Shown here: in pieces, positions 1 through 64,000 of the stretch | How the letters are laid out: each line of letters begins with the position of its first letter | How positions within the stretch are numbered: position 1 is the first letter of the stretch | Assembly (NCBI RefSeq): GCF_007748175.1 | Contig: NZ_CP037422.1 | Location: 372,001-436,000, forward strand | DNA: 64,000 bases | Direction of reading: 5' to 3' | From: Gimesia aquarii | GTDB lineage: Bacteria > Planctomycetota > Planctomycetia > Planctomycetales > Planctomycetaceae | Translations under genes and position numbers: made by a program | Notes under the pieces: model-generated | Database searches by the model: none | What the model saw: the letters and a program-made list of their open reading frames with translations, nothing else | Told to the model about the DNA's origin: nothing

Positions 1-1847
1 CGTGGGTTCTGTGTCCTGACTCGATTGCCGCTTGAGTCAAGATTTTGTTTGAATTCCTTCCAGGTCCAACCTAAAGGTGTGTTGAGTTCTTTGGCAGCCA
101 GATAAGCCCAGGGGGTTCCAGGATGCTCATCGATGATGCCGTTCAGAAGTTCATTAGCCCGCTTAGCGAGTTTTCGTACAGAGGGACTGGAACGCACGTC
201 TTTCGCGGCAACCAGTTGCCAGGAGTTATTTCCTTTCTTTTCGAAGGCTTTAGGATTGCTTTTCATTTCTGCCAAAACCGTATTATAGCCGAAGGTCCGC
301 ACACGCATTGCCAATACCCGACCTAACGCCAGATCGTAATTGGCGCGCCAGCGCGGTTCAGTAATCTTTTTACGGTCATTCAATCCTTGTTCCAGCATAA
401 CCTGTAATTCGTTTAAACCGTAATCCAGTTCTGAGACTGGCTTTTGAGCCGCCGTGATTGCCTGTCTGAGCACGTTGTCATTGTTGGCTGCGAATCTCAA
501 AGTGGGAATTGGCAGCCTGCGTTTTGAAGCGCGGGTCGCCATCGCAGTCCGCACCAAAGATGCTTTCGCCATATTCATACGCACGCGTTTATCGTAATCA
601 CGAATCGAAATATAATCGGGGTGATAATCTCGCATGTCAGCCGATTCAAATTTGGCACCCTTCTCCGTTGTATCCTGGGTAATAAAGAAAATGCCATTCG
701 TTTCCGCACAGAGTCGTGTCAAACCATAGGGACCGTAGCCGGAGGAAAGCTGACGGATGTCATAAGCGCTCGTCCCCCAGAATGGCAGTTTAATCCGCTC
801 AGGTGCGATTGTCTCTGGTCCAGTCTCCGATACAGCATCTACGAAAACACCAGGCTCAATTTCGAACTTTGTCATCACATCGCGTTGGCCAAACGGTGCG
901 GCGTTGCCGACTACATAGCACTTAATCCCATTTCGTTTTGTTAACATAATGGCATCTTCGAGATTTTGTTCGGCGTCAGTTCCCGCTTCGTCAGTCACAA
1001 CAATGATCATCATGTTGCGACGCCCTTGCCTTTTATAGGAAAGCCAGCGTTTTGAAACCATCTGGACAGCGCCAAACACATTTTCGTCGCCTGTCATGTC
1101 CTCCTTAATTGAGCGAATCTTGGAGACCACTTCTTTCACATCACTCACGGGATCTTTTGTGATGATCTCAGTTTTGGCACCAAAGGCGGCTACCGCTGTT
1201 TTCAGCGTGTTTTCATTTTCCGCGGCTTCGAGGATTCCCAACTGTTTGTAGACATTTTCGAAGCGGTCTGCGATTTGATTGCGACGCTTGGTTACTGAAG
1301 GTGAAACATCAAACAACCAGACGACAAGTAATTTCTTCTCTTTGGCAGCGGCAGCAATTTCTAATGTCAGACGGTCGATTGCTCCTGCCACACCACCTGG
1401 GCGGTCTGTTTCACCAGTGACTTCGACGGCCGCCGTCAACTCTTCCTTGGCAGGTTGAGTCAATGCATCGTCAAAGATGGGTTCAGGGGTTTCAATTTCG
1501 TTTTCGAGTTGACTTTTCAGCGCTTCCTGCTGCTCTCGGGACGTTTCAGGAGCAGCGGCCATCGAAGGTGACAGCATTGTCGTATCACCGGCAGTTCCAA
1601 CAACGTCCTGGATGGTCGGATCGAGTTTATAAACATCAGGATTGATTTCTTCGATGGAAGAAATGATCGCGTTCTCGGAATCGAGCAACGTAATTCGTGT
1701 GATGCTCGCGAGAATGAACAAGATCACCAGATGCACGCCCAGGCTGATAAACCAGGCAGGTACTTCTTTCATGTTCAACCAGTTTCGGGATTCAACGTCT
1801 ACAATTTCCTCGACATGGACGTCCCTGGTAGGATTGACGATACTCAC
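1..1847 (-). CDS. vWA-domain membrane protein, C-terminus cut by window edge
   Basis: About 615 codons are visible, running off the left edge. The GTG start at 1847 is chosen because AAGGAG lies about 7 nt upstream and no in-frame ATG occurs before residue 26. A single transmembrane helix lies near residues 30-50 (AWFISLGVHLVILFILA). After a low-complexity linker comes a von Willebrand factor A domain with a MIDAS-type DVSPS motif near residue 180 and a conserved TDEAG stretch further on. Planctomycetes encode many such vWA proteins, usually anchored by one N-terminal helix and of unknown partner. The role is probably metal-dependent protein binding at the envelope. Substrate and function are unknown. 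Confidence 0.85.
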   Translation of the reverse strand, partial: MSIVNPTRDVHVEEIVDVESRNWLNMKEVPAWFISLGVHLVILFILASITRITLLDSENAIISSIEEINPDVYKLDPTIQDVVGTAGDTTMLSPSMAAAPETSREQQEALKSQLENEIETPEPIFDDALTQPAKEELTAAVEVTGETDRPGGVAGAIDRLTLEIAAAAKEKKLLVVWLFDVSPSVTKRRNQIADRFENVYKQLGILEAAENENTLKTAVAAFGAKTEIITKDPVSDVKEVVSKIRSIKEDMTGDENVFGAVQMVSKRWLSYKRQGRRNMMIIVVTDEAGTDAEQNLEDAIMLTKRNGIKCYVVGNAAPFGQRDVMTKFEIEPGVFVDAVSETGPETIAPERIKLPFWGTSAYDIRQLSSGYGPYGLTRLCAETNGIFFITQDTTEKGAKFESADMRDYHPDYISIRDYDKRVRMNMAKASLVRTAMATRASKRRLPIPTLRFAANNDNVLRQAITAAQKPVSELDYGLNELQVMLEQGLNDRKKITEPRWRANYDLALGRVLAMRVRTFGYNTVLAEMKSNPKAFEKKGNNSWQLVAAKDVRSSPSVRKLAKRANELLNGIIDEHPGTPWAYLAAKELNTPLGWTWKEFKQNLDSSGNRVRTQNP

Positions 1848-2277
1848 GACCTGCTCCTTGGATTAGGCTGAAACAGTGACCATCTCAGCACTTACTTAAG
1901 TGTGTTAATGCCCTTGATAGTAGAAGCGATGTGAGAATGATCCATTCCCACACGAACATTAATCATCATGGATTATTATAAGAATCTTCGTCCATCAATG
2001 GCTTATCAAACTTAAAATTTTACCCCTGAATCCAGACAAATACAATCATTGTCTGCTCAGTCGACCTCTAAATGTGTTCAAAAGTACATATTCAGCACCA
2101 ATATGGAGTACTCTCTATTAAACTAACCTCGATCTATCTGCCAACATTCGTCTTTTTTTTGCATTCCATAATATTTCATGACGATTGACGAAGAACGATT
2201 ACGAAATGTACTGCAAATCAATAAACTTCTTGCAATACTCCTTCATTTACCAAGTTAAACATTTCGGGTTAGTCCCT
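1848..2277. other. intergenic region between divergent genes
   Basis: AT-rich non-coding stretch between the divergent vWA gene and the DUF456 gene, so it must hold both promoters. I could not assign a convincing -35/-10 pair. An in-frame TTG at 2185 could extend the DUF456 protein by 31 residues, but that extension does not resemble the family. Confidence 0.5.
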
Positions 2278-2853
2278 ATGTCATTTGAATGGCTCTATGA
2301 CTTACTGCCAGTCACCTTCTATTACCTGATGGCAACACTCTTACTGTTAGCGAATATAACGGCATGGGTTTCGATTCTGTTTTTGGTGCCGGGAAACTGG
2401 GTTGTTGTCTTTCTGTCTGCGTTGTTTTACGTTTTCATGCCAGTTCAGGAAAATAACGGGATTTCGCTGACTGTGTTACTCATAGCGGTCGCACTCGCCG
2501 GTCTGGGCGAACTGGTTGAAATGCTCGGCGGTTCTGCGGGAGCTGCCAAAAAAGGAGCCAGCCGGCGGGCGATGATTCTTTCGTTGTTAGGTACATTTTT
2601 ATGTAGCATACTAGGTGCTGGATTAGCCACACCCATTGTACCACCGTTGGGAACAATCATGGGAGCCATATTAGGAGGAAGCGTGGGTGCGTACATGGGT
2701 GCCTATCTGGGAGAAGTCTGGAAAGGGAATCAAGATGTCGACCGCCAGGAAATTGGAAGAGCGGCGTTCATCGGTCGGATTCTCGGTGTCGTTGGGAAAA
2801 TGGCCATCGGTGTGATCATCATCGTTATGATCACTGTCGACTCTTTCATTTGA
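2278..2853 (+). CDS. DUF456 family membrane protein
   Basis: 191-residue hydrophobic protein. The ATG at 2278 is preferred because the recognisable family sequence begins there. Two helices come first (YYLMATLLLLANITAWVSIL and a following VVVFLSALFYVF segment). A Gly/Ala-rich central part follows (LGTFLCSILGAGLATPIVPP, then GTIMGAILGGSVGAYMGAYLG), and a last helix lies near the C-terminus. This glycine-zipper-like pattern is typical of DUF456, a family of small inner-membrane proteins of unknown function. It is convergent with the small membrane protein gene at 2864. Confidence 0.8.
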   Translation: MSFEWLYDLLPVTFYYLMATLLLLANITAWVSILFLVPGNWVVVFLSALFYVFMPVQENNGISLTVLLIAVALAGLGELVEMLGGSAGAAKKGASRRAMILSLLGTFLCSILGAGLATPIVPPLGTIMGAILGGSVGAYMGAYLGEVWKGNQDVDRQEIGRAAFIGRILGVVGKMAIGVIIIVMITVDSFI

Positions 2854-2863
2854 AGAGCATCGA

Positions 2864-3064
2864 TCAAGTAACACGGTCTGCACTCGAATTTTCATCAATC
2901 AACTTTTGACAATAACGAATCTGTTTGACTGACCAGCCAACGGTTCTCGCAGCAATACCAATTGTCAGTGGGACTCCAATCACGAAGCAGGCCATCACGA
3001 AAATCCGAAAAAACTCCCGATCGTTGAAATTACCAAAGTACTCCCAGATTGCATTCCAGTCCAT
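2864..3064 (-). CDS. small membrane protein, 66 aa
   Basis: Starts with ATG at 3064 behind a good AAGGATG ribosome-binding site. One hydrophobic helix (FFRIFVMACFVIGVPLTIGIA, about residues 17-37) follows an aromatic and acidic N-terminus, and the tail is basic then polar. No family recognised. The clear ribosome-binding site, the membrane segment and the position directly convergent with the DUF456 gene make a real gene likely. Confidence 0.6.
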   Translation of the reverse strand: MDWNAIWEYFGNFNDREFFRIFVMACFVIGVPLTIGIAARTVGWSVKQIRYCQKLIDENSSADRVT

Positions 3065-3213
3065 TTTGATTCATCCTTATTAAAAAATTGAAGCATGTGC
3101 TCTGAAGATTCGATCGGTTTCGTCGGTTCTTGAAATTATTTTACCAAAAGTGATACCGTAATAAAAAAATAATATGCGGTAGTCGTATCGCTGGTTCCAG
3201 TGAAGATTTTGCA

Positions 3214-3268
3214 CTTGACGCCATCGTGCTGTTCTTGAAACTCCCTGATTCTGCGTCGCGCGCGCGAG
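3214..3268 (-). repeat. CG-rich dispersed repeat, copy 1
   Basis: Read on the minus strand, this copy starts with a 20-nt core rich in alternating CG (3249-3268) and ends with GTCAAG. The core is identical to 17567-17586. In both copies the GTCAAG motif lies exactly 29 nt from the core, so the repeat is at least 55 nt long. The 29-nt middle part has diverged. The function is unknown. Confidence 0.7.
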
Positions 3269-3696
3269 GCACGTTTTTTGGATAACTGCACATGGCGCAC
3301 CACCTCAGTTTGTGCATCCAAAAAAGCATGATTTTTTCCACATTTTCACCTGAAACACCAGAACCGGTTCCCCATGTCTCGTATCGAGTCACTCCTTTTG
3401 AACACGCTTTCTGAAACCATAGACCAAACCAAACGGCGATTTCGTACCACTTCCGAGACATTAAGGCGCATAAGTTTCTCTTGACCCCTGTGTGCCGTTG
3501 AGCATGATTAGACCCACTCGACAAAGGGAGCCCTCGTTTAAATACAGGAATGATGGGCATGACGAATTTCTCCCCACAAGTGAAAACAAAGCTCAGCAAG
3601 GAACGGCAAACAACACTCTACCGAATAGCGCTCACCATCTCTAGCTGAAAATGGAGAAGTGCAAAAGCGCATTTGTCTAAAGAAAAAGAATCATGA

Positions 3697-3850
3697 CTAC
3701 CACGAAAGACACAAAATTCTGTGAGCGACAGCGCGCTAGCACTCGGTAACGCGAATGACGATTTTCACTTATAAAAATAGATGGAAAAACAAATCCCAGA
3801 GTTCGCTGGGGGTCACTATTGTTCGTGCTTTTTCGTGTCTTTCGTGGTAG
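3697..3850. repeat. inverted-repeat module with CACGAAAGACAC arms
   Basis: The left arm at 3697-3711 (CTACCACGAAAGACA) is the exact reverse complement of 3836-3850. The arms enclose about 124 bp. A related, more degenerate arrangement occurs at 17044-17153. CACGAAA-type non-coding repeats are scattered through many environmental bacterial genomes. No encoded protein was seen inside. Confidence 0.65.
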
Positions 3851-3990
3851 TAAAAATCCATGTCCAACGCATGTTATTTATCAGGAAGCCTGATATAGTC
3901 TGGAAGGAATGTAGGAAAAATGCCATACTGTGCTGATTGATTTCGAATATGAAATCGTTTTGATTCCATCATCAGAGAAAGGACGAAAGG

Positions 3991-4821
3991 ATGTTGCCTG
4001 GCCAGGATTCCGATTCAGCAAATGCATCTGATAACAGCCGTCGTAATTTTCTGGCGACCAGTGCCGGAGTTGCTGCCGGAATGTTGCCCGCATTGGCAAC
4101 GGCGCAGGATCAGCCAGCTTCGCCTGCGAACACGCGGCCGAAGTGCCTGTTCTTTGATGTCAATGAAACGTTGCTGGATCTGGAAGCGATGAAAGAGAGT
4201 GTCGCGCAAGCGCTCAATGGGCGCGCTGATCTGTTGCCACTCTGGTTTACCACCATGCTACAACATTCTCTGGTCGCGACAGTCGGCGATCATTACGACG
4301 ACTTCGGCGTGATCGGCGCGGCCACACTACAGATGGTGGCCCGCAACCACGGGATCGAACTTTCCGAGGAAGCGGCCAGAGAGGCGATTGCTCCTATTCG
4401 TTCCCTGCCCCCACATCCGGATGTAAAGCCAGCACTTACGCAATTAAAGCAGGCAGGCTATCGTATGGTAACGTTGACGAATTCCTCTCAGGCCGGCGTC
4501 GATGCACAAATGAAAAATGCGGGGCTAAATGATCTATTCGAATCACGATTGAGTATTGAAGAACTCCAGATGTTCAAACCGCATACTCACGTTTACAAAT
4601 GGGCGGCCCGCAAAATGAAAGTCCAACCGGAGGATTGCATGCTGATCGCCGCCCACGGCTGGGACATCGCCGGTGCCCTCTGGGCCGGCTGGCGCGGGGC
4701 CTTCGTTTCCCGACCGGGCGCCCAGCTCTATCCACTCGCCAGGTCACCCGAAATCATCGAACCCGATCTGCAAAGGGTTGCCGCACAATTGATACAGTTA
4801 GGGACAGATTGTTGTCCATGA
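3991..4821 (+). CDS. exported haloacid dehalogenase type II (HAD superfamily)
   Basis: 276 residues. The N-terminus carries a twin-arginine type signal (SRRNFLATSAGVAAG, followed by an ALATAQ cleavage-like site), so the enzyme is probably Tat-exported. The mature part has the four HAD motifs: FFDVNETLLDL with nucleophile Asp56, TNSS at 163-166, Lys196 in FKP, and a HGWDIAGA loop with Asp225. This matches L-2-haloacid dehalogenase type II, which hydrolyses 2-haloacids to hydroxyacids. The substrate here is unproven. Tat export is unusual for this normally cytoplasmic family. ATG start with an upstream GGACGAAAGG purine stretch. Confidence 0.85.
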   Translation: MLPGQDSDSANASDNSRRNFLATSAGVAAGMLPALATAQDQPASPANTRPKCLFFDVNETLLDLEAMKESVAQALNGRADLLPLWFTTMLQHSLVATVGDHYDDFGVIGAATLQMVARNHGIELSEEAAREAIAPIRSLPPHPDVKPALTQLKQAGYRMVTLTNSSQAGVDAQMKNAGLNDLFESRLSIEELQMFKPHTHVYKWAARKMKVQPEDCMLIAAHGWDIAGALWAGWRGAFVSRPGAQLYPLARSPEIIEPDLQRVAAQLIQLGTDCCP

Positions 4822-4987
4822 TTGGGATGACAAAACTGAACCAACTCAATCAAGATAGCATAAATACAGCCGTCATAATCGCCTCTTTGGACCCGTTCAA
4901 ACCGGTAATCTCACAAATCTCTCCCTAAACCCTTCGCGCTGCCGAACTTTCGTTTCATAATGCGGGTCCTTATTTCTCCATCTTGTT

Positions 4988-7900
4988 ATGTCTCTTTTGC
5001 TTCGATGTTGTCTAATGTCCCGCGGTGATTCTCATTCTGCTGCTGCTGACGCTGGTTCTGCCGGTGAGAGTGTGGATGCTGCGCTGTCGGAAATGCCGGC
5101 TTCGATTGAACAGGCGATGGTCGGAGATCAGTTTCGGTTTTCACAACGGCTGCGATCGATTCGACAGGCGAAAAAAAGCAAGAAGCCGTTCGATAAAAAT
5201 TTGAAGCGGCTGCGCGACGAACTGAAAAAGTCCATGGACCGTCGCGCGGCGCGTTTGAAGCAGTGCCCACAGATTACCTTTGACAAGAGCCTGCCGATTC
5301 ATGAAGAATTAAAGACAATCAAACACACGATTGAAGAGAATCAAGTCGTCATTGTTTGTGGCGAAACCGGGTCGGGAAAATCGACGCAACTTCCCAAGCT
5401 CTTGCTGTCAATGGGGCGTGGTATTGGCGGTTTGATTGGTCACACGCAACCCCGCCGCATCGCCGCTCGTTCGGTTTGTGCGCGGATCTCTGAAGAACTG
5501 GGACGCGAACAGGGAACCGCCTGCGGCTTTAAGATACGATTCACGGACACAACGAATCCGAATACCTATATTAAGTTGATGACCGACGGGATTCTGCTGG
5601 CGGAGACACAGACCGACCGATTCTTGAATCAATACGATACGATTATTATTGACGAAGCCCACGAACGATCCTTGAACATTGATTTTTTACTCGGGTTTCT
5701 GAAACGTCTGCTTCCCAAACGTAAAGACCTGCGGGTGATTATCACCTCTGCCACCATCGACGCAGATCGCTTCAGCGAACATTTTTCAACGAAGAGCAAA
5801 CCAGCACCAATCCTGAATGTGTCCGGCAGAACGTATCCGGTGGAAATTCGCTATCGTCCTCTCGATGCAGAACCAAAGGCACAAAATCAATCAAAGTCAC
5901 AGGGGAATGGTGCCGACGAACAATCGTTGCTGGCAGAAGCGGTCAACGAGCTAGCGGCCATTGATGAGGGCGACATTCTGATTTTTGTGCCAACGGAATG
6001 GGATATCCGCGAGACGGCCAAGCTTCTGCGAGGCCGTTCGATCATCGGCGACGATGGGGCGCGTCAGACCGAAATTGTGCCCTTATATGGCAGGCTGTCG
6101 ACGGCGGAACAGAACAAGGTCTTCCGCCCCTCCTCGTATCGGCGGATTGTAATCGCGACCAACGTTGCCGAATCGTCGATCACGGTGCCCGGCATTCGGT
6201 ATGTGATTGATACCGGTCTGGCGCGCATCAGTCGTTATTCGAGTCGCTCGCAAGTACAGCGTCTGCCCATTGAAGCGGTCTCGCAAGCGTCAGCGAATCA
6301 GCGGGCGGGACGCTGTGGTCGCGTCGCACCCGGGATTTGTATTCGACTCTATAGTGAAACCGACTTTAACAGCCGTGACGAATTTACGCCACCGGAAATT
6401 CTGCGAACCAATCTGGCTTCCGTCATTCTGCAGACACTGACGATGAAGCTGGGAGCCATTGAAGAGTTTCCCTTTATTGATCCCCCCAAGCCGGTCGCCA
6501 TTCGCGATGGATACAATACGTTGTTTGAACTGGGGGCGATCGACTCGCATTATCGATTGACTGACATCGGCAGGCAACTGAGTCGCTTACCCGTTGACCC
6601 ACGCATTGCCCGGATGATATTAGCGGCTCACGATGAAAATTGTCTACATGAAATCCTGATTATCGCGGCGGCTCTGGAACTGCAAGATCCGCGCGAGCGA
6701 CCTATTGACAAACAGCAGGCAGCCGATGAAGCCCATTTGCCATTCCGCGACCCTGATTCTGATTTTCTCAGTTATCTCAAACTCTGGGACTTTTATCACA
6801 AGTTGAAAGAGGATCTTTCGCAGAGTCGACTGCGCAAGGCATGTGTGCAGAATTTTCTGTCTTATAATCGATTACGGGAGTGGGCGGACATCTTTCGTCA
6901 GTTGAGACAACTGGTGGAAGAGACAGGTTTAAAAATCCATCCCCGTAAGGATGATTCCGCATCCATCCACCGCGCTCTGTTACCCGGTTTTCTTTCGAAT
7001 ATCGCCATGCGCTCGGATACGAACGAATACACGGGATCGGGTCAACAAAAATATTTTCTCTGGCCCGGTTCGGGAGTCTTTGAGAAAAAACCGAAGTGGA
7101 TTATCTCGGCGGAACTAATTGAGACCAGCAAACGTTATGCACGCACGGTTGCGAAAATTTCCCCCAACTGGATCGAGCCCGCGGCCGCTCATCTGGTGAA
7201 AAAAAGCTGGAGTGATCCACGTTGGAATGGAGACGCTGCCTCAGCAGTTGCAACAGAAAAAGTGACCCTGTTCGGACTCACGATTGTTTCCGGACGTTCC
7301 GTGCACTATGGAAAAATCGAGCCCGATCAATCGCGGACGTTGTTACTGCAATACGGTCTGGTCGAAGGAGACATCAGTCTGCAGATCGATTTTCTGACTC
7401 ACAATCAGAATTTTCTGGAAGCGCTCGAGCAACAGCAGGCTAAGTCGCGGCGTTACGATTTGATTCCCTCGCAGGAACAGCAGTTCGCGTTTTATGATGA
7501 GCGAATCCCCGCGGATGTCTTCGATGGTGTCAGTTTAAAAAAGTGGTGGAAGGCTGCCAGCCGCAAAACGCCGACGCTGCTCAACATGCGACTGGAAGAT
7601 TTCTTCGAAGAACAAGCTCAGGATGTCGACGAAACAGAATTTCCCAATGCACTCAACATGGGGAAAATGCAGTTCCCGCTGGAATATCATCTGGAGCCTG
7701 GCGCTGAAGAAGATGGTGTGACGGTTTCGATACCGCAGGAGAGTTTGAATCAGCTTTCTCCGCATCGATTGGGGTGGCTGGTGCCCGGTCTGTTGGAAGA
7801 AAAAGTCGCCGCGATGATCAAGGCGTTACCGAAGTCGGTGCGTCGTATGCTGGTACCGGCTCCTGAAACGGCACGACAGGTGGTCAGCAAGCTGGAGTTC

Positions 7901-9004
7901 GGCAAGGGGTCGTTTGAAGAGACGGTGGCCGAGATGCTGTCACAGATTTCGGGTGAACCGATCACGGCCGATCAGTTTGAAATTCAGCGTTTACCGCATC
8001 ACTTGCAGATGAATATCCGCGTGCTTGATCAGCAGGGAGAGACCATTGCCAGCAAGCGTAATTTGACAGAGTTGCGTCAGGAATTTGGTTCCAAAGCGGC
8101 CGACAGTTTTTCTTCGCTTTCCGATGATCATTGGAGTCAGAGTGGATTAACAGACTGGACGTTCGGTGACTTTCCCGCAGAGGTTCAGGTTCAACACAAT
8201 CATCTTGCACTCACCGGTTTTCCGAGTTTACTGGACGAAGGAAAGTCGGTTGCCCTCTGTTTACGTGATGCCCCCGAGCGAGCTGCTTATGAAACACGCT
8301 TCGGGCTGAGACGCTTGTTTGTCCTCGCCGAACATCGCAAGCTGAAATCGCAGGTGGATCACTTGCCCGGCCTGAGTCAGATGACGCTGTACGCGACTTC
8401 CATCGGTGGAATCAATTTCAAAGCACAGTTAATTGAGCTACTGGCAGAACGCACTTTGTTTGGACAGAAAGAACGGCTTCCGCGCAGCGAAGCACAATAT
8501 CGAAAGTTAGTCAAAGAATGGCGTAATCAAATTCCCGTAGCGGCACAAGATTTAGCCAGCCTATTGCCTGAGTTACTTGAAAAGTATCATCGTATCAAGA
8601 TGACTCTGGAGAAAACCAAAGTCCCCGCCTGGAATGAACCGTTGCATGACATGCGGGCACAATTGAAAGCGATGATCAACGATCGCTTTCTGGTCAGCAC
8701 ACCTTATCCCTGGTTACAGCAGTTTCCACGATACCTTGAGGGCATCGAAATTCGTCTGGGAAAACTGGGAGGTGCTGGTTTGAAACGCGATCTCAGTAAT
8801 ATCCGCAGTATTTCACGTTACTTCGAACAATATTCGCAACGTGCCCGACAACACCATGAACGCGAGATTATCGATCCGCAGTTAATTAAGTTTCGTTGGA
8901 TGCTGGAAGAATATCGCATCTCACTCTTTGCGCAGAAACTGGGAACGGCTCTCAAAATTTCGCCCAAAATTCTGGATCAGCAATGGGCGGCTGTGCGAGA
9001 TTGA
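4988..9004 (+). CDS. hrpA: ATP-dependent RNA helicase HrpA
   Basis: 1338 residues, close to the usual length of HrpA (about 1300). Walker A GETGSGKST lies near residues 125-133 and DEAH near 222. SATIDADRF (motif III) and the ANQRAGRCGRV motif VI complete the DEAH/RHA helicase core. A helicase-associated domain and a long C-terminal region as in HrpA (DUF3418) follow. HrpA acts on RNA and structured mRNA or stalled ribosomes in the cytoplasm. The start is uncertain: ATG 4988 has no clear ribosome-binding site, and ATG 5015 is an alternative. It converges on the protease gene with only 5 bp between the stop codons. Confidence 0.95.
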   Translation: MSLLLRCCLMSRGDSHSAAADAGSAGESVDAALSEMPASIEQAMVGDQFRFSQRLRSIRQAKKSKKPFDKNLKRLRDELKKSMDRRAARLKQCPQITFDKSLPIHEELKTIKHTIEENQVVIVCGETGSGKSTQLPKLLLSMGRGIGGLIGHTQPRRIAARSVCARISEELGREQGTACGFKIRFTDTTNPNTYIKLMTDGILLAETQTDRFLNQYDTIIIDEAHERSLNIDFLLGFLKRLLPKRKDLRVIITSATIDADRFSEHFSTKSKPAPILNVSGRTYPVEIRYRPLDAEPKAQNQSKSQGNGADEQSLLAEAVNELAAIDEGDILIFVPTEWDIRETAKLLRGRSIIGDDGARQTEIVPLYGRLSTAEQNKVFRPSSYRRIVIATNVAESSITVPGIRYVIDTGLARISRYSSRSQVQRLPIEAVSQASANQRAGRCGRVAPGICIRLYSETDFNSRDEFTPPEILRTNLASVILQTLTMKLGAIEEFPFIDPPKPVAIRDGYNTLFELGAIDSHYRLTDIGRQLSRLPVDPRIARMILAAHDENCLHEILIIAAALELQDPRERPIDKQQAADEAHLPFRDPDSDFLSYLKLWDFYHKLKEDLSQSRLRKACVQNFLSYNRLREWADIFRQLRQLVEETGLKIHPRKDDSASIHRALLPGFLSNIAMRSDTNEYTGSGQQKYFLWPGSGVFEKKPKWIISAELIETSKRYARTVAKISPNWIEPAAAHLVKKSWSDPRWNGDAASAVATEKVTLFGLTIVSGRSVHYGKIEPDQSRTLLLQYGLVEGDISLQIDFLTHNQNFLEALEQQQAKSRRYDLIPSQEQQFAFYDERIPADVFDGVSLKKWWKAASRKTPTLLNMRLEDFFEEQAQDVDETEFPNALNMGKMQFPLEYHLEPGAEEDGVTVSIPQESLNQLSPHRLGWLVPGLLEEKVAAMIKALPKSVRRMLVPAPETARQVVSKLEFGKGSFEETVAEMLSQISGEPITADQFEIQRLPHHLQMNIRVLDQQGETIASKRNLTELRQEFGSKAADSFSSLSDDHWSQSGLTDWTFGDFPAEVQVQHNHLALTGFPSLLDEGKSVALCLRDAPERAAYETRFGLRRLFVLAEHRKLKSQVDHLPGLSQMTLYATSIGGINFKAQLIELLAERTLFGQKERLPRSEAQYRKLVKEWRNQIPVAAQDLASLLPELLEKYHRIKMTLEKTKVPAWNEPLHDMRAQLKAMINDRFLVSTPYPWLQQFPRYLEGIEIRLGKLGGAGLKRDLSNIRSISRYFEQYSQRARQHHEREIIDPQLIKFRWMLEEYRISLFAQKLGTALKISPKILDQQWAAVRD

Positions 9005-9009
9005 ATCAT

Positions 9010-12000
9010 TTATTCTTTCTTCACCTTTTTCTGGCCCTTGAGTTTTTTATCAATAAGTTCACGGCGTTTACGAGATGACTCGCGCATCCTGTTCAGTTGC
9101 AGGCTTTGTTGTTTGGAGAGCGGTCCCAGGCCAAGCTCTCGAATTTCTCCAGGCAACAGGCTGACGGATGCGCCGGGTATCGAAAAGCTTCCCCCGTCCT
9201 GACCGCGAAAACTACGAGAGATCGTTGTTCGATTGATCGGTGGAATGTGTTGGTACTGAAAGCCCTCTGTTTGAACCGATTTGGGCAGGTCGCTCCAATA
9301 TTGGTTCAATATGATTTCCGGCCAGGCTTCTGTTGCCTCTATTTGTGTCCTGAGAGACACGGTTTGTGTTTCGTTCGGCACTTCATCTATATTTGTTTTT
9401 AATCCCGACCAGGGCAACAGCTTGAGTTTTTTGTCTGGCAGAATCCAATCGCTTCTGTTGAGAGAAAAACCTGCCTTGGGATGTAAGGCAACAATGTAAT
9501 ACCACGGGTTCTTTGGCGGATATAACTCAAACTGACCATTCGAGTCTGAAAGGGTCATAATATGCTCAAGTCGGTTGCGGATTCGTCCCTGTACGAGGGC
9601 CATATGGTAGGTTTTGTAAGAGATCGACTTGTCGACAGGTTTGATCAATACCACTTCGGCCCCTTCCACTGGTTCTCCTTTTGAGTTGAGAATTGTGCCC
9701 GTGAATTTTAGGGCAGGATCAGGTCGCAGATCGTCAACCGTTTTAATGTGGTCATATCGAAAATCGGTCCGTGGCCAAAGGCTCCCTTCGCTATGGCCAC
9801 CGAGTTTAAATTTACGATGCAACTCCCAGATTTTTGCTTTTGTTGTCTTATATAGACCCGCTTCCGTGGCCCCTCTGGTAATGTAAAATGCGGGTCTGAC
9901 TGATGAGGGATCAGGCATCGCCGCAAATTTCTGTTCGAGTTCATTCCAGGTGATGATCTGATTTCCATTCAGTAACAAAACATGTTTTGCTACAACGATC
10001 GGTAACTTTTCGGGAGTAACATGCTTCACTGGAGTCGATGTTTCGCTGTTTTCCTGAGTCGTTTTTTTCTCGGATAGCGTGTTACTAGTTTCCGAAGGGT
10101 AAAGTGGCAAGTCTTTCAATTCGACCCATTCGAATTCACGTTTCTGAAATTCGAAGTGGTCGAAGTTTTTCAGTTCAAGATTTCTGAAATACCACCTTGT
10201 CTGATGAACGGGTGCAGTGCCACCTGCGTACTGTTGCGCAGATTTTGAAGCAGTATGGGTTTTACCCTGGGAATCAACGGCGATCACACGAACGTCACTT
10301 TTTTGTAAACTGTGTGTCACAACTGTGACGAGCTCTTCTTTTTTAGTGTTAGGATTTTTCTTAATAAATGCTCCCGAAAAAATAATGCCCTGGTTATCTC
10401 TTGTAGCGGTAGAACTGGCATAGGAGTTTGCTTCACTGACTGTCGTCCACTGACTACTGGCGACTCCAACACTCAGATCAAATGATTTCGTTCCTTTGCG
10501 AGTGTTGAAGATTTGTGAACGATAGCCGGGTGGGCTTTCCACTCCATCGAGAACGACTTCACCATTCGCGGACGAACCTGTGTTGGATAGTTTCCATTTG
10601 ACAGAGCAACCAGTGGGGAGGTTGGAAATTCGAAATACCAGTTGTCGACCAATCTGGTTCTCGCTGACTGCGACTTGCGCACCTTGTATGTGATAGGGAA
10701 CAGAAGGTAGTAAAGTGCCTTTAGAATTCCACCAGCGCTGTGGTTTTTCGTTATATGTGCCGATCGATAAAACTTCCACTTTACTGCCAAAGGAAAATGG
10801 CTTTGTGGATTTGTCAGTGGTTGCGATCTTATTTTTTTGCGGAATAGGTTCTGGAGACTGGTTAACTTTAGCGTAGGTGGACCAGAGTGTGGGACCACAT
10901 ACAAGTAACAAAGCTGTCGCGGCAATTGATAACGCCATACTTCGAGAAAATCGAATGGGCTCTCGCAGTGGCTCCCCGAAGAGTCTTGCCACGCGACGCC
11001 TTACTTCGGAAGGGGAGCGGCCACTGGCTGCCAGCGATGCAAGGTCAGGATTGATGACAAAATTAGGATTGGAAAGCTCAACAACTCGTAACAGTGCTGT
11101 TGCATATTGCACGCGCTGTTCAAAATTAGGCTCCGTATCTTCCTGACAGGTGATCTCATCACAACAAAATTCACGTAACGTGCTGATGCGTCGGCTGAGA
11201 TACCAGAGAACCGGGTTGAAAAACAGGATGGTCTCTGCCAGCCGTTGCAGTAAATTGACCCACATGTCATAGCGTCTGACATGAGCCAATTCGTGTTTTA
11301 GAAACATGTCCAGTTCCCCCGTCGTCAGCCCACTTAGGATGGAAGCCGGAATCAGTATCATTGGCCGAATCAGTCCGATGACGGTTGGGATCATGATCTG
11401 TTCAGTATAGGCCAATGTGGGAACGATTTTCATGGACCATTGATTGGCTAACGATTGCAATGATTCGACAAGCGGTCCTTCTTTGATAACCATTGCTTGC
11501 GCACCAAGCTGATTTGCTTTGATCATTGCTAAACCTAATCGTGCCAGCATAATAACGACACCCGCAAGATAGAAGGCAACAACCCAGGGCATATACTGCA
11601 ACCATCCGAATAATTTCCCGTTCGATGAATGTGTGGCGAGAGCAGCATCGCTGGTGGAAGTGCTTCCGGTTGGTTTGTTATGTGCCAATGGTAGTCCGGT
11701 TGCTTGTGATTTTGCGGTAGGAGCCATGGCTGTCTTATCAGGTGTCATACTAGGTGGTGTTGCTGGAGAATCTGCAGTTGCTTTTATGCTCACGTTAGCT
11801 TGTTCAGGAACGTCAACCACATCCACCATAAGAAACGTAATTGGTAGTGCCAGCAGGCCGACAAGCAGCGCTGCTACATTCATGGTATAGCTGGTTTCAA
11901 CAGTTCGGTTTTTCCAGATCAAGCCGCTGCACCAGACAATGAATAACAGTGCCGCCATTTGCCAGACAGAATGTACTAACGTCAGACAAATTCTCGTACT

Positions 12001-12033
12001 CAATGCAGGATCGATGAAATTTTGCCAGATCAT
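9010..12033 (-). CDS. BlaR1-like M56 family membrane protease with large extracytoplasmic domain
   Basis: 1007 residues. N-terminal helices (about 15-40 and 50-70) and a third helix near 150-170 precede the zinc protease motif HELAH at about 247-251, with downstream FFNPVLWY and EFCCDE. A last helix lies near 385. The rest (about 400-1007) is extracytoplasmic and ends in a carboxypeptidase-regulatory-like beta domain from about 775 (GTILNSKGEPVEGAEV). It replaces the penicillin-binding sensor domain of true BlaR1, so the signal is unknown and probably not a beta-lactam. The start overlaps the repressor stop by 4 nt, so the two are co-translated. By analogy, ligand binding would trigger proteolysis that relieves BlaI repression. 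Confidence 0.88.
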   Translation of the reverse strand: MIWQNFIDPALSTRICLTLVHSVWQMAALLFIVWCSGLIWKNRTVETSYTMNVAALLVGLLALPITFLMVDVVDVPEQANVSIKATADSPATPPSMTPDKTAMAPTAKSQATGLPLAHNKPTGSTSTSDAALATHSSNGKLFGWLQYMPWVVAFYLAGVVIMLARLGLAMIKANQLGAQAMVIKEGPLVESLQSLANQWSMKIVPTLAYTEQIMIPTVIGLIRPMILIPASILSGLTTGELDMFLKHELAHVRRYDMWVNLLQRLAETILFFNPVLWYLSRRISTLREFCCDEITCQEDTEPNFEQRVQYATALLRVVELSNPNFVINPDLASLAASGRSPSEVRRRVARLFGEPLREPIRFSRSMALSIAATALLLVCGPTLWSTYAKVNQSPEPIPQKNKIATTDKSTKPFSFGSKVEVLSIGTYNEKPQRWWNSKGTLLPSVPYHIQGAQVAVSENQIGRQLVFRISNLPTGCSVKWKLSNTGSSANGEVVLDGVESPPGYRSQIFNTRKGTKSFDLSVGVASSQWTTVSEANSYASSTATRDNQGIIFSGAFIKKNPNTKKEELVTVVTHSLQKSDVRVIAVDSQGKTHTASKSAQQYAGGTAPVHQTRWYFRNLELKNFDHFEFQKREFEWVELKDLPLYPSETSNTLSEKKTTQENSETSTPVKHVTPEKLPIVVAKHVLLLNGNQIITWNELEQKFAAMPDPSSVRPAFYITRGATEAGLYKTTKAKIWELHRKFKLGGHSEGSLWPRTDFRYDHIKTVDDLRPDPALKFTGTILNSKGEPVEGAEVVLIKPVDKSISYKTYHMALVQGRIRNRLEHIMTLSDSNGQFELYPPKNPWYYIVALHPKAGFSLNRSDWILPDKKLKLLPWSGLKTNIDEVPNETQTVSLRTQIEATEAWPEIILNQYWSDLPKSVQTEGFQYQHIPPINRTTISRSFRGQDGGSFSIPGASVSLLPGEIRELGLGPLSKQQSLQLNRMRESSRKRRELIDKKLKGQKKVKKE

Positions 12034-12428
12034 TTCGACTGCTCCTTTGCCTTGCGGGTAATCAGTTTTCGTAGTGCAGCGAGTTCGTCTGAATCGACCT
12101 CGGCTGTTTCGAGAAGATTGAGCATCATCGCAGAAGGTGAACCGTCAAAGAGTCGGGACAATAAATCTCCCATAATGTTGCCGGCAATATTTTCTTTCTG
12201 CACGTTTGGTGAGAATAAAAACGATTTCCCTTGCTTTTGCCTTTGTAAATATCCTTTTTGGTGCATGATATTGAGAATCGTGATCACAGAGCTATGTGCC
12301 AACGGACGTTGTGCCTCTGATTCGAGCTTGGCGCGAACATCGCGGACTGGAAGGGGTGCATCATCCCACAAAATTTTAAGAATCTCGAGTTCAAGTGCTG
12401 TGGGATGTTCTGATACGGGACGAGCCAT
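12030..12428 (-). CDS. BlaI/MecI family transcriptional repressor
   Basis: 132 residues starting at ATG 12428, with AGGAAAAG upstream. The winged-helix family sequence begins here (LELEILKILWDDAPLPVRDV, then HSSVITILNIMHQKGYL). The C-terminal dimerisation helices follow (MGDLLSRLFDG, SDELAALRKLI). BlaI-type repressors bind palindromic operators as dimers and are inactivated by the partner M56 protease, encoded immediately downstream with a 4-nt overlap. Two AT-rich palindromes flank the promoter upstream, so autoregulation is likely. The target range beyond this operon is unknown. Confidence 0.93.
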   Translation of the reverse strand: MARPVSEHPTALELEILKILWDDAPLPVRDVRAKLESEAQRPLAHSSVITILNIMHQKGYLQRQKQGKSFLFSPNVQKENIAGNIMGDLLSRLFDGSPSAMMLNLLETAEVDSDELAALRKLITRKAKEQSK

Positions 12429-12518
12429 TGTCTTTTCCTGTGACACGAAGAGGGTGATTGGAGCCATCAAAAGAAAGCTGTCGTTGACTAGGCTTTGACA
12501 GATTCTGTAAAAAGAGAA

Positions 12519-12536
12519 CATCTAATTAATTAGATG
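12519..12536 (-). promoter_or_regulatory. BlaI operator O1, perfect 18-bp palindrome
   Basis: The sequence CATCTAATTAATTAGATG is a perfect palindrome directly downstream of the -10 box, over the expected transcription start. A repressor bound here would block initiation. The core TAATTAATTA recurs upstream of the -35 box, with centres 53 bp apart. Confidence 0.75.
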
Positions 12537-12565
12537 ATATTATCAAGCATAAAATTCGTTGTCAA
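12537..12565 (-). promoter_or_regulatory. sigma-70-type promoter of the blaI-M56 operon
   Basis: On the minus strand, TTGACA (12565-12560) is followed after exactly 17 nt by TAATAT (12542-12537). This is close to the consensus vegetative promoter and lies about 110 nt upstream of the repressor ATG. It sits between two operator-like palindromes. Confidence 0.8.
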
Positions 12566-12570
12566 GCAAA

Positions 12571-12590
12571 TCTTCTAATTAATTAAAAGA
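12571..12590 (-). promoter_or_regulatory. BlaI operator O2, imperfect palindrome
   Basis: This 20-bp imperfect palindrome contains the same CTAATTAATTA core as O1 and lies about 10 bp upstream of the -35 box. The distance between O1 and O2 centres (53 bp) is close to five helical turns, so bound dimers would face the same side of the DNA. Confidence 0.6.
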
Positions 12591-12623
12591 ATGTGCGTTG
12601 AAATGACGCACGGATGTTTCTTT

Positions 12624-12663
12624 GTCGTCCGCTCAAAGTAACGGTTATGTGGTCCGAGGTCCT
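12624..12663 (-). repeat. 40-nt post-gene repeat, copy 1
   Basis: 34 of 40 positions match 13528-13567. It begins 9 nt after the stop codon of the NTF2-like gene. The ends are the most conserved parts (GGTCCGAGGTCCT and GTCGTCC on the + strand). Possible cassette-type recombination site or shared 3' element. Confidence 0.65.
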
Positions 12664-12672
12664 ACGAGACTC

Positions 12673-13062
12673 TTACGCTTGAGAAGTCTGTGCATGATGA
12701 ACGGACGGGATGTCCCAGACTTCTGAAATACGGCCATCAACGATACGCCACACCACAACCACGTCAATTTCTATCTGCTGGTCTTTCATAACCATCGTGT
12801 TTTTGCTCTGCGTTACCAGCAGTTCATCTCCGACCGCAGTGACAGAGACCGGGTTGACCCTAAAGGTGCCATCAGTCTGCTTTGCCATTTGTTCGAAGAA
12901 GTCTTGAACTCCGCTTCGACCGACATAGTCGCCTTGCATATCTGGCAGGAGTGGATTGAAGAAATGCCAAACGACGTCTTCCGCAAATACGTCGGCGGTT
13001 CCGGCTACATTTCCAGGGTCAAGTTGCTTTAATAGAGCGACGTTCGGATGCTCCTCAGTCAT
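12673..13062 (-). CDS. NTF2-like (SnoaL-type) protein
   Basis: 129 residues from ATG 13062, which has AGAAGGAG about 8 nt upstream. The cone-shaped NTF2-like fold is suggested by the helical N-terminus, by DVFAEDVVWHFFNPLLPDM and GVQDFFEQM, and by the closing strands VVVVWRIVDGRISEVWDI. Such proteins are small isomerases, hydrolases or binding proteins. Substrate unknown. It stands alone between the BlaI operon and a gene-poor stretch, and a 40-nt repeat follows its stop codon, as for the thioredoxin-like gene upstream of it. Confidence 0.8.
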   Translation of the reverse strand: MTEEHPNVALLKQLDPGNVAGTADVFAEDVVWHFFNPLLPDMQGDYVGRSGVQDFFEQMAKQTDGTFRVNPVSVTAVGDELLVTQSKNTMVMKDQQIEIDVVVVWRIVDGRISEVWDIPSVHHAQTSQA

Positions 13063-13322
13063 TCTCTCCACTCCTTCTAGGTTTTCTATGGGCATAATGA
13101 AAAAGTTCACCGAGTCGCTGTGATGGATGTTGAATTCAGAAATCGCGCGGCCCGTGTCTCCGTGTGCCACGGATTGTTTAAAGAAGCCGCTTTGCGGCGG
13201 GATGATTTTAGCAGATGGTGAGGGATCGCGTCATCGGTTGATTCGATGTGGCAGAGTTTTTCTCGAAATTTCATTTTCTCTTTGGAAAGGATCGTTTGCC
13301 GGAATTGCCATGTTAGTTGGGT

Positions 13323-13496
13323 ATGCACCACTACGCAGCACCGATTACGTTCAGCGATCCAGATCGCCGATACTTCAAGCACCTCCATCGACTAATTGCA
13401 GTCCGAGTGAAGCCGGCACCGTCATCTTACAGCCTGCCGGACGAGTTCGATGCGGATCATCCACCGTCTCGTAATTCGACCGTTTTAAAATACTAA
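13323..13496 (+). CDS. possible small protein, 57 aa
   Basis: ATG 13323 to TAA 13496. The product begins MHHYAAPITFSDPDRR and has balanced, protein-like composition with charged and hydrophobic alternation. However, there is no ribosome-binding site, no recognised family, and an in-frame stop lies 9 nt upstream. It may be the C-terminal remnant of a decayed gene or chance. Confidence 0.22.
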   Translation: MHHYAAPITFSDPDRRYFKHLHRLIAVRVKPAPSSYSLPDEFDADHPPSRNSTVLKY

Positions 13497-13527
13497 TAAA
13501 AAGGGGGCAGGTTTGAATGGTACTGTC

Positions 13528-13567
13528 GTCGTCCACTCAATGTAACGATTCAATGGTCCGAGGTCCT
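13528..13567 (-). repeat. 40-nt post-gene repeat, copy 2
   Basis: Second copy of the repeat at 12624-12663, in the same orientation, 904 bp away and 64 nt after the stop codon of the thioredoxin-like gene. The six mismatches cluster in the middle. Confidence 0.65.
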
Positions 13568-13631
13568 GAGAGGCGATAAGGTTGAAATTGAGAAGATATC
13601 GCGTGATTGAGGCCATCTATTAATGAACGAA

Positions 13632-14120
13632 TCAGAACGATGTGGAATCTTCCTTTGATCGAGGTTCCGACTGAGATTGCGAATTGCTGGTTAGCTGTTG
13701 TAAAACTCTGTTGTTGAGTAGTCCACCCGAAGTTGGATAATTCTGAGTCCAAAGCGGTTTACCATTGGAAAAGAACACATAGCTGGGGCAAACGGTTGCG
13801 CCGAGCGAGGCTGCAAGAGCCTGGTTGGAATGAAAATCCAAGCGTACAACTTCCGCGCGTCCCTCGAGATTACCCAGCAATTGCTGGACCTGTGGTCGCA
13901 TATCGTTACAACGAAAACAACCGGACATAACGCTGAATTCCACAAGTACAGGTTCTTTCGAGCTCAGCACGAGTTCCAGGAGCTCGCTCGCATTCACGAC
14001 TGGAACCGGCGGCGCCAAGTTTCTCTTAGATGCTTTTTGAGTAGACTTGCTCTCGCTGCAGCCTGACAACAAAGTTAATCCGCAAAGAATCGTTATAAGT
14101 ATATTTACATAAGTATTCAT
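13632..14120 (-). CDS. thioredoxin-like lipoprotein
   Basis: 162 residues. The N-terminus is a lipoprotein signal with lipobox LLSGC at about 17-21, so the protein should be membrane-anchored outside the cytoplasm. The thioredoxin fold is shown by VLVEFSVMSGCFRCNDM with a CxxC pair (CFRC), then AEVVRLDFHSNQALAASLGA and the cis-proline region VCPSYVFF. Likely a thiol-disulfide oxidoreductase of the envelope. CFRC is an uncommon active-site dipeptide. The ATG is preceded immediately by an 18-nt inverted repeat instead of a strong ribosome-binding site. Confidence 0.85.
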   Translation of the reverse strand: MNTYVNILITILCGLTLLSGCSESKSTQKASKRNLAPPVPVVNASELLELVLSSKEPVLVEFSVMSGCFRCNDMRPQVQQLLGNLEGRAEVVRLDFHSNQALAASLGATVCPSYVFFSNGKPLWTQNYPTSGGLLNNRVLQQLTSNSQSQSEPRSKEDSTSF

Positions 14121-14121
14121 G

Positions 14122-14139
14122 GAATTGAGTTCTCAATTC
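14122..14139 (-). promoter_or_regulatory. inverted repeat abutting the start codon
   Basis: GAATTGAGTTCTCAATTC: 8-bp arms around a TT centre, ending one base before the ATG of the thioredoxin-like gene. In mRNA it would fold over the ribosome-binding region, and as DNA it could be an operator. Confidence 0.4.
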
Positions 14140-14400
14140 AAGATAGAAAACTGTGTTTGATTCATGTAATCCCAAAGGCCTGTCAAATTTAGAGCAGACG
14201 GATTCAGAATAGTAAAGTGAGGTGGATGAAAATCCCCTTTTGCCGCCCTCTGATTCTATACATTCAAAATTATAGTAACGAGATACCTTGTGACAACTCC
14301 TGCGCACTTCAAAACGAGATACGTGGGTTCCCCAGACCGTGGACTTAGAAGACAGAGCAGGTGAAAAATAACAGTGTAAAGTGCACTTACCGGTTAAGTA

Positions 14401-15135
14401 AAAAGGAGTCAGGACTCTTTTCTGGGTCTTCCGCGGGGGCGAGTTGTGCTTTCGAGGGACAATCGGATAGCTGTGTTGCTGGTCCATTTGTCATCGCCAA
14501 AGGGTGTGCCGCGAGTGATACATTTTCTGACGGCAGCCAGTTCGGCGTCCGTTTGTGGTTTGTTAACCAGTGACCGCCATTGGCGTGGTAGCGGTGGATT
14601 TTTGAGCTTTGTCAGCCACGCGAGCGTATCTCCCTTTTGTTGTCGTGCCCAGGCGGAGCCATACTCCCACTCCTCGGCACGTTTGACCAAATTCGCTCGC
14701 AGCGGGTTGCGTTCGACATAACGCATCACTGTCAGCAAATGGTCGTCTGACTGAATTGGGAACGATTTAAATCGTCCCTGATATAGGTGACCGCTTCCCC
14801 CGGTTGAATAGTGCGCGTGCCAGCGCATGGTATGGGTGACGGTGAGTCGTTGAAAGAATTCCGTCAATTGGGTATCCGTCCTGGGACGTACCACAAAGTG
14901 CCAGTGGTTAGGCATCACCGACATGGCAAAGATCGGTAGCGGAATCTTTTCCCATGTTTCCTCAACAACCCGCATGAATGCAGCATAATCGTCCGGCTTC
15001 TCGAACAACGTCATCCGCGCCACAGAGCGGTTAAGCACGTGAAACACTTCACCGGCAGGACAAATTCGTTTCGTACGAGGCATTCAAGGAGTATAACAGA
15101 TTACAGCCAAGATTAAAAGAGACCTGACCCCTTTT
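14401..15135 (-). mobile_element. RAYT/IS200-like unit with terminal inverted repeats
   Basis: 735-bp unit bounded by 21-bp terminal sequences. The + strand left end 14401-14421 (AAAAGGAGTCAGGACTCTTTT) and the reverse complement of 15115-15135 (AAAAGGGGTCAGGTCTCTTTT) agree at 19 of 21 positions. The transposase stop codon lies inside the 14401-14421 repeat. GGGGTCAGGTCTC-type ends are common around REP-associated tyrosine transposases in planctomycetes and proteobacteria. Confidence 0.8.
14409..15083 (-). CDS. REP-associated tyrosine transposase (Y1, IS200-like), intact
   Basis: 224 residues. The HUH motif appears as HWH in VMPNHWHFVV (about 56-65). The catalytic tyrosine candidate is in VMRYVERNPLRAN (about 122-126), followed by a basic tail RPRGRPRKES. 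Enzymes of this family (Y1_Tnp, RAYT) cut and rejoin single-stranded DNA at hairpin-forming repeats. The full set of motifs suggests it could be active. Its N-terminal half is nearly duplicated in the truncated copy immediately upstream. Confidence 0.88.
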   Translation of the reverse strand: MPRTKRICPAGEVFHVLNRSVARMTLFEKPDDYAAFMRVVEETWEKIPLPIFAMSVMPNHWHFVVRPRTDTQLTEFFQRLTVTHTMRWHAHYSTGGSGHLYQGRFKSFPIQSDDHLLTVMRYVERNPLRANLVKRAEEWEYGSAWARQQKGDTLAWLTKLKNPPLPRQWRSLVNKPQTDAELAAVRKCITRGTPFGDDKWTSNTAIRLSLESTTRPRGRPRKES

Positions 15136-15513
15136 ATGCTTTTCGACATGGCGCATCACCGTCAGCAAATGCTCGTCTGATTGAATCGGGAACGACTTGA
15201 AGCGTCCCTGGTACAGGTGACCGGTTCCCCCCGTTGAATAGTGCGCGTGCCAGCGCATGGTATGGGTGACGGTGAGTCGTTGAAAGAATTCCGTCAATTG
15301 GGTATCTGTCTGGGGACGTACCACAAAGTGCCAGTGGTTAGGCATTACGGACATGGCATAGATCGGTAGCGGTATCTTTGCCCACGTTTCCTCAACGACC
15401 CGCATGAAAGCAGCATAATCGTCCGGCTTCTCGAACAGCGTCATCCGCGCCACAGAGCGATTGAGCACATGAAACACTTCATCGGCAGGACAAATTTGTT
15501 TCGTACGGGGCAT
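15136..15513 (-). pseudogene. truncated second copy of the tyrosine transposase
   Basis: Starts MPRTKQICPADEVFHVLNRS and aligns with residues 1-124 of the neighbouring intact copy, with about 8 differences. The match ends at MRHVE, where the other copy has MRYVE, so the catalytic tyrosine is His here. The sequence then runs directly into the left terminal repeat of the intact unit, and the frame continues about 30 unrelated codons to a stop at 15049. The C-terminal half is absent from the window. The HWH motif remains but the enzyme cannot be functional. Confidence 0.85.
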
Positions 15514-15544
15514 ACAAGGATTATAACAGAATACAGCCAGGATT

Positions 15545-15565
15545 AAAAAAGACCTGACCCCTTTT
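15545..15565 (-). repeat. terminal repeat of the truncated transposase copy
   Basis: AAAAAAGACCTGACCCCTTTT differs at one position from 15115-15135 and has the same spacing to the downstream transposase start. It marks the outer end of the truncated unit. Confidence 0.75.
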
Positions 15566-15824
15566 ATGCCTTTTATGCTCTCCGATGAAACAAGGGTTTT
15601 TCAACACGCTCGGTCGTTTTCGCTTCAGTTTGTAAACAGGTTTGACTTGAAGATGTAGTAACTCGGGTTCCCCCCGGATTGATCGGGCTGAAAGACGGGA
15701 AAGGTATCGAAAAATCCAACCAAATTAGACTCGGGAGGTGTTGTTGTTATAATCGAGAAGGTTGCGAGTCTGGATCGGTTCCAAGCTCAACCCATATGGG
15801 ATATTTCGGATAAAGACATTAGCC

Positions 15825-16493
15825 ATGCATTCGCTACTCAAAACCTTCGCCTCCGTTTGCCTTCTCGTTTCGAGTGTCTCCGCAGAAGAGTGGAAGTCAG
15901 CCGACGGCGTGATCTCGGTGACCGTGCCGGACGAGTCCCGTTTTGTCGAAACCGAGTCCCAGCCCCCTGTTTCCATCATCTGGGCCTCAACAGATGAGAC
16001 TTTAACCCTCATGATTGCTGAAGTGCAAATCCCACCCAATACGCCACTGCGGCAATCCTCGATAGAGCAAGGAATCACTGGGGAAATGGGAGGTCAGATC
16101 CTCAATTCAACCAGCGAAATGCGCCAGGGCTACGAACTCTTCACCATCACCAACCAGAGTCAGGATTTTACCCCCGAACTGATCATGAGTCAAAATATCA
16201 TTGCGATCAACGGCAAGGTATACAAGCTCATGGCAATGGGTTTTGGCAAGGACGTCCGCACGGATCCTGATGCTGAGAAATTCCTGTCCTCATTGAAAAT
16301 CCATGTCGCGAGGCGTGACACACCACCTCAGGCAGCACCAGGTTCATGGGGAGCCTCGACGAATTCCGAAACTTCGATGGTCGATTTCATCTCACAGAAA
16401 CTGGGGTCCATCGGTATTCTCCTGCTACTGATCTGCGGAATCGTCACCCTTATTTTACGTGTTTCGAAACGCGACGAACCGAGTGAACTATAG
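15825..16493 (+). CDS. secreted, C-terminally membrane-anchored protein of unknown function
   Basis: 222 residues from ATG 15825. The upstream in-frame start at 15762 would put extra residues before the signal peptide. Signal sequence MHSLLKTFASVCLLVSSVSAEE is cleaved after SA. The middle is a beta-rich domain (DGVISVTVPDESRF, ASTDETLTLMIAEVQIPP, ELFTITNQSQDF), and a C-terminal helix (SIGILLLLICGIVTLIL) with a basic tail anchors it. The domain resembles small planctomycete proteins that I cannot name. It is isolated between transposase copies and an IS remnant. Confidence 0.75.
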   Translation: MHSLLKTFASVCLLVSSVSAEEWKSADGVISVTVPDESRFVETESQPPVSIIWASTDETLTLMIAEVQIPPNTPLRQSSIEQGITGEMGGQILNSTSEMRQGYELFTITNQSQDFTPELIMSQNIIAINGKVYKLMAMGFGKDVRTDPDAEKFLSSLKIHVARRDTPPQAAPGSWGASTNSETSMVDFISQKLGSIGILLLLICGIVTLILRVSKRDEPSEL

Positions 16494-16575
16494 ACTATAT
16501 TATAGCAATACTGCGCTGATATGGAAAAACACAACAAAGTATGAAACTGATTGTGCAGCATGATCAGAAAACGGT

Positions 16576-16864
16576 GGGGCTTGTTGAAAAAGTCTGTTTG
16601 ATAAAACTGGTTCAACGTGTGATTGATCTTGATCTGTGGTGTGTTTTGGCGTTATGAGTAAGTTCGCTTTGTTGTCCAATCTCCCTGTTTTCGATCATGG
16701 AGACACTGATGCAAGGATTGCATGTCTTTGAACCCAGGACCAGGACGATCATTGATCTGGAGTCGTTCGTCCCAGAACACCACTTTCTTCGGCAGATTGA
16801 TCGCATCGTTGAACCAGCATTCATCCGCAAACTGACCACCTCTTGCTATGCAGGCGAATTTTAA
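16576..16864 (+). mobile_element. left-end remnant of an IS1182-like insertion sequence
   Basis: GGGGCTTGTTGAAAAAGTC at 16576-16594 looks like the terminal inverted repeat of IS1182/IS5-type elements. About 100 bp inward, a transposase N-terminus begins. No right end or catalytic domain follows, so the element is truncated. Confidence 0.6.
16697..16864 (+). pseudogene. IS1182-family transposase, N-terminal fragment
   Basis: 55 codons, ATG 16697 (or 16709) to TAA 16864. The segment FVPEHHFLRQIDRIVEPAF is characteristic of the N-terminus of IS1182-type transposases, which normally run for about 400-500 residues. The DDE catalytic core is missing and the reading frame stops immediately after the N-terminal domain. 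It lies just inside a terminal-repeat-like sequence. Confidence 0.65.
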
Positions 16865-17043
16865 GCTGTCCGGAACATTTTATCTGGTAAAACGGTCTTA
16901 TTAGCGTTGAAAGCACTAAATACCACGGTGTCAAAAACACGATTACTTCACAGCAGAAAATAAAAGAGCATTTTCGGTTCCAGGTGACTCTTCCCCCCTA
17001 ACTCTTTTCCATTTCATTACCCTCATAAAAAATGAGTTGCTGT

Positions 17044-17153
17044 AACCACGAAATACACGAAACTCACGAAAATGAATTCTGGATCTCAATGCTTTGACAT
17101 TCAGTTCATACAACACCTGCACAATCTTCATCTCTGATATGTTCGTGTCTTTC
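17044..17153. repeat. degenerate CACGAAA inverted-repeat module
   Basis: ACCACGAAATACACGAAACT near 17045 and TTCGTGTCTTTC at 17142-17153 are inverted with respect to each other and resemble the arms of the module at 3697-3850. About 70 bp lie between the arms. Confidence 0.5.
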
Positions 17154-17566
17154 AGATAGAATCTATTGGGCGGTCTTTGTGCTGCTGCAGTTGCAGTGCT
17201 TTATTGCGGCTGCCTGGTATGCTTTATTTGATTACTTTCAAGGAGGATCTGTCATGTGGTGTTTGGCTTTTCATTTGTTTCCTTTTCTTTTGAGGTGGGG
17301 AAAGGTTTGTTGGTTGAGATGTGATTATCATTGCGAATGGCGCAGGTTGGTCAAGTTTGATATTTGCGCAGTTTTGTCTGAGGGTTGGTACTTTCGTGAC
17401 CAGTGGATCGCTGAATTATGCTCTTGCAGGGTCAAATTGGGTACTATTAGCAGTGAAAATTGGGAACCGGTTTCTAGCTTGCCAACGAAATTCTTGCTCA
17501 AAGGAGCTGGTTTTATAGTGATAACATCATCAGGAGAATTTAAATTCAGCATCCCAAAATTTTTCA

Positions 17567-17621
17567 CTCGCGCGCGCGACGCAGAAGTGAGTAATTTCGT
17601 CAGGGGCGCGGCGGTGTCAAG
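17567..17621 (+). repeat. CG-rich dispersed repeat, copy 2
   Basis: Twenty bases at 17567-17586 are identical to the minus strand of 3249-3268. A GTCAAG motif lies 29 nt further on in both copies. Both copies sit in long non-coding stretches near CACGAAA modules. Confidence 0.7.
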
Positions 17622-18024
17622 TTCAATTTAAGCAGGGAGAATGGAGAAAAATCCAATAGGATATGATGCAAAAACAACCGCCGCTGGAATCGAATCTCGA
17701 AATTCAGCAAGTGGGTTTAGCATTGAAAGAGATTCGTACCCAATAACGGCTCTCCGAGATCGAATCGAAAATAGAACACTTTAATACATAAAATATTATA
17801 ATAGGGAAAAGAGATCATTATTTGACATGGCGATATTGGTAAATGCTGAGAACTCTTTAGTTCGATGTTCTGTCCCTCATCAATCAAGAAAAAACACAGC
17901 TCTAAGTGTTTTTAGCACATTGCCTTATTGTTTCTGCTTTATATGATTGAAGATGGGAGACGCGATCTGCTTTACCACTTTCGATTGACCACCTTAACTT
18001 CCTGCAAAAATTGACGGATCATTA

Positions 18025-19326
18025 ATGTCCTTAAAAGCTCGTAGCATCATATTGATCTGCTTGATCATTCTGATTCCGATTGTAACCTGGCGTACTTTGC
18101 CTGGATTGCCTTCACTTGGCGAGCCACCGGAGATCTATTCTGGTGGAACTTCCTATCCTGAATCTCCGTTGAAGTTCAAAAGAGTCACGGTGGGGCCAAA
18201 ACCAGTCGGGTTACCCCTCATCACGAACGTACAAATTTTAGATTTCAACGGTGATGGGCACAACGATGTGATTGCCTGTGATGCGGGGAGAGGTACTGTG
18301 TCTCTCTTTACGAATCAGGGAAAGGAAACCTGGCAGGAAGAAGTCCTGCTCCGTGACTTAGCAGCGCCTGCACATGCAACCGTTGTAGACATCGATCAAG
18401 ATGGAGATCAGGATATTATTGTTTCCATCTTGGGAAATCTACTTCCCGATGACCGTGTCATTGGTCGCGTTGAGCTCTACGAACGAAAAGAGAATGAGTA
18501 TGTACGGCACGTTATCCTGGATGACGTCAGGCGCGTCGCGGATGTGCAGCCGGGAGACTTTGATGGCGATGGTGATTTGGATTTAGCGGTGGCCGTTTTT
18601 GGTTACAGTCGGGGGGCCGTTCTTTGGCTCGAAAATCGTGGAAACTTACAATTTCGAGATCACGAACTATTGAGAGCCCCAGGAACGATTCATGTGCCCG
18701 TAGCCGATCTTGACGGTGATGGCGATCTTGATATCGCGGCGATTGTCTCGCAGGATGAAGAAGAGTTATGGGCTTTTGAAAATCTGGGAAAAGGAAAATT
18801 CAAAAAGCGACGTCTCTGGATGACAATTAATTTAGATCTTGGAAGCGCGGGTCTGATTAGTGCCGATCTTGATCAAGATGGGGATCAGGATTTAATTTTA
18901 CCTGCGGGCGACAATCTGGAAGATCTCGATGCCTACCCTCAGCCTTACCACGGCTGTCTCTGGTTTGAGAACAAAGGGAATTGGAAGTTTGAACCTCACC
19001 GAATTTCTCATCTCGGAGGGACTTATGCGGCTGATGTAGGCGACCTTGATGGCGATGGGGATTTGGATGTTGTGCTCGTGAGTATGACAAACGACTGGTA
19101 TGATCCCAACACAGCCAGCGTTGTCTGGCTGGAAAATGACGGGAAGCAAAATTTTCAAACCTGGCAGATCGACAATAATCCCATTCATCTCGTTACGGTT
19201 GCGGTAGGCGATCTTAATGGAAACGGCCAGGATGACATCGTCGCCGGTGGTCTCAATTTGCGTAAACCATTTCAGAGAATTGGAAGAATTGCAGCTTGGT
19301 TAAATCTTCATGAGGAGGCTCCATGA
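18025..19326 (+). CDS. VCBS/FG-GAP repeat protein
   Basis: 433 residues. An N-terminal hydrophobic segment (SIILICLIILIPIVTW) is a signal peptide or anchor. The rest is a predicted beta-propeller built from repeats carrying DxDxDG-type calcium sites. I count seven: DFNGDGHND, DIDQDGDQD, DFDGDGDLD, DLDGDGDLD (twice), DLDQDGDQD and DLNGNGQDD. Such extracytoplasmic propellers bind ligands or other proteins. The stop overlaps the ATG of the TPR gene by 4 nt, so the two are co-translated and probably function together. Confidence 0.9.
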   Translation: MSLKARSIILICLIILIPIVTWRTLPGLPSLGEPPEIYSGGTSYPESPLKFKRVTVGPKPVGLPLITNVQILDFNGDGHNDVIACDAGRGTVSLFTNQGKETWQEEVLLRDLAAPAHATVVDIDQDGDQDIIVSILGNLLPDDRVIGRVELYERKENEYVRHVILDDVRRVADVQPGDFDGDGDLDLAVAVFGYSRGAVLWLENRGNLQFRDHELLRAPGTIHVPVADLDGDGDLDIAAIVSQDEEELWAFENLGKGKFKKRRLWMTINLDLGSAGLISADLDQDGDQDLILPAGDNLEDLDAYPQPYHGCLWFENKGNWKFEPHRISHLGGTYAADVGDLDGDGDLDVVLVSMTNDWYDPNTASVVWLENDGKQNFQTWQIDNNPIHLVTVAVGDLNGNGQDDIVAGGLNLRKPFQRIGRIAAWLNLHEEAP

Positions 19327-20717
19327 TCAAATTCGTTCGATTTCTATTAATCCTGTTCGTCATAGAATTAGGATTTTGTGGATATCTGATTGCAAAGCGT
19401 CTTTCTCGACCATTACCCCTATTGCCCGAGGCGGAATATGTTGATCCCCTGATGATGGCAGATTACCGGGAACTCGCAGATCAGGCAGAACAAGGTTCCA
19501 GTAAAGAATGGATGAAATTGGGCCAGGCTTTGTTAGGACAGGGATTTTATAGCTACGCCGAACATTGTTTTCGTCAAGCAGCAAAGCTTGATCCTACGAA
19601 TGATCTAGCGCAAGCCAGCTACGCATTTTGTCTGGAGCGTACAGGCCGTACTCAAGAAAGCACCAGGGAGTATGAAAAATTAGAGGCATCGTCAAGAAAC
19701 AAGTCGACCGCTTTTGCCAATAAAAAGCATGTGTTGTACACAACTGGCAGGAATTATTTACGAGAAGAAAATGCAGCGAAAGCTGAAGAAAAATTTCGAC
19801 AGAACGCGAACTTCCAACCCGCAGATTATCAATTGGCTAAGCTGTTGGTTAGATCGGGCCAGGTTGAGTCGGCATTATCAATCATCGAAAGAAATTTAGA
19901 ACAATCACCCAATTCATTGAATTTCCTTTCTTTATACGCGCAGGCACTGGAAGCATCAGGTCGTGAAGTTGAAGCGATCGAAGCGGCTGAAAAAGTCGAG
20001 CGTGCATTAGAGATCATCCCTCTCAATTTTAATACCGAGTTTATTCAACCTTACAGTGTCCGACATGGGATTGAAAAAGAGGTTGAGGCTTATAACCATT
20101 TGATCAAACGCAATGATATGGACCATCTGGCAGAAAAACTGGAAGAGATATTTCGTCTTCTGGAGGATCGGCCCCTGCCACAGTATAAAGCGACGCTCGT
20201 GAGTATGATTGAAGTTGAGTTCCAACGGAAGAACCCGGAGCGGATGCTGATGCTGATTGAGAAATTAAAAGAACATGGAGTCGAAAATGCAGAATTACTT
20301 CAGTTTAAAGCGGGTGCCTATCTACTTTCAGGCGAGATGGAAAAGGCTGTACCCCTATTACAGCGTGTTTTGAAAATGTCACCCACGATTGAGGTTCATC
20401 AAACTCTGGCGAATTATTATGAGCAGCAGAATGATACCGAAAAACGAGACTATCATCAGGCAAAAATGGCGCTGTTATACGCAATGATTGCTTTTCGAAA
20501 TAATCAACTACCCGCTGCAGAAGAAGCGATACAGCGATCTGTAGATCTCAATCCTCGTGATCCGCAAGCATGGTTCTACTATGCTGAGACTAAACGCCAT
20601 CGGGGTGATTTGGAAGCGGCTCAAACAGCTTATGAGAAATGTATTGAACTCAATCCAAACCATGGTCGTGCGTTGAAGGAATTAAAACGGTTAACGGCAG
20701 GAAAAGATATAAAATAA
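19323..20717 (+). CDS. membrane-anchored TPR protein
   Basis: 464 residues. An N-terminal helix (FLLILFVIELGFCGYLIA) anchors the protein. The remainder is helical TPR repeats, clear at WMKLGQALLGQGFYSYAEHC, at AELLQFKAGAYLLSGEMEKA and near the end at AWFYYAETKRHRGDLEAAQ. TPR solenoids mediate protein-protein contacts. Translational coupling (ATGA overlap) to the propeller protein suggests a two-protein envelope complex. In planctomycetes, FG-GAP and TPR proteins are often paired. The role is unknown. Confidence 0.88.
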   Translation: MIKFVRFLLILFVIELGFCGYLIAKRLSRPLPLLPEAEYVDPLMMADYRELADQAEQGSSKEWMKLGQALLGQGFYSYAEHCFRQAAKLDPTNDLAQASYAFCLERTGRTQESTREYEKLEASSRNKSTAFANKKHVLYTTGRNYLREENAAKAEEKFRQNANFQPADYQLAKLLVRSGQVESALSIIERNLEQSPNSLNFLSLYAQALEASGREVEAIEAAEKVERALEIIPLNFNTEFIQPYSVRHGIEKEVEAYNHLIKRNDMDHLAEKLEEIFRLLEDRPLPQYKATLVSMIEVEFQRKNPERMLMLIEKLKEHGVENAELLQFKAGAYLLSGEMEKAVPLLQRVLKMSPTIEVHQTLANYYEQQNDTEKRDYHQAKMALLYAMIAFRNNQLPAAEEAIQRSVDLNPRDPQAWFYYAETKRHRGDLEAAQTAYEKCIELNPNHGRALKELKRLTAGKDIK

Positions 20718-20736
20718 TAGAAGGCTTGCTTAATCT

Positions 20737-20775
20737 AAAAAGCCCAGTGACTTTAGAATAAGAAACCGGGCTTTT
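20737..20775. terminator. bidirectional terminator
   Basis: AAAAGCCC at 20738-20745 pairs with GGGCTTTT at 20768-20775 around a 22-nt loop, with A and T tracts on the outer sides. It lies between the convergent TPR and DUF1559 genes and can serve both. Confidence 0.7.
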
Positions 20776-20809
20776 GTATTTCTGAAACAGGGCAAGTTTC
20801 GTGATTCAA

Positions 20810-21769
20810 TTAAAACTCACCGACGACTTCTTTTTTATTCGGGGTCACCAAGGCAAGGTAAGTGAGTCGGTCGATATTCTCCGAAAGAAAACGAACACTT
20901 CCATCACCCAAAGTAATATGGATTCCACCTTCGTGACTACTGGAAGCAATCCAGGCACTTCCCCATGTTGCAGAAGAACCATTGATGAGATAAGTTGCAT
21001 TCGCGCCACCACTGTTGGTGACATCGAGTGAAGAGACTCCTGGGTGCCAGGCAACAGTACTTCCTGACAGTCGAGGACCAATCCATAATGCGCCTCTCCA
21101 GGTACAGGGAGAACCTCCACAGTTTGTGGACGTGCTTCCATCGTCTTCGGTTGTTCGTTCGAGAAGAAAAATGGTATTAGTCGTTCCATCTGTTACTGTT
21201 TTCATTCTCGTCGTCGAATTAGCAAACATTACTCCTTGCCTATTATTGGCGCTGGTTGACGCGCTGCAAATATAGTTTGATTTACCAAAGTTGTTCATAT
21301 CTTTATTGATCCCTTCCATGGGGTCCGTTGGGCAAATAAATCCAGGCAGAACTGTTTGTGCTGCGACGATAGCATCCGCAACACTTCCTGTACCATCCTG
21401 GTTTCCATCCATCCAGTTAAAGGCAAAATTTCCTGTCTGTGTACCCACTTCATTGTACAATGGTGCCTGGTCCATAAAGGGGAGAATCATGGTTCCCCAA
21501 CCTAGTGCATTCAAGTTACTTGGTGCTAAATGGGATGTGTTTGTAGCAGGAACATTATCAATGTAGGCAGGCGGAAAAATACGATGTGTTTCGTGGTAGT
21601 TGTGCAATGCCAACCCAAGTTGTTTCATGTTGTTTTTACATGTACTTCGTCGAGCTGCCTCTCGGGCTTGCTGTACTGCTGGTAATAATAGAGCAATCAG
21701 AATCGCGATGATGGCAATGACCACCAGTAGTTCAATCAACGTAAATCCATTTTTTAGAGCGCGTCTCAT
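20810..21769 (-). CDS. DUF1559 protein with prepilin-type N-terminus (paralogue A)
   Basis: 319 residues. The N-terminal type IV prepilin-like sequence ([16 protein letters not shown]) with the cleavage context G/FTLIE is followed by the planctomycete-specific motif [14 protein letters not shown]. The body is the DUF1559 domain, ending in the conserved H-X9-DG motif ([12 protein letters not shown]). These pseudopilin-like proteins are greatly expanded in planctomycetes, and their role is poorly understood. It is followed by a terminator and preceded by a close paralogue 850 bp upstream in the same orientation. Confidence 0.93.
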
Positions 21770-22615
21770 GTTCTTTTTCCTTTAAAAAATAAAATAAGAG
21801 ATCAGAATTGATATGAAAATATCTGTTCCAAAAGAACAAAAAGATTGTTTGATCAAAGGAGTTGCCTGAGAAAAATACAAACTACAATTGGGCAATAATA
21901 AGTTATGTGCCTATGTCAATGATCTATTCAGGGTTGTTTATACTTATTAATACATCAGTCCATTAATATACACACGATTAATTTATTGTCTAGAGACTTT
22001 ATAAATAAAGTCTTTTTTAGAGCTATGATTAAATTTAATAACTAATATTTATTAATAAACAGGTTTCGAGCTATCATTTTGTCGATGTCGACTGAATATC
22101 TAACTCTAAGGGTCTCGTTCTTTTGAGCGGTGTTCTGGAGTGAACAAAATAGTCTTATATGCTTCTAAGAGTACGAGGCTCAAGGGGAGGTGAAATAATC
22201 ACTGTGCAGGGATCTATAAGATAAGTATAAATGAGAGGTAGCAAAACGTATTTGACATCTCGCAGTATCTTGGAGTTGATGACGGAGCACTTAAAATCAG
22301 TAGGGTGATTGAGTGCCATACCTTCAAAAGCTTGCAATGATGGATCGTCAATGCAATATCTTCGTTAGAGGGTTCGGATTGGAGAAGCCTGAGCCATTTC
22401 GTGATTTGGTGATACTTCTCAATGATGAACAACCTGATTTTGTTTTTACGAATCGACCTTGCTCCAATCTGAGAAGATATTTGATTCACTAATAACATCT
22501 GCTTTTAAACTGGCTATTAAAAAAGAGACTCATTAACAAACAAAACCCGGTCACTTGAAAAAGTAACCGGGCTCATTTATTTATTCTAAATGAATGATGG
22601 GAATTTCTGATTCAA
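21770..22615. other. AT-rich spacer between the two DUF1559 genes
   Basis: About 850 bp without a supported gene. It holds the upstream region of paralogue A and, at 22541-22571, the terminator of paralogue B. A minus-strand region at 22155-22498 is open in two overlapping frames but has no recognisable product. It could be an old pseudogene. Confidence 0.5.
22541..22571 (-). terminator. Rho-independent terminator of DUF1559 paralogue B
   Basis: On the minus strand, CCCGGTTACTT / AAGTGACCGGG form an 11-bp stem with one mismatch around a short loop, followed by TTTTG. It lies 45 nt after the stop codon of the gene at 22616. Confidence 0.75.
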
Positions 22616-23602
22616 TTAAAACTCACCGATCACTTCATCACCATTGATTGTGACGAGCGCACGATAAGTTGCAAGATCGATGTTCTCAGAGATGAAACGA
22701 ACGCGACCATCGCCTAACAGAAAGTGTGCCCCCCCCACGTGTGTACTGGAAGCACTCCAGGCAGGTCCCCAACTGATCGTGGAGCCGTTGATCATATAGA
22801 TCGTACTGGCACCACCATTGTTAGCGACATCCAGACCTCTTAAGCTGGTGTGCCATCCTGCTGGAGATGTGTAGTTTCGGGGGCCAATCCATAGACCACC
22901 GGCCCAGTTACACGGAGAACCTCCACAAGCAGTTGAACCTGTAGGGTCACCATCTGTTGTGCGCTCACTAACTAGAATTGTGTTACTGCTCCCGTCAGAA
23001 AGATCTCTCATCTTTGTTCTGGAATTGACAAATAAAGCACCATTTTTAGCATTAGCTCCGGTTGCTGCGCTGGCGAGGTAATTCGATTTTCCATAACTGC
23101 CAGCGTCCCTGTTGATTCCGTCCATCGGGTCTGAAGGACAATTGAAAACTGGCAAAATCACGCGAGATGATGGGATTGCATCGGCGGCAGTACCGTCCAT
23201 TGTTCCATCATGGTTTGCGTCCAGCCAGTTGAAAGTGAAACCGTTTGTTTCAGAACCAATGTTATTATAGAGAGGGGCTTGATCCATAAAGGGTAGGATC
23301 ATGGTTCCCCACCCTAATCCATTTTTATTCTCTGCTTCAGTGGCTCCTGAGTTTAAAGTCGGGAGACTATCAATATAGGCAGGAGGAAACACACGGTGTG
23401 TTTCATGATAGTTGTGTAATGCCAACCCGATCTGCTTCAGGCTATTTTTACATGTACTACGTCGGGCTGCTTCGCGCGCTTGCTGAACGGCTGGTAGCAG
23501 GAGTGCGATCAAGATCGCAATGATAGCGATGACAACCAGTAGCTCAATTAGTGTAAAACCGAACTTCCAGTTAAGAGTGCCTTTACGTCGAATGTTTCTC
23601 AT
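22616..23602 (-). CDS. DUF1559 protein with prepilin-type N-terminus (paralogue B)
   Basis: 328 residues, clearly paralogous to the protein at 20810-21769 over its whole length: same [15 protein letters not shown] segment, [35 protein letters not shown] and a terminal [11 protein letters not shown]. The ATG follows GAGAGGAATG. It is located downstream of a small regulatory-like lipoprotein gene, a combination common in planctomycetes. It may be part of a pseudopilin-like surface structure or secretion apparatus. No experimental role is known to me. Confidence 0.93.
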
Positions 23603-23906
23603 TGGAGCGCATTCCTCTCGATGGGAAAAATGAAATATAACTACAGGATTAAGCTAACAATAGATGGTTACAACTACTTGAAGTGAGGGAATATTGAAAA
23701 CAAAGGAGGGCCCATACACCTTATTTTAATAAGATGTACTCAATACTTAATTATAACGTGAAAACAGTATTGATACGACTAATTATCTACAAAAAATCCC
23801 TATATTTGTAGAGAATAGACTTGTGGCCATGTGCGTTTATGTGCACTTTTCAAGTCTGGTTCTTGATTACAAAGTAGGGATTTGATTTTATATTAGTTGT
23901 CGTTTT
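23603..23906. other. AT-rich spacer upstream of DUF1559 paralogue B
   Basis: 304 bp, no gene seen. It separates two genes of the same orientation and should contain a promoter for paralogue B, but I could not place one with confidence. Confidence 0.5.
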
Positions 23907-24326
23907 CTATTTTGATACCAGTTCGAAATTAATGGTATTGTCTCCCTCTTTAACCTCTTCTTTGAGCGTGGTTTTTGAATTGTATTTTGCGGGAATTGGA
24001 TCTTTATAGGTTTTACCAGGAGGCGTAGGTGCCTCTTGAGGTGTTGTAATACTTACTGTGTGTGAGCCGATTACAGCTCCTTTGGTATCTCGCAAATATC
24101 CCAATTCGTATTTTCCCTCTCCATTTGTTTTTCCGTTAGATGGCCGGCCTTGACTAGGGTCGAATGTGACGATGACATCCGCCAACGGTTGACCATCCAT
24201 TGTCACAACTCCAGACACAGTTCCTAGTTTGGGTTGGTCACTTCCAGCTCCACCACCGCATCCAACGGAGAAAACATAAGGGACAAAACACATTAAGGCG
24301 AGCAATAATTTCTTTGAGAAGTTCAT
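23907..24326 (-). CDS. small lipoprotein with carboxypeptidase-regulatory-like fold
   Basis: 139 residues. The signal peptide with the lipobox-like FSVGC (about residues 19-23) is followed by a Gly-rich linker. A transthyretin/CarboxypepD-reg-like beta sandwich follows: VSGVVTMDGQPLADVIVTFD, then GEGKYELGYL and KGAVIGSHTVSITT. This family accompanies DUF1559 genes throughout planctomycetes and is probably displayed on the outside of the membrane. Exact function unknown. Confidence 0.88.
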   Translation of the reverse strand: MNFSKKLLLALMCFVPYVFSVGCGGGAGSDQPKLGTVSGVVTMDGQPLADVIVTFDPSQGRPSNGKTNGEGKYELGYLRDTKGAVIGSHTVSITTPQEAPTPPGKTYKDPIPAKYNSKTTLKEEVKEGDNTINFELVSK

Positions 24327-24678
24327 TGTGGCTCCTGGCGCTATGGGAAATAGGGTGTGATACTATAAAAATGGGGTGAGCTAAAAATCAGATTGTACTC
24401 ATGTATTATCCCGAGTGTCAAACCGTTGGCAAAGAGTTATTTTATGATCGTGATGTGAACTAGTGCCGACTATGCAAAATTTCGAGTGAGAAAAAGTGAC
24501 TTTTGCTTTTAGTCATTCGCAAACACCTGACTTCGAATAATGTGTTGCGAATGTTTTATGTTCAGATCATTGAGTCCTGCAAAATGACCGGTAGATTCTA
24601 GTCAAGATTCATCGTAGACTCAGAGGGATCAAGAGTCGAGGACGATGTTTGAGGGGCACACTTATTGAGGAATTCAAT
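24327..24678. other. intergenic region between divergent genes
   Basis: 352 bp between the divergent lipoprotein and YaiI genes. It must contain two promoters. No distinct operator, hairpin or RNA gene was recognised. Confidence 0.5.
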
Positions 24679-25128
24679 ATGCAAATTTGGGTTGACGCTG
24701 ATGCCTGTCCCACTGAAATTAAGGAATTGTTGTTTCGAGCCGCGAAGCGAACAAAAGTTAAAATAACGCTGGTTGCCAATCAGCCTTTGCGTATACCGCG
24801 CTCGGAATTTATAAACAGTCTGCTTGTTTCTGCAGGCTTGAATGTTGCCGATCAGCGGATTGTGGAGTTAACTCAGCCCGGAGATCTTGTGATTACCGCT
24901 GACATTCCGTTGGCTGCTGATGTGGTTGCTAAAGGTGGGCAGGCTCTCAACCCTCGTGGGGCGCTTTATACAGATGAGAACATTGGGGAGCGGCTCGCGG
25001 TTCGTGACTTAATGGATGATCTGCGGGGGGAAGGTCAGATGACCGGGGGACCGGCCAATTTCAGCGCTAAAGATCGGCAAGCGTTTGCAAATCAACTGGA
25101 TCGCTGGCTGACAGCAGCAAAAGGTTAA
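24679..25128 (+). CDS. yaiI: YaiI/YqxD family protein (DUF188)
   Basis: 149 residues from ATG 24679, chosen because GAGGA lies 8 nt upstream and the family always begins near [11 protein letters not shown]. Conserved segments: [54 protein letters not shown] and [19 protein letters not shown]. The fold is NYN/PIN-like, and a nuclease role is suspected but not shown. It converges on the heme-biosynthesis gene with 5 bp between stops. Confidence 0.92.
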
Positions 25129-25133
25129 CACTT

Positions 25134-26696
25134 TCATTCAGGTGTGGATTCTGCATTTGGTGGCAGTGTTGAGATCGAGGATTCCTGTTTTAGAATGGCA
25201 TCAAAAATACCTTTCCAATGATATTCTTCCGCTTCTGCTGTCATTTCTAATCCGACTTCTTTTGCCGCCTGAGTCGTGACCGGACTGATACTGGCTAACT
25301 TAATCTTTTTGCCAAGTTGCTCACGTGCTTTCTCTGTTAAAAGACGATTAAAATTCCGGGCGATCGAGGGGCTGCTCAATCCAATCCAATCTAATTCTCC
25401 TGATTCCAGCAAGCCTATACTTTCTGAATCCCATTCTGTCATATCATGATTTTCATAAACCACGATTTTGTCTACGATTGCAGAAACTGTTGCCAGTTCG
25501 TTCTGTAAAACTTCTCGTCCCCGGTTGGCCCCCGCCCAGAGAATCCTTTGCTGACCGACCAGAGGTTTCATCGCTGCGGCTAGAGCTTCCGCTCGATACT
25601 GAGGAGGAATTAAGTCTGCACGCAGATGAAAGGCATTCAAAGCTTCGGCCGTTGAAGGGCCTATCGTGGCAATCTTCAGATGCGATAATTGTCTGGCATC
25701 AAAGCCCGTTTCCCATAAACGATTCAGAAAATATTGGACGCCATTCGCACTCGTAAAGACTAGCCATTGATATTCTTCGAGCCGCGAAATTGCGTTGTCC
25801 ACGGGAGCCCAGTCTGCTGGACCACTGATTTCGATGGTCGGTAATAGGATCGGTTGCGCACCCATTTTGAGCGCCAGTTTGATTTCTGTCTCTGATTGTT
25901 CCCAGGGACGTGTAATCCCAATTCGTAGACCAAATAAAGGCTTTTGCTCAAACCAGGCAATTTGATCGCGCAACGAAACACATTCTCCAATCACGATCAA
26001 TGAAGGCGCAATCAAACCTGCTTTCTGCACAGAGTCTGGTAAATCGGAAAGCTGACCGCAGACTGTTTTTTGAAACGGGGTCGTTCCACGACTTATGACA
26101 GCCGCTGGTGTGCTTTCAGATTTTCCGGCCCGTATTAATGAACTGACAATATGTTTAATTTTGTGCAAGCCCATATAAAATACGAGTGTTCCAGGGAATT
26201 TTGCCAGGACCTCATAATCTAAGGATGAGCCTGTTTTGTCTGGATTCTCATGGCCGGTAATTAACGCAACGGCAGAGGCATGTGCGCGGTGTGTGATCGA
26301 AATTCCAGCGTAACCAGCGGCCGCAGTTGCGGCTGTAATTCCGGGGATCACTTCAAATTCAATGCCTGCTTCTCTTAACGCAACCGCTTCTTCGCTTCCT
26401 CTACCAAAGATAAAGGGGTCTCCCCCCTTCAATCGAACAACGGTCTTGCCTTCTCGGGCGGCGGTGATCAATCGCTGGTTGATTTCATCCTGCTTCAAAA
26501 TTCGTCGGTTATTACAACCTACGGCCACGCGGCATGTACGTTCGACTTCAGACGAAACATGCTGCAAGAGTAAAGGATTGACGAGGCCATCATAAAGAAT
26601 TAAATCGGCTTGCTTAAGGCATTCAACTCCTTTAATAGTGATTAAACCGGGGTCGCCGGGGCCCGCGCCAACTAGATAAACTTTCCCTTTCGCCAT
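25134..26696 (-). CDS. cobA-hemD: fused uroporphyrinogen-III C-methyltransferase and uroporphyrinogen-III synthase (CobA-HemD)
   Basis: 520 residues from ATG 26696 (a TTG at 26717 is an alternative). Residues 1-250 are the SAM-dependent methyltransferase (VYLVGAGPGDPGLITIKG, VVRLKGGDPFIFGRG, VIPGITAATAAAGYAGI). It makes precorrin-2 from uroporphyrinogen III. Residues from about 265 are HemD, which cyclises hydroxymethylbilane to uroporphyrinogen III (RIGITRPWEQ, WLVFTSANGVQYF, WIGLSSPSIARNF). The fusion puts the last common tetrapyrrole step and the sirohaem/cobalamin branch in one polypeptide, an arrangement known from several phyla. The gene stands alone. Confidence 0.95.
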   Translation of the reverse strand: MAKGKVYLVGAGPGDPGLITIKGVECLKQADLILYDGLVNPLLLQHVSSEVERTCRVAVGCNNRRILKQDEINQRLITAAREGKTVVRLKGGDPFIFGRGSEEAVALREAGIEFEVIPGITAATAAAGYAGISITHRAHASAVALITGHENPDKTGSSLDYEVLAKFPGTLVFYMGLHKIKHIVSSLIRAGKSESTPAAVISRGTTPFQKTVCGQLSDLPDSVQKAGLIAPSLIVIGECVSLRDQIAWFEQKPLFGLRIGITRPWEQSETEIKLALKMGAQPILLPTIEISGPADWAPVDNAISRLEEYQWLVFTSANGVQYFLNRLWETGFDARQLSHLKIATIGPSTAEALNAFHLRADLIPPQYRAEALAAAMKPLVGQQRILWAGANRGREVLQNELATVSAIVDKIVVYENHDMTEWDSESIGLLESGELDWIGLSSPSIARNFNRLLTEKAREQLGKKIKLASISPVTTQAAKEVGLEMTAEAEEYHWKGIFDAILKQESSISTLPPNAESTPE

Positions 26697-26862
26697 AGAA
26701 ATTGTTTCTTTCCGCAACCACCGTTCACTGAAATGAAAAAGTAAACAGGTATTATAGCAGAGTTTGCCGAGATGGCGAATTAGTTAGCCTGTGTCCCGGT
26801 TTATGAACCATTTGGATGAAGCAGAATCATATCGAAGCTGTAATGCTTAAAAGGGACGTGGT

Positions 26863-28122
26863 CTAGAAGTCGTACCAGGTACCAAATCCAAACATCTGTT
26901 CGGAATTCTGGAAGAACGAATACTGCATTGTTTTTCCGTTGAAGTACTGGAGACCAATTCGGAAGAGATGGTTGTTGCGGTCGCCACGCCATTGCCAACC
27001 AATCATCATATTGACATTTCCACCCCAGTTGACTTCCTCACGCAAATAACCGTTGACAGCCCAGAAGGGCGCACCTCGAAGTCCAGAATGTTCTGCCGGG
27101 CTGAATTCCGCTCCAAATTGCAATTCCCATGGCTCCGCGCCACCATCAACATTGAAGGCGTATCCGATTTCTGCGTAGAGCCGTAAATCGGGATCAGGAA
27201 AATATCCGCCCCCCAATACGAACGCATCGCGTACGTAATTGATCCTCTGAAAGCCCGGATTCCGTTCCAGGAATTCATCACCAACATGCGCGCTGGTGTG
27301 ATAGTAAGCAAATTTTGCCTGATAGGCTCCCCGTCTCCAGGTCAAGGGGACACCGACTCGAAAATCTGCAGCATCCAGATCAAGTTCCTCTTCCATATTT
27401 AAACGTGGTGGACCAGCCCCTTCAACGTCAAGCTGCCATCCTTCCAGTACATTTTCATTCAGTGAGCCATAACGCAAAATTCCGACACGTGCCCCTGCTT
27501 CGAGCTCCATTTGCCAGCCAATGTCTTTTTCGTGCAAGATTGCGAGTGCCATACGTGGCTCTTTGGGACCTGCTAAATAAGATGTATAGAGCAGATCTGT
27601 CGGCAAAACAGTCCAACCCCAACAACCCCCTCCACACAATTCGTCGATGGAATCTGTATAGCTGCCTTCGGACATTGGCATGCCACCCAGGTTCGAAAGT
27701 TCAGAGTCGTCTGCAAGTGCTTCCAGAGCAGGAGGGTAAATTGGTTCTGTCGAACTGACTTGCTGAATTTGATTCAATTGGTTGCGTTGTTGTGGTCTAT
27801 TCTGTGAATAGAGGGGAGGTAAACTTTGTGTGATGTTTTGATTGTATGCAGCTGATTGAACCGGCTCTGTTTGATGAAGTGGCATTCCCAGTTGTACCGG
27901 ATTTCCCTGTCGAGGCGTGTATTGTTTTTGCAGGTAAGCCTGCGCTGAGCTGGAGGTTTGGGCACGGCGGTGCTGATTCATTCCATGCGGTGATGGCGCC
28001 ATAAAAGGCTTGCTGCTCGATGCCTGTTGACCAAACTGCTGTGCTAATAAATTTCCGCTCAGAGTACAAAGCAGGAAACTAGAAAGCGTCAGCCGTACTG
28101 ATATTAAAATAAATAACCTCAC
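26863..28122 (-). CDS. DUF1207 outer-membrane-type protein
   Basis: 419 residues with a GTG start at 28122, preceded by AAGGAG at 8 nt. A signal peptide ends near LSGNLLAQQ. Residues about 30-150 are low-complexity, rich in Gln, Pro, Ser and Asn. From about 165 the DUF1207 domain begins (WTVLPTDLLYTSYLAGPKEP), with alternating aromatic strands to the C-terminal residue Phe (FGFGTWYDF). This suggests a beta-barrel outer-membrane protein. The family has no known function. The terminal Phe agrees with Bam-type assembly. Confidence 0.85.
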   Translation of the reverse strand: MRLFILISVRLTLSSFLLCTLSGNLLAQQFGQQASSSKPFMAPSPHGMNQHRRAQTSSSAQAYLQKQYTPRQGNPVQLGMPLHQTEPVQSAAYNQNITQSLPPLYSQNRPQQRNQLNQIQQVSSTEPIYPPALEALADDSELSNLGGMPMSEGSYTDSIDELCGGGCWGWTVLPTDLLYTSYLAGPKEPRMALAILHEKDIGWQMELEAGARVGILRYGSLNENVLEGWQLDVEGAGPPRLNMEEELDLDAADFRVGVPLTWRRGAYQAKFAYYHTSAHVGDEFLERNPGFQRINYVRDAFVLGGGYFPDPDLRLYAEIGYAFNVDGGAEPWELQFGAEFSPAEHSGLRGAPFWAVNGYLREEVNWGGNVNMMIGWQWRGDRNNHLFRIGLQYFNGKTMQYSFFQNSEQMFGFGTWYDF

Positions 28123-28445
28123 CTGTGAGGCTCCTTATGGTGAACCACAGCATCAAGATACTGAGATAACGTGATTAATTGTAATGGGTGAGAGAGTCAG
28201 ATCATCTGGTGAAAGGGAGAGAGGATCATTCACAAATTGTGAAATAGAATTGAAGCGAGAGTATAACGGGATTTCTGAGAAGCGAAAAGGCGAGTTTCCA
28301 CGGAGACCATGAGAAACAACAGAGAGGACCTGTTTTCTCTAAGTGTTTTTCAAATAGATGCTTATGGTCGATGTTCAGAAGGGGAATTCAATAACCCGCG
28401 TTCAAATTAATGTGAGACATCACACAATTTTTGAGTGAATTTCCA
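28123..28445. other. intergenic region
   Basis: 323 bp between two genes of the same orientation. I see no ORF, RNA gene or strong hairpin. It should include the DUF1207 promoter. Confidence 0.5.
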
Positions 28446-29102
28446 TTATTGATTGATATGTAGAGTGTTCTTGTCGTTTAACTGAAAAGTCTGACCAGGC
28501 GTCACACGTTTTTCGACAACTCCCTGGTCAGAAAAGAAACGGATTTGAGCGGAATAAAAGAATTCATGAGACTCTCCCACACGTAATCGAAATGGGCCGT
28601 TCCATGACATCGAAGGCCCTTTGATTTCATATACGACTGGCGCCTTTGATTGATTCGTGATCTTGACTGCGGAGGCTCGAGTTCCTTTTACGACAGTAAA
28701 GAAGAAAGAATCATGCAGAGGATTACGTTCATGAAACCAGTGATTTCGGACCCGCTTAAGCCAGGCTGCATCCGCTTTCTCTTCTTTTTCTTTTATCTGA
28801 TCAAATCGACGGTATTCTTCCAGAATTAATTTTGCAATCTTTGCTGATTCCGATTTGGGGTACAGACGAATCACTTTTCGGGCGATCCGTTTCTGTTGTG
28901 TCAGTACCAGCTTTTCAACACCTTTTAGTAATTCCTGAGCGGCTTCTTCCTGTTCTTGAGGCGTTAGTTCAGACTCTGTCGCAAACGGATCTTTTTGCGC
29001 TCGTGCGACTTGATGTAGTCCTGTCATATTGATGAACAATGCCAGAACAAAAATCGGGAAGATTTTACGAGAGTTGAACGAAAAAAAAGATTGGGAGCTC
29101 AT
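28446..29102 (-). CDS. secreted protein of unknown function
   Basis: 218 residues from ATG 29102, selected because GAGGTG lies 6 nt upstream. Hydrophobic signal segment IFPIFVLALFINMTGLHQVARA. Residues 35-110 form charged helices (QEEAAQELLKGVEKLVLTQQ, then KLILEEYRRFDQIKEKEEKA), likely a coiled coil. The C-terminal about 100 residues are beta-rich (AVKITNQSKAPVVYEIKGP, FRLRVGESHEFFYSAQIRFF). No family recognised. The helical part has spacing reminiscent of tetratricopeptide-like repeats but is too short to assign. Confidence 0.78.
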   Translation of the reverse strand: MSSQSFFSFNSRKIFPIFVLALFINMTGLHQVARAQKDPFATESELTPQEQEEAAQELLKGVEKLVLTQQKRIARKVIRLYPKSESAKIAKLILEEYRRFDQIKEKEEKADAAWLKRVRNHWFHERNPLHDSFFFTVVKGTRASAVKITNQSKAPVVYEIKGPSMSWNGPFRLRVGESHEFFYSAQIRFFSDQGVVEKRVTPGQTFQLNDKNTLHINQ

Positions 29103-29433
29103 TGATTGCACCTCAAGTACAGCAAAACTGGTAACGAATGACTCATTTCAATTCTACACGCCAAAGAGGAGTAAAGTGTTTTTCCTTCCGAATTAATGAA
29201 TGTTTTTGAATTAGATTTCGGACTGAGCCTGATTCATTCCTGTGAGTGACAACACGGGGACATTCTTCATAAACCCCTCATTTAAAATAAGTTAACAATC
29301 ATGAGAGGTTTGATTTTTCTGATTTTGCGGCTAGAGAAGACAACACAAGCTTAATCGAATAAAATGCAAACTCGTCTTGGATTAGAAATGACAGTCAAAG
29401 AATTTTACGTCAGTGCAGAAAGTGTTTCCTGAT
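29103..29433. other. intergenic region between divergent genes
   Basis: 331 bp between the divergent secreted-protein gene and the ABC-2 permease gene. No further gene or clear regulatory structure was recognised. Confidence 0.5.
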
Positions 29434-30330
29434 ATGGCAAACTCCCCCCGGCCTCAGTATGGGCGTGTTTGGATTACATTCCTGCGGAATTCGCTGATTC
29501 GCGAAATGACGTTCCGTGGAAATTTGTTAATTACGATTGTCACTCGAGGATTCTGGTTTGCTGCTCAATTAATTCTGTTTGATATTATTTATCGAAATGT
29601 CAATTCCATCAACGACTGGACACGAGAAGAGTATTTCACTTTTATGGCAACAGGAATGTTGATCAATGCCTTCGTCGAAACATTCTTTATGCCCAACTGT
29701 GCAAATTTCAGCGAATTAATCAGAAATGGAAATCTTGATTTTGTACTTTTAAAGCCGATTGATACGCAGTTTCTGGTCTCATTCGAAAAAGTAAACCTGG
29801 CAATGTTGAATCAAGTATTGTTGGCAGGGGCACTTTTGTTCTATTCTCTCTTTGAACTGACACACATTGAAATGGCATTTTTAGAACTTCAAAACTTGGT
29901 GCTGTCAGGACAGTGGCTCTCTCTGTTAACGATTTGTTGTCAGGGTACAGGGCAAATTTTGATGTATTGCCTTTTGTTGGCGATCGGCGTCGCTTTCTTT
30001 TACAGCCTGATGATTACTCTGGCCAGCACCAGTATCTGGTTTGGCCGCAATCAGGGTCTTTATGATTTCTGGTTTTATATTACGGTATTCGCGCGCTATC
30101 CCCGTAGTATTTACAGTGGATCACCGACGGGGGAGTTGCTTCAATTTGCATTTTCATATGTGATTCCAATTTTACTTGTTGTCACAGTTCCTGCACGTCT
30201 CTTGTTATCGAAAGCATTAGAACCATCGTGGATTACCCTGGTGGGAGTTTCTGTAACGCTGGCTTCATTATTTATCTCGCGTTACATCTTTAACTGGTCA
30301 TTAAACAGCTATCGAAGCGCAAGTAGTTGA
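29434..30330 (+). CDS. ABC-2 family transporter permease
   Basis: 298 residues from ATG 29434 (a GTG at 29413 would add seven). Six hydrophobic segments, starting with [20 protein letters not shown], fit the ABC2_membrane_6/DUF990 type. The motif [19 protein letters not shown] and the loop [20 protein letters not shown] are typical of these permeases. Their partners are normally an ATPase and a second permease. Neither is adjacent, so they must be encoded elsewhere. The substrate is unknown. Confidence 0.85.
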
Positions 30331-30379
30331 TGATCAAATCAGAATCTAAAAGCCAAATCAATTTTCTATAGAGTCAATT

Positions 30380-31714
30380 ATGAATATCGTCATTATGGGA
30401 GCGGGAACCGTTGGCACATTTGTCGCCGACACGCTCTGTGCTGCACAACACAATGTCACAATTATCGATCAGTCGCGGAATGCCTTGCAACAGGTCGAAG
30501 AACGGGTTGATGTTCAAACCATCTGCGGTTCAGCCTGCGATTCTGCTATTTTGTTTCAAGCTGGTGTCTTGGGAGCTGATATTTGTCTTGCAGTGACCAG
30601 TCAGGATGAAGTGAACATGGTTGGGGCCAGCCTTGCGAAGGCGATGGGGTCTCGTCGCTGTGTCGCACGTGTGTTTAATCATGCTTATTTAAATCTGAGC
30701 ACATTCGACTATCAGCGACACTTTCATATTGATCGTTTATTGAGTCTCGAACATTTAACGGCCCTTGAGCTTGCAAAGGCAATTGGTGAACCAGGTTTGT
30801 TTGCTGTCGAGAATTTTGCCAGAGGAGAAGTTCTCATTCAGGTACTGAATGTACAACCGGGTGTCAAAGCAGAGGGAGTACAATTACGGAACTTGAAACT
30901 TCCCAGTGGGGTACGAGTGGGGCTAATTTCAGATGGCCAGAATACTTCTATCGCGGGTGCAGATAATGTGATCAAGGCGGGGCAAATGGTGACTCTCATT
31001 GGTACGCAAGAGCATATTGATAAAGTTCATCGTATGTTCCAGCACAAACGCTCCGAAAGGTTTCGCGTGATTATTGCCGGCGGAGGAGATATTGGTTTTA
31101 ATCTCGCGCGCATCTTACAGAAAAAAGAGTATTCTGTTGCGATTCTGGAATCTGATCCGGTCCGTTGCGACTTTCTCTCAAGAAATCTTGATTCGATCAC
31201 AGTGCTACATGGAGATGCAACAAGACGCACAGAAATGGAAGAAGCACGTGTTGGCAAGGCTGATGTGTTTATTGCGACAACTGGTCGAGACGAAGACAAT
31301 ATTGTGTGTGGTGTTGAAGCCAAGGAACTCGGAGCAAGCCGAATCATGAGTATTGTCCGGCGTCCCGATTATGCGAACGTGCTTGAAAAACTGGGTATTG
31401 ATTTTGCAGTCAGCCCCCGTGAAGTCATTACACGTCAGATTATGGGAATGGTACAGACAGGACCGATTATCAGTCATTCTGAAATTGGTGGAGGAAATTC
31501 TGCAATTTTAGAATTAGAAGTATTTGATGATTCACCGATTACGAAGGCACCTCTGAAAGATCTTAAGCTGAAACAAGCGCTGATCGCTGCCGTTGTTAAG
31601 GAAGATTGTGTGCGGGTTCCAGGTGCCGAAGATCAAATACAAGCGGGAGATACAGTTATTCTGCTTTGTGAACAGGAGAATCTGAATGAGATCATTCCAC
31701 TGTTTAAGCCGTAA
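30380..31714 (+). CDS. trkA: Trk-type potassium uptake regulator TrkA
   Basis: 444 residues with the duplicated layout of TrkA. The first RCK domain starts NIVIMGAGTVGTFVADTLC and ends in a TrkA-C part (QVLNVQPGVKAEGVQLRNL). The second starts RVIIAGGGDIGFNLARILQ (about 228-246) and ends with another TrkA-C part. Both GxGxxG nucleotide-binding loops are present. TrkA binds NAD(H)/ATP on the cytoplasmic face of TrkH/TrkG channels and gates potassium uptake. No channel gene lies in the window. It follows the ABC permease by 49 bp, so co-transcription is possible. Confidence 0.95.
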   Translation: MNIVIMGAGTVGTFVADTLCAAQHNVTIIDQSRNALQQVEERVDVQTICGSACDSAILFQAGVLGADICLAVTSQDEVNMVGASLAKAMGSRRCVARVFNHAYLNLSTFDYQRHFHIDRLLSLEHLTALELAKAIGEPGLFAVENFARGEVLIQVLNVQPGVKAEGVQLRNLKLPSGVRVGLISDGQNTSIAGADNVIKAGQMVTLIGTQEHIDKVHRMFQHKRSERFRVIIAGGGDIGFNLARILQKKEYSVAILESDPVRCDFLSRNLDSITVLHGDATRRTEMEEARVGKADVFIATTGRDEDNIVCGVEAKELGASRIMSIVRRPDYANVLEKLGIDFAVSPREVITRQIMGMVQTGPIISHSEIGGGNSAILELEVFDDSPITKAPLKDLKLKQALIAAVVKEDCVRVPGAEDQIQAGDTVILLCEQENLNEIIPLFKP

Positions 31715-31884
31715 AATTGATATAACTGGACAAGTAGGCCAAATCGCTTAAGATTCCACAACTCTTTCAGTCATAGCTGCACATTCTGGCCTATACTTGA
31801 TCTACAGTATGTTCGCACTCTCTGAGCTAAGTCATACTAATGAGTTTAGCTCAGTCACTTTAATATCTGTAGCAGGTAGCGCTC

Positions 31885-32280
31885 ATGAATGATCGAAGAC
31901 AATCAACGAATCGACGTACTGGAAATGAACGCCGCCAATATGCAAGAGTCAAAGCAACGACTGAAGTGAATTTAATGCGAGCGGGTAGTGTCTCAGGAAA
32001 TGAACCATTGAAGGGAACGCTCTATGACGTCTCGTTAGATGGAATCCGCGTTCTACTTGACATTCCACTTTCGATTGGAGAATCTCTTCTGGTAGAAGTT
32101 CACAACGCAGGCAAGCATCTCTTCAATTCCACTGCCAAAGTCATCTGGCAGAAACAAGAAGCGACTGGTAAGTACGCCACGGGATGTGAATTGTGTGTTT
32201 TACTGACACAGAAACAGGAAAAAACACTCAGTGAAATTACCGAATGCGATGCAGGCATGTCCAGTTTTGCTCAGAGTTAG
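31885..32280 (+). CDS. PilZ-domain protein
   Basis: 131 residues. A short, very basic N-terminus leads into a PilZ domain with both c-di-GMP signature elements: RxxxR as RQYAR at about 18-22, and DxSxxG as DVSLDG near 50-55. It is a stand-alone domain, so likely a cytoplasmic c-di-GMP receptor acting on an unknown partner. A second PilZ protein is encoded at 40300-40905. Confidence 0.88.
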   Translation: MNDRRQSTNRRTGNERRQYARVKATTEVNLMRAGSVSGNEPLKGTLYDVSLDGIRVLLDIPLSIGESLLVEVHNAGKHLFNSTAKVIWQKQEATGKYATGCELCVLLTQKQEKTLSEITECDAGMSSFAQS

Positions 32281-32351
32281 ATCAAACAAGAATCGCTTCG
32301 CTGTCACATATGAAACAGCACGAATGAATTTTATGGTACCACGCCAGATCG

Positions 32352-33104
32352 CTACCCTATAGTGTAGCCACCGTCTACCACGATTTCCTGGCCATAAATA
32401 TTCCTGGCAGCATCTGATGCCAGGAACACAGCGACTTCTGCAATTTTCTCCGGCTTACCAAAGGCTTGTGGAATCAGGCGGCTATTAATACTCTTTGCTA
32501 CTGATTGTAGTTGATCAGCATCCAGGCCCACGCTTTCCCAAAGTGGAGTCTCAATGGGGCCTGGGGCAATCGAGTTCACACGGATTCCACGAGGTCCGAG
32601 TTCAGCAGCCAGTGTTTGGGCCAATGACTTCAATGCAGCTTTCGAAGCAGAATAAGCTGCTAACCCTGGAAAACCAACTTGAGTCAAAAATGTAGTGATA
32701 AAGATGACCGCCGATGAGTCACTCAATAGAGGTAACAATGTGCGAACGGTCTGTACGGCGCCATGGAAATTGACATCAAATGTTTCATTGATGGCATCGC
32801 GCGACGATTCTTCAAAAGGGATCAAACGAGCGATACCCGCATTGGGAACCAGAATATCCACACGTCCAAACCGTCGCTCGGTGACATCAGCTAATCGAAT
32901 AAGGTCAGCATCATTCGTCACATCCCCCTCGACGACCAGAGTCCGTGCCGGAAAACGAGTTTCTAAGTCTTCCAGTGGTGCAATGCGTCTGGAAAAGACG
33001 ACTACTTTTGCGCCTTCACTGAGATAAGATTCCGCGATGGAGAGGCCAATGCCACTACTGGCACCCGTGACAACGGCAATCTTATTGAACAAGCGATCGG
33101 TCAT
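32352..33104 (-). CDS. short-chain dehydrogenase/reductase (SDR)
   Basis: 250 residues from ATG 33104 (a TTG at 33116 is also possible). Classical SDR: cofactor loop TGASSGIGLSIA near 15-26, NAG motif in VPNAGIARL, and catalytic YSASKAAL. The C-terminal IYGQEIVVDGGYTIG is typical of FabG-like enzymes. NAD(P)-dependent oxidoreductase of unknown substrate. The Rossmann residues after strand 2 (VFSRR) suggest NADPH. Not in an operon. Confidence 0.9.
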   Translation of the reverse strand: MTDRLFNKIAVVTGASSGIGLSIAESYLSEGAKVVVFSRRIAPLEDLETRFPARTLVVEGDVTNDADLIRLADVTERRFGRVDILVPNAGIARLIPFEESSRDAINETFDVNFHGAVQTVRTLLPLLSDSSAVIFITTFLTQVGFPGLAAYSASKAALKSLAQTLAAELGPRGIRVNSIAPGPIETPLWESVGLDADQLQSVAKSINSRLIPQAFGKPEKIAEVAVFLASDAARNIYGQEIVVDGGYTIG

Positions 33105-33223
33105 CAAAATACTCAACTCAGTTTGCGTATGGGGTAACGATTGATAGATGTTACCTATAGCAGTTTGATAATCAAATCACAAGATGATCGGGAAGGATTG
33201 CCAGTCTTCTGAACAACGGACAA

Positions 33224-35380
33224 TCAATGGATTAGAATAAATTCGTTGGAATTCAGATAAGCCCAGTAGATATCCTGATAGGTTCGTACGACCGCGGTTT
33301 GTGGAGGAACCTTACGAGCAATCAATTGTTTGGTACGTTCCTTCACCAGACGTTTCAGTTCTGATAACTCGCGCGATGTGGGATAGCGTGTGAGAGCAGC
33401 CATGCTGAGTTTTTTAAGTTTAGAATCAGGACTATGTTCCTTAAGTACCTGCCCTAAAATGCTCCCTTTCTGTTTGTAGTCGAGACTGTGTTTGACTAGG
33501 GGACCGTTCATCATCAGCAACGCTTGCGTGATTGTACCATCAAAGGTTGTGGTTTCGTCATTTTCTTCATTGTTAAGAGTATAAACAAATTGTTGCAACC
33601 ATTGATCCCGTTTTTGCATTTTGTTCCATGCGGTAGAATAATCGGTGATCACCACACGCGCGGGATTTGCAGTGACCTGTAAAGAGTCATAAAGCTGTTC
33701 TGCGGTCATCTGCTTCACGTACATGCGACTGAAGTTGGGAGTACTACCATCATCGGGGTTGTCCGTAGCGTTCTCTGCAATAAAGCGACTACTAAGTCGA
33801 TAGGCGTCTGACAAACAAATCCACTCAATCAGTTTTTTTATATCGTATCCACTGTCGATGAATTGACTGGCTAACTGGTTCAACAATTCGGGATGCGTGG
33901 GTGAATTATGATAACCCATATCATCAATGGGTCTGGTAAATCCATAACCAAAGAAGTGTGCCCACATACGGTTTACCATTGCGCGGGCTAACTGGTCGTT
34001 TTTACCTGAAGTTATTAATCGTGCTAACTCCTGACGTCGATTCACATCAGGACCATCAGAAACTTTGACCCCTGCATATTTGGGGTAGGCCGGCTGCATT
34101 AAGCCATTACGAGTTTCATAAAAGGTGGCTCCCTTTGCCGGAAGAGAGACTAACTCCAACTTCTGGGTATTCTTTTTTCCGTCCTTCCCCATTTTTTGAC
34201 TACGAACCACTTTGGTTTGTTTGAAGAAGCTGTTGATTTCCCAGAATTGACTTTGTGTTGCATTATTAAAAGGATGATTATGACATTGGGTGCATTGGAT
34301 TTGGGTTCCCAGAAAGAGCCGCGTGGTAATGGCGGTTGCAGGAACTGCCTGATTATTCAGGTGCGCCAATAGAAAGTTCGTCGCGCCGTTCGTTTCTGAA
34401 TCACCCTCAGCAGAGACTAGATCGTAGACGATATCATTCCATGGTCGGTTCTCAGCAAAGCTTTCAACCAGAAAGTCTTGCAATGCATGGCGGTTAATCT
34501 CCCGAGAAGTAGAGCGACCAATTAACAGGCGTGTCCAGATCGTCGACCAATTGGTGACATAGGTTGGATTTTTTGTCAATTGCTGTATGAGCCGTTGATG
34601 TTTGTCAGGCTGAGTCGATGTTAAAAACTGTTCCGCTTCTTTTGCCGTTGGGATACGACCGATGACGTCAAGATAAACACGCCTGACCCATTCTTCATCA
34701 GTGGCAAATGTGGATGGCGTAACTTGGGCCGCTTCCCATCCGTCTTGTATGCGATGATTGATAAACGTAACGATCGCTTCATCGGAGGCGCGCGGAGATA
34801 ATTTCTCAGCGGGGGGTAACAGCCTTGGTTTACTGGCGATCAAAGGACGATCATCGAACGGATCAACGCGTTTTTCATTTTGAGTACGCAGCATCGGATG
34901 TTTCAGAGTGTCAATCTGAATGGAACGATTGGGGTTTGGCTGCGCGACAATCTCATTATTTATGTTTACCGTTAAATTATCTGGCGACTTTGTTTCTCCG
35001 ATTGGATTTTCAGCCAGTTCTGGATTTTCAGTTTGTGTGATGTACGAAATGAAAATGACAGCAAAAAAAGCCAACAGGCACGCCGTGACAAGCCGCGAAC
35101 CAATTCGCGTTCGACGAGAAGTTTCAGGAGCCTCAGTCTGTTGCGGTAATTTCGTTTCAGGCACAGGCGTTGCAACAGGAATCATGTCATCTGAACCTAA
35201 TGCCTGATCCCAATATAATGTTCCATGAAGATGAGAGTAGTTCAGATAGAATTGCATCGCATCCGGATCGGAGAGGACGATCTCTTCCAGACGCATTTTC
35301 TCTTCAACAGAGAGACGCTCCTCGCATAATGCTTCCATAAGCAAAGAAAGCTCAGCCAGTTTTACTTCTTTCTTACTCAT
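33224..35380 (-). CDS. DUF1549/DUF1553 protein with anti-sigma-like N-terminus
   Basis: 718 residues. Residues 1-60 (LMEALCEERLSVEEKMRLEE, then YLNYSHLHGTLYWD) resemble the cytoplasmic N-terminus of planctomycete FecR-type anti-sigma proteins. A single helix lies at about 93-113 (LVTACLLAFFAVIFISYI). Outside the membrane are DUF1549 (EEWVRRVYLDVIGRIPT), a CxxCH haem-type motif (CTQCHNHPF) and DUF1553 (GFTRPIDDMGYHNSPTHPEL). The gene overlaps the sigma factor by 8 nt and is therefore co-translated. This suggests a membrane-spanning regulator whose outer domain is a presumed haem-binding planctomycete module. Confidence 0.88.
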   Translation of the reverse strand: MSKKEVKLAELSLLMEALCEERLSVEEKMRLEEIVLSDPDAMQFYLNYSHLHGTLYWDQALGSDDMIPVATPVPETKLPQQTEAPETSRRTRIGSRLVTACLLAFFAVIFISYITQTENPELAENPIGETKSPDNLTVNINNEIVAQPNPNRSIQIDTLKHPMLRTQNEKRVDPFDDRPLIASKPRLLPPAEKLSPRASDEAIVTFINHRIQDGWEAAQVTPSTFATDEEWVRRVYLDVIGRIPTAKEAEQFLTSTQPDKHQRLIQQLTKNPTYVTNWSTIWTRLLIGRSTSREINRHALQDFLVESFAENRPWNDIVYDLVSAEGDSETNGATNFLLAHLNNQAVPATAITTRLFLGTQIQCTQCHNHPFNNATQSQFWEINSFFKQTKVVRSQKMGKDGKKNTQKLELVSLPAKGATFYETRNGLMQPAYPKYAGVKVSDGPDVNRRQELARLITSGKNDQLARAMVNRMWAHFFGYGFTRPIDDMGYHNSPTHPELLNQLASQFIDSGYDIKKLIEWICLSDAYRLSSRFIAENATDNPDDGSTPNFSRMYVKQMTAEQLYDSLQVTANPARVVITDYSTAWNKMQKRDQWLQQFVYTLNNEENDETTTFDGTITQALLMMNGPLVKHSLDYKQKGSILGQVLKEHSPDSKLKKLSMAALTRYPTSRELSELKRLVKERTKQLIARKVPPQTAVVRTYQDIYWAYLNSNEFILIH

Positions 35381-35951
35381 GACTATAGGACTCGGCTGCT
35401 ATATAACGATTAATACATTCGAATAAAGTACGTCTGACCCTGCCCAGAGACTGATAAACGGAATTCACTGGACGACCCAACTCATCGGCAAGGTCCATGC
35501 CCTGGTTGCTTCCCTGATATCGCTTTTGGATGAGCTCGCGATCTTTCTGACGTAATTTATCGAGACAGAACATTAACGCATTTCGACGTAACTCGAACAC
35601 ATCCTGGTTTTCTTTTACGGCCTCTGCCACTTGAGAAACAAACTCATCACTAAATTGGTGCTTATCACGACTTCGCTTTTTTCGAAATTTCAATATTTCA
35701 TAATGCGCGATTTGACAGGCCCAGGCAAAAAAATTGGTGCCGACTTCAAATTGTTGTGCTTTTTTCCAGATGATCAGGTTGGCGTTTTGCAAAATCTCTT
35801 CAGCTTCGATCGGATGCGGAACCATGGACAGGATATACAAATAGAGGCGTCTTTGCGATTTCGTAAAGAGCGCAATAAACTCGCGTCCATTTTCAGAATC
35901 CGTATCCGGAAAAACAGGTTGATCGGTCGAACTTGTCAAGTATAGTTCCAA
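35373..35951 (-). CDS. ECF-type RNA polymerase sigma factor
   Basis: 192 residues. A stop codon three codons upstream leaves TTG 35951 as the earliest start. Sigma region 2 is visible at RRLYLYILSMVPHPIEAEEI and FFAWACQIAHYEILKFRKK, and region 4 at ALMFCLDKLRQKDRELIQKR and MDLADELGRPVNSVYQSLGR. It matches the planctomycete/verrucomicrobial ECF class usually next to FecR-like proteins. The following gene overlaps by 8 nt and carries an anti-sigma-like N-terminus. A likely target is the neighbouring DUF1549-DUF1501 operon, which is an inference from position only. Confidence 0.9.
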   Translation of the reverse strand: MELYLTSSTDQPVFPDTDSENGREFIALFTKSQRRLYLYILSMVPHPIEAEEILQNANLIIWKKAQQFEVGTNFFAWACQIAHYEILKFRKKRSRDKHQFSDEFVSQVAEAVKENQDVFELRRNALMFCLDKLRQKDRELIQKRYQGSNQGMDLADELGRPVNSVYQSLGRVRRTLFECINRYIAAESYSHE

Positions 35952-35996
35952 TTCAATTCATCAATGCAGACAGGCTAGATTTTTTATTCGCCTACA

Positions 35997-36037
35997 GTAA
36001 AACAGCGGAAGGGCCTTTTGAGAACTTCCGCTGTTTT
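35997..36037 (-). terminator. terminator after the DUF1501 gene
   Basis: AAAACAGCGGAAG (from 35999) and CTTCCGCTGTTTT (to 36037) form a 13-bp perfect stem around a GC/T-rich loop, with a T tract on the minus strand. It lies 34 nt beyond the DUF1501 stop codon and separates that operon from the sigma factor. Confidence 0.8.
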
Positions 36038-36070
36038 ATCGTTTCATAATCACATGGATTCACTTGGGAC

Positions 36071-37345
36071 TCAGCCAATCAATTCCTTGATGGGAGTTCC
36101 GCCATTGGCCAATTTCATGGGACGACCACGTTTCGATGTATGCACAATATCCAGAGGAATTCCTAATGAATGTGCAACTGTCGCCCAGAGGTCACCTGGT
36201 AGATAACTCTTGCCTTCGATGCCAATGCCATCACTGTCAGTCTTACCGATAGCCTGACCATTATTAAGTCCACCACCGCCCACTACAGCAGTCCAACTTG
36301 CTGCCCAGTGGTCACGACCAACATTCTGATTGATACGAGGAGTTCGTCCGAATTCACCCATACAGACGATCGTGACGTCATCCAGCATAGCTCGTTGTTT
36401 CAGGTCGGTAACGAGTGCTGAGATTCCTTTGTCTAACTGAGGCAGGTTTCGATTCTTTAATGAATCAAAGACTCCCTGGTGCAGGTCCCAACTTCCAACC
36501 GAAGCGGAAACTTCAATAAAGGGTACTCCGACTTCAACCAGACGACGGGCCAGCAACAGTCCCTGACCAAAATTGCCAGTTCCATACGCTTCTTTTAATG
36601 CCGCTGGTTCCTGATCCACTTTGAATGCTTCCATTTGCTTGGAAGTCATGAGGTTGACCGCCTTCTTATAGATGTCCTTATGAGAACTCGCAGATTCGCC
36701 CCGTTTCGACTTAATGAATCCTGATTCGAGAACTTGCAGCATATCAAGCCGTTGAGCTAACCGCTGTTGTTCTGACGTATCAACTTTGGCGTTTTGGATC
36801 GTTCCATCGCTGGATACGACAAACGGTGAATGGGACATACCCAAAAATCCAGCACTACCACGGCTACCACCGATTGAAATGAAGGAGGGGATTTCCAATT
36901 CTTTACGGCGAGAACCTAACTCATAGCTCACGACTGAACCGAACGTAGGATGAACTACAGTCGGATTAGGCACATAAGCAGAGTGCATGTAGTAAGTCCC
37001 GCGAGCGTGGTCGGCTTCACGTGTGCTCATGGAACGAATCAGCGAAAGGTCGCCCATTACTTTGGCGGTAGCAGGCATATGCTCTGAAATTTGCATATCA
37101 CCTTGCGTACTGATAGGCTTAAACTCTCCCCCATTTTTGGAGCCAGGTTTGAGGTCCCAGATGTCAATGGTCGGTGGTCCGCCTGGCATCCAGATGAGAA
37201 TACAGGCTTTTTGCTGTTTCTTAACCTGATTCGCGTTGGCTTCAAGATGAGACAGAAAGTGCATCGTGGGAATTGCCGTTGCTGCTCCCGCGACATGCTT
37301 CATAAAGTGCCGACGCGTCATTCCATAAGGATTGAGAATAGTCAT
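36071..37345 (-). CDS. DUF1501 family protein, Tat-exported
   Basis: 424 residues. Twin-arginine signal [19 protein letters not shown] at the N-terminus, then the DUF1501 domain ([40 protein letters not shown]). This alkaline-phosphatase-like/sulfatase-like family is nearly always encoded beside a DUF1549/DUF1553 protein, as here (78 bp downstream of that gene, same strand). The ATG is preceded by GAGGG at about 8 nt. Substrate unknown, acting outside the cytoplasm. Confidence 0.92.
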
Positions 37346-37422
37346 AGTGAATGCCCTCTTTTGATTCTATTGTGATTAAGATGGTTGATTGTTGTTATCG
37401 CTATTCGAAATACGGTTTCGAT

Positions 37423-39069
37423 TTAGTGGTTGAAAATAAATTCATTCGAATTCAATAGTGCCCAATACAGATCTTGATAAGCGGCGAGCTTATTTTTCGA
37501 GCCAGCCAGTAATTTCTGAGCACTGGTTGTTTCACGACGATCAGGATAACGACTTAAGGTTGCCAAAAACATTTTACGAATTTTGGCCTGATCGTTTCCC
37601 TTCTCGAGTAGTAATTGATTCAGGTAACTTCCCCTGTCGGCACTAATCGCATTTTTGGTCAGTTCCCCATTCATCATCATCAATGCCTGTGGAATCGTTC
37701 CATTAAATGTAGTGGAGTCGTCTCCCGAATCCGTATCAAAGGCCATCATGAATTGACGCATCCACTGACGACGCTGTGTTTCTGCACGTTCCCAGTTTGA
37801 CTGTCCTGATTTGTGAGCACCGGTTGCTACAATTAACGAGTCATAGAGTTGCTCAGCGGTCATGTTTTTCACATACATATGTGAGAAGAGAGGAGTTTCA
37901 CCTCGCTCAGGACTGTCAATTTCATTCTTACGACCAAGCTGACTGGTCAGGTTGTACGCTTCGCTATTACAGATCCAGCGTGCCAACTGCTTAAGGTCAT
38001 ATTTTTTCTTGACCAATTCTTCAGCCATCTTATCCAGCAGTTCCGGATGCGAGGCAGGGTTATGCGGACCCATGTCATCAACAGGACGAGTGAACCCGTA
38101 TCCCATGAAATAGCCCCACATTCGGTTTACAATGGCAGTTGCGATTAAAGGTTTATCTCCCTGAACAATCAGTTTGGAAAATTCTTTACGACGTTCTATG
38201 CTTCCATCTGGATCAACTTTAACCTTGTCGAAAATCGGGTAAGCGACCTGCATCAGTCCCGATCGTTTTTCAAAGTAGACCGGGCCATTGAATCCAGTAG
38301 CAACAACTTCGGAATAATCGTCAACCTGTCGACCTGTTTTAGGGTCTGTTTTACGGTGGTTGACACGTCGCATCTGGCGGAAGAAACTGTTGTATTCCCA
38401 GAATTGATTCTGTTTCCAGTCATTAAAAGGATGATTATGACACTGGGTACATTGTACCTGTATGCCCAGGAATAAACGTGTCGTTGCTGCGGTCACCTGA
38501 ACCGCTTCATCATTATTCTGCATTTGTGCCAAAAGATAATTGACAGCTCCATTTTCTTCAAAATGCCCTTCTGCGGTCACCAGATCCTGGACAATTTCGT
38601 CCCAGGGACGATTTTTGGCAAATGCTTCACGCAAAAACTTTTGCATACCGTTACGGCTGACTCGTCGAGGAGTACGTCGACCGATGAGCAAATTGGTCCA
38701 GACGTTTGTAAAGTTTTGCACATAAGCAGGATCGTCCAGCAGTTGGTCAATCAGCTTGGATCGCTTGGCTGAATCACGATCCTTGACAAACTTTTCTACC
38801 GTTTCTGCGGAGGGGATTTGACCGATGAGATCTAAATGCACACGGCGTACCCATTCCTCGTCGGAAGCCACGGTTGAAGGCTCAACCTCATTGTCTACCC
38901 AGCCTTGTTGAATCTGCCCATTGATATAGTCAATGAATGGATCAAAGGCACCAGTCGAAAATGCTTTTTTCCTGCTTTCTGGGGGAGCAGCATTCGCGAA
39001 GGACGCTAATGAACTGGCATAAACCGCCAAAATAAAAACAACACAGAGTTGTTTAGAAAAACGAAGCAT
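37423..39069 (-). CDS. DUF1549/DUF1553 protein, secreted
   Basis: 548 residues from ATG 39069, which has GGAG about 10 nt upstream. The ATG at 39123 would place 18 residues before the signal peptide. Signal peptide LCVVFILAVYASSLASFANA, then DUF1549 (EEWVRRVHLDLIGQIPSAET), a CxxCH motif (CTQCHNHPFNDW) and DUF1553 (GFTRPVDDMGPHNPASHPEL). It is paralogous to residues about 190-718 of the protein at 33224 but lacks the anti-sigma-like part and the membrane helix. It forms an operon with the DUF1501 gene. Confidence 0.92.
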   Translation of the reverse strand: MLRFSKQLCVVFILAVYASSLASFANAAPPESRKKAFSTGAFDPFIDYINGQIQQGWVDNEVEPSTVASDEEWVRRVHLDLIGQIPSAETVEKFVKDRDSAKRSKLIDQLLDDPAYVQNFTNVWTNLLIGRRTPRRVSRNGMQKFLREAFAKNRPWDEIVQDLVTAEGHFEENGAVNYLLAQMQNNDEAVQVTAATTRLFLGIQVQCTQCHNHPFNDWKQNQFWEYNSFFRQMRRVNHRKTDPKTGRQVDDYSEVVATGFNGPVYFEKRSGLMQVAYPIFDKVKVDPDGSIERRKEFSKLIVQGDKPLIATAIVNRMWGYFMGYGFTRPVDDMGPHNPASHPELLDKMAEELVKKKYDLKQLARWICNSEAYNLTSQLGRKNEIDSPERGETPLFSHMYVKNMTAEQLYDSLIVATGAHKSGQSNWERAETQRRQWMRQFMMAFDTDSGDDSTTFNGTIPQALMMMNGELTKNAISADRGSYLNQLLLEKGNDQAKIRKMFLATLSRYPDRRETTSAQKLLAGSKNKLAAYQDLYWALLNSNEFIFNH

Positions 39070-39498
39070 TTTCTTGTTCTCCACGGTAATAAGAAGTAAC
39101 AGGTGATACGCCCTGTAATGCATTGCATCGACAAGTCTTATCAGACAAATTGCTAAAAGAAGACCGCCTCGCTACTGTATAACTTCCTTGAAGCGCAAAA
39201 CATTCGCGGCGACTCTCAAATAATATCAATAATCTGTGAATTTATTCATTACATAGAATACTTGATTTTACACAAGATCCAATGTGAATATCAATCATTT
39301 CTGATGTAATCTGGTTATTATGTTCCCAATAAAAATGGTTGTAAGTTGTTTTATATATATGGTTTATTGGGATTTTGACGCTTTGTTTGTATCAGAAATT
39401 CAGGTCACGGAGTACTTTCATCAGTTGCCGGCCTCAAATTTATACAATTGAACACTTTTGTGCTGCGGTTTTTTGTGCAGAAAGCAGAAAAAAGAAAT
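39070..39498. other. intergenic region between divergent genes
   Basis: 429 bp, strongly AT-rich in the middle, between the divergent DUF1549 and SDR genes. No gene seen. It should contain the promoter of the DUF1549-DUF1501 operon, a candidate target of the nearby sigma factor. Confidence 0.5.
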
Positions 39499-40293
39499 AT
39501 GACAAATCAATATGACTTTGAGAATCAGACAGTCGTTGTGACTGGGGGAAGTAATGGAATTGGACGCGCCACCGCCATCATGATGGCCAAAGCCGGCGCG
39601 CATGTGTTTGTGGGTGATATCAACCATCTCGAGGAAAATAAGGAAACGTTCACCCAACTGGGGATTGTGGAGGTGACATGCGATGTCCGTCGGGAATCAC
39701 AGGTACAAGCTTTGATTGAACGGGCCGTTGATCAATATGGAACGATTAATATTCTGGTCAATAACGCCGGCATAGGATTAGTTAAGCAAATTCAAGATGT
39801 CACCGAAGCTGAATGGGATGCTTGTGTTGATACAAATCTCAAAGGTACATTTTTTGGATGTAAGCATGCGATCAAATATATGCTGGCAACAGGAGGCGGG
39901 TCTATTGTGAATACGGCCAGCAATGCCGGCTTGTTACCCCGTGCGCATGATCCCGTTTATTCGATCAGTAAACATGCGATTGTCGCGCTGACCGAAAGCC
40001 TGGGGCTTTGCCACGGAAAGGATAACATCCGCATTAATTGTGTTTGCCCCGGACCCGTTGGCGAAACAGGCATGATGAATGATGATCTCGATAAAGCAGA
40101 TGATCGAGCAGGTTTGACTCAATCCATGATACGTGCCAGTCCGATTGCTGCCGCGCATAATCGAATGATTCAACCTGAAGAAGTGGCTTCCGCGATTTGT
40201 TATTTAGCCAGCAAAGATGCATTGATGGTTTCTGGTACCGCACTTCGCATTGATGGTGGCAAGTCGCTGGGAGTCCCGCCACAAGGCAACTAG
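39499..40293 (+). CDS. short-chain dehydrogenase/reductase (SDR)
   Basis: 264 residues from ATG 39499. The sequence upstream in the same frame does not look like an SDR N-terminus. Cofactor loop TGGSNGIGRATA at about 14-25, NNAGIGLV, catalytic Ser in VNTASNAGLL, Tyr and Lys in YSISKHAI. Strand 2 ends in an acidic residue (VFVGDINHLE), which favours NAD. Substrate unknown. It converges on the PilZ gene with 6 bp between stops, and a GCAGGA/TCCTGC hairpin (40293-40308) covers both ends. Confidence 0.88.
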   Translation: MTNQYDFENQTVVVTGGSNGIGRATAIMMAKAGAHVFVGDINHLEENKETFTQLGIVEVTCDVRRESQVQALIERAVDQYGTINILVNNAGIGLVKQIQDVTEAEWDACVDTNLKGTFFGCKHAIKYMLATGGGSIVNTASNAGLLPRAHDPVYSISKHAIVALTESLGLCHGKDNIRINCVCPGPVGETGMMNDDLDKADDRAGLTQSMIRASPIAAAHNRMIQPEEVASAICYLASKDALMVSGTALRIDGGKSLGVPPQGN

Positions 40294-40299
40294 CAGGAA

Positions 40300-40905
40300 T
40301 CATCCTGCATAGCAGGAGGGAGCGTGTTCTTTTAAGATCTCGAGTTGCTGTTCGGTCAGTGGAATGAGGAGCTTGCAGTCAATGCGCCACAACTCATCAT
40401 CGATGGGTTCAGCACGCACAACTGATGCCATTAGATCAAGACCAAAATTCACATGGTGATCTTCGACATGCAGTTGTAGTTCATCACGCAACGGAAACTG
40501 AGATCGCGACGCAAATGAAATCCCATTCTGACTGACGTTGATGGCGTAGCCTTTGCTTTCAGGACAGTCACTGTCTTCAGAAAAGTTACGTTCGTCTTTC
40601 GTGAACGCGAGCACGATGGCTTCACTGGAGTGACGAGGAAACTCGCGGCGTTCTACCGTTTTTCGTTCCTGTGGTTTCCCTGGGGCGGAAGGAGTTGCCG
40701 CCTTCGCCGAGCGCGTCTGTGTTTGAGTCAGTACACGATTCCACGAGTAGTGAAGGTCGCGTTTTTGAATTTTTAATGAACGGCCTGAATTCCTCAGATG
40801 CTGGCGAAATGAGATTGGCTGAACCAGGTTCGAAGAGGAGGCTGTGTTTTGTTCGGAATCTGTGGACGAAACGGACTTTGGTTCGATATCCAATAATTGA
40901 GTCAT
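40300..40905 (-). CDS. PilZ-domain protein
   Basis: 201 residues from ATG 40905 with AGGA upstream. A TTG seven codons earlier is less likely. The N-terminal 80 residues are polar and basic without a fold I recognise. A PilZ domain follows with RxxxR as REFPR and NxSxxG as NVSQNG, so c-di-GMP binding is expected. After the domain the sequence (LWRIDCKLLIPLTEQQLEIL) is as usual for the family. Cytoplasmic. The partner is not evident from neighbours. Confidence 0.85.
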   Translation of the reverse strand: MTQLLDIEPKSVSSTDSEQNTASSSNLVQPISFRQHLRNSGRSLKIQKRDLHYSWNRVLTQTQTRSAKAATPSAPGKPQERKTVERREFPRHSSEAIVLAFTKDERNFSEDSDCPESKGYAINVSQNGISFASRSQFPLRDELQLHVEDHHVNFGLDLMASVVRAEPIDDELWRIDCKLLIPLTEQQLEILKEHAPSCYAG

Positions 40906-41461
40906 TTGATTTAATCCTGCTATCAATAACAGGCATCTATTCTAATGAATAGTGCCCTGAGGGGATGATTTGCAAATTTGCCTACCAAAACCTAGTTCAC
41001 CCAAGAGAACTTGTGGCCAAAAAACTCAGGATCCATACAAAAAAGAAGCAGATAAAATCGTGGAAGTGCCCTTGAACACCATCATTTTGAGGTAGGAGTA
41101 GAATTCATGGTCTTAGAATTCAGAATTATCGGATGCAAAATTATTTTTGTAAGTGTATGATTTTAAATTGCTTATGGCCCTTCTTCTCTAGACTGACAAA
41201 ATTCATCGGAATTCAAGATTGAGAGGAGAGTCACGAGCTTGAGAAACCGGTATCAGGGAATTATACTGCCACGTTTCCAATGACTCTTACGAATCGAATA
41301 AAGTTGAGTCGGTTCGATTATCTAAATAGGGGTTTCTCAATTTAAGCCGGTTTGACAACAACAGTATTCCTGGTGAGCTTCATCATAATTGATGAGCTAC
41401 TATTTTTCCCGGTTTTCCTGATTACACCACCCTTCCTGACAGGTAGCGAGATAAAACAGAC
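40906..41461. other. regulatory region upstream of the fatty-acid cluster
   Basis: 556 bp between divergent genes. It holds a candidate promoter (41239-41267), an inverted repeat AATCGAA/TTCGATT (41292-41319) and a hairpin AGCTTCATCA/TGATGAGCT (41376-41398) followed six bases later by a short T run. The last two lie between promoter and first gene and could be an operator and an attenuator. Confidence 0.5.
41239..41267 (+). promoter_or_regulatory. candidate promoter of the fatty-acid cluster
   Basis: TTGAGA (41239-41244), 17-nt spacer, TATACT (41262-41267). It lies 195 bp upstream of the first dehydratase gene, leaving room for a long 5' leader with an inverted repeat and a hairpin. Confidence 0.45.
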
Positions 41462-41950
41462 ATGCGATTTTCGCTCGTCGATCAAATTTTGGAATTAGAA
41501 AAAGGTAAGTCGATTACGGCTGTCAAAAACCTTTCTCTGGCAGAAGAATACTTACAGGACCATTTCCCCGGGTTTGCCGTCATGCCCGGTGTTTTGATGG
41601 TGGAATCGATTGTACAAGCCGGTGCCTGGTTGATGCGTTACACAAACGATTTCAAATATAGCACAATCCTCCTGAAGCAAACCAAAGCGATCCGCTTCAA
41701 TAGTTTTGTGACTCCAGGCAAACAGTTGCGAGTCTCATTAAGCATTCAAAAGTGGGATGGTGATTTGTGCACACTGAAAGCCTCCAGCGAAGTGGAAGGC
41801 GAAACTGCAGTCAGTGGACGAATTGTGCTGGAACAGTTTAACTTACGCGATAAAAACCCTTCGATGGCAGAAAAAGATACAGACAGAATCAAAGATTTAC
41901 AGACACAATTTGGACAGCTTTGGAATCCGAATAAGCAAACAACCGCCTGA
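41462..41950 (+). CDS. 3-hydroxyacyl-ACP dehydratase, FabZ/FabA-like (first copy)
   Basis: 162 residues with a hot-dog fold signature: catalytic His34 in QDHFPGFAVMPG and Glu48 in LMVESIVQAGAW, as in FabZ. The enzyme should remove water from 3-hydroxyacyl-ACP to give trans-2-enoyl-ACP. A second dehydratase in the cluster has the same catalytic positions, but the two proteins differ widely, so they may use different chain lengths. First gene of a six-gene + strand cluster. Confidence 0.88.
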   Translation: MRFSLVDQILELEKGKSITAVKNLSLAEEYLQDHFPGFAVMPGVLMVESIVQAGAWLMRYTNDFKYSTILLKQTKAIRFNSFVTPGKQLRVSLSIQKWDGDLCTLKASSEVEGETAVSGRIVLEQFNLRDKNPSMAEKDTDRIKDLQTQFGQLWNPNKQTTA

Positions 41951-42024
41951 AATTGGGTTTGCCTGCAAAGTCAATTTCTGTCAAAGTAATTACGAAACAT
42001 TCAAATAATTAGATTGGTAAAAGA

Positions 42025-42777
42025 ATGAAACTGGAAGGAAGAGTAGCGTTGGTCACCGGAGGAAGCCGCGGTATTGGAAAAGCCGTTGTGCAGACCCTGG
42101 CCCGTGAAGGGGCAAAGGTTGCCTTTGTGTACCGATCCAGTGCCGAATCAGCAGAACAGATTGTGAAAGAACTGGCTGAAGAAGATTGTGAGGCGTTTGC
42201 GATTCAGGGAGACGTTGCCAATAAATCAGAGGCCGATGCTATCGTCGATCAGGTGATCGAAAAATGGGAAAAGGTTGATATTCTAGTCAACAATGCCGGC
42301 ATCATTCGAGATGGGCTTTTGGCAACAATGTCTGCAGAAGACTGGCAGGCAGTCATCGATACTAACTTAACCAGTGTTTTTAACTTCTGTCAGGCAATTA
42401 CTCGTCCGATGATGTCGAAACGCTACGGACGCATTATTAATATGTCGAGTGTAGCCGCTCAGTTCGGTAATGCTGGCCAATCTAACTATGCTGCCAGTAA
42501 AGGGGGAATCATTGGTTTTACCCGCTGCCTGGCTACCGAACTGGCAAAACGGGGGATCACAGTCAATGCGGTTGCTCCCGGTTTTATTGAAACAGATATG
42601 ACCGTAGACGTTCGCAATGCCGCCGGTGACCAGATCAAGAAGCATATCCCCGCGCGTCGTTTAGGGCTTCCGGAAGATATCGCGAACGCGGTACTATTTT
42701 TTGCGTGCGAACAATCATCCTACGTGACTGGTCAAACATTGTCCGTAGATGGTGGATTAACTTTAGGTGGAATTTGA
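42025..42777 (+). CDS. fabG: 3-oxoacyl-ACP reductase FabG
   Basis: 250 residues, the standard length. NADPH loop TGGSRGIGKAVV, NNAGIIRDG, and catalytic Ser (MSSVAAQFGN), Tyr155 and Lys159 (SNYAASKGG). ITVNAVAPGFIETDMT and TGQTLSVDGGLTLGG are characteristic of FabG. It reduces 3-oxoacyl-ACP to 3-hydroxyacyl-ACP with NADPH. The adjoining carrier and synthase support this function. A perfect 8-bp hairpin (42791-42811) lies just after the stop. Confidence 0.92.
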   Translation: MKLEGRVALVTGGSRGIGKAVVQTLAREGAKVAFVYRSSAESAEQIVKELAEEDCEAFAIQGDVANKSEADAIVDQVIEKWEKVDILVNNAGIIRDGLLATMSAEDWQAVIDTNLTSVFNFCQAITRPMMSKRYGRIINMSSVAAQFGNAGQSNYAASKGGIIGFTRCLATELAKRGITVNAVAPGFIETDMTVDVRNAAGDQIKKHIPARRLGLPEDIANAVLFFACEQSSYVTGQTLSVDGGLTLGGI

Positions 42778-42790
42778 TTGAAATGAGTCC

Positions 42791-42811
42791 GAAACAGCTC
42801 GTTGCTGTTTC
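42791..42811 (+). other. hairpin in the fabG-ACP gap
   Basis: GAAACAGC and GCTGTTTC form a perfect 8-bp stem with a 5-nt loop, 13 nt after the fabG stop codon. No T tract follows, so it is more likely an mRNA-stability or processing element than a full terminator. Confidence 0.5.
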
Positions 42812-42977
42812 AGGTAAGACATATATTGTGTTATCGATAAATTTTTGAAATGGGTCAATTTTGTTTATCGATATCGAAAACTGTCGAAACTATTCTTCCT
42901 GCCGAATGGTTTCTTAATCAGGCTGGGTCGGCGGGACTAATCGGCCAGTATCAGGTCGAATCAAGGAGTAATTAGAG

Positions 42978-43364
42978 ATGCCAACAAGAGATGAAATCTT
43001 CGATTCAGTTCGTGAAACACTTGTAGATGCACTCGGGCTGGATGACGATGAAGTCGTACCAGAAGCGACGCTTATGGGAGACTTGGGAGCTGAATCCATC
43101 GACTTTCTGGATATCGCGTTTCGGCTGGAAAAGGCCTTCGATATCAAAATTCCACGTGGTGAGCTCTTCCCTGAAAACATTGCCTCTTCAGATTCTGGTT
43201 TTGTTAAAGATGGTGTTTTCACTGAAGCAGGTATTGCGGAACTTCGTGAAAAAATGCCACATGCAGACGTTGAATCGTTTACCGCAGATCCCAAAGTAGA
43301 AAAAATGCAGGATTTGTTTACGGTTGAAATGCTGGTCAACTTCTTAGAAGCACGCCTCCCCTGA
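42978..43364 (+). CDS. atypical acyl carrier protein
   Basis: 128 residues, about 50 longer than a normal ACP (near 78). The start is canonical (RDEIFDSVRETLVDALGLDD, then MGDLGAESIDFLDIAFRLE). The phosphopantetheine-accepting serine is Ser40 in GAESID, where most ACPs have DSL. Between helix II and the C-terminal helix an insertion of about 40 residues (ENIASSDSGFVKDGVFTEAG and following) is present. A dedicated carrier embedded among two dehydratases, a reductase and a synthase implies a separate acyl pathway from housekeeping fatty-acid synthesis. Confidence 0.88.
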   Translation: MPTRDEIFDSVRETLVDALGLDDDEVVPEATLMGDLGAESIDFLDIAFRLEKAFDIKIPRGELFPENIASSDSGFVKDGVFTEAGIAELREKMPHADVESFTADPKVEKMQDLFTVEMLVNFLEARLP

Positions 43365-43376
43365 TACACAGTAAAA

Positions 43377-43483
43377 GGGGCTGGTCAACATAAATCAGCG
43401 ATGTCGCCACAGCTCGCTTTCGCGGGCTGTGGACTCTGTCAATTCTTGATGACTGTCAGAAACAGCAGCCAGAGTTTGACCAG
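43377..43483 (+). other. structured intergenic element between ACP and second dehydratase
   Basis: An outer helix CTGGTCAA (43381-43388) / TTGACCAG (43476-43483) encloses a strong inner hairpin: CCACAGC (43407-43413) with GCTGTGG (43426-43432), extended inward to a 4-nt TTTC loop. This nested structure could be a regulatory leader for the downstream gene. Confidence 0.5.
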
Positions 43484-43529
43484 TTCACTTGGTACGTATT
43501 AGGGATTACCAACTAAAGGGCTCATCAAA

Positions 43530-44012
43530 ATGAGATGGTTCTGGATAGATCGCTTTATCGAATTCGAGAGTGGTTCTTATGCGAAGAGTGTAAAAAACAT
43601 TACACTTGCAGAAGAACATTTGCATGATCACTTTCCTGGGTTTCCCGTAATGCCTGGTTCTCTGATGATCGAAGGCATGGCTCAAACCGGTGGCATTCTA
43701 TTAGGCGAGATCAATGATTTTGAGCATGTCGTGATTCTGGCTAAAGTTCCCAAAATGACGTTTCATAGTTGGGCCAGTCCAGGAGATCAACTGGTTTATA
43801 CGGCAAAAATCACAAATGCCGGTGATGAGGGGGGAGCAGTCGATGTGACCGCCATGGCCGGTGATCGACTGGTTGCAGAAGGTAGTATCATCTTTGTTCA
43901 CCTCGATCAGAGCGATTCGGAATTCGGAGCCATCAATCAGAAAAACTTCGTTTTTTCTATGAATCTGTTGGGAATTCTAGATGTCGGGAAAGCGGGAACT
44001 GGCGAAGATTAA
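43530..44012 (+). CDS. 3-hydroxyacyl-ACP dehydratase, FabZ/FabA-like (second copy)
   Basis: 160 residues. Catalytic His34 (HDHFPGFPVMPG) and Glu48 (LMIEGMAQTGG) occupy exactly the positions seen in the first copy. The proteins differ elsewhere, including a longer C-terminal tail (ESEFGAINQKNFVFSMNLLG). A dehydration step in a dedicated acyl pathway is expected, possibly on another chain length or with isomerase activity as in FabA. It follows a structured intergenic element. Confidence 0.87.
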   Translation: MRWFWIDRFIEFESGSYAKSVKNITLAEEHLHDHFPGFPVMPGSLMIEGMAQTGGILLGEINDFEHVVILAKVPKMTFHSWASPGDQLVYTAKITNAGDEGGAVDVTAMAGDRLVAEGSIIFVHLDQSDSEFGAINQKNFVFSMNLLGILDVGKAGTGED

Positions 44013-44031
44013 GCATGAGTAGCCTATTTTT

Positions 44032-44053
44032 AAGGCCTTGGTCTGGAGGCCTT
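44032..44053 (+). other. hairpin in the dehydratase-synthase gap
   Basis: AAGGCCT (44032-44038) and AGGCCTT (44047-44053) form a perfect 7-bp stem around an 8-nt loop, 20 nt after the second dehydratase stop codon. Confidence 0.5.
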
Positions 44054-44195
44054 GATTCGAATTCAGCTACAATCATAATTCCAGCATGTAAGAGCCGAGT
44101 ATACTTTCTGGCAGCGAATTACTTCTCTCTGAGTTAAAGAGCGCTGTAATTCGTCTGCTGTTACCAAATTCAATTTAAAACAAGAACTCGAAGTT

Positions 44196-45479
<1,284 letters not shown>

Positions 45480-45615
45480 GTCTGAACCCGGAATATTGGC
45501 AATGACGATCGACTGCAAAACAATTACACTATGATCTAAATACTGAAGCTCAAGATTTTCAACCTTAGTCGATACGTTGAATCGAGATTTCGAACATCAC
45601 CCGTAAACAAAGGGA

Positions 45616-45638
45616 GCTTGTCAAGGAACAAGACAAGC
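45616..45638 (+). other. hairpin upstream of the hydrolase gene
   Basis: GCTTGTC (45616-45622) and GACAAGC (45632-45638) form a perfect 7-bp stem with a 9-nt loop, 25 nt before the GTG start of the hydrolase. Confidence 0.45.
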
Positions 45639-45662
45639 GAGATCACTTCCATGGAGTAGGCT

Positions 45663-46712
45663 GTGAGTTGGTTGTTTTGGTGCATAGTAATTGTCATTCT
45701 TTTAGAGCTGGTGATACAGTATTGCATTATGCGTGCTGCCTATCCAGTACTCTTCGCTCCTATGCCAGGACGACTTGATCTTGCTGGATCTCCCGATGAT
45801 CTTTTGAAACAAAATCACACATTTCAGATTGAACATGTCGAATTTTCGACGACTGACGGATTGATCTTACGTGGTTTCATCGCTACTCCTAAAAAATCGG
45901 ATCCTAAAGGACTAATCCTCTTTTGTCACCCTTTTAAATCGAGTGGAGCAATTGCGCTGAGTCAATGTCGTGCTTTGTTGCAGGCTGGTTTTGCTGTTTT
46001 CTCATTTGATTTTCGGAATCATGGTGAAAGTGATATCGACCTGAACTACCAGGCAATTCATTGGTTATCCAAACACGAGATCAATGATGTCAAATCAGCG
46101 ATTCATTTTATTCGTACCCAATCCAAATGGGCTCACTTACAACTTGGCTTATTAGGTATGAGTCGTGGTGCTGGTGCGGCACTAGTTGTCGCTGCACAAT
46201 CCTCACAGATTCAATTTGTCGCATGCGAAGGAGCTTTTGCAAACGAAGATCTTTTTCTGGATCATGCTATTCGCTGGGGAGAACGATTTGTACCAAGGTG
46301 GTTTATTCAATTAGTGCCAACCTGGGAAGTCGTTTTCGCATTTCGCATCATGCTCTGGTATTCTCAAAAACGTCAAGGGTGCCAATACGTGAATCTGAAA
46401 CCATATCTTTCATCCTTGAGAGACCGGGATTTATTATTTCTTGTGGGAGAAAAAGATCAAAGTGTTGTGCCTCGCATGACTGAGTTAATCACAAGAAAAA
46501 TTCACGATTCCCGGATCACAGTCTGTTCAGTTCCTGACGCCATTCATAACGCCGGTCGCAATGCACAACCTCAACAGTATGATAGCGCTTTGCTTCATTT
46601 CTTTTCACAAATGTCGGTAGGGGATTCACCGCAACCAGCAAGTAATTCTGAGAAACAAACGAAGACGGAACCAGAGCTGGTGTCGGGAGATATTTCGAGC
46701 TCAATTTATTAG
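45663..46712 (+). CDS. membrane-anchored alpha/beta hydrolase
   Basis: 349 residues with a GTG start at 45663, preceded by GGAGTAGG. An N-terminal helix (LFWCIVIVILLELVIQYCIM) anchors the protein. Catalytic triad: Ser167 in GMSRG, Asp265 in VGEKDQS, His295 in IHNAG. The oxyanion-side motif FCHPFKSSGAIAL and the FDFRNHGESD segment are typical of serine hydrolases. Its position at the end of the acyl-ACP cluster suggests a thioesterase or acyltransferase-like step at the membrane. This is inferred from context, as no substrate signature is visible. Confidence 0.82.
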   Translation: MSWLFWCIVIVILLELVIQYCIMRAAYPVLFAPMPGRLDLAGSPDDLLKQNHTFQIEHVEFSTTDGLILRGFIATPKKSDPKGLILFCHPFKSSGAIALSQCRALLQAGFAVFSFDFRNHGESDIDLNYQAIHWLSKHEINDVKSAIHFIRTQSKWAHLQLGLLGMSRGAGAALVVAAQSSQIQFVACEGAFANEDLFLDHAIRWGERFVPRWFIQLVPTWEVVFAFRIMLWYSQKRQGCQYVNLKPYLSSLRDRDLLFLVGEKDQSVVPRMTELITRKIHDSRITVCSVPDAIHNAGRNAQPQQYDSALLHFFSQMSVGDSPQPASNSEKQTKTEPELVSGDISSSIY

Positions 46713-46982
46713 TGCTGCCTTTTTGACAGCGATTGTGCTTTGTTTACTGAAAAATAGGTCGTATCACAGTCAGAAATGAAACGTCCATCAGTCAGTGTTT
46801 GATTTAACGTATTTAAAACATAAGACTTACAATGACTCGTATATTTAAGCCTGACAATGGTATCTGATTTGCTTATCTTAGAGGTATCGAATCGATATTT
46901 GCACGAGTTGATTTTTAGGCTAGGCTTAGTACAAGCTTCTCCTGGTGTATTAGCCTTCCGAAATTATTTGATGAGATCAATT

Positions 46983-47402
46983 ATGGTCATTGCCAAATCT
47001 CAGACTCCTTATCAATTACTGATCGCTGATGATGACCCTGGTTTCCGTGATGTCCTGAAAGAACTCCTGAATCCCTATTTCAAGTTATTTGAAGCGGAAT
47101 CAGGAGAAGAGGCTGTGGAACTTGTGGAACATGGGCAGGTCGACATCGTTTTGCTCGACATGCACATGGACGTTTTAACAGGATTGGAAGCGGTGCGGAT
47201 CATGAAAGAGATCAACGCCATCTTACCCTGTATTCTTATCACGGCTGATGCAACCGATGAACTGCGACAGGATGCCACCGCTGCAAATGCTTATGATGTT
47301 CTGTCTAAACCAGTCAAACGGCAGGAGTTAGTGACGACGGTATCTCACGCTTTGGTAGACACTTACCAAGATCCTGATATTCCTTCCTGGTTAGGAAATT
47401 AG
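46983..47402 (+). CDS. single-domain response regulator
   Basis: 139 residues from ATG 46983. An in-frame extension to 46857 does not resemble a receiver domain. Receiver domain: acidic pocket LIADDDPGF, phosphoacceptor Asp59 in VLLDMHMD, switch residue Thr in ILITADAT, and Lys109 in LSKPVKR. No output domain, so it acts as a stand-alone phosphorylation switch (CheY-like) or phosphotransfer protein. No histidine kinase is nearby. Confidence 0.88.
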   Translation: MVIAKSQTPYQLLIADDDPGFRDVLKELLNPYFKLFEAESGEEAVELVEHGQVDIVLLDMHMDVLTGLEAVRIMKEINAILPCILITADATDELRQDATAANAYDVLSKPVKRQELVTTVSHALVDTYQDPDIPSWLGN

Positions 47403-47637
47403 ATTGGTTGCTCTCTGGTCTGAAGCCATTTTTCTACCACCTCGCATTTCCCTCCTTTGATCTTTGTTCCCGATAGCGTCTACTCACTTTTCCCATAGAC
47501 TCGACTTTCCATAAACTAGCTGGTGAAGTACACTTCCAGTCCGAAAAATATTTCTTAACAGCACGCCTGAATCCTGCATTGAATGTAGTAATGCAGATCA
47601 CCAATTGAAGAGGTTGTGCGGCGGAAAGGAGTCTGCC

Positions 47638-48948
47638 ATGTCATTCGTACCGACCCGGTTCATTCACGCAAGTAACCTGCATCTTGACCATCAACCACAG
47701 GGGATAGGGAAGGTTGACAGCGAATCACAAATGATTCTCGAAGATTGTACGCTGACAACCTTCGAGCAGGTGATTAAGGCTGCTCTCGAACATGAAATTG
47801 ATTTTCTGTTGCTGACAGGTAATACCTTGATCGAAGAAGATCACAGCATTCGCGCTAAAATTTCATTCGTAGAAGGTTTGCAGCAACTGGCATCTGAAAA
47901 CATTCAGGTCTTTATCCTTCCAGGTCAGCACGATCCGCTGAGTGTCTGGCACTCTCAATTTCATTGGCCAGGCAACGTCACATTTCTCTCGCCGCATGAT
48001 CACGACATTATTGACATCATGCGTGCTGATGAAACCATCGCGACGTTGCAGGTTCTGGAATCCGCTCATTACAAAACAGAGCAATCCTTAAAGCTGAATC
48101 AGAGAAATCAACTGTTCAATCAGCACGATCAACGCGCCATTTCCATTGGTATTCTTCCCGCCAAGGTAACAGAGGAAAAGACTGATCATGATTGTGAATT
48201 AGAGCACTCACCCTCGCAAGTTGTATCGGATCAATTTGAAGAAGTCAGTTTTGATTACATTGCATTGTGTAAAGGAACTCAGCGGCATACGTTTGAAATG
48301 CAACCAGGCATTGCTCACCATCCCGGCGTAGCTCAGGGACTGAATTTCAACGAAAGCGATAATAATGGTGTTACTTTAGTCACAATCAAACCAGAAGAGC
48401 AGTTGGAACTTCACTTGTTGAATCTCGCCACCGTTCGCTGGTTAGTGATCGAATTACAGATAGATCCAGAATGCTCCCGAAAACAACTCAAGCATCTTAT
48501 GCGCGAAGCTCTCTTTTCTTATCAAAATGCTGTTTTTGAAAAAGTCTGGATGGTGCGTTGGCAATGGGATGGCTCAGGCGAGCTATTTCAGTCTCTGAAT
48601 ATAGCCGAGAATCAAAGTGATTTAGGTTTAGAAATCGCGAGCGAACTCAGAGACCACCTGCCTGTTCGAATTGAACAATGCTTTGAACTGCAAGCCGATA
48701 CTGCGAAACTCACCAGCAGGTCAGCATCTTTAGTAAAACGTTATCATGATCAGCTTGAAGCATTCCAAACAGATACAGACACACCACTGAAACAATTAGT
48801 CACACATGTTGCGCATCTTGACCAGACCTGGTCACGCCGCATGGAGTCAATGATTCAGAATATGAATGAGCAACGTATCTTTAATACAGCCATCCGAAAC
48901 GGACACAATTGGCTTAACATCTCTTCGGATGAGGAAGTGCACTTATGA
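47638..48948 (+). CDS. SbcD/YhaO-like metallophosphoesterase with degenerate metal site
   Basis: 436 residues from ATG 47638, chosen for AAAGGAG upstream. The calcineurin-like/Mre11-type fold begins RFIHASNLHLDHQ. Expected metal-ligand motifs are altered: DxH is Asn13-Leu-His15, GDxxD is Gly60-Asn61-Thr-Leu, and GNHD is Gly-Gln97-His98-Asp99. His15 and His98 remain, but three acidic or Asn ligands are replaced. Nuclease activity is therefore doubtful. Residues 250-436 are a helical cap-like region. The stop overlaps the start of the ATPase gene (ATGA), so the two should be made together as a complex. Confidence 0.8.
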   Translation: MSFVPTRFIHASNLHLDHQPQGIGKVDSESQMILEDCTLTTFEQVIKAALEHEIDFLLLTGNTLIEEDHSIRAKISFVEGLQQLASENIQVFILPGQHDPLSVWHSQFHWPGNVTFLSPHDHDIIDIMRADETIATLQVLESAHYKTEQSLKLNQRNQLFNQHDQRAISIGILPAKVTEEKTDHDCELEHSPSQVVSDQFEEVSFDYIALCKGTQRHTFEMQPGIAHHPGVAQGLNFNESDNNGVTLVTIKPEEQLELHLLNLATVRWLVIELQIDPECSRKQLKHLMREALFSYQNAVFEKVWMVRWQWDGSGELFQSLNIAENQSDLGLEIASELRDHLPVRIEQCFELQADTAKLTSRSASLVKRYHDQLEAFQTDTDTPLKQLVTHVAHLDQTWSRRMESMIQNMNEQRIFNTAIRNGHNWLNISSDEEVHL

Positions 48949-51900
48949 AAATCACCAGAATCCATATCGACGAATTTGGAAATTGGAATGATCTGAACCT
49001 TGCGCCCTTCAACGCAGGGGTTAACGTTTTTTATGGACCCAATGAAACGGGTAAATCGACTTTAATGCGAATGATTCGCAGTGTCCTTTATGGATTTCAG
49101 ACTGAGGGAATTCGTGAGCAGTCACGTGTACCAGATTCGACTCATTGGTCTGCCTTACTGGATATTAAACATAAAGGACAAGTCTACGAAATTCGTCGTC
49201 AGACGAATTCCAGAGATAGAGGTCACTTTTCATTTCAAGGAGAAACGCGGGGGCTCTCGAACCAGGACCTGCTCGCCTCTCTGCATGCTGGTGTAAATGA
49301 AAGCGTATTCGAAAATGTATTTGCGATTGGCTTAAATGAATTGCAGGAGCTGGGAACACTACACGGCGATCAAGTTGCTCAACATATTTATGGACTCTCT
49401 TTGGGACCAGAAGGCCAGGCGATACTTGATGCTTCCAGCGAGGTAGTGAGATCAAGGCAGCAACTCTTGAGTCCCGACTTCAAGACCGGAAAGCTGGTCG
49501 ATCTTTATCAAAAACTTGATGATGTGAACGCGAAACTTGCTGACTTAGAGCAGCAAACACAGCGATTCTTCAGTCTGTCCGATGATTTGCAAATGCTATG
49601 CACGGAATCAGACAGTCTTAAAAAACGGAGAGAAGGTCTACAATATCAAATTCGAGGGCATCGATTTCTCGACCGTATCTGGAAGCCATGGCAGGAAGTA
49701 CAAACGCTGCATCAGAAATTGAGACAACTTCCAGTCGTCAACGACTTTCCAGAAGATGGCGTCGCACTGCTGAATGATTACGATCGGGAATTAAAACAGA
49801 TTAAAGAAAAATTGACCGAACTAAAGGTGGATCTGAAACGAGTAAGTGCAGAAGCAGAACAAAATAAAATTGACAACGACCTGCTCAACTTCGCGCCAAA
49901 CATACAAAGTCTGGTTGATCAGAAAAACTGGATCATCGATCTGGAACGCCAGTACAAAGCAGGAGAAACCCGGGCACGTGATGCTGAACTCACATTACAA
50001 AAATATCTCGGCCCGAATCAGACTCTTGACGAGATCAGTCATATTAAAACGACCCCCGACAACAACCAACGCCTCATCGATGCCGCGCATCAGTATCGGA
50101 TCGCGTTAAGAAAACGCAAGAATACACATCAGCGATACAAAAAAGTTTCGCGAAAATACCAGCAAACGCTAGCTCACCTTCAGGAACAATCGAATCGATT
50201 ATTAAATGGGCATTCGATCGATGAAGAATTGCAGAAAGCACGCGAACGAATGAAACATCTGGAACGTCTTAGCCAGTTACGGATGCGTGAGTCAGAATGC
50301 ATCATTCGACAAGAAGCCGTCAAAGAGCAGTTGGCGCGGCTCCAAACACATTCCCGGATTCCCAGTTGGGCCAAAAAAACGCTTTTCGGTTTTGCACTAG
50401 CTGGAATACTGTTACTCATTGCTGGTGCTTGGCGCGGAGTAACCGATGTTATTTACATCGGCTTGATTTACTGTCTCACGGGATTGTTTCTGGGTGGAAC
50501 GACATGGGCGATCAAAAAACATTTTGAAGTCGATGTCGATGATCAAGTAGAGGATTTGCAGGATAAGAGTTGGGCCTTAGACGTTCATCTAAGAGAAACG
50601 CGACAGGAGATCGAACGCCTGCTGGAAGATGAATATTTTTCCTTAAAGCTCATTACCGAAGGGCATTCGCTGACGACTGACCGATATCGAGAGAATATCC
50701 CCGAGTTGAATTTCAACGATGAAAACATTCTTCGTGCGGATTTGCTGCATGGACTGGCTTTAAAGATCGGTGAACTGGAGCAGTTGAAAGTAGCACAAGA
50801 ACAGACACAGAAAACACGCCAGTTACTGGTGAAATTGAGAAACCGTTCTCAAGAAATTCAACGAGAGTTTAGCAGCAAACGGCATGAATGGTGTGAATGT
50901 CTCAAAGAACTAGGATTAACTGAGACACTGAAAATCAATGAAGCATTTCAGATGTGGCAGCATGTTTCTAACGTTCATTTACACGCTGATCAATTTCAGC
51001 AGGAAAAAAAACGTATCCAGCCCCTGGGTGAAATTATCAATGCCTATTCCTCTCGTGTACATGACCTGGGGCAGCGTATGGGGCGCAATCAGCACGAGTT
51101 TGACAAACCATTCGAAGTGGTTTCCCAATGGGAGTCCGAGATTGAAACGTTCGCTGAACATCAAAAAGAACTGACTCGCTTGCGTAAAGAAGAGCAAAAA
51201 ATATCCCAGGAATCAGATGTTCTGGAATTAAAACTCGAAGAACTAAATCACAAATGCTCGAGATTATTAATCCGTGGGGGAGCGGCAAATCGAGACGAGT
51301 TTATCCAACGAGCCGTTTCACTCGAAGAACGCATTCAGCTTGAGAGTGTACTGGAAGATGCACAAGCCGAATTGGAAAAGGCCAGTCGATCCGAAAACGA
51401 GCTTGCGATAGTTGAAGAAGATCTTATGGATTTTAATTCAGATGAAAATGCTGAGCATCTGGAAATGCTGAATTTAGAACTGGAAGACATTGAAAGTGAT
51501 CTGGTGACAACTGCGGAAAATATGGGACGCCTGAAACAGGATTATCAGAACGCTAAAAACGACCGTAGTTCCGCCCATTTACGTTTTGAGCGGGAACAGA
51601 TTCTTGAACAAATCCGACAGGCTAGTGAAAAATGGTTTTCGGCTGAAGCTTCCTCGGTAGGTTTGAGTAAGTTGCGTTCAGAATACGAACGCAACTGCCA
51701 GCCTGAGACCCTTGCAATCGCTTCTGAATACCTTAGTCAATTAACCAATGGGAAATACAAAAACATTTGGACTCCTTTGGGAGAACAGTTTCCCAAAATT
51801 GACGATCAACAGGGGCAAACATTAACTGTCAGTAAACTCAGTAGTGGAACGCGAGAGCAACTGTTTTTGGCGATCCGGCTGGCAATGGTAGAACGCTTTC

Positions 51901-52682
51901 GAAATAACGGTGTTGAACTACCTATGATTCTGGATGATGTACTTGTGAATTTCGATCAAAGTCGGACAGTCGCTGCGATAGAAACATTAAATACTGTTGC
52001 AAAGAAAGGGCAGCAATTTTTGTTATTTACCTGCCATCTGCATTTGGCCCGATTGTTTGAAGAACACGGTTGTCCTCCAGTCAGGTTACCGGACTCAAGC
52101 TCACAATCAGCAAATTCTCCGAACCAGTTTCCTCCTCAAAATGACGAGACTGAACAAAAAAAAGAACGAGAGTCTTTATTAGGCAGGCGAGACTACCGTA
52201 GGGACCACTCGCATGCTTCCTCGACCGTTCACAGTCAACTCATTCCGCCGTTCTATTTAGATCGTTCCATGCCTGTCGAGGAAGCACCTTCCATTGGCGT
52301 CAAAACTGCAAATCGACTGGGAAAAATTGACATTTTAACGGTCAACGATTTTCTAGAATGTAATCCAGAAGTAGTCTCTAAGAAATTAAAGGTTTCGCAT
52401 ATCAACCAAAATACGATCCGCGAATGGAAAAAGCAGGCCAAGCTTGCTTGTTGTATTCCCGGACTACGAGGTCATGACGCTCAAATATTGGTCTCCTGTG
52501 GATTTTTTGAACCGGAAACAATCGCCCATACTTCACCCCAGGTACTCTTCGGAAGAGTGAAATCGTTTATCAAAACGAATGCAGGGCGAAGAATTATTCG
52601 TAACGGCAAAAAACCGAATTTTAAGGAAGTCTCTAATTGGATTCTCTGGGCTCAGAAGGCACGAGAGCTAAAGGCCGCATAG
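48945..52682 (+). CDS. SbcC/YhaN-like ATPase with membrane helices and DUF4332-like tail
   Basis: 1245 residues. Walker A PNETGKSTLMRMI sits at about 29-41, followed by long coiled-coil arms (about 180-470 and 560-900). The signature motif SKLSSGTREQLFLAIRLAM and Walker B PMILDDVLVNFD (about 960-1010) complete the ABC/SMC-type head. Between the arms, where SbcC/Rad50 has a zinc hook, lie two hydrophobic helices (about 480-525: LFGFALAGILLLIAGAW, then YIGLIYCLTGLFLGGTTWAI), as in YhaN-type proteins. No CxxC hook was found. The C-terminal about 140 residues look like a DUF4332 helix-hairpin-helix module (EEAPSIGVKTANRLGKIDIL). A membrane-tethered DNA-binding ATPase is the simplest reading. Confidence 0.85.
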   Translation: MKITRIHIDEFGNWNDLNLAPFNAGVNVFYGPNETGKSTLMRMIRSVLYGFQTEGIREQSRVPDSTHWSALLDIKHKGQVYEIRRQTNSRDRGHFSFQGETRGLSNQDLLASLHAGVNESVFENVFAIGLNELQELGTLHGDQVAQHIYGLSLGPEGQAILDASSEVVRSRQQLLSPDFKTGKLVDLYQKLDDVNAKLADLEQQTQRFFSLSDDLQMLCTESDSLKKRREGLQYQIRGHRFLDRIWKPWQEVQTLHQKLRQLPVVNDFPEDGVALLNDYDRELKQIKEKLTELKVDLKRVSAEAEQNKIDNDLLNFAPNIQSLVDQKNWIIDLERQYKAGETRARDAELTLQKYLGPNQTLDEISHIKTTPDNNQRLIDAAHQYRIALRKRKNTHQRYKKVSRKYQQTLAHLQEQSNRLLNGHSIDEELQKARERMKHLERLSQLRMRESECIIRQEAVKEQLARLQTHSRIPSWAKKTLFGFALAGILLLIAGAWRGVTDVIYIGLIYCLTGLFLGGTTWAIKKHFEVDVDDQVEDLQDKSWALDVHLRETRQEIERLLEDEYFSLKLITEGHSLTTDRYRENIPELNFNDENILRADLLHGLALKIGELEQLKVAQEQTQKTRQLLVKLRNRSQEIQREFSSKRHEWCECLKELGLTETLKINEAFQMWQHVSNVHLHADQFQQEKKRIQPLGEIINAYSSRVHDLGQRMGRNQHEFDKPFEVVSQWESEIETFAEHQKELTRLRKEEQKISQESDVLELKLEELNHKCSRLLIRGGAANRDEFIQRAVSLEERIQLESVLEDAQAELEKASRSENELAIVEEDLMDFNSDENAEHLEMLNLELEDIESDLVTTAENMGRLKQDYQNAKNDRSSAHLRFEREQILEQIRQASEKWFSAEASSVGLSKLRSEYERNCQPETLAIASEYLSQLTNGKYKNIWTPLGEQFPKIDDQQGQTLTVSKLSSGTREQLFLAIRLAMVERFRNNGVELPMILDDVLVNFDQSRTVAAIETLNTVAKKGQQFLLFTCHLHLARLFEEHGCPPVRLPDSSSQSANSPNQFPPQNDETEQKKERESLLGRRDYRRDHSHASSTVHSQLIPPFYLDRSMPVEEAPSIGVKTANRLGKIDILTVNDFLECNPEVVSKKLKVSHINQNTIREWKKQAKLACCIPGLRGHDAQILVSCGFFEPETIAHTSPQVLFGRVKSFIKTNAGRRIIRNGKKPNFKEVSNWILWAQKARELKAA

Positions 52683-52698
52683 CGAGTCTCAAACATTT

Positions 52699-53946
52699 TT
52701 ATTTCTTTATAGTTGAAATCAGATGCCTTCTTAGTAAATTGAGTGCTACTTTTGTGACTCGACTTTTGGCAATCGCTCGATTCACTGTTAAGCCAATCTC
52801 TTCTACTAACTCAATTCCATCAGCAACGAGAGCTACAAAAGCCTGTGGAACATTTTCCGTATCTTGCCAGGATTGATCGATATCTAAAACAATTGAAATC
52901 GCAAAATCACAGGCATGTTGCTGTTGCGTTTTCTTGGCCAGTGTAATGGCTGCATCAGCATTAAATGCAGAATGGTTGTCTTCCGCTTGATTCGGTTGCA
53001 GACTGGAAAGGTTGTGTTTTGCGAAAATCATGCCTCCTGCATAGCAACCATTTGAGCCTGCGACGTCCGTCAAACGGTAAGACAGCAGTCCTCCGGTACC
53101 GCACTCACTAGTCGCCAGAGAGAGATGTTGTTCATTGAGCATGGTCACAACGACATGCTCTAGTTCTTCATCTTCATAGCCATAAATGTAGTCTCCCAGT
53201 CGCTCATGAATGATGGCATCTGTCTCAGCAATTTTCTGTTCACAAACCTCAACAGACTCACCAACGGCTTTGATTCGTAATGTGATTGTCGCCTCATGTG
53301 CTGTGATTCCAACCTCCGGGTCCCGCCCCCGACTGGTAATCTCTCCCAGAAGTTCTTCTGTTTTCGATTCCCCGACACCAAAACAGTTAATACGAACAAA
53401 TCGAATTACATTCGATCCTTGGGTGAGACGGGGCAAAACAGACTGATGAAACATCGGTTTCATTTCTGAAGGGACGCCCGGCAGCGCCGCGATACAGCAA
53501 TTTGTTTTTGAATCTATGTGTGGGACAACCATCCAGATTCCCGGGGCAGTTCCATGTAGATTCTGGATTGGTTCAGAACCTTTGGGAAACATGGCTTGAA
53601 TCCGATTTCGTTCAGGCATCTCGCGATAGCGCTTTTGAAACATGTTTTCAATAACTCGGAGAGAGTTTTCATCCAAAATCAGATCGACATCCATTAATTC
53701 GGCCATCGCCTGCCGTGTCAGATCATCCAATGTTGGTCCTAGTCCTCCCGTGATCAATACCACGTCAGAGCGTTGCGTGGCAACTCGGAGTTGATCAACA
53801 ATTTCATCGATATGATCAGCGATTGTGGAATGGAAGTGTGTCGAGATTCCGATCGCAGCTAATTGCGTACTTAACCATTGGCTATTGGTATCCAGCTTTT
53901 CTCCATTTGTCAGTTCGCTACCGATGGCAATAATTTCTGCTCGCAT
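52699..53946 (-). CDS. cinA: CinA family protein with altered deamidase domain
   Basis: 415 residues. Start ATG 53946 with GGAAGAA upstream. Residues 1-170 are the molybdopterin-binding-like domain (EIIAIGSELTNGEKLDTNSQ, ITGGLGPTLDDLTRQA), and a middle domain follows. The C-terminal NMN-deamidase (PncC) domain is recognisable from VAGSNGCYAGGMI, but its catalytic motif ESCTGG is ECGTGG and the SNEAK lysine region reads AKHNL. The N-terminal domain may hydrolyse ADP-ribose, whereas the deamidase half is probably inactive or changed. It converges on the ATPase gene 16 bp away. Confidence 0.88.
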   Translation of the reverse strand: MRAEIIAIGSELTNGEKLDTNSQWLSTQLAAIGISTHFHSTIADHIDEIVDQLRVATQRSDVVLITGGLGPTLDDLTRQAMAELMDVDLILDENSLRVIENMFQKRYREMPERNRIQAMFPKGSEPIQNLHGTAPGIWMVVPHIDSKTNCCIAALPGVPSEMKPMFHQSVLPRLTQGSNVIRFVRINCFGVGESKTEELLGEITSRGRDPEVGITAHEATITLRIKAVGESVEVCEQKIAETDAIIHERLGDYIYGYEDEELEHVVVTMLNEQHLSLATSECGTGGLLSYRLTDVAGSNGCYAGGMIFAKHNLSSLQPNQAEDNHSAFNADAAITLAKKTQQQHACDFAISIVLDIDQSWQDTENVPQAFVALVADGIELVEEIGLTVNRAIAKSRVTKVALNLLRRHLISTIKK

Positions 53947-54009
53947 TAATTCTTCCCGTATGGAGAAAATCGGCGTGATCCTAAGGAATGAAGTCTATAT
54001 TGCAATTGG

Positions 54010-55101
54010 TCAAGACGCAATTGGTAGCGCCAGTTTATATTGCTCGACTGTTCTTTCGACCATCGTTTTCACATGAAAATCATGTCTGACTAATTCTCGA
54101 GCCGCCTCACCCATCCTCCGGGCTTTAAGGGGGTCTTCCAGAAGTTTGAGGATGCTGTTTGAGAGTGCTTCACTATTTGAAGGTGGAACCACTAATCCAG
54201 TTTCCCCGTCTCGAATGACGGAATAGATTCCTCCAACGCCGGTCGCAATCACCGGTTTTGCTAATGCCATTGCTTCCAGCATGATCGTTCCCAGGCCCTG
54301 CCTGAGCGAGGCTAGACAGAACATATCCATGGCAGCCAGTGAAATCGAAAAGTCATAGAGATTAGGAACAAAAGTGACGTTTTCTGATATTTCTAAATCG
54401 CGCGCTAAGTAACGCAAGTTACCTTCTTCGGGACCAGCACCAGAGATCAAAAACTGCACATTCGGATTGACGGTCAAGACTCGGCTGGCTGCTCCCAGGA
54501 AATAGGGGAGTCCTTTAATTGCTTCTAATGGTCCGGCTGTACCAATCACGGGTTGATGGTCTTGAGAGAAAACAGGTGCGAGCTCAGCATGGTCGGGAAC
54601 ATCTACACCGCTGGGTATGACTAAAACAGAGTCTTCTGGTAAACCAGTCCGAGCAAGTAAATCTTTTTTGACAGAATCGCTTACAGTGATAATTCCTCGG
54701 CACCAGCGCATATCGATTCGCAGCCGTTCGTCGCTTTGTAAGTAGTCGTTAACCGTGAGAAGAAAAGGACGTTTGATCTGTCTGGCAAGCCACTGCCCTT
54801 GAGGAAGCACATGTCGAGACTGGATATGAATTAAATCTGGTGGGTGCTTTAACAGTTCCTGTTTTACCAGTCGTAATACAAGTTGTCCCAGCAAGGGAAC
54901 ATTCAAGTTCCGATACTCTGCAATGTCTAACTTCAACCGCATACTAGGGTCAATTTTTGTCGCATCAGGACAAACGATACGAGGTTGAATCCCGTAGTCT
55001 GTGATATATTGGGCTAAGCGCAGTGTATAAGCGGAAGTACCTCTAACCTCAAAGGGGCTGGCAAACAACAATACTTCAATAGGAGAATCTGCTTTACTCA
55101 T
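54010..55101 (-). CDS. glycosyltransferase family 4
   Basis: 363 residues. GT-B fold: N-terminal domain with VLLFASPFEVRGTSAYTLRL, then the C-terminal donor domain with VIGTAGPLEAIKGLPYFLGA, FLISGAGPEEGNLRYLA and the family motif SLRQGLGTIMLEAMALAKPV (GPGxxxxE-like). It transfers a sugar from a nucleotide donor to an unknown acceptor, probably an envelope glycan. It belongs to a minus-strand run that includes FloA and CinA genes with gaps of about 60 bp. Confidence 0.92.
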   Translation of the reverse strand: MSKADSPIEVLLFASPFEVRGTSAYTLRLAQYITDYGIQPRIVCPDATKIDPSMRLKLDIAEYRNLNVPLLGQLVLRLVKQELLKHPPDLIHIQSRHVLPQGQWLARQIKRPFLLTVNDYLQSDERLRIDMRWCRGIITVSDSVKKDLLARTGLPEDSVLVIPSGVDVPDHAELAPVFSQDHQPVIGTAGPLEAIKGLPYFLGAASRVLTVNPNVQFLISGAGPEEGNLRYLARDLEISENVTFVPNLYDFSISLAAMDMFCLASLRQGLGTIMLEAMALAKPVIATGVGGIYSVIRDGETGLVVPPSNSEALSNSILKLLEDPLKARRMGEAARELVRHDFHVKTMVERTVEQYKLALPIAS

Positions 55102-55166
55102 TCTCTTTTCTCAACTTTGATTTCTGAAAGACAAAATCAAAGCAACAACCTGGAACAAGACCACAA

Positions 55167-55868
55167 TTAGGAACGACGAAGTGCTATAGGAGGGGAAAGA
55201 ATTTCATTCAATATAATTGCTTGCCGTAATGACTTCGGATTTTTTATTAAAGATCGGTTAATTTTCACTTCCGACCGTTTGGTAGCACGCCTTTTGGGTT
55301 CATCAGATAGGGAACCAAATTTCTCTGAGAGATGCTTGTTGACGTTTCCACCGATATTTGTTTGTATGCTTGTCTGGACGTGAGTTTGCTGTTTCTCTTG
55401 AATGCGCTCACGCACAGATCCTCCCAGACGCTCTTGTCGCTTACGCGCTTCAAGTTCGGCACGCTCGCGAAGTGATTTTTGAGAGTCGTTGGATGCCTCG
55501 ACTGGTTTATTAACAGGCTGCATCTTTTGTCTGGCCTGTTGAGACTGCCTGCGTTGAGGCTGTGACTTGTTTTGTTGACGCCTGCGGCGTTGAGGCGCTT
55601 GTTGGACGGGAGCCGCAATTTCGAAATCATCCTCTTCAAAAAAATCGACTTCCACAGGTTTCTGTTTTTTCTGCTGCTTGGGATTAATGGCCTCTTGCAG
55701 AAATTTTTCTAATTCATTCTGGAGTGCCGCTTTTTGTTTGATCTTGCCGGGCTGTGGCTTGTTCTTTTCCTTGGCAATGTTGCTGATGGCGCTCACCGCA
55801 CTGATCACTAGAAAGAGGATCCCAAAGAGAATTCCAATAATGTCGGCTGCGAAAAGGGGAGCACCCAT
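55167..55868 (-). CDS. membrane-anchored basic, Gln-rich protein
   Basis: 233 residues. N-terminal helix ADIIGILFGILFLVISAVSA anchors it. Residues 30-150 are very rich in Gln, Lys and Arg (for example QQAPQRRRRQQNKSQPQRRQ), likely disordered and able to bind nucleic acid or anionic lipid. The C-terminal half carries more ordered, charged segments (NKHLSEKFGSLSDEPKRRAT) and ends IILNEILSPPIALRRS. It lies 66 bp downstream of the FloA gene on the same strand, with GAGG before its ATG. No family recognised. Small proteins like this commonly follow floA in planctomycetes, but I cannot confirm it. Confidence 0.75.
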   Translation of the reverse strand: MGAPLFAADIIGILFGILFLVISAVSAISNIAKEKNKPQPGKIKQKAALQNELEKFLQEAINPKQQKKQKPVEVDFFEEDDFEIAAPVQQAPQRRRRQQNKSQPQRRQSQQARQKMQPVNKPVEASNDSQKSLRERAELEARKRQERLGGSVRERIQEKQQTHVQTSIQTNIGGNVNKHLSEKFGSLSDEPKRRATKRSEVKINRSLIKNPKSLRQAIILNEILSPPIALRRS

Positions 55869-55934
55869 AAGTTAACCTCGGTCTTTCATTCTCATCTCAC
55901 GGCTCACATTTAGGGAGATAACCCCCCTGATCAA

Positions 55935-56987
55935 TTATTGTGGGGTCGCGGTAACTTCTCTTTCGGGGGTTCCGATCGTGTCTCTCATTTTGGTATCGGC
56001 CTGAATATTCTTCAGCTCGTAATAATCAATCAAACCGATTTTTTTCGAACGAAATGATTGCGCAATTGCTTCCGGTACTTTGGCTTCCGCCAGAACAACT
56101 TGTGCACGATTTTCTTGAGTGAGCGCCACCATTTCCTGTTCGCGAGCCTGTTGATCAGCACGTCGTTGCTCCGCTTTCGCTTGAGCAACACGCATTTCTG
56201 CTTCCGCATGGTCCGCCTGTAAGCGTGCTCCAATATTCTCGCCGACATCAATGTCAGCAATATCAATCGAAACGATTGTGTAAGCCGTTTGTTTTTCAAG
56301 ACCTTCATCCAACACAATCTGTGAAATTTTGTCTGGGTTCTCAAGAACATCTTTATAAGTTTCCGTTGAACCTATAGCCTGCACAATGCCCTGTCCTACA
56401 CGGGCGATCACGGTTTCTTCTGTGGCACCACCGACTAATTGTTTTAGATTAGTTCGTACGGTCACTCTGGCACGCACATTTAACTGAATTCCATCGCCGG
56501 CCACTGCGTCTAACGTACTATTATTTTTTCGTGGGTCGGGGCAATCAATGACTTTAGGATAGACGCTCGTTCGAACCGCATCCAGGATATCTCTTCCTGC
56601 CAGATCAATGGCCTGAGCAGCCTGCCAATCGAGTTCAATCTTGGCTCGCTGAGAAGCAATGAGGGCGCGAATTACATTAGGCACATTTCCACCCGCCAGA
56701 TAATGGGCTTCCAGGTCCCGTGTGGAAATATCGTAGTGTCGAGTGATGCCCGACTGTATGGCCATAATTTTACTGCGGACGATAATCGTCGGATTCACTT
56801 TACGAATAGTCATCATCACCAGATTCGGAAATGAAATTTTGGCATTCGTCATCTTACATTGAACCCACAATCCAGCAAATCGGGCGAAGACAGCAAAAAA
56901 TACCAGCACACCGAGAAAAATTACGACTCCCACTATCCAGGCGATTGTTGAGCTGTTGTCGGCAGCCAGAATGTTCAAGGCGCTCAT
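55935..56987 (-). CDS. floA: flotillin-like protein FloA
   Basis: 350 residues, close to B. subtilis FloA (331). N-terminal helix [20 protein letters not shown], then the SPFH core ([60 protein letters not shown]) and the Ala/Glu-rich coiled coil ([20 protein letters not shown]). FloA organises membrane microdomains and is usually encoded next to an NfeD protein, as here (147 bp downstream of nfeD, same strand). Membrane-associated scaffold on the cytoplasmic side. Confidence 0.95.
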
Positions 56988-57134
56988 AGTTGCATTCCTG
57001 TCCTAAGAATAAAGGATATCCATGTGTTCTTGTCAGCCAGTGGAATCAGTCTGTGAAAACCAAATTATTTCCTGTATTTGTATTTTCTAATTGTAAAGTA
57101 ATTTCTGAAAGCCGGCTAGAGACTACTCGAATAA

Positions 57135-57731
57135 TTAGCTTTCAGGAACTTCGAAATCGAGAGTGTCGTTTGCGACTGTGTCATCAAATGGAGGTTTTTC
57201 AGAATCTGATTGAGGAGGCTCAGCCAAGGTTTGTTTTGCCACTTTCACCACCAGTCTTGCGCCTTCCACAGCGATTATTTCTACATCCACCTGAGGATCA
57301 ATAATCATTCCCTGACTCTCACAATTAAGTCTCTCATTATCAACGAGTACAAACCCGCTGGGGTTCAAAAGAGTTTGAGTTTTCCCGATTTTCCCGATCA
57401 GTGAACGCAGATGTTCAGTTTCTTCTCGAAAGCCAGTCACTTCTTCCAGTGTGGGAACCTCATGAATGATTTTTTTGCCCCAGGTTGTATTAGGGAAGAA
57501 TTTGACGGCAAAACCCAGAGTGGAGGGAATTAATATTAAAACACTGGCAATATAAGTCCACCAGATAGAAGGGCTTGTATCCCACCAGGCCATCCAGGCA
57601 GACCAAACTGATGCAGCCAGGCATAAAAGTGCCAGTACAGCGATCAGTCCTGCAGAGGGAACGAAAATCTCAGCGACAAACAGCATTAAAGTAACTGCTA
57701 ATGCGAGAATTGCGATAAATGAATAATCCAT
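57135..57731 (-). CDS. NfeD family membrane protein
   Basis: 198 residues from ATG 57731 (AGGGA 8 nt upstream). An alternative start 19 codons earlier lies before the ribosome-binding site. Three or four helices occupy residues 1-90 (FIAILALAVTLMLFVAEIFV, LIAVLALLCLAASVWSAWMA, YIASVLILIPSTLGF). The C-terminal OB-fold (KTQTLLNPSGFVLVDNERLN, DVEIIAVEGARLVVKV) is characteristic of short NfeD proteins (NfeD1b). It supports the flotillin encoded next to it. No protease domain is present. Confidence 0.9.
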   Translation of the reverse strand: MDYSFIAILALAVTLMLFVAEIFVPSAGLIAVLALLCLAASVWSAWMAWWDTSPSIWWTYIASVLILIPSTLGFAVKFFPNTTWGKKIIHEVPTLEEVTGFREETEHLRSLIGKIGKTQTLLNPSGFVLVDNERLNCESQGMIIDPQVDVEIIAVEGARLVVKVAKQTLAEPPQSDSEKPPFDDTVANDTLDFEVPES

Positions 57732-57969
57732 CAGATTTTCCCTGTGTTGTTCCTCTCCAGTTTGTCTTGACCAGACAAAGTACAACAACTGGAATGAATC
57801 AAATATGACTCTCTCAGCGCATGCCTAGTGTCGACAGCACTTTAAGTAACGGCATTCCTATTGTAGCTGCTTTAAAAAACAAGGCAAGACGCGAACACAA
57901 ATATCGGTCTCGGAATGTCTTATCTCAATTTTTGGGGTCGAGTTAGAGCCACACCTGTCAGGTGTTTCT

Positions 57970-59046
57970 CTAATAGCAACTGCCTTCACAAAGCCGTGAT
58001 TGGCAGGGAAAACAATATTCAGGATCGGGCTGGTCGCTGAGATCAACGATCCAGATATTTCGAAAACGAACCGGGTTACTGTGGTCCTGAAGCTTGATCG
58101 GGAATAGCTCGGCCCCTTCCTGCTTGCCCCCTCCTGTTTTCGCAATAATCGAATAATCTTGATGAATGGGAACGCCATTGTGTAATACAGTAATGTAGGC
58201 GTTTTTGATTTTTTTGCCGGCATCATTAAATCGAGGTGCGACAAAAGCAATGTCGTATGTCTGCCATGAAAGGGGCGGAAAACACATATTCACATCGGCA
58301 CGCTTTTGTTTATAAAGCCCTCCACATTCGTTTTCGACTCCCTCCAGTCCGAACGAATCAAGAACCTGGACTTCATAACGACTTTGTAAATAGATACCGC
58401 TATTACTTCGAGCCTGCCCTGTGGCATAGGGCATATAAGGTAATCGGAACTCAAGGTGCAGACGAAAACTGCGATATTTCTTTTTAAGTTCTGTGCCGAC
58501 ACTCAGCAGGCCTTCGTCCGTAATCTTGCCATTTTTGAAGTGCTCAACAGACGATCCATCAAACAAAACGGTTGCATTGGCCGGTGGTTTTGCGCCAAGT
58601 GTGATGCTCGTTCGTTTGTATTTGGAAAGTTGACCGAGTCGATGCCCGGCTTGATCTTGTACAACCGCCACGCCTCCTTTTTTCACTTCAATCTGGAATT
58701 GATCTCCTCTCAAAGTGAGCTCATCCCCGTTGCGTGTGCCTTCTAACTCGCTTCTTTCAGAGTGATCCCAGCCATTCCCGGGAAGTCCTCCGTTGTAGAG
58801 GGATGCGATAAATTTCCCTTCTCCACGGGCAACCACTTGCAGCCCCATCGCACACTCCCCACACCAGGAGCAGTTTGTACCAATCAAGCCATAGTATTCG
58901 CCTTGAAAATGAAAATCTTCATCTACTTTGTTGATGTCCAGGATCGCAAATTTTTTGTCACCTTTCTTGGCTTGAGCCCATACTTCGGACGACATGAAAC
59001 TGGAAACACAGAAAAAACAGATAACTACAAGACGGAACATCAACAT
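57970..59046 (-). CDS. secreted DUF1080 protein
   Basis: 358 residues, preceded by GAGAGG, with a signal peptide MLMFRLVVICFFCVSSFMSS ending near VWAQ. Residues 35-160 form a Gly- and Cys-containing region (TNCSWCGECAMGLQVVA). From about 165 the DUF1080 (3-keto-disaccharide hydrolase/concanavalin-like) domain follows: NATVLFDGSSVEHF, QARSNSGIYLQSRYEVQVLD, CGGLYKQKRADVNMC. Members bind or hydrolyse polysaccharide or 3-keto-sugars outside the cytoplasm. The last residues (PEYCFPCQSRLCEGSCY) are Cys-rich, which is unusual. It is divergent from the symporter operon. Confidence 0.88.
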   Translation of the reverse strand: MLMFRLVVICFFCVSSFMSSEVWAQAKKGDKKFAILDINKVDEDFHFQGEYYGLIGTNCSWCGECAMGLQVVARGEGKFIASLYNGGLPGNGWDHSERSELEGTRNGDELTLRGDQFQIEVKKGGVAVVQDQAGHRLGQLSKYKRTSITLGAKPPANATVLFDGSSVEHFKNGKITDEGLLSVGTELKKKYRSFRLHLEFRLPYMPYATGQARSNSGIYLQSRYEVQVLDSFGLEGVENECGGLYKQKRADVNMCFPPLSWQTYDIAFVAPRFNDAGKKIKNAYITVLHNGVPIHQDYSIIAKTGGGKQEGAELFPIKLQDHSNPVRFRNIWIVDLSDQPDPEYCFPCQSRLCEGSCY

Positions 59047-59414
59047 CCTATCCTCTCTAAAAGACTTAATTAGAACAGGTCAATAATTTTGCGTAAGCCA
59101 CCATTCTGGAGAGGGCGTCCACCATTTGCAAGTCTGGAATTTATGTATGAAGTTTCAAAAAAGGCTCAAATCTGCTGAACAGTAATTCTGTTAACAGAAA
59201 TTAGCGCTTCCGCGATCTTTTCAAGTGGATCTAGCTAGTTTCTTGCCACAATTCTAACCGTTTCGTTGTGAGACCCTGGAAAATTTGTCACAATGGGTTT
59301 TCAGTGCGAATCACTAGGGCTGTCAGGTCCTACATCCCGCCAAAGCCCAGCTATCATCTGGCATTTGCAAACCCGCCTGTAATAAAGACTCTGTCAATTT
59401 AGAAAAGATGACTT
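59047..59414. other. divergent regulatory region
   Basis: 368 bp between the DUF1080 gene (minus) and the DUF3311 operon (plus). It holds a perfect 14-bp palindrome TTCTGTTAACAGAA (59186-59199), which could be an operator for either side. No gene seen. Confidence 0.55.
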
Positions 59415-59651
59415 ATGAGATACGCCATTTATGGATTGGTTGTTGTGCTGATCATCCTTCACCAGGATAACTGGTTATGGGATGACAAAAGACTCATCTT
59501 GGGATTCATGCCCATTACCCTGTTGTATCAAGCGGGGATTTCTGTTGGGGCTGCCATTGTCTGGTTTCTCGCGACAAAATTTGCCTGGCCACATCATCTC
59601 GAAGAAATTGCTCAGGACGCCCCTGCCCAGGAAACAGGAGAAACAGAATAA
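59415..59651 (+). CDS. DUF3311 small membrane subunit
   Basis: 78 residues with two helices (IYGLVVVLIILHQDNWLW, MPITLLYQAGISVGAAIVWF) and a short acidic tail. DUF3311 proteins are encoded directly before sodium:solute symporters and are thought to be accessory subunits. Here the TAATG junction overlaps the symporter start by one base, so translation is coupled. Confidence 0.88.
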   Translation: MRYAIYGLVVVLIILHQDNWLWDDKRLILGFMPITLLYQAGISVGAAIVWFLATKFAWPHHLEEIAQDAPAQETGETE

Positions 59652-61657
59652 TGACACAGTTAGTCATCATTGGAATCTATTTGAGTTTACTGCTGTGTCT
59701 GGGTCTGTTTTCAAGCCGGTTGTTTAGAGGGACCAGTAAAGACTACATGCTGGCCAGTCACTCGATTGGTCCCTTTCTATTATTGATGTCTATATTCGGT
59801 ACCACGATGACGGCCTTTGCGTTGGTTGGTTCAAGTGGTGAAGCTTACAAAGAGGGTGTCGGCGTTTACGGTATGCTGGCGTCATCCAGTGGTATCATTC
59901 ACTCGCTTTGTTTCTTTCTCCTGGGAATTAAACTCTGGTCCTGGGGGCACAAACATGGTTATACCACTCAGATTCAATTTTTCCGTGATCGACTAGAGAG
60001 TGATCGCATTGGAATCATTCTGTTTCCGGTTCTGGTAGGCTTAGTGATCCCCTATTTATTGATCGGGGTGATGGCATCCGGGGTGGTCATCAGCAGCATT
60101 ACCGAAGGCGCGTTCGAGAGCTCTTTTGCTGCCTACGATTATGGGATCCCTCCCTGGCTTGGTTCTCTTGTGATTAGTATGGTCGTTCTAATCTATGTCT
60201 TTTTTGGGGGGATGCGTGGAACCGCCTGGGCGAATACTTTTCAGACCTTGGTATTTATGGTTCTGGGAGTCGTCACTTTTTTCGTGATTTCGAATAAACT
60301 TGGTGGTCTCGATGCTGCCAGTCATGCGGTGCTGGAAAAGAACCCTTCCAAACTGATGCGGGCTGTCGACCCGAAAGATCGTGAACGATATGCCGAAAAT
60401 TATAAACGTTGGACGTTAATCGCCAAATATAACTATGCCCGACGTGTTTTGAAAACGCTTACACTGACTCCTGAGCAAAAAGCAGAGGCGTACAAAGAAT
60501 TCAAGCCACGGATGCCTAACTGGCAAACAGTAGCGGAAGCGATCTATGCCAGTAAAAATAATTTATATGATCTCACAAGTGAGCAAGTCAACAAGGCCCT
60601 GTTGAAGCAGGATGATCGAGTGATGCCGGATCCGTTTCCTGAAAAATGGAAAATGGGGTTGATGTCGCACCATGACCTACGGGAGTATCCTCGTAAAGCC
60701 AATGCGGAAAAAGAGAAGGCGATGTTGATTTTTGCCGATAAGGTGGGGCATCCCAACCAGGATCTGGATCCGAATGATCCTTCCAAAGGAAAAAAGTGGA
60801 CGATTAAAAAAGCACTCGGCGTTTATCGGGCCAGTAATTGGGCACCAGATGCTCCTCACCCCATGAGTAAGCTGGTGTTCTTTACCTATTTCTTCGTACC
60901 CCTTTCGGTCGGTATGTTTCCTCACTTGTTTCAACATTGGCTCACGGCTCGAAGTGCTTCGACATTCAAACTACCTGTGGTTGCACATCCACTCTTTATC
61001 ATGATCGTATGGGTTCCCTGTGTTCTGGTAGGTGTCTGGGCTACCTCTGCGACTTTGAATGGCGCGCCGATGTTTCCACCTCACTTCCCCGCGAATGCGG
61101 TTCTGGCGGCAATGGTGAAAAAGATGACTTCGCCCGTATTGGCAGGTTTCTTAACCGCCGGCATTCTGGCAGCGATCATGTCGTCTCTGGACAGTCAGTT
61201 CTTGTGTATTGGTACCATGTTTACAGAAGATATTGTCGTCCATTATGGTGGAAAAGATCGTTTTTCCGATAAACAGGTTGTCTTGTTAGCGCGGCTCTTT
61301 ATTATTTCAGTGGTAGCCATTACCTATGGATGCAGCTTGTTGGAACCGCGGCGCGTCTTTACATTGGGGGTCTGGTGTTTCAGTGGATTTTCCAGTTTGT
61401 TCCCGATTATTTTTGCGGCTGTCTACTGGAAAAGACTTACAAAACCGGGCGCGTATGCGGGAATTCTGGTTGCCATTGGTTCCTGGTTGTATTTGTTTAA
61501 AGAAGCCGATTATGCCTTAAAACCCAACTATACTTTTCTGGGGATGATGCCTGTTGCCACGATGGTCGTTGCTTCCGCAACGGCTATGATCCTGGTTTCC
61601 TTAGTGACTAAGCCGCCCAGCAAAGAAACGCTGGTTCGTTTCTTCCCTGAAGACTAA
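59651..61657 (+). CDS. sodium:solute symporter family protein with a large loop insertion
   Basis: 668 residues, well above the usual 480-550 of this family. The N-terminal helices include GIYLSLLLCLGLFSSRLFRG and the motif SIGPFLLLMSIFGTTMTAFA. The C-terminal half has the SSS signature (AGFLTAGILAAIMSSLDSQF). The excess is a hydrophilic insertion of about 190 residues, roughly 218-405 (DPKDRERYAENYKRWTLIAK onward), between two membrane segments. The substrate is unknown, but DUF3311 pairing is typical of pantothenate or carboxylate-type transporters. Confidence 0.9.
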   Translation: MTQLVIIGIYLSLLLCLGLFSSRLFRGTSKDYMLASHSIGPFLLLMSIFGTTMTAFALVGSSGEAYKEGVGVYGMLASSSGIIHSLCFFLLGIKLWSWGHKHGYTTQIQFFRDRLESDRIGIILFPVLVGLVIPYLLIGVMASGVVISSITEGAFESSFAAYDYGIPPWLGSLVISMVVLIYVFFGGMRGTAWANTFQTLVFMVLGVVTFFVISNKLGGLDAASHAVLEKNPSKLMRAVDPKDRERYAENYKRWTLIAKYNYARRVLKTLTLTPEQKAEAYKEFKPRMPNWQTVAEAIYASKNNLYDLTSEQVNKALLKQDDRVMPDPFPEKWKMGLMSHHDLREYPRKANAEKEKAMLIFADKVGHPNQDLDPNDPSKGKKWTIKKALGVYRASNWAPDAPHPMSKLVFFTYFFVPLSVGMFPHLFQHWLTARSASTFKLPVVAHPLFIMIVWVPCVLVGVWATSATLNGAPMFPPHFPANAVLAAMVKKMTSPVLAGFLTAGILAAIMSSLDSQFLCIGTMFTEDIVVHYGGKDRFSDKQVVLLARLFIISVVAITYGCSLLEPRRVFTLGVWCFSGFSSLFPIIFAAVYWKRLTKPGAYAGILVAIGSWLYLFKEADYALKPNYTFLGMMPVATMVVASATAMILVSLVTKPPSKETLVRFFPED

Positions 61658-61673
61658 AACCGTTGAGCTTTAC

Positions 61674-62105
61674 ATGTCCTGTACTTTTAAAACAACTCGT
61701 CGTGTTGAATTTCACGAAACGGACATGGCGGGGATTGTCCACTTTTCTAACTTCTATAAGTATATGGAACAGGCCGAGCACGAATATTTTCGCTCTCTGG
61801 GCTTGACGATTGTAGATACTCAGCAGGATGGCTCTGTCATGGGCTGGCCTCGTGTCTCAGCAAAATGTTCGTTTGAGTCACCCGTTTATTATGGTGATCA
61901 ACTTGAAATTCGTTTGTTTGTGGAACGTCTCGGTGTAAAATCACTGACGATCGGATACGAATTCTGGCGAGATCAAACCAAGGTTGCCAAAGGGCGAATG
62001 AAAACGGTCTGTTGTCATTTCACGCGAGGTAATCCTATGCAATCGATTGAAATTCCGGAGTGGATTCAAAAGAAAATCGAAGACTCCCAAGATCACCCTG
62101 AATAG
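61674..62105 (+). CDS. acyl-CoA thioesterase (YbgC/4HBT type)
   Basis: 143 residues, hot-dog fold. The 4-hydroxybenzoyl-CoA thioesterase motif is HETDMAGIVHFSNFYKYMEQ near residues 13-32, with the catalytic Asp in ETDMAG. It hydrolyses acyl-CoA or acyl-ACP thioesters in the cytoplasm. It follows the symporter by 16 bp and precedes the ABC ATPase by 20 bp, so it belongs to the operon, but its link to transport is not obvious. Confidence 0.88.
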   Translation: MSCTFKTTRRVEFHETDMAGIVHFSNFYKYMEQAEHEYFRSLGLTIVDTQQDGSVMGWPRVSAKCSFESPVYYGDQLEIRLFVERLGVKSLTIGYEFWRDQTKVAKGRMKTVCCHFTRGNPMQSIEIPEWIQKKIEDSQDHPE

Positions 62106-62125
62106 TTTGTTTGACAAGAACCAAG

Positions 62126-62818
62126 ATGAATGACTCCCACGCGCCATTAATTGTTCGCGAGTTAACCAAAGCATTTTCAATCGCTACAGAGTCATTGCCG
62201 ATTCTCGCCGGAGTGAACTTTGCTCTCAATGAAGGCGAAGCACTGGCGATCACTGGGCCATCTGGTTCAGGGAAAAGCACGTTGCTCTATATTCTGGGAG
62301 TTCTCGATACACCCACTTCAGGAGAAGTCATTCAATTCGGTCAAAACCCATTTGAACTTAATGCCAGTCAGCAGGCTGAATTTCGTAATCAGAATGTCGG
62401 ATTCATCTTTCAGGATCATCACTTGATGCCTCAGTTTTCGGTTCTGGAAAACGTTTTGATCCCGACGATGGTTCACCAGGGAACGACCAATGAAGCAGAA
62501 GATCGTGCCAAACATCTGCTGGAACGAGTGGGCCTGCACGATCGCATGCATCATCGACCCGCACAAATCTCAGGAGGCGAACGACAACGTGTCGCCGTCT
62601 GCCGGGCACTGATTAACAATCCACGTTTGTTATTAGCAGATGAACCAACGGGAAATCTCGACCGCAAAAATGCAGAGTCCATTGGCAATTTACTGCTCGA
62701 AATTAATCAGGAGCAAAGTACGATCTTAATCTGCGTGACTCATAGTCGCGAACTGGCGACATTGTTTCCCAAACATCTGGAATTACGTGACGGTCTGCTG
62801 GTTTCGGAGACCAACTGA
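62126..62818 (+). CDS. ABC transporter ATP-binding protein (LolD/MacB type)
   Basis: 230 residues from ATG 62126. Walker A GPSGSGKSTLLYILG, Q-loop IFQDHHLMPQFS, signature ISGGERQRVAVCRAL and Walker B LLLADEPTGNLDRKNAE are all intact. The spacing and the neighbour, an FtsX-type permease, identify the LolD/MacB class, which drives lipoprotein release or export of substrates from the outer face of the membrane. No periplasmic adaptor was seen before the window ends. Confidence 0.93.
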   Translation: MNDSHAPLIVRELTKAFSIATESLPILAGVNFALNEGEALAITGPSGSGKSTLLYILGVLDTPTSGEVIQFGQNPFELNASQQAEFRNQNVGFIFQDHHLMPQFSVLENVLIPTMVHQGTTNEAEDRAKHLLERVGLHDRMHHRPAQISGGERQRVAVCRALINNPRLLLADEPTGNLDRKNAESIGNLLLEINQEQSTILICVTHSRELATLFPKHLELRDGLLVSETN

Positions 62819-62854
62819 ACGTCCCATTAGAAATCATCGATAAGAGTTTGTTCC

Positions 62855-64000
62855 ATGAATCAAGCCCGATTTGTTATCAAAAGCCTGTTGTATTACTGGC
62901 GCACAAATTTGGCCGTCTTGTTGGGAGTCATTGCTGCTACTGCTGTCATTGGAGGAGCTTTGATCGTTGGTGATTCGGTTCGAGGCAGCTTAAGACAGAT
63001 GACACTCGATCGATTGGGTGAAATCGATTATGTCGTCTCCGGCCATCGTTTCTTTCGCGAGCAACTGGCTACGGATCTCAAAAACTCAGCAAAACTACCA
63101 GCTGACATCAAGACGATTGCTCCCGCGCTCGTACTTAGAGGCAGTCTTGAGAAAAACAACAAAGATCAGCACCTGCGTGTGGGCCAAGTCAATATCTTTG
63201 GCACTGACGAACGTCTCTGGTCTCTGCTGGATCATGAAACAGAGATGCCGTCTCCTACGGGAGACGAGGCCATACTCAATGCACGGGTGGCACAACAATT
63301 AGAGGCTTCAGTCGGTGATGAAATCACACTCTGGATTGAACTCCCCTCTGCCATCCCCCGTGATTCCCTGTTAGGTGAGCGAGAAGAACAGTCGGTCGAA
63401 ATCACTCTCACGGTCAAAGATATTCTTACAGAAACATCCAAAGCAGGACGACTGGCTCTACTGCCTAACCAGCAACTGCCGCTGGACCTGTTTCTTTCAT
63501 TAAAAACACTTCAGGCTGCTTTGGATCTGGATGAAATCAAACCTTCGCGTCGTAACCCAGAATCACGACCCGGTCGAGTGAATTCTTTGTTTTTCAGTTC
63601 AGACACTGAAACAGCAGGTAGATCGTTCGAAGCATTACAGACGGCACAAGACTTGGATACTGCGTTGAAAAGCGTATTGACGCTTGAAGATTTGAATCTC
63701 AAAATCGTTCCGAATGAACCATTTCACTATCTCTCGCTGGAAAGCGAGCAGATGATTCTGGATCCGCAAATTGAGCAGGCGGGCCTCGAAGCAGCAAATA
63801 GTTTGCATCTGGATCAATCCCCGGTGATGGTTTACATTGCGAACGAAATCAGTCATCCCCAGCAAAAAGAGGAAAATCAAAAGCCGCGATTCTCGATGTA
63901 TTCTGTTGTCGCCGGTGTCGACTTTTCAGAAAAGGCGCCCTTTGGGCCCTTCGTATTTAAAGGTGAAAAACCAAAGCTTCCTCTCAAAGAAAATGAAATT
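62855..64000 (+). CDS. FtsX-type ABC permease, C-terminus cut by window edge
   Basis: 382 codons are visible. N-terminal helix near 18-40 (LAVLLGVIAATAVIGGALIV), then the MacB_PCD-like extracytoplasmic domain (GDSVRGSLRQMTLDRLGEID onward), with no further helix before the edge. The gene begins 36 bp after the ATPase. Probable partner of that ATPase in a lipoprotein-releasing or efflux complex. Confidence 0.88.
   Translation, partial: MNQARFVIKSLLYYWRTNLAVLLGVIAATAVIGGALIVGDSVRGSLRQMTLDRLGEIDYVVSGHRFFREQLATDLKNSAKLPADIKTIAPALVLRGSLEKNNKDQHLRVGQVNIFGTDERLWSLLDHETEMPSPTGDEAILNARVAQQLEASVGDEITLWIELPSAIPRDSLLGEREEQSVEITLTVKDILTETSKAGRLALLPNQQLPLDLFLSLKTLQAALDLDEIKPSRRNPESRPGRVNSLFFSSDTETAGRSFEALQTAQDLDTALKSVLTLEDLNLKIVPNEPFHYLSLESEQMILDPQIEQAGLEAANSLHLDQSPVMVYIANEISHPQQKEENQKPRFSMYSVVAGVDFSEKAPFGPFVFKGEKPKLPLKENEI

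Follow-up and report, generated by a model that had tools for sequence, protein, structure and literature searches.

A YhaN/YhaO-type gene pair of Gimesia aquarii with a probably nuclease-dead phosphoesterase and a predicted membrane ATPase

A phosphoesterase gene and an ATPase gene of Gimesia aquarii form a YhaN/YhaO (SbcE/SbcF) system in which the metal ligands of the phosphoesterase are lost and the ATPase is kept. Such a pair is likely to hold or sense DNA at the membrane and not to cut it. The reading we favor is that of a nuclease-dead YhaN/YhaO, with a structural pseudo-nuclease on a membrane-tethered, ATP-driven DNA clamp. The window (the whole stretch of DNA analyzed, 64,000 nucleotides) belongs to a genome of 7.2 Mb in a single contig (completeness 99.8%). 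Both open reading frames that the initial annotation had reported are present at its coordinates, with the following features, all on the + strand:

47626–47631, +, Shine–Dalgarno-like AAGGAG of the phosphoesterase gene, seen in the sequence (the upstream reading GKESAM recurs in relatives)
47638–48948, +, phosphoesterase gene, 436 aa, SbcD/YhaO-like, with Mre11 fold, capping domain, and C-terminal helices
47656–47688, +, motif I, RFIHASNLHLD (Asp of DxH replaced by Asn13; His15 is Arg in most congeners)
47809–47841, +, motif II, LLTGNTLIEED (Asp of GD replaced by Asn62; second Asp lost)
47917–47937, +, motif III, LPGQHDP (Asn of GNHD replaced by Gln97; His98 present, Ser in five congeners)
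48142–48165, +, motif IV, SIGILPAK (metal-2 His of HTS lost)
48256–48288, +, motif V, YIALCKGTQRH (both His of GHxH lost, now Lys and Thr)
48945–48948, +, ATGA in which the stop of the phosphoesterase and the start of the ATPase overlap, seen in the sequence
48945–52682, +, ATPase gene, 1245 aa, YhaN/SbcE-like (AAA_27/Rad50-like), predicted membrane ATPase
49035–49058, +, Walker A, GPNETGKS (residues 31–38)
50385–50504, +, predicted transmembrane hairpin halfway along the coiled coil (residues 481–520), flanked by Lys/Arg on both sides
51837–51860, +, ABC signature, LSSGTREQ (residues 965–972)
51918–51944, +, Walker B, LPMILDDVL (residues 992–1000)
52287–52658, +, C-terminal DUF4332 (PF14229), helix–hairpin–helix-like, in a single copy (two in most congeners)

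The phosphoesterase starts with the ATG at 47638, 3′ of the AAGGAG, and the ATGA overlap would couple its translation to that of the ATPase. As a single sequence, the phosphoesterase stays below threshold for the Pfam Metallophos model (19.4 bits vs. a cut-off of 21.5), and there is a weak match to the DNA_pol_E_B model. With a profile of 19 relatives, the top matches are Mre11/SbcD chains (E 2e-5). The AlphaFold2 model (90-row alignment, pLDDT 82) superposes on human, yeast, archaeal, and E. coli Mre11/SbcD with Z of 20–22 over 268–311 residues, a match that spans both the nuclease and the capping domains. On this model, the protein has the Mre11/SbcD fold, capping domain included. Helices at residues 364–426 follow C-terminally to the Mre11-like part, at what would be the place where Mre11 binds the root of the Rad50 coil.

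Enzymes of the Mre11 type use seven metal ligands and a catalytic His (PMC3175470, PMC4996933). At the positions of D8, H10, D49, N84, H173, H206, and H208 (P. furiosus Mre11 numbers), the window protein has N, H, N, Q, P, K, and T, with a His at the catalytic position. In the P. furiosus structure, we take metal 1 to be bound by D8, H10, D49, and H208 and metal 2 by D49, N84, H173, and H206. The set formed by the ligands of DxH, GDxxD, GNHD, H, and GHxH with the catalytic His is thus incomplete in the window protein. Three ligand losses had been pointed out before, and Asn13 and Gln97 stand as described, as do the neighboring His15, His98, and Asp99; the third, placed at Asn61, is in fact Asn62 (residue 61 is Gly). 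That account overlooked the C-terminal losses in motifs IV and V, with GILPAK in place of LLHTS and LCKGTQ in place of LGHIH. Since these C-terminal ligands are gone too, only His15 is left of the seven. His15 does not qualify as a surviving conserved ligand, because 13 of the 16 genomes of the genus have Arg there and only the three-member subclade of the window has His. This subclade is nested among Arg lineages, so that His15 is probably secondary.

The loss is not a peculiarity of the window genome, since it extends over the whole class and appears stepwise. No homologue examined in the class has a complete metal-2 site (0/111). In the class without the family of the window, the complete metal-2 set and the catalytic His each occur in 0/49 (N84 in 1/49, H173 and H206 in 0/49), and the complete metal-1 set in 34/49. 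In the family, neither the complete metal-1 set nor any residue belonging to metal 2 only is found (0/62 for both). Sister species with intact ligands do not occur: The metal-1 and metal-2 sets are both absent from the 16 members of the genus and from the 46 others of the family. The positions of the seven ligands are occupied by Asn, mostly Arg, Asn, a variable residue, another variable residue, Lys, and Thr; we did not observe in the family a His/Asp/Asn set at aligned positions that would make an alternative two-metal site. The class-wide loss, with no metal-1 set in the family, supports the pseudo-nuclease first proposed from the window alone. A loss throughout the phylum is rejected, since the phosphoesterases of other planctomycete classes are intact. 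All eight positions are intact in the 11 transmembrane systems outside the class (11/11) and in the soluble “type B” paralogues found in planctomycete genomes (11/11).

In a maximum-likelihood tree of 137 ATPase heads, the class loci with dead sites, type C (see below) included, form one clade with SH-aLRT of 100; support is given as SH-aLRT, and long branches make the finer placement of single loci unsure. All transmembrane systems of the class fall inside this clade and every intact system sampled falls outside. Metal 2 and the catalytic His appear to have been lost first and metal 1 later; a parsimonious reading is that metal 2 and the catalytic His were lost once, on the stem of the class, and that metal 1 was lost afterwards in the family. 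A His stands at the catalytic position in 13 of the 62 proteins of the family, 11 of which belong to the genus; this His may have been retained or regained. Half-site phosphoesterases, without metal-2 residues and catalytic His, occur in Pirellulales and other families of the class (L087, L117–L167, L179–L188) and are possibly mononuclear enzymes or intermediates. A degenerate phosphoesterase is also present in Verrucomicrobia among intact relatives (L145), with the first Asp and His kept and the others lost; this loss is separate from that of the class.

Within the family, the substitutions do not look wholly random, because Asn, Arg, and Asn co-occur at D8, H10, and D49 (26 of 62 members) and because new residues have become near-invariant (DPxxxW and HxPG). 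One could thus imagine that the degenerate pocket has been repurposed: Its Arg in place of a metal-1 ligand and its two Asn (N-x-R ... GN) would bind a nucleotide, a DNA end, or a phosphate of DNA, and the pocket would gate the ATPase as a sensor without metal. The pattern is spread over several branches (13/16 of the genus and 13/46 of the other family members), and the derived DPxxxW and HxPG residues would fit such a pocket; but the pattern is missing from more than half of the family, and the subclade of the window itself has His instead of Arg, so that we consider this reading rather unlikely. Hydrolysis with one metal or with other residues appears very improbable. The complete metal-1 set in 34 of 49 class members makes a mononuclear site conceivable outside the family, but in the family there is neither a metal-1 set nor a metal-2 residue, and the position of the catalytic His varies. 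A change of that His alone is enough to abolish nuclease activity in P. furiosus Mre11 (H85S; PMC8824468), and SbcD H84Q serves as a nuclease-deficient variant (PMC6265447). A structural, non-cutting phosphoesterase is the reading we retain.

The ATPase has the head of the AAA_27/AAA_23 type (PF13514, 55 bits vs. a cut-off of 22). Its Walker A, signature, and Walker B, as well as two hydrophobic segments instead of a zinc hook, are as first annotated; the H-loop is also intact (residues 1028–1033), the nucleotide-binding motifs are conserved in a 17-row alignment, and CxxC does not occur anywhere in the protein. The transmembrane segments are called from hydropathy only, and the two at 481–520 are consistent with a hairpin whose two ends are cytoplasmic. 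We considered whether this hairpin was new to the pair and rejected it: The same hairpin is present in ATPases of Bacillota, Desulfatibacillum, Aminicenantes, Chloroflexi, and other planctomycete classes, as in those of the class of the window, and in Bacillota, Desulfatibacillum, Chloroflexi, and the other planctomycete classes it adjoins fully intact phosphoesterases. Because of this distribution, it is an inherited YhaN/SbcE feature, ancestral to YhaN. The soluble type B ATPases have no hairpin. A separate trend concerns the C terminus: In the family outside the genus, Ala-Gly forms the very end of 24 of 46 ATPases, frequently as (R/K)xAG (for example L077, L079, L064, and L075), and no ATPase in the rest of the class ends in this way (0/49). 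An overlap with a downstream gene does not account for this ending, as no overlapping gene is seen.

At the C terminus of the window ATPase, DUF4332 scores 60.3 bits (cut-off 23.2). The model of this tail has a pLDDT of 74, and its best fold matches, none of them significant (E of at least 0.27), include the HhH regions of DNA polymerase iota, RAD51C, and LigA. The tail is thus present, as the initial annotation had it, but it is an addition at the level of the genus that resembles the tail of type C, and not a defining part of the complex. Within the family, DUF4332 occurs on a transmembrane ATPase only in the genus of the window. There is one copy in the window species, in its nearest relative, and in one further lineage, and there are two in other congeners. 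A search of the window genome gave no DUF4332 other than this tail. A third Mre11–Rad50-like system of the family, type C (L246, L247, L248, L250, L251, L257, L073), has a soluble ATPase with two C-terminal DUF4332 and a phosphoesterase that is very degenerate wherever the gene is complete in the locus. The window tail is 39%–45% identical to type C tails over ∼143 residues, mostly with the same ARxLxAA-like end, and the two-copy tails of congeners align to both type C copies. On these alignments, the simplest reading would be that the genus acquired its tail by fusion or exchange with type C.

The phosphoesterase and ATPase genes are adjacent, and their reading frames open, in nearly all loci. 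In the phylum-wide sample, the ATPase is present in each of the 46 family genomes listed (10 from the genus, 36 from elsewhere in the family) and in none of the 11 genomes of family f3. Three good-quality genomes of the family (G024, G025, G035) gave no phosphoesterase match in the first single-sequence search. Within the genus, dN/dS is 0.06–0.40 for the phosphoesterase and 0.07–0.17 for the ATPase, and the neighbors of the locus are syntenic; beyond the genus, the only conserved neighbors are the two genes of the pair. In its main text, the paper on essential genes of P. limnophila makes no mention of the genes of the pair.

That the phosphoesterase gene is decaying and functionless might be read from its faster divergence compared to its partner (48%–61% vs. 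68%–73% identity to most congeners), but dN/dS, frames open nearly everywhere, the conserved coupling to the ATPase, and retention throughout the class rule out a pseudogene, and we give decay next to no credence. An anti-phage system of the Lamassu/Rad50-like kind, in which sensing of phage DNA triggers an effector, is quite improbable. The PADLOC model for LmuB does match the ATPase (E 5e-16), but what it recognizes is the shared ATPase and coil, and no effector gene is conserved beside the pair, which disfavors Lamassu or another defense system. Moreover, defense islands are patchy, whereas the ATPase is present in every family genome sampled, with synteny in the genus and a tree that roughly follows relatedness. 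Lamassu LmuB and the window ATPase thus share a Rad50-like ATPase, and the pair differs by its lack of conserved effector partners and of a patchy distribution.

Other systems occur in the window genome. A 455-aa Rad50-like ATPase followed by an intact phosphoesterase, T4 gp46/gp47-like, is found at ∼5.12 Mb (L259, 6474–8778), so that the window pair is not the only Mre11-like system of the cell. At ∼4.38 Mb, an SMC-like ATPase (1142-aa frame) is preceded by smaller genes (L258), a layout that may resemble a Wadjet/Mks-type operon. The type B pair was not found in this genome, nor was any match over the cut-off of the sbcC model, which also misses its cut-off in most control genomes. Next to the pair, a CinA-like gene (window 52699–53946, − strand) has the C-terminal motif SECGTGG where we take ESCTGG to be usual; its deamidase site may thus be altered.

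The closest known system is YhaN/YhaO (SbcE/SbcF) of Bacillota (examined at loci L168 and L172), with the same order of phosphoesterase and ATPase, an AAA_27-type head, a hairpin in the coil, and no zinc hook. The Bacillota phosphoesterases have all eight catalytic residues, whereas the window pair has lost the ligands and gained a DUF4332 tail; without the intact two-metal site, the window pair would be a nuclease-dead derivative and not an active member. With SbcCD/Mre11–Rad50, it shares the Mre11 fold, the capping domain, the ABC ATPase heads, and a long coiled coil, but it has a membrane hairpin and neither zinc hook nor nuclease site. Type C shares the tail type, the dead phosphoesterase, and the clade of ATPase heads, but has no transmembrane hairpin. 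An inactivated calcineurin-like phosphoesterase beside a DNA enzyme is also known as a scaffold in the B-subunits of eukaryotic DNA polymerases alpha, delta, and epsilon, with archaeal DP1 active (PMC4996933); those have another partner and architecture and are not close relatives. Of the YhaN/YhaO systems, only that of B. subtilis has a known role in double-strand break repair, as reported for SbcE together with competence (Krishnamurthy 2010, cited in PMC4205851); an interaction of SbcE with SsbA is reported as well (PMC7031210). We found no description of a nuclease-dead SbcEF in the CC BY literature, a scope that does not include the SbcE paper itself.

In the nuclease-dead reading, the phosphoesterase would no longer bind two metals; as a dimer seated on the ATPase heads, it would bind DNA and have a structural role. 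The ATPase itself would still cycle as a Rad50/SMC-like clamp whose heads grip DNA in an ATP-dependent manner, with the phosphoesterase dimer bracing heads and DNA without cutting. The apex of the coil, at the site of the zinc hook in Rad50, would be fixed in the membrane by the transmembrane hairpin, and we propose that DNA gripped by the heads is thereby held to the inner membrane. In the genus of the window, the helix–hairpin–helix-like tail may add a further contact, probably with DNA. The effect would be to tether DNA to the membrane during repair or uptake or for the organization of the nucleoid. Insertion in the membrane, binding of DNA, and a clamp or tether role in repair or nucleoid organization are what we infer from these features. 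A wider reading, which we hold as tentative and doubtful as a whole, is that the class converted its membrane Mre11–Rad50 machine to a tether or sensor of DNA that is driven by ATP and does not cut: The metal sites would have been lost successively, an Arg/Asn phosphate-binding pocket would have replaced the metals in one family, a soluble, DUF4332-tailed dead paralogue would have split off, and such a tail would have come onto the membrane form in the genus of the window.

Whether Mre11–Rad50 has roles apart from cutting DNA is usually addressed with engineered mutants. Here, nuclease-dead forms with intact ATPase motifs occur naturally and are stably inherited across a class, together with half-site forms (metal 1 kept and metal 2 lost). 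In some genomes, dead systems coexist with live paralogues (for example, L053 and L054 of one congener). These systems offer natural material, in cultivable planctomycetes, for testing the structural role of the phosphoesterase and the anchoring to the membrane.
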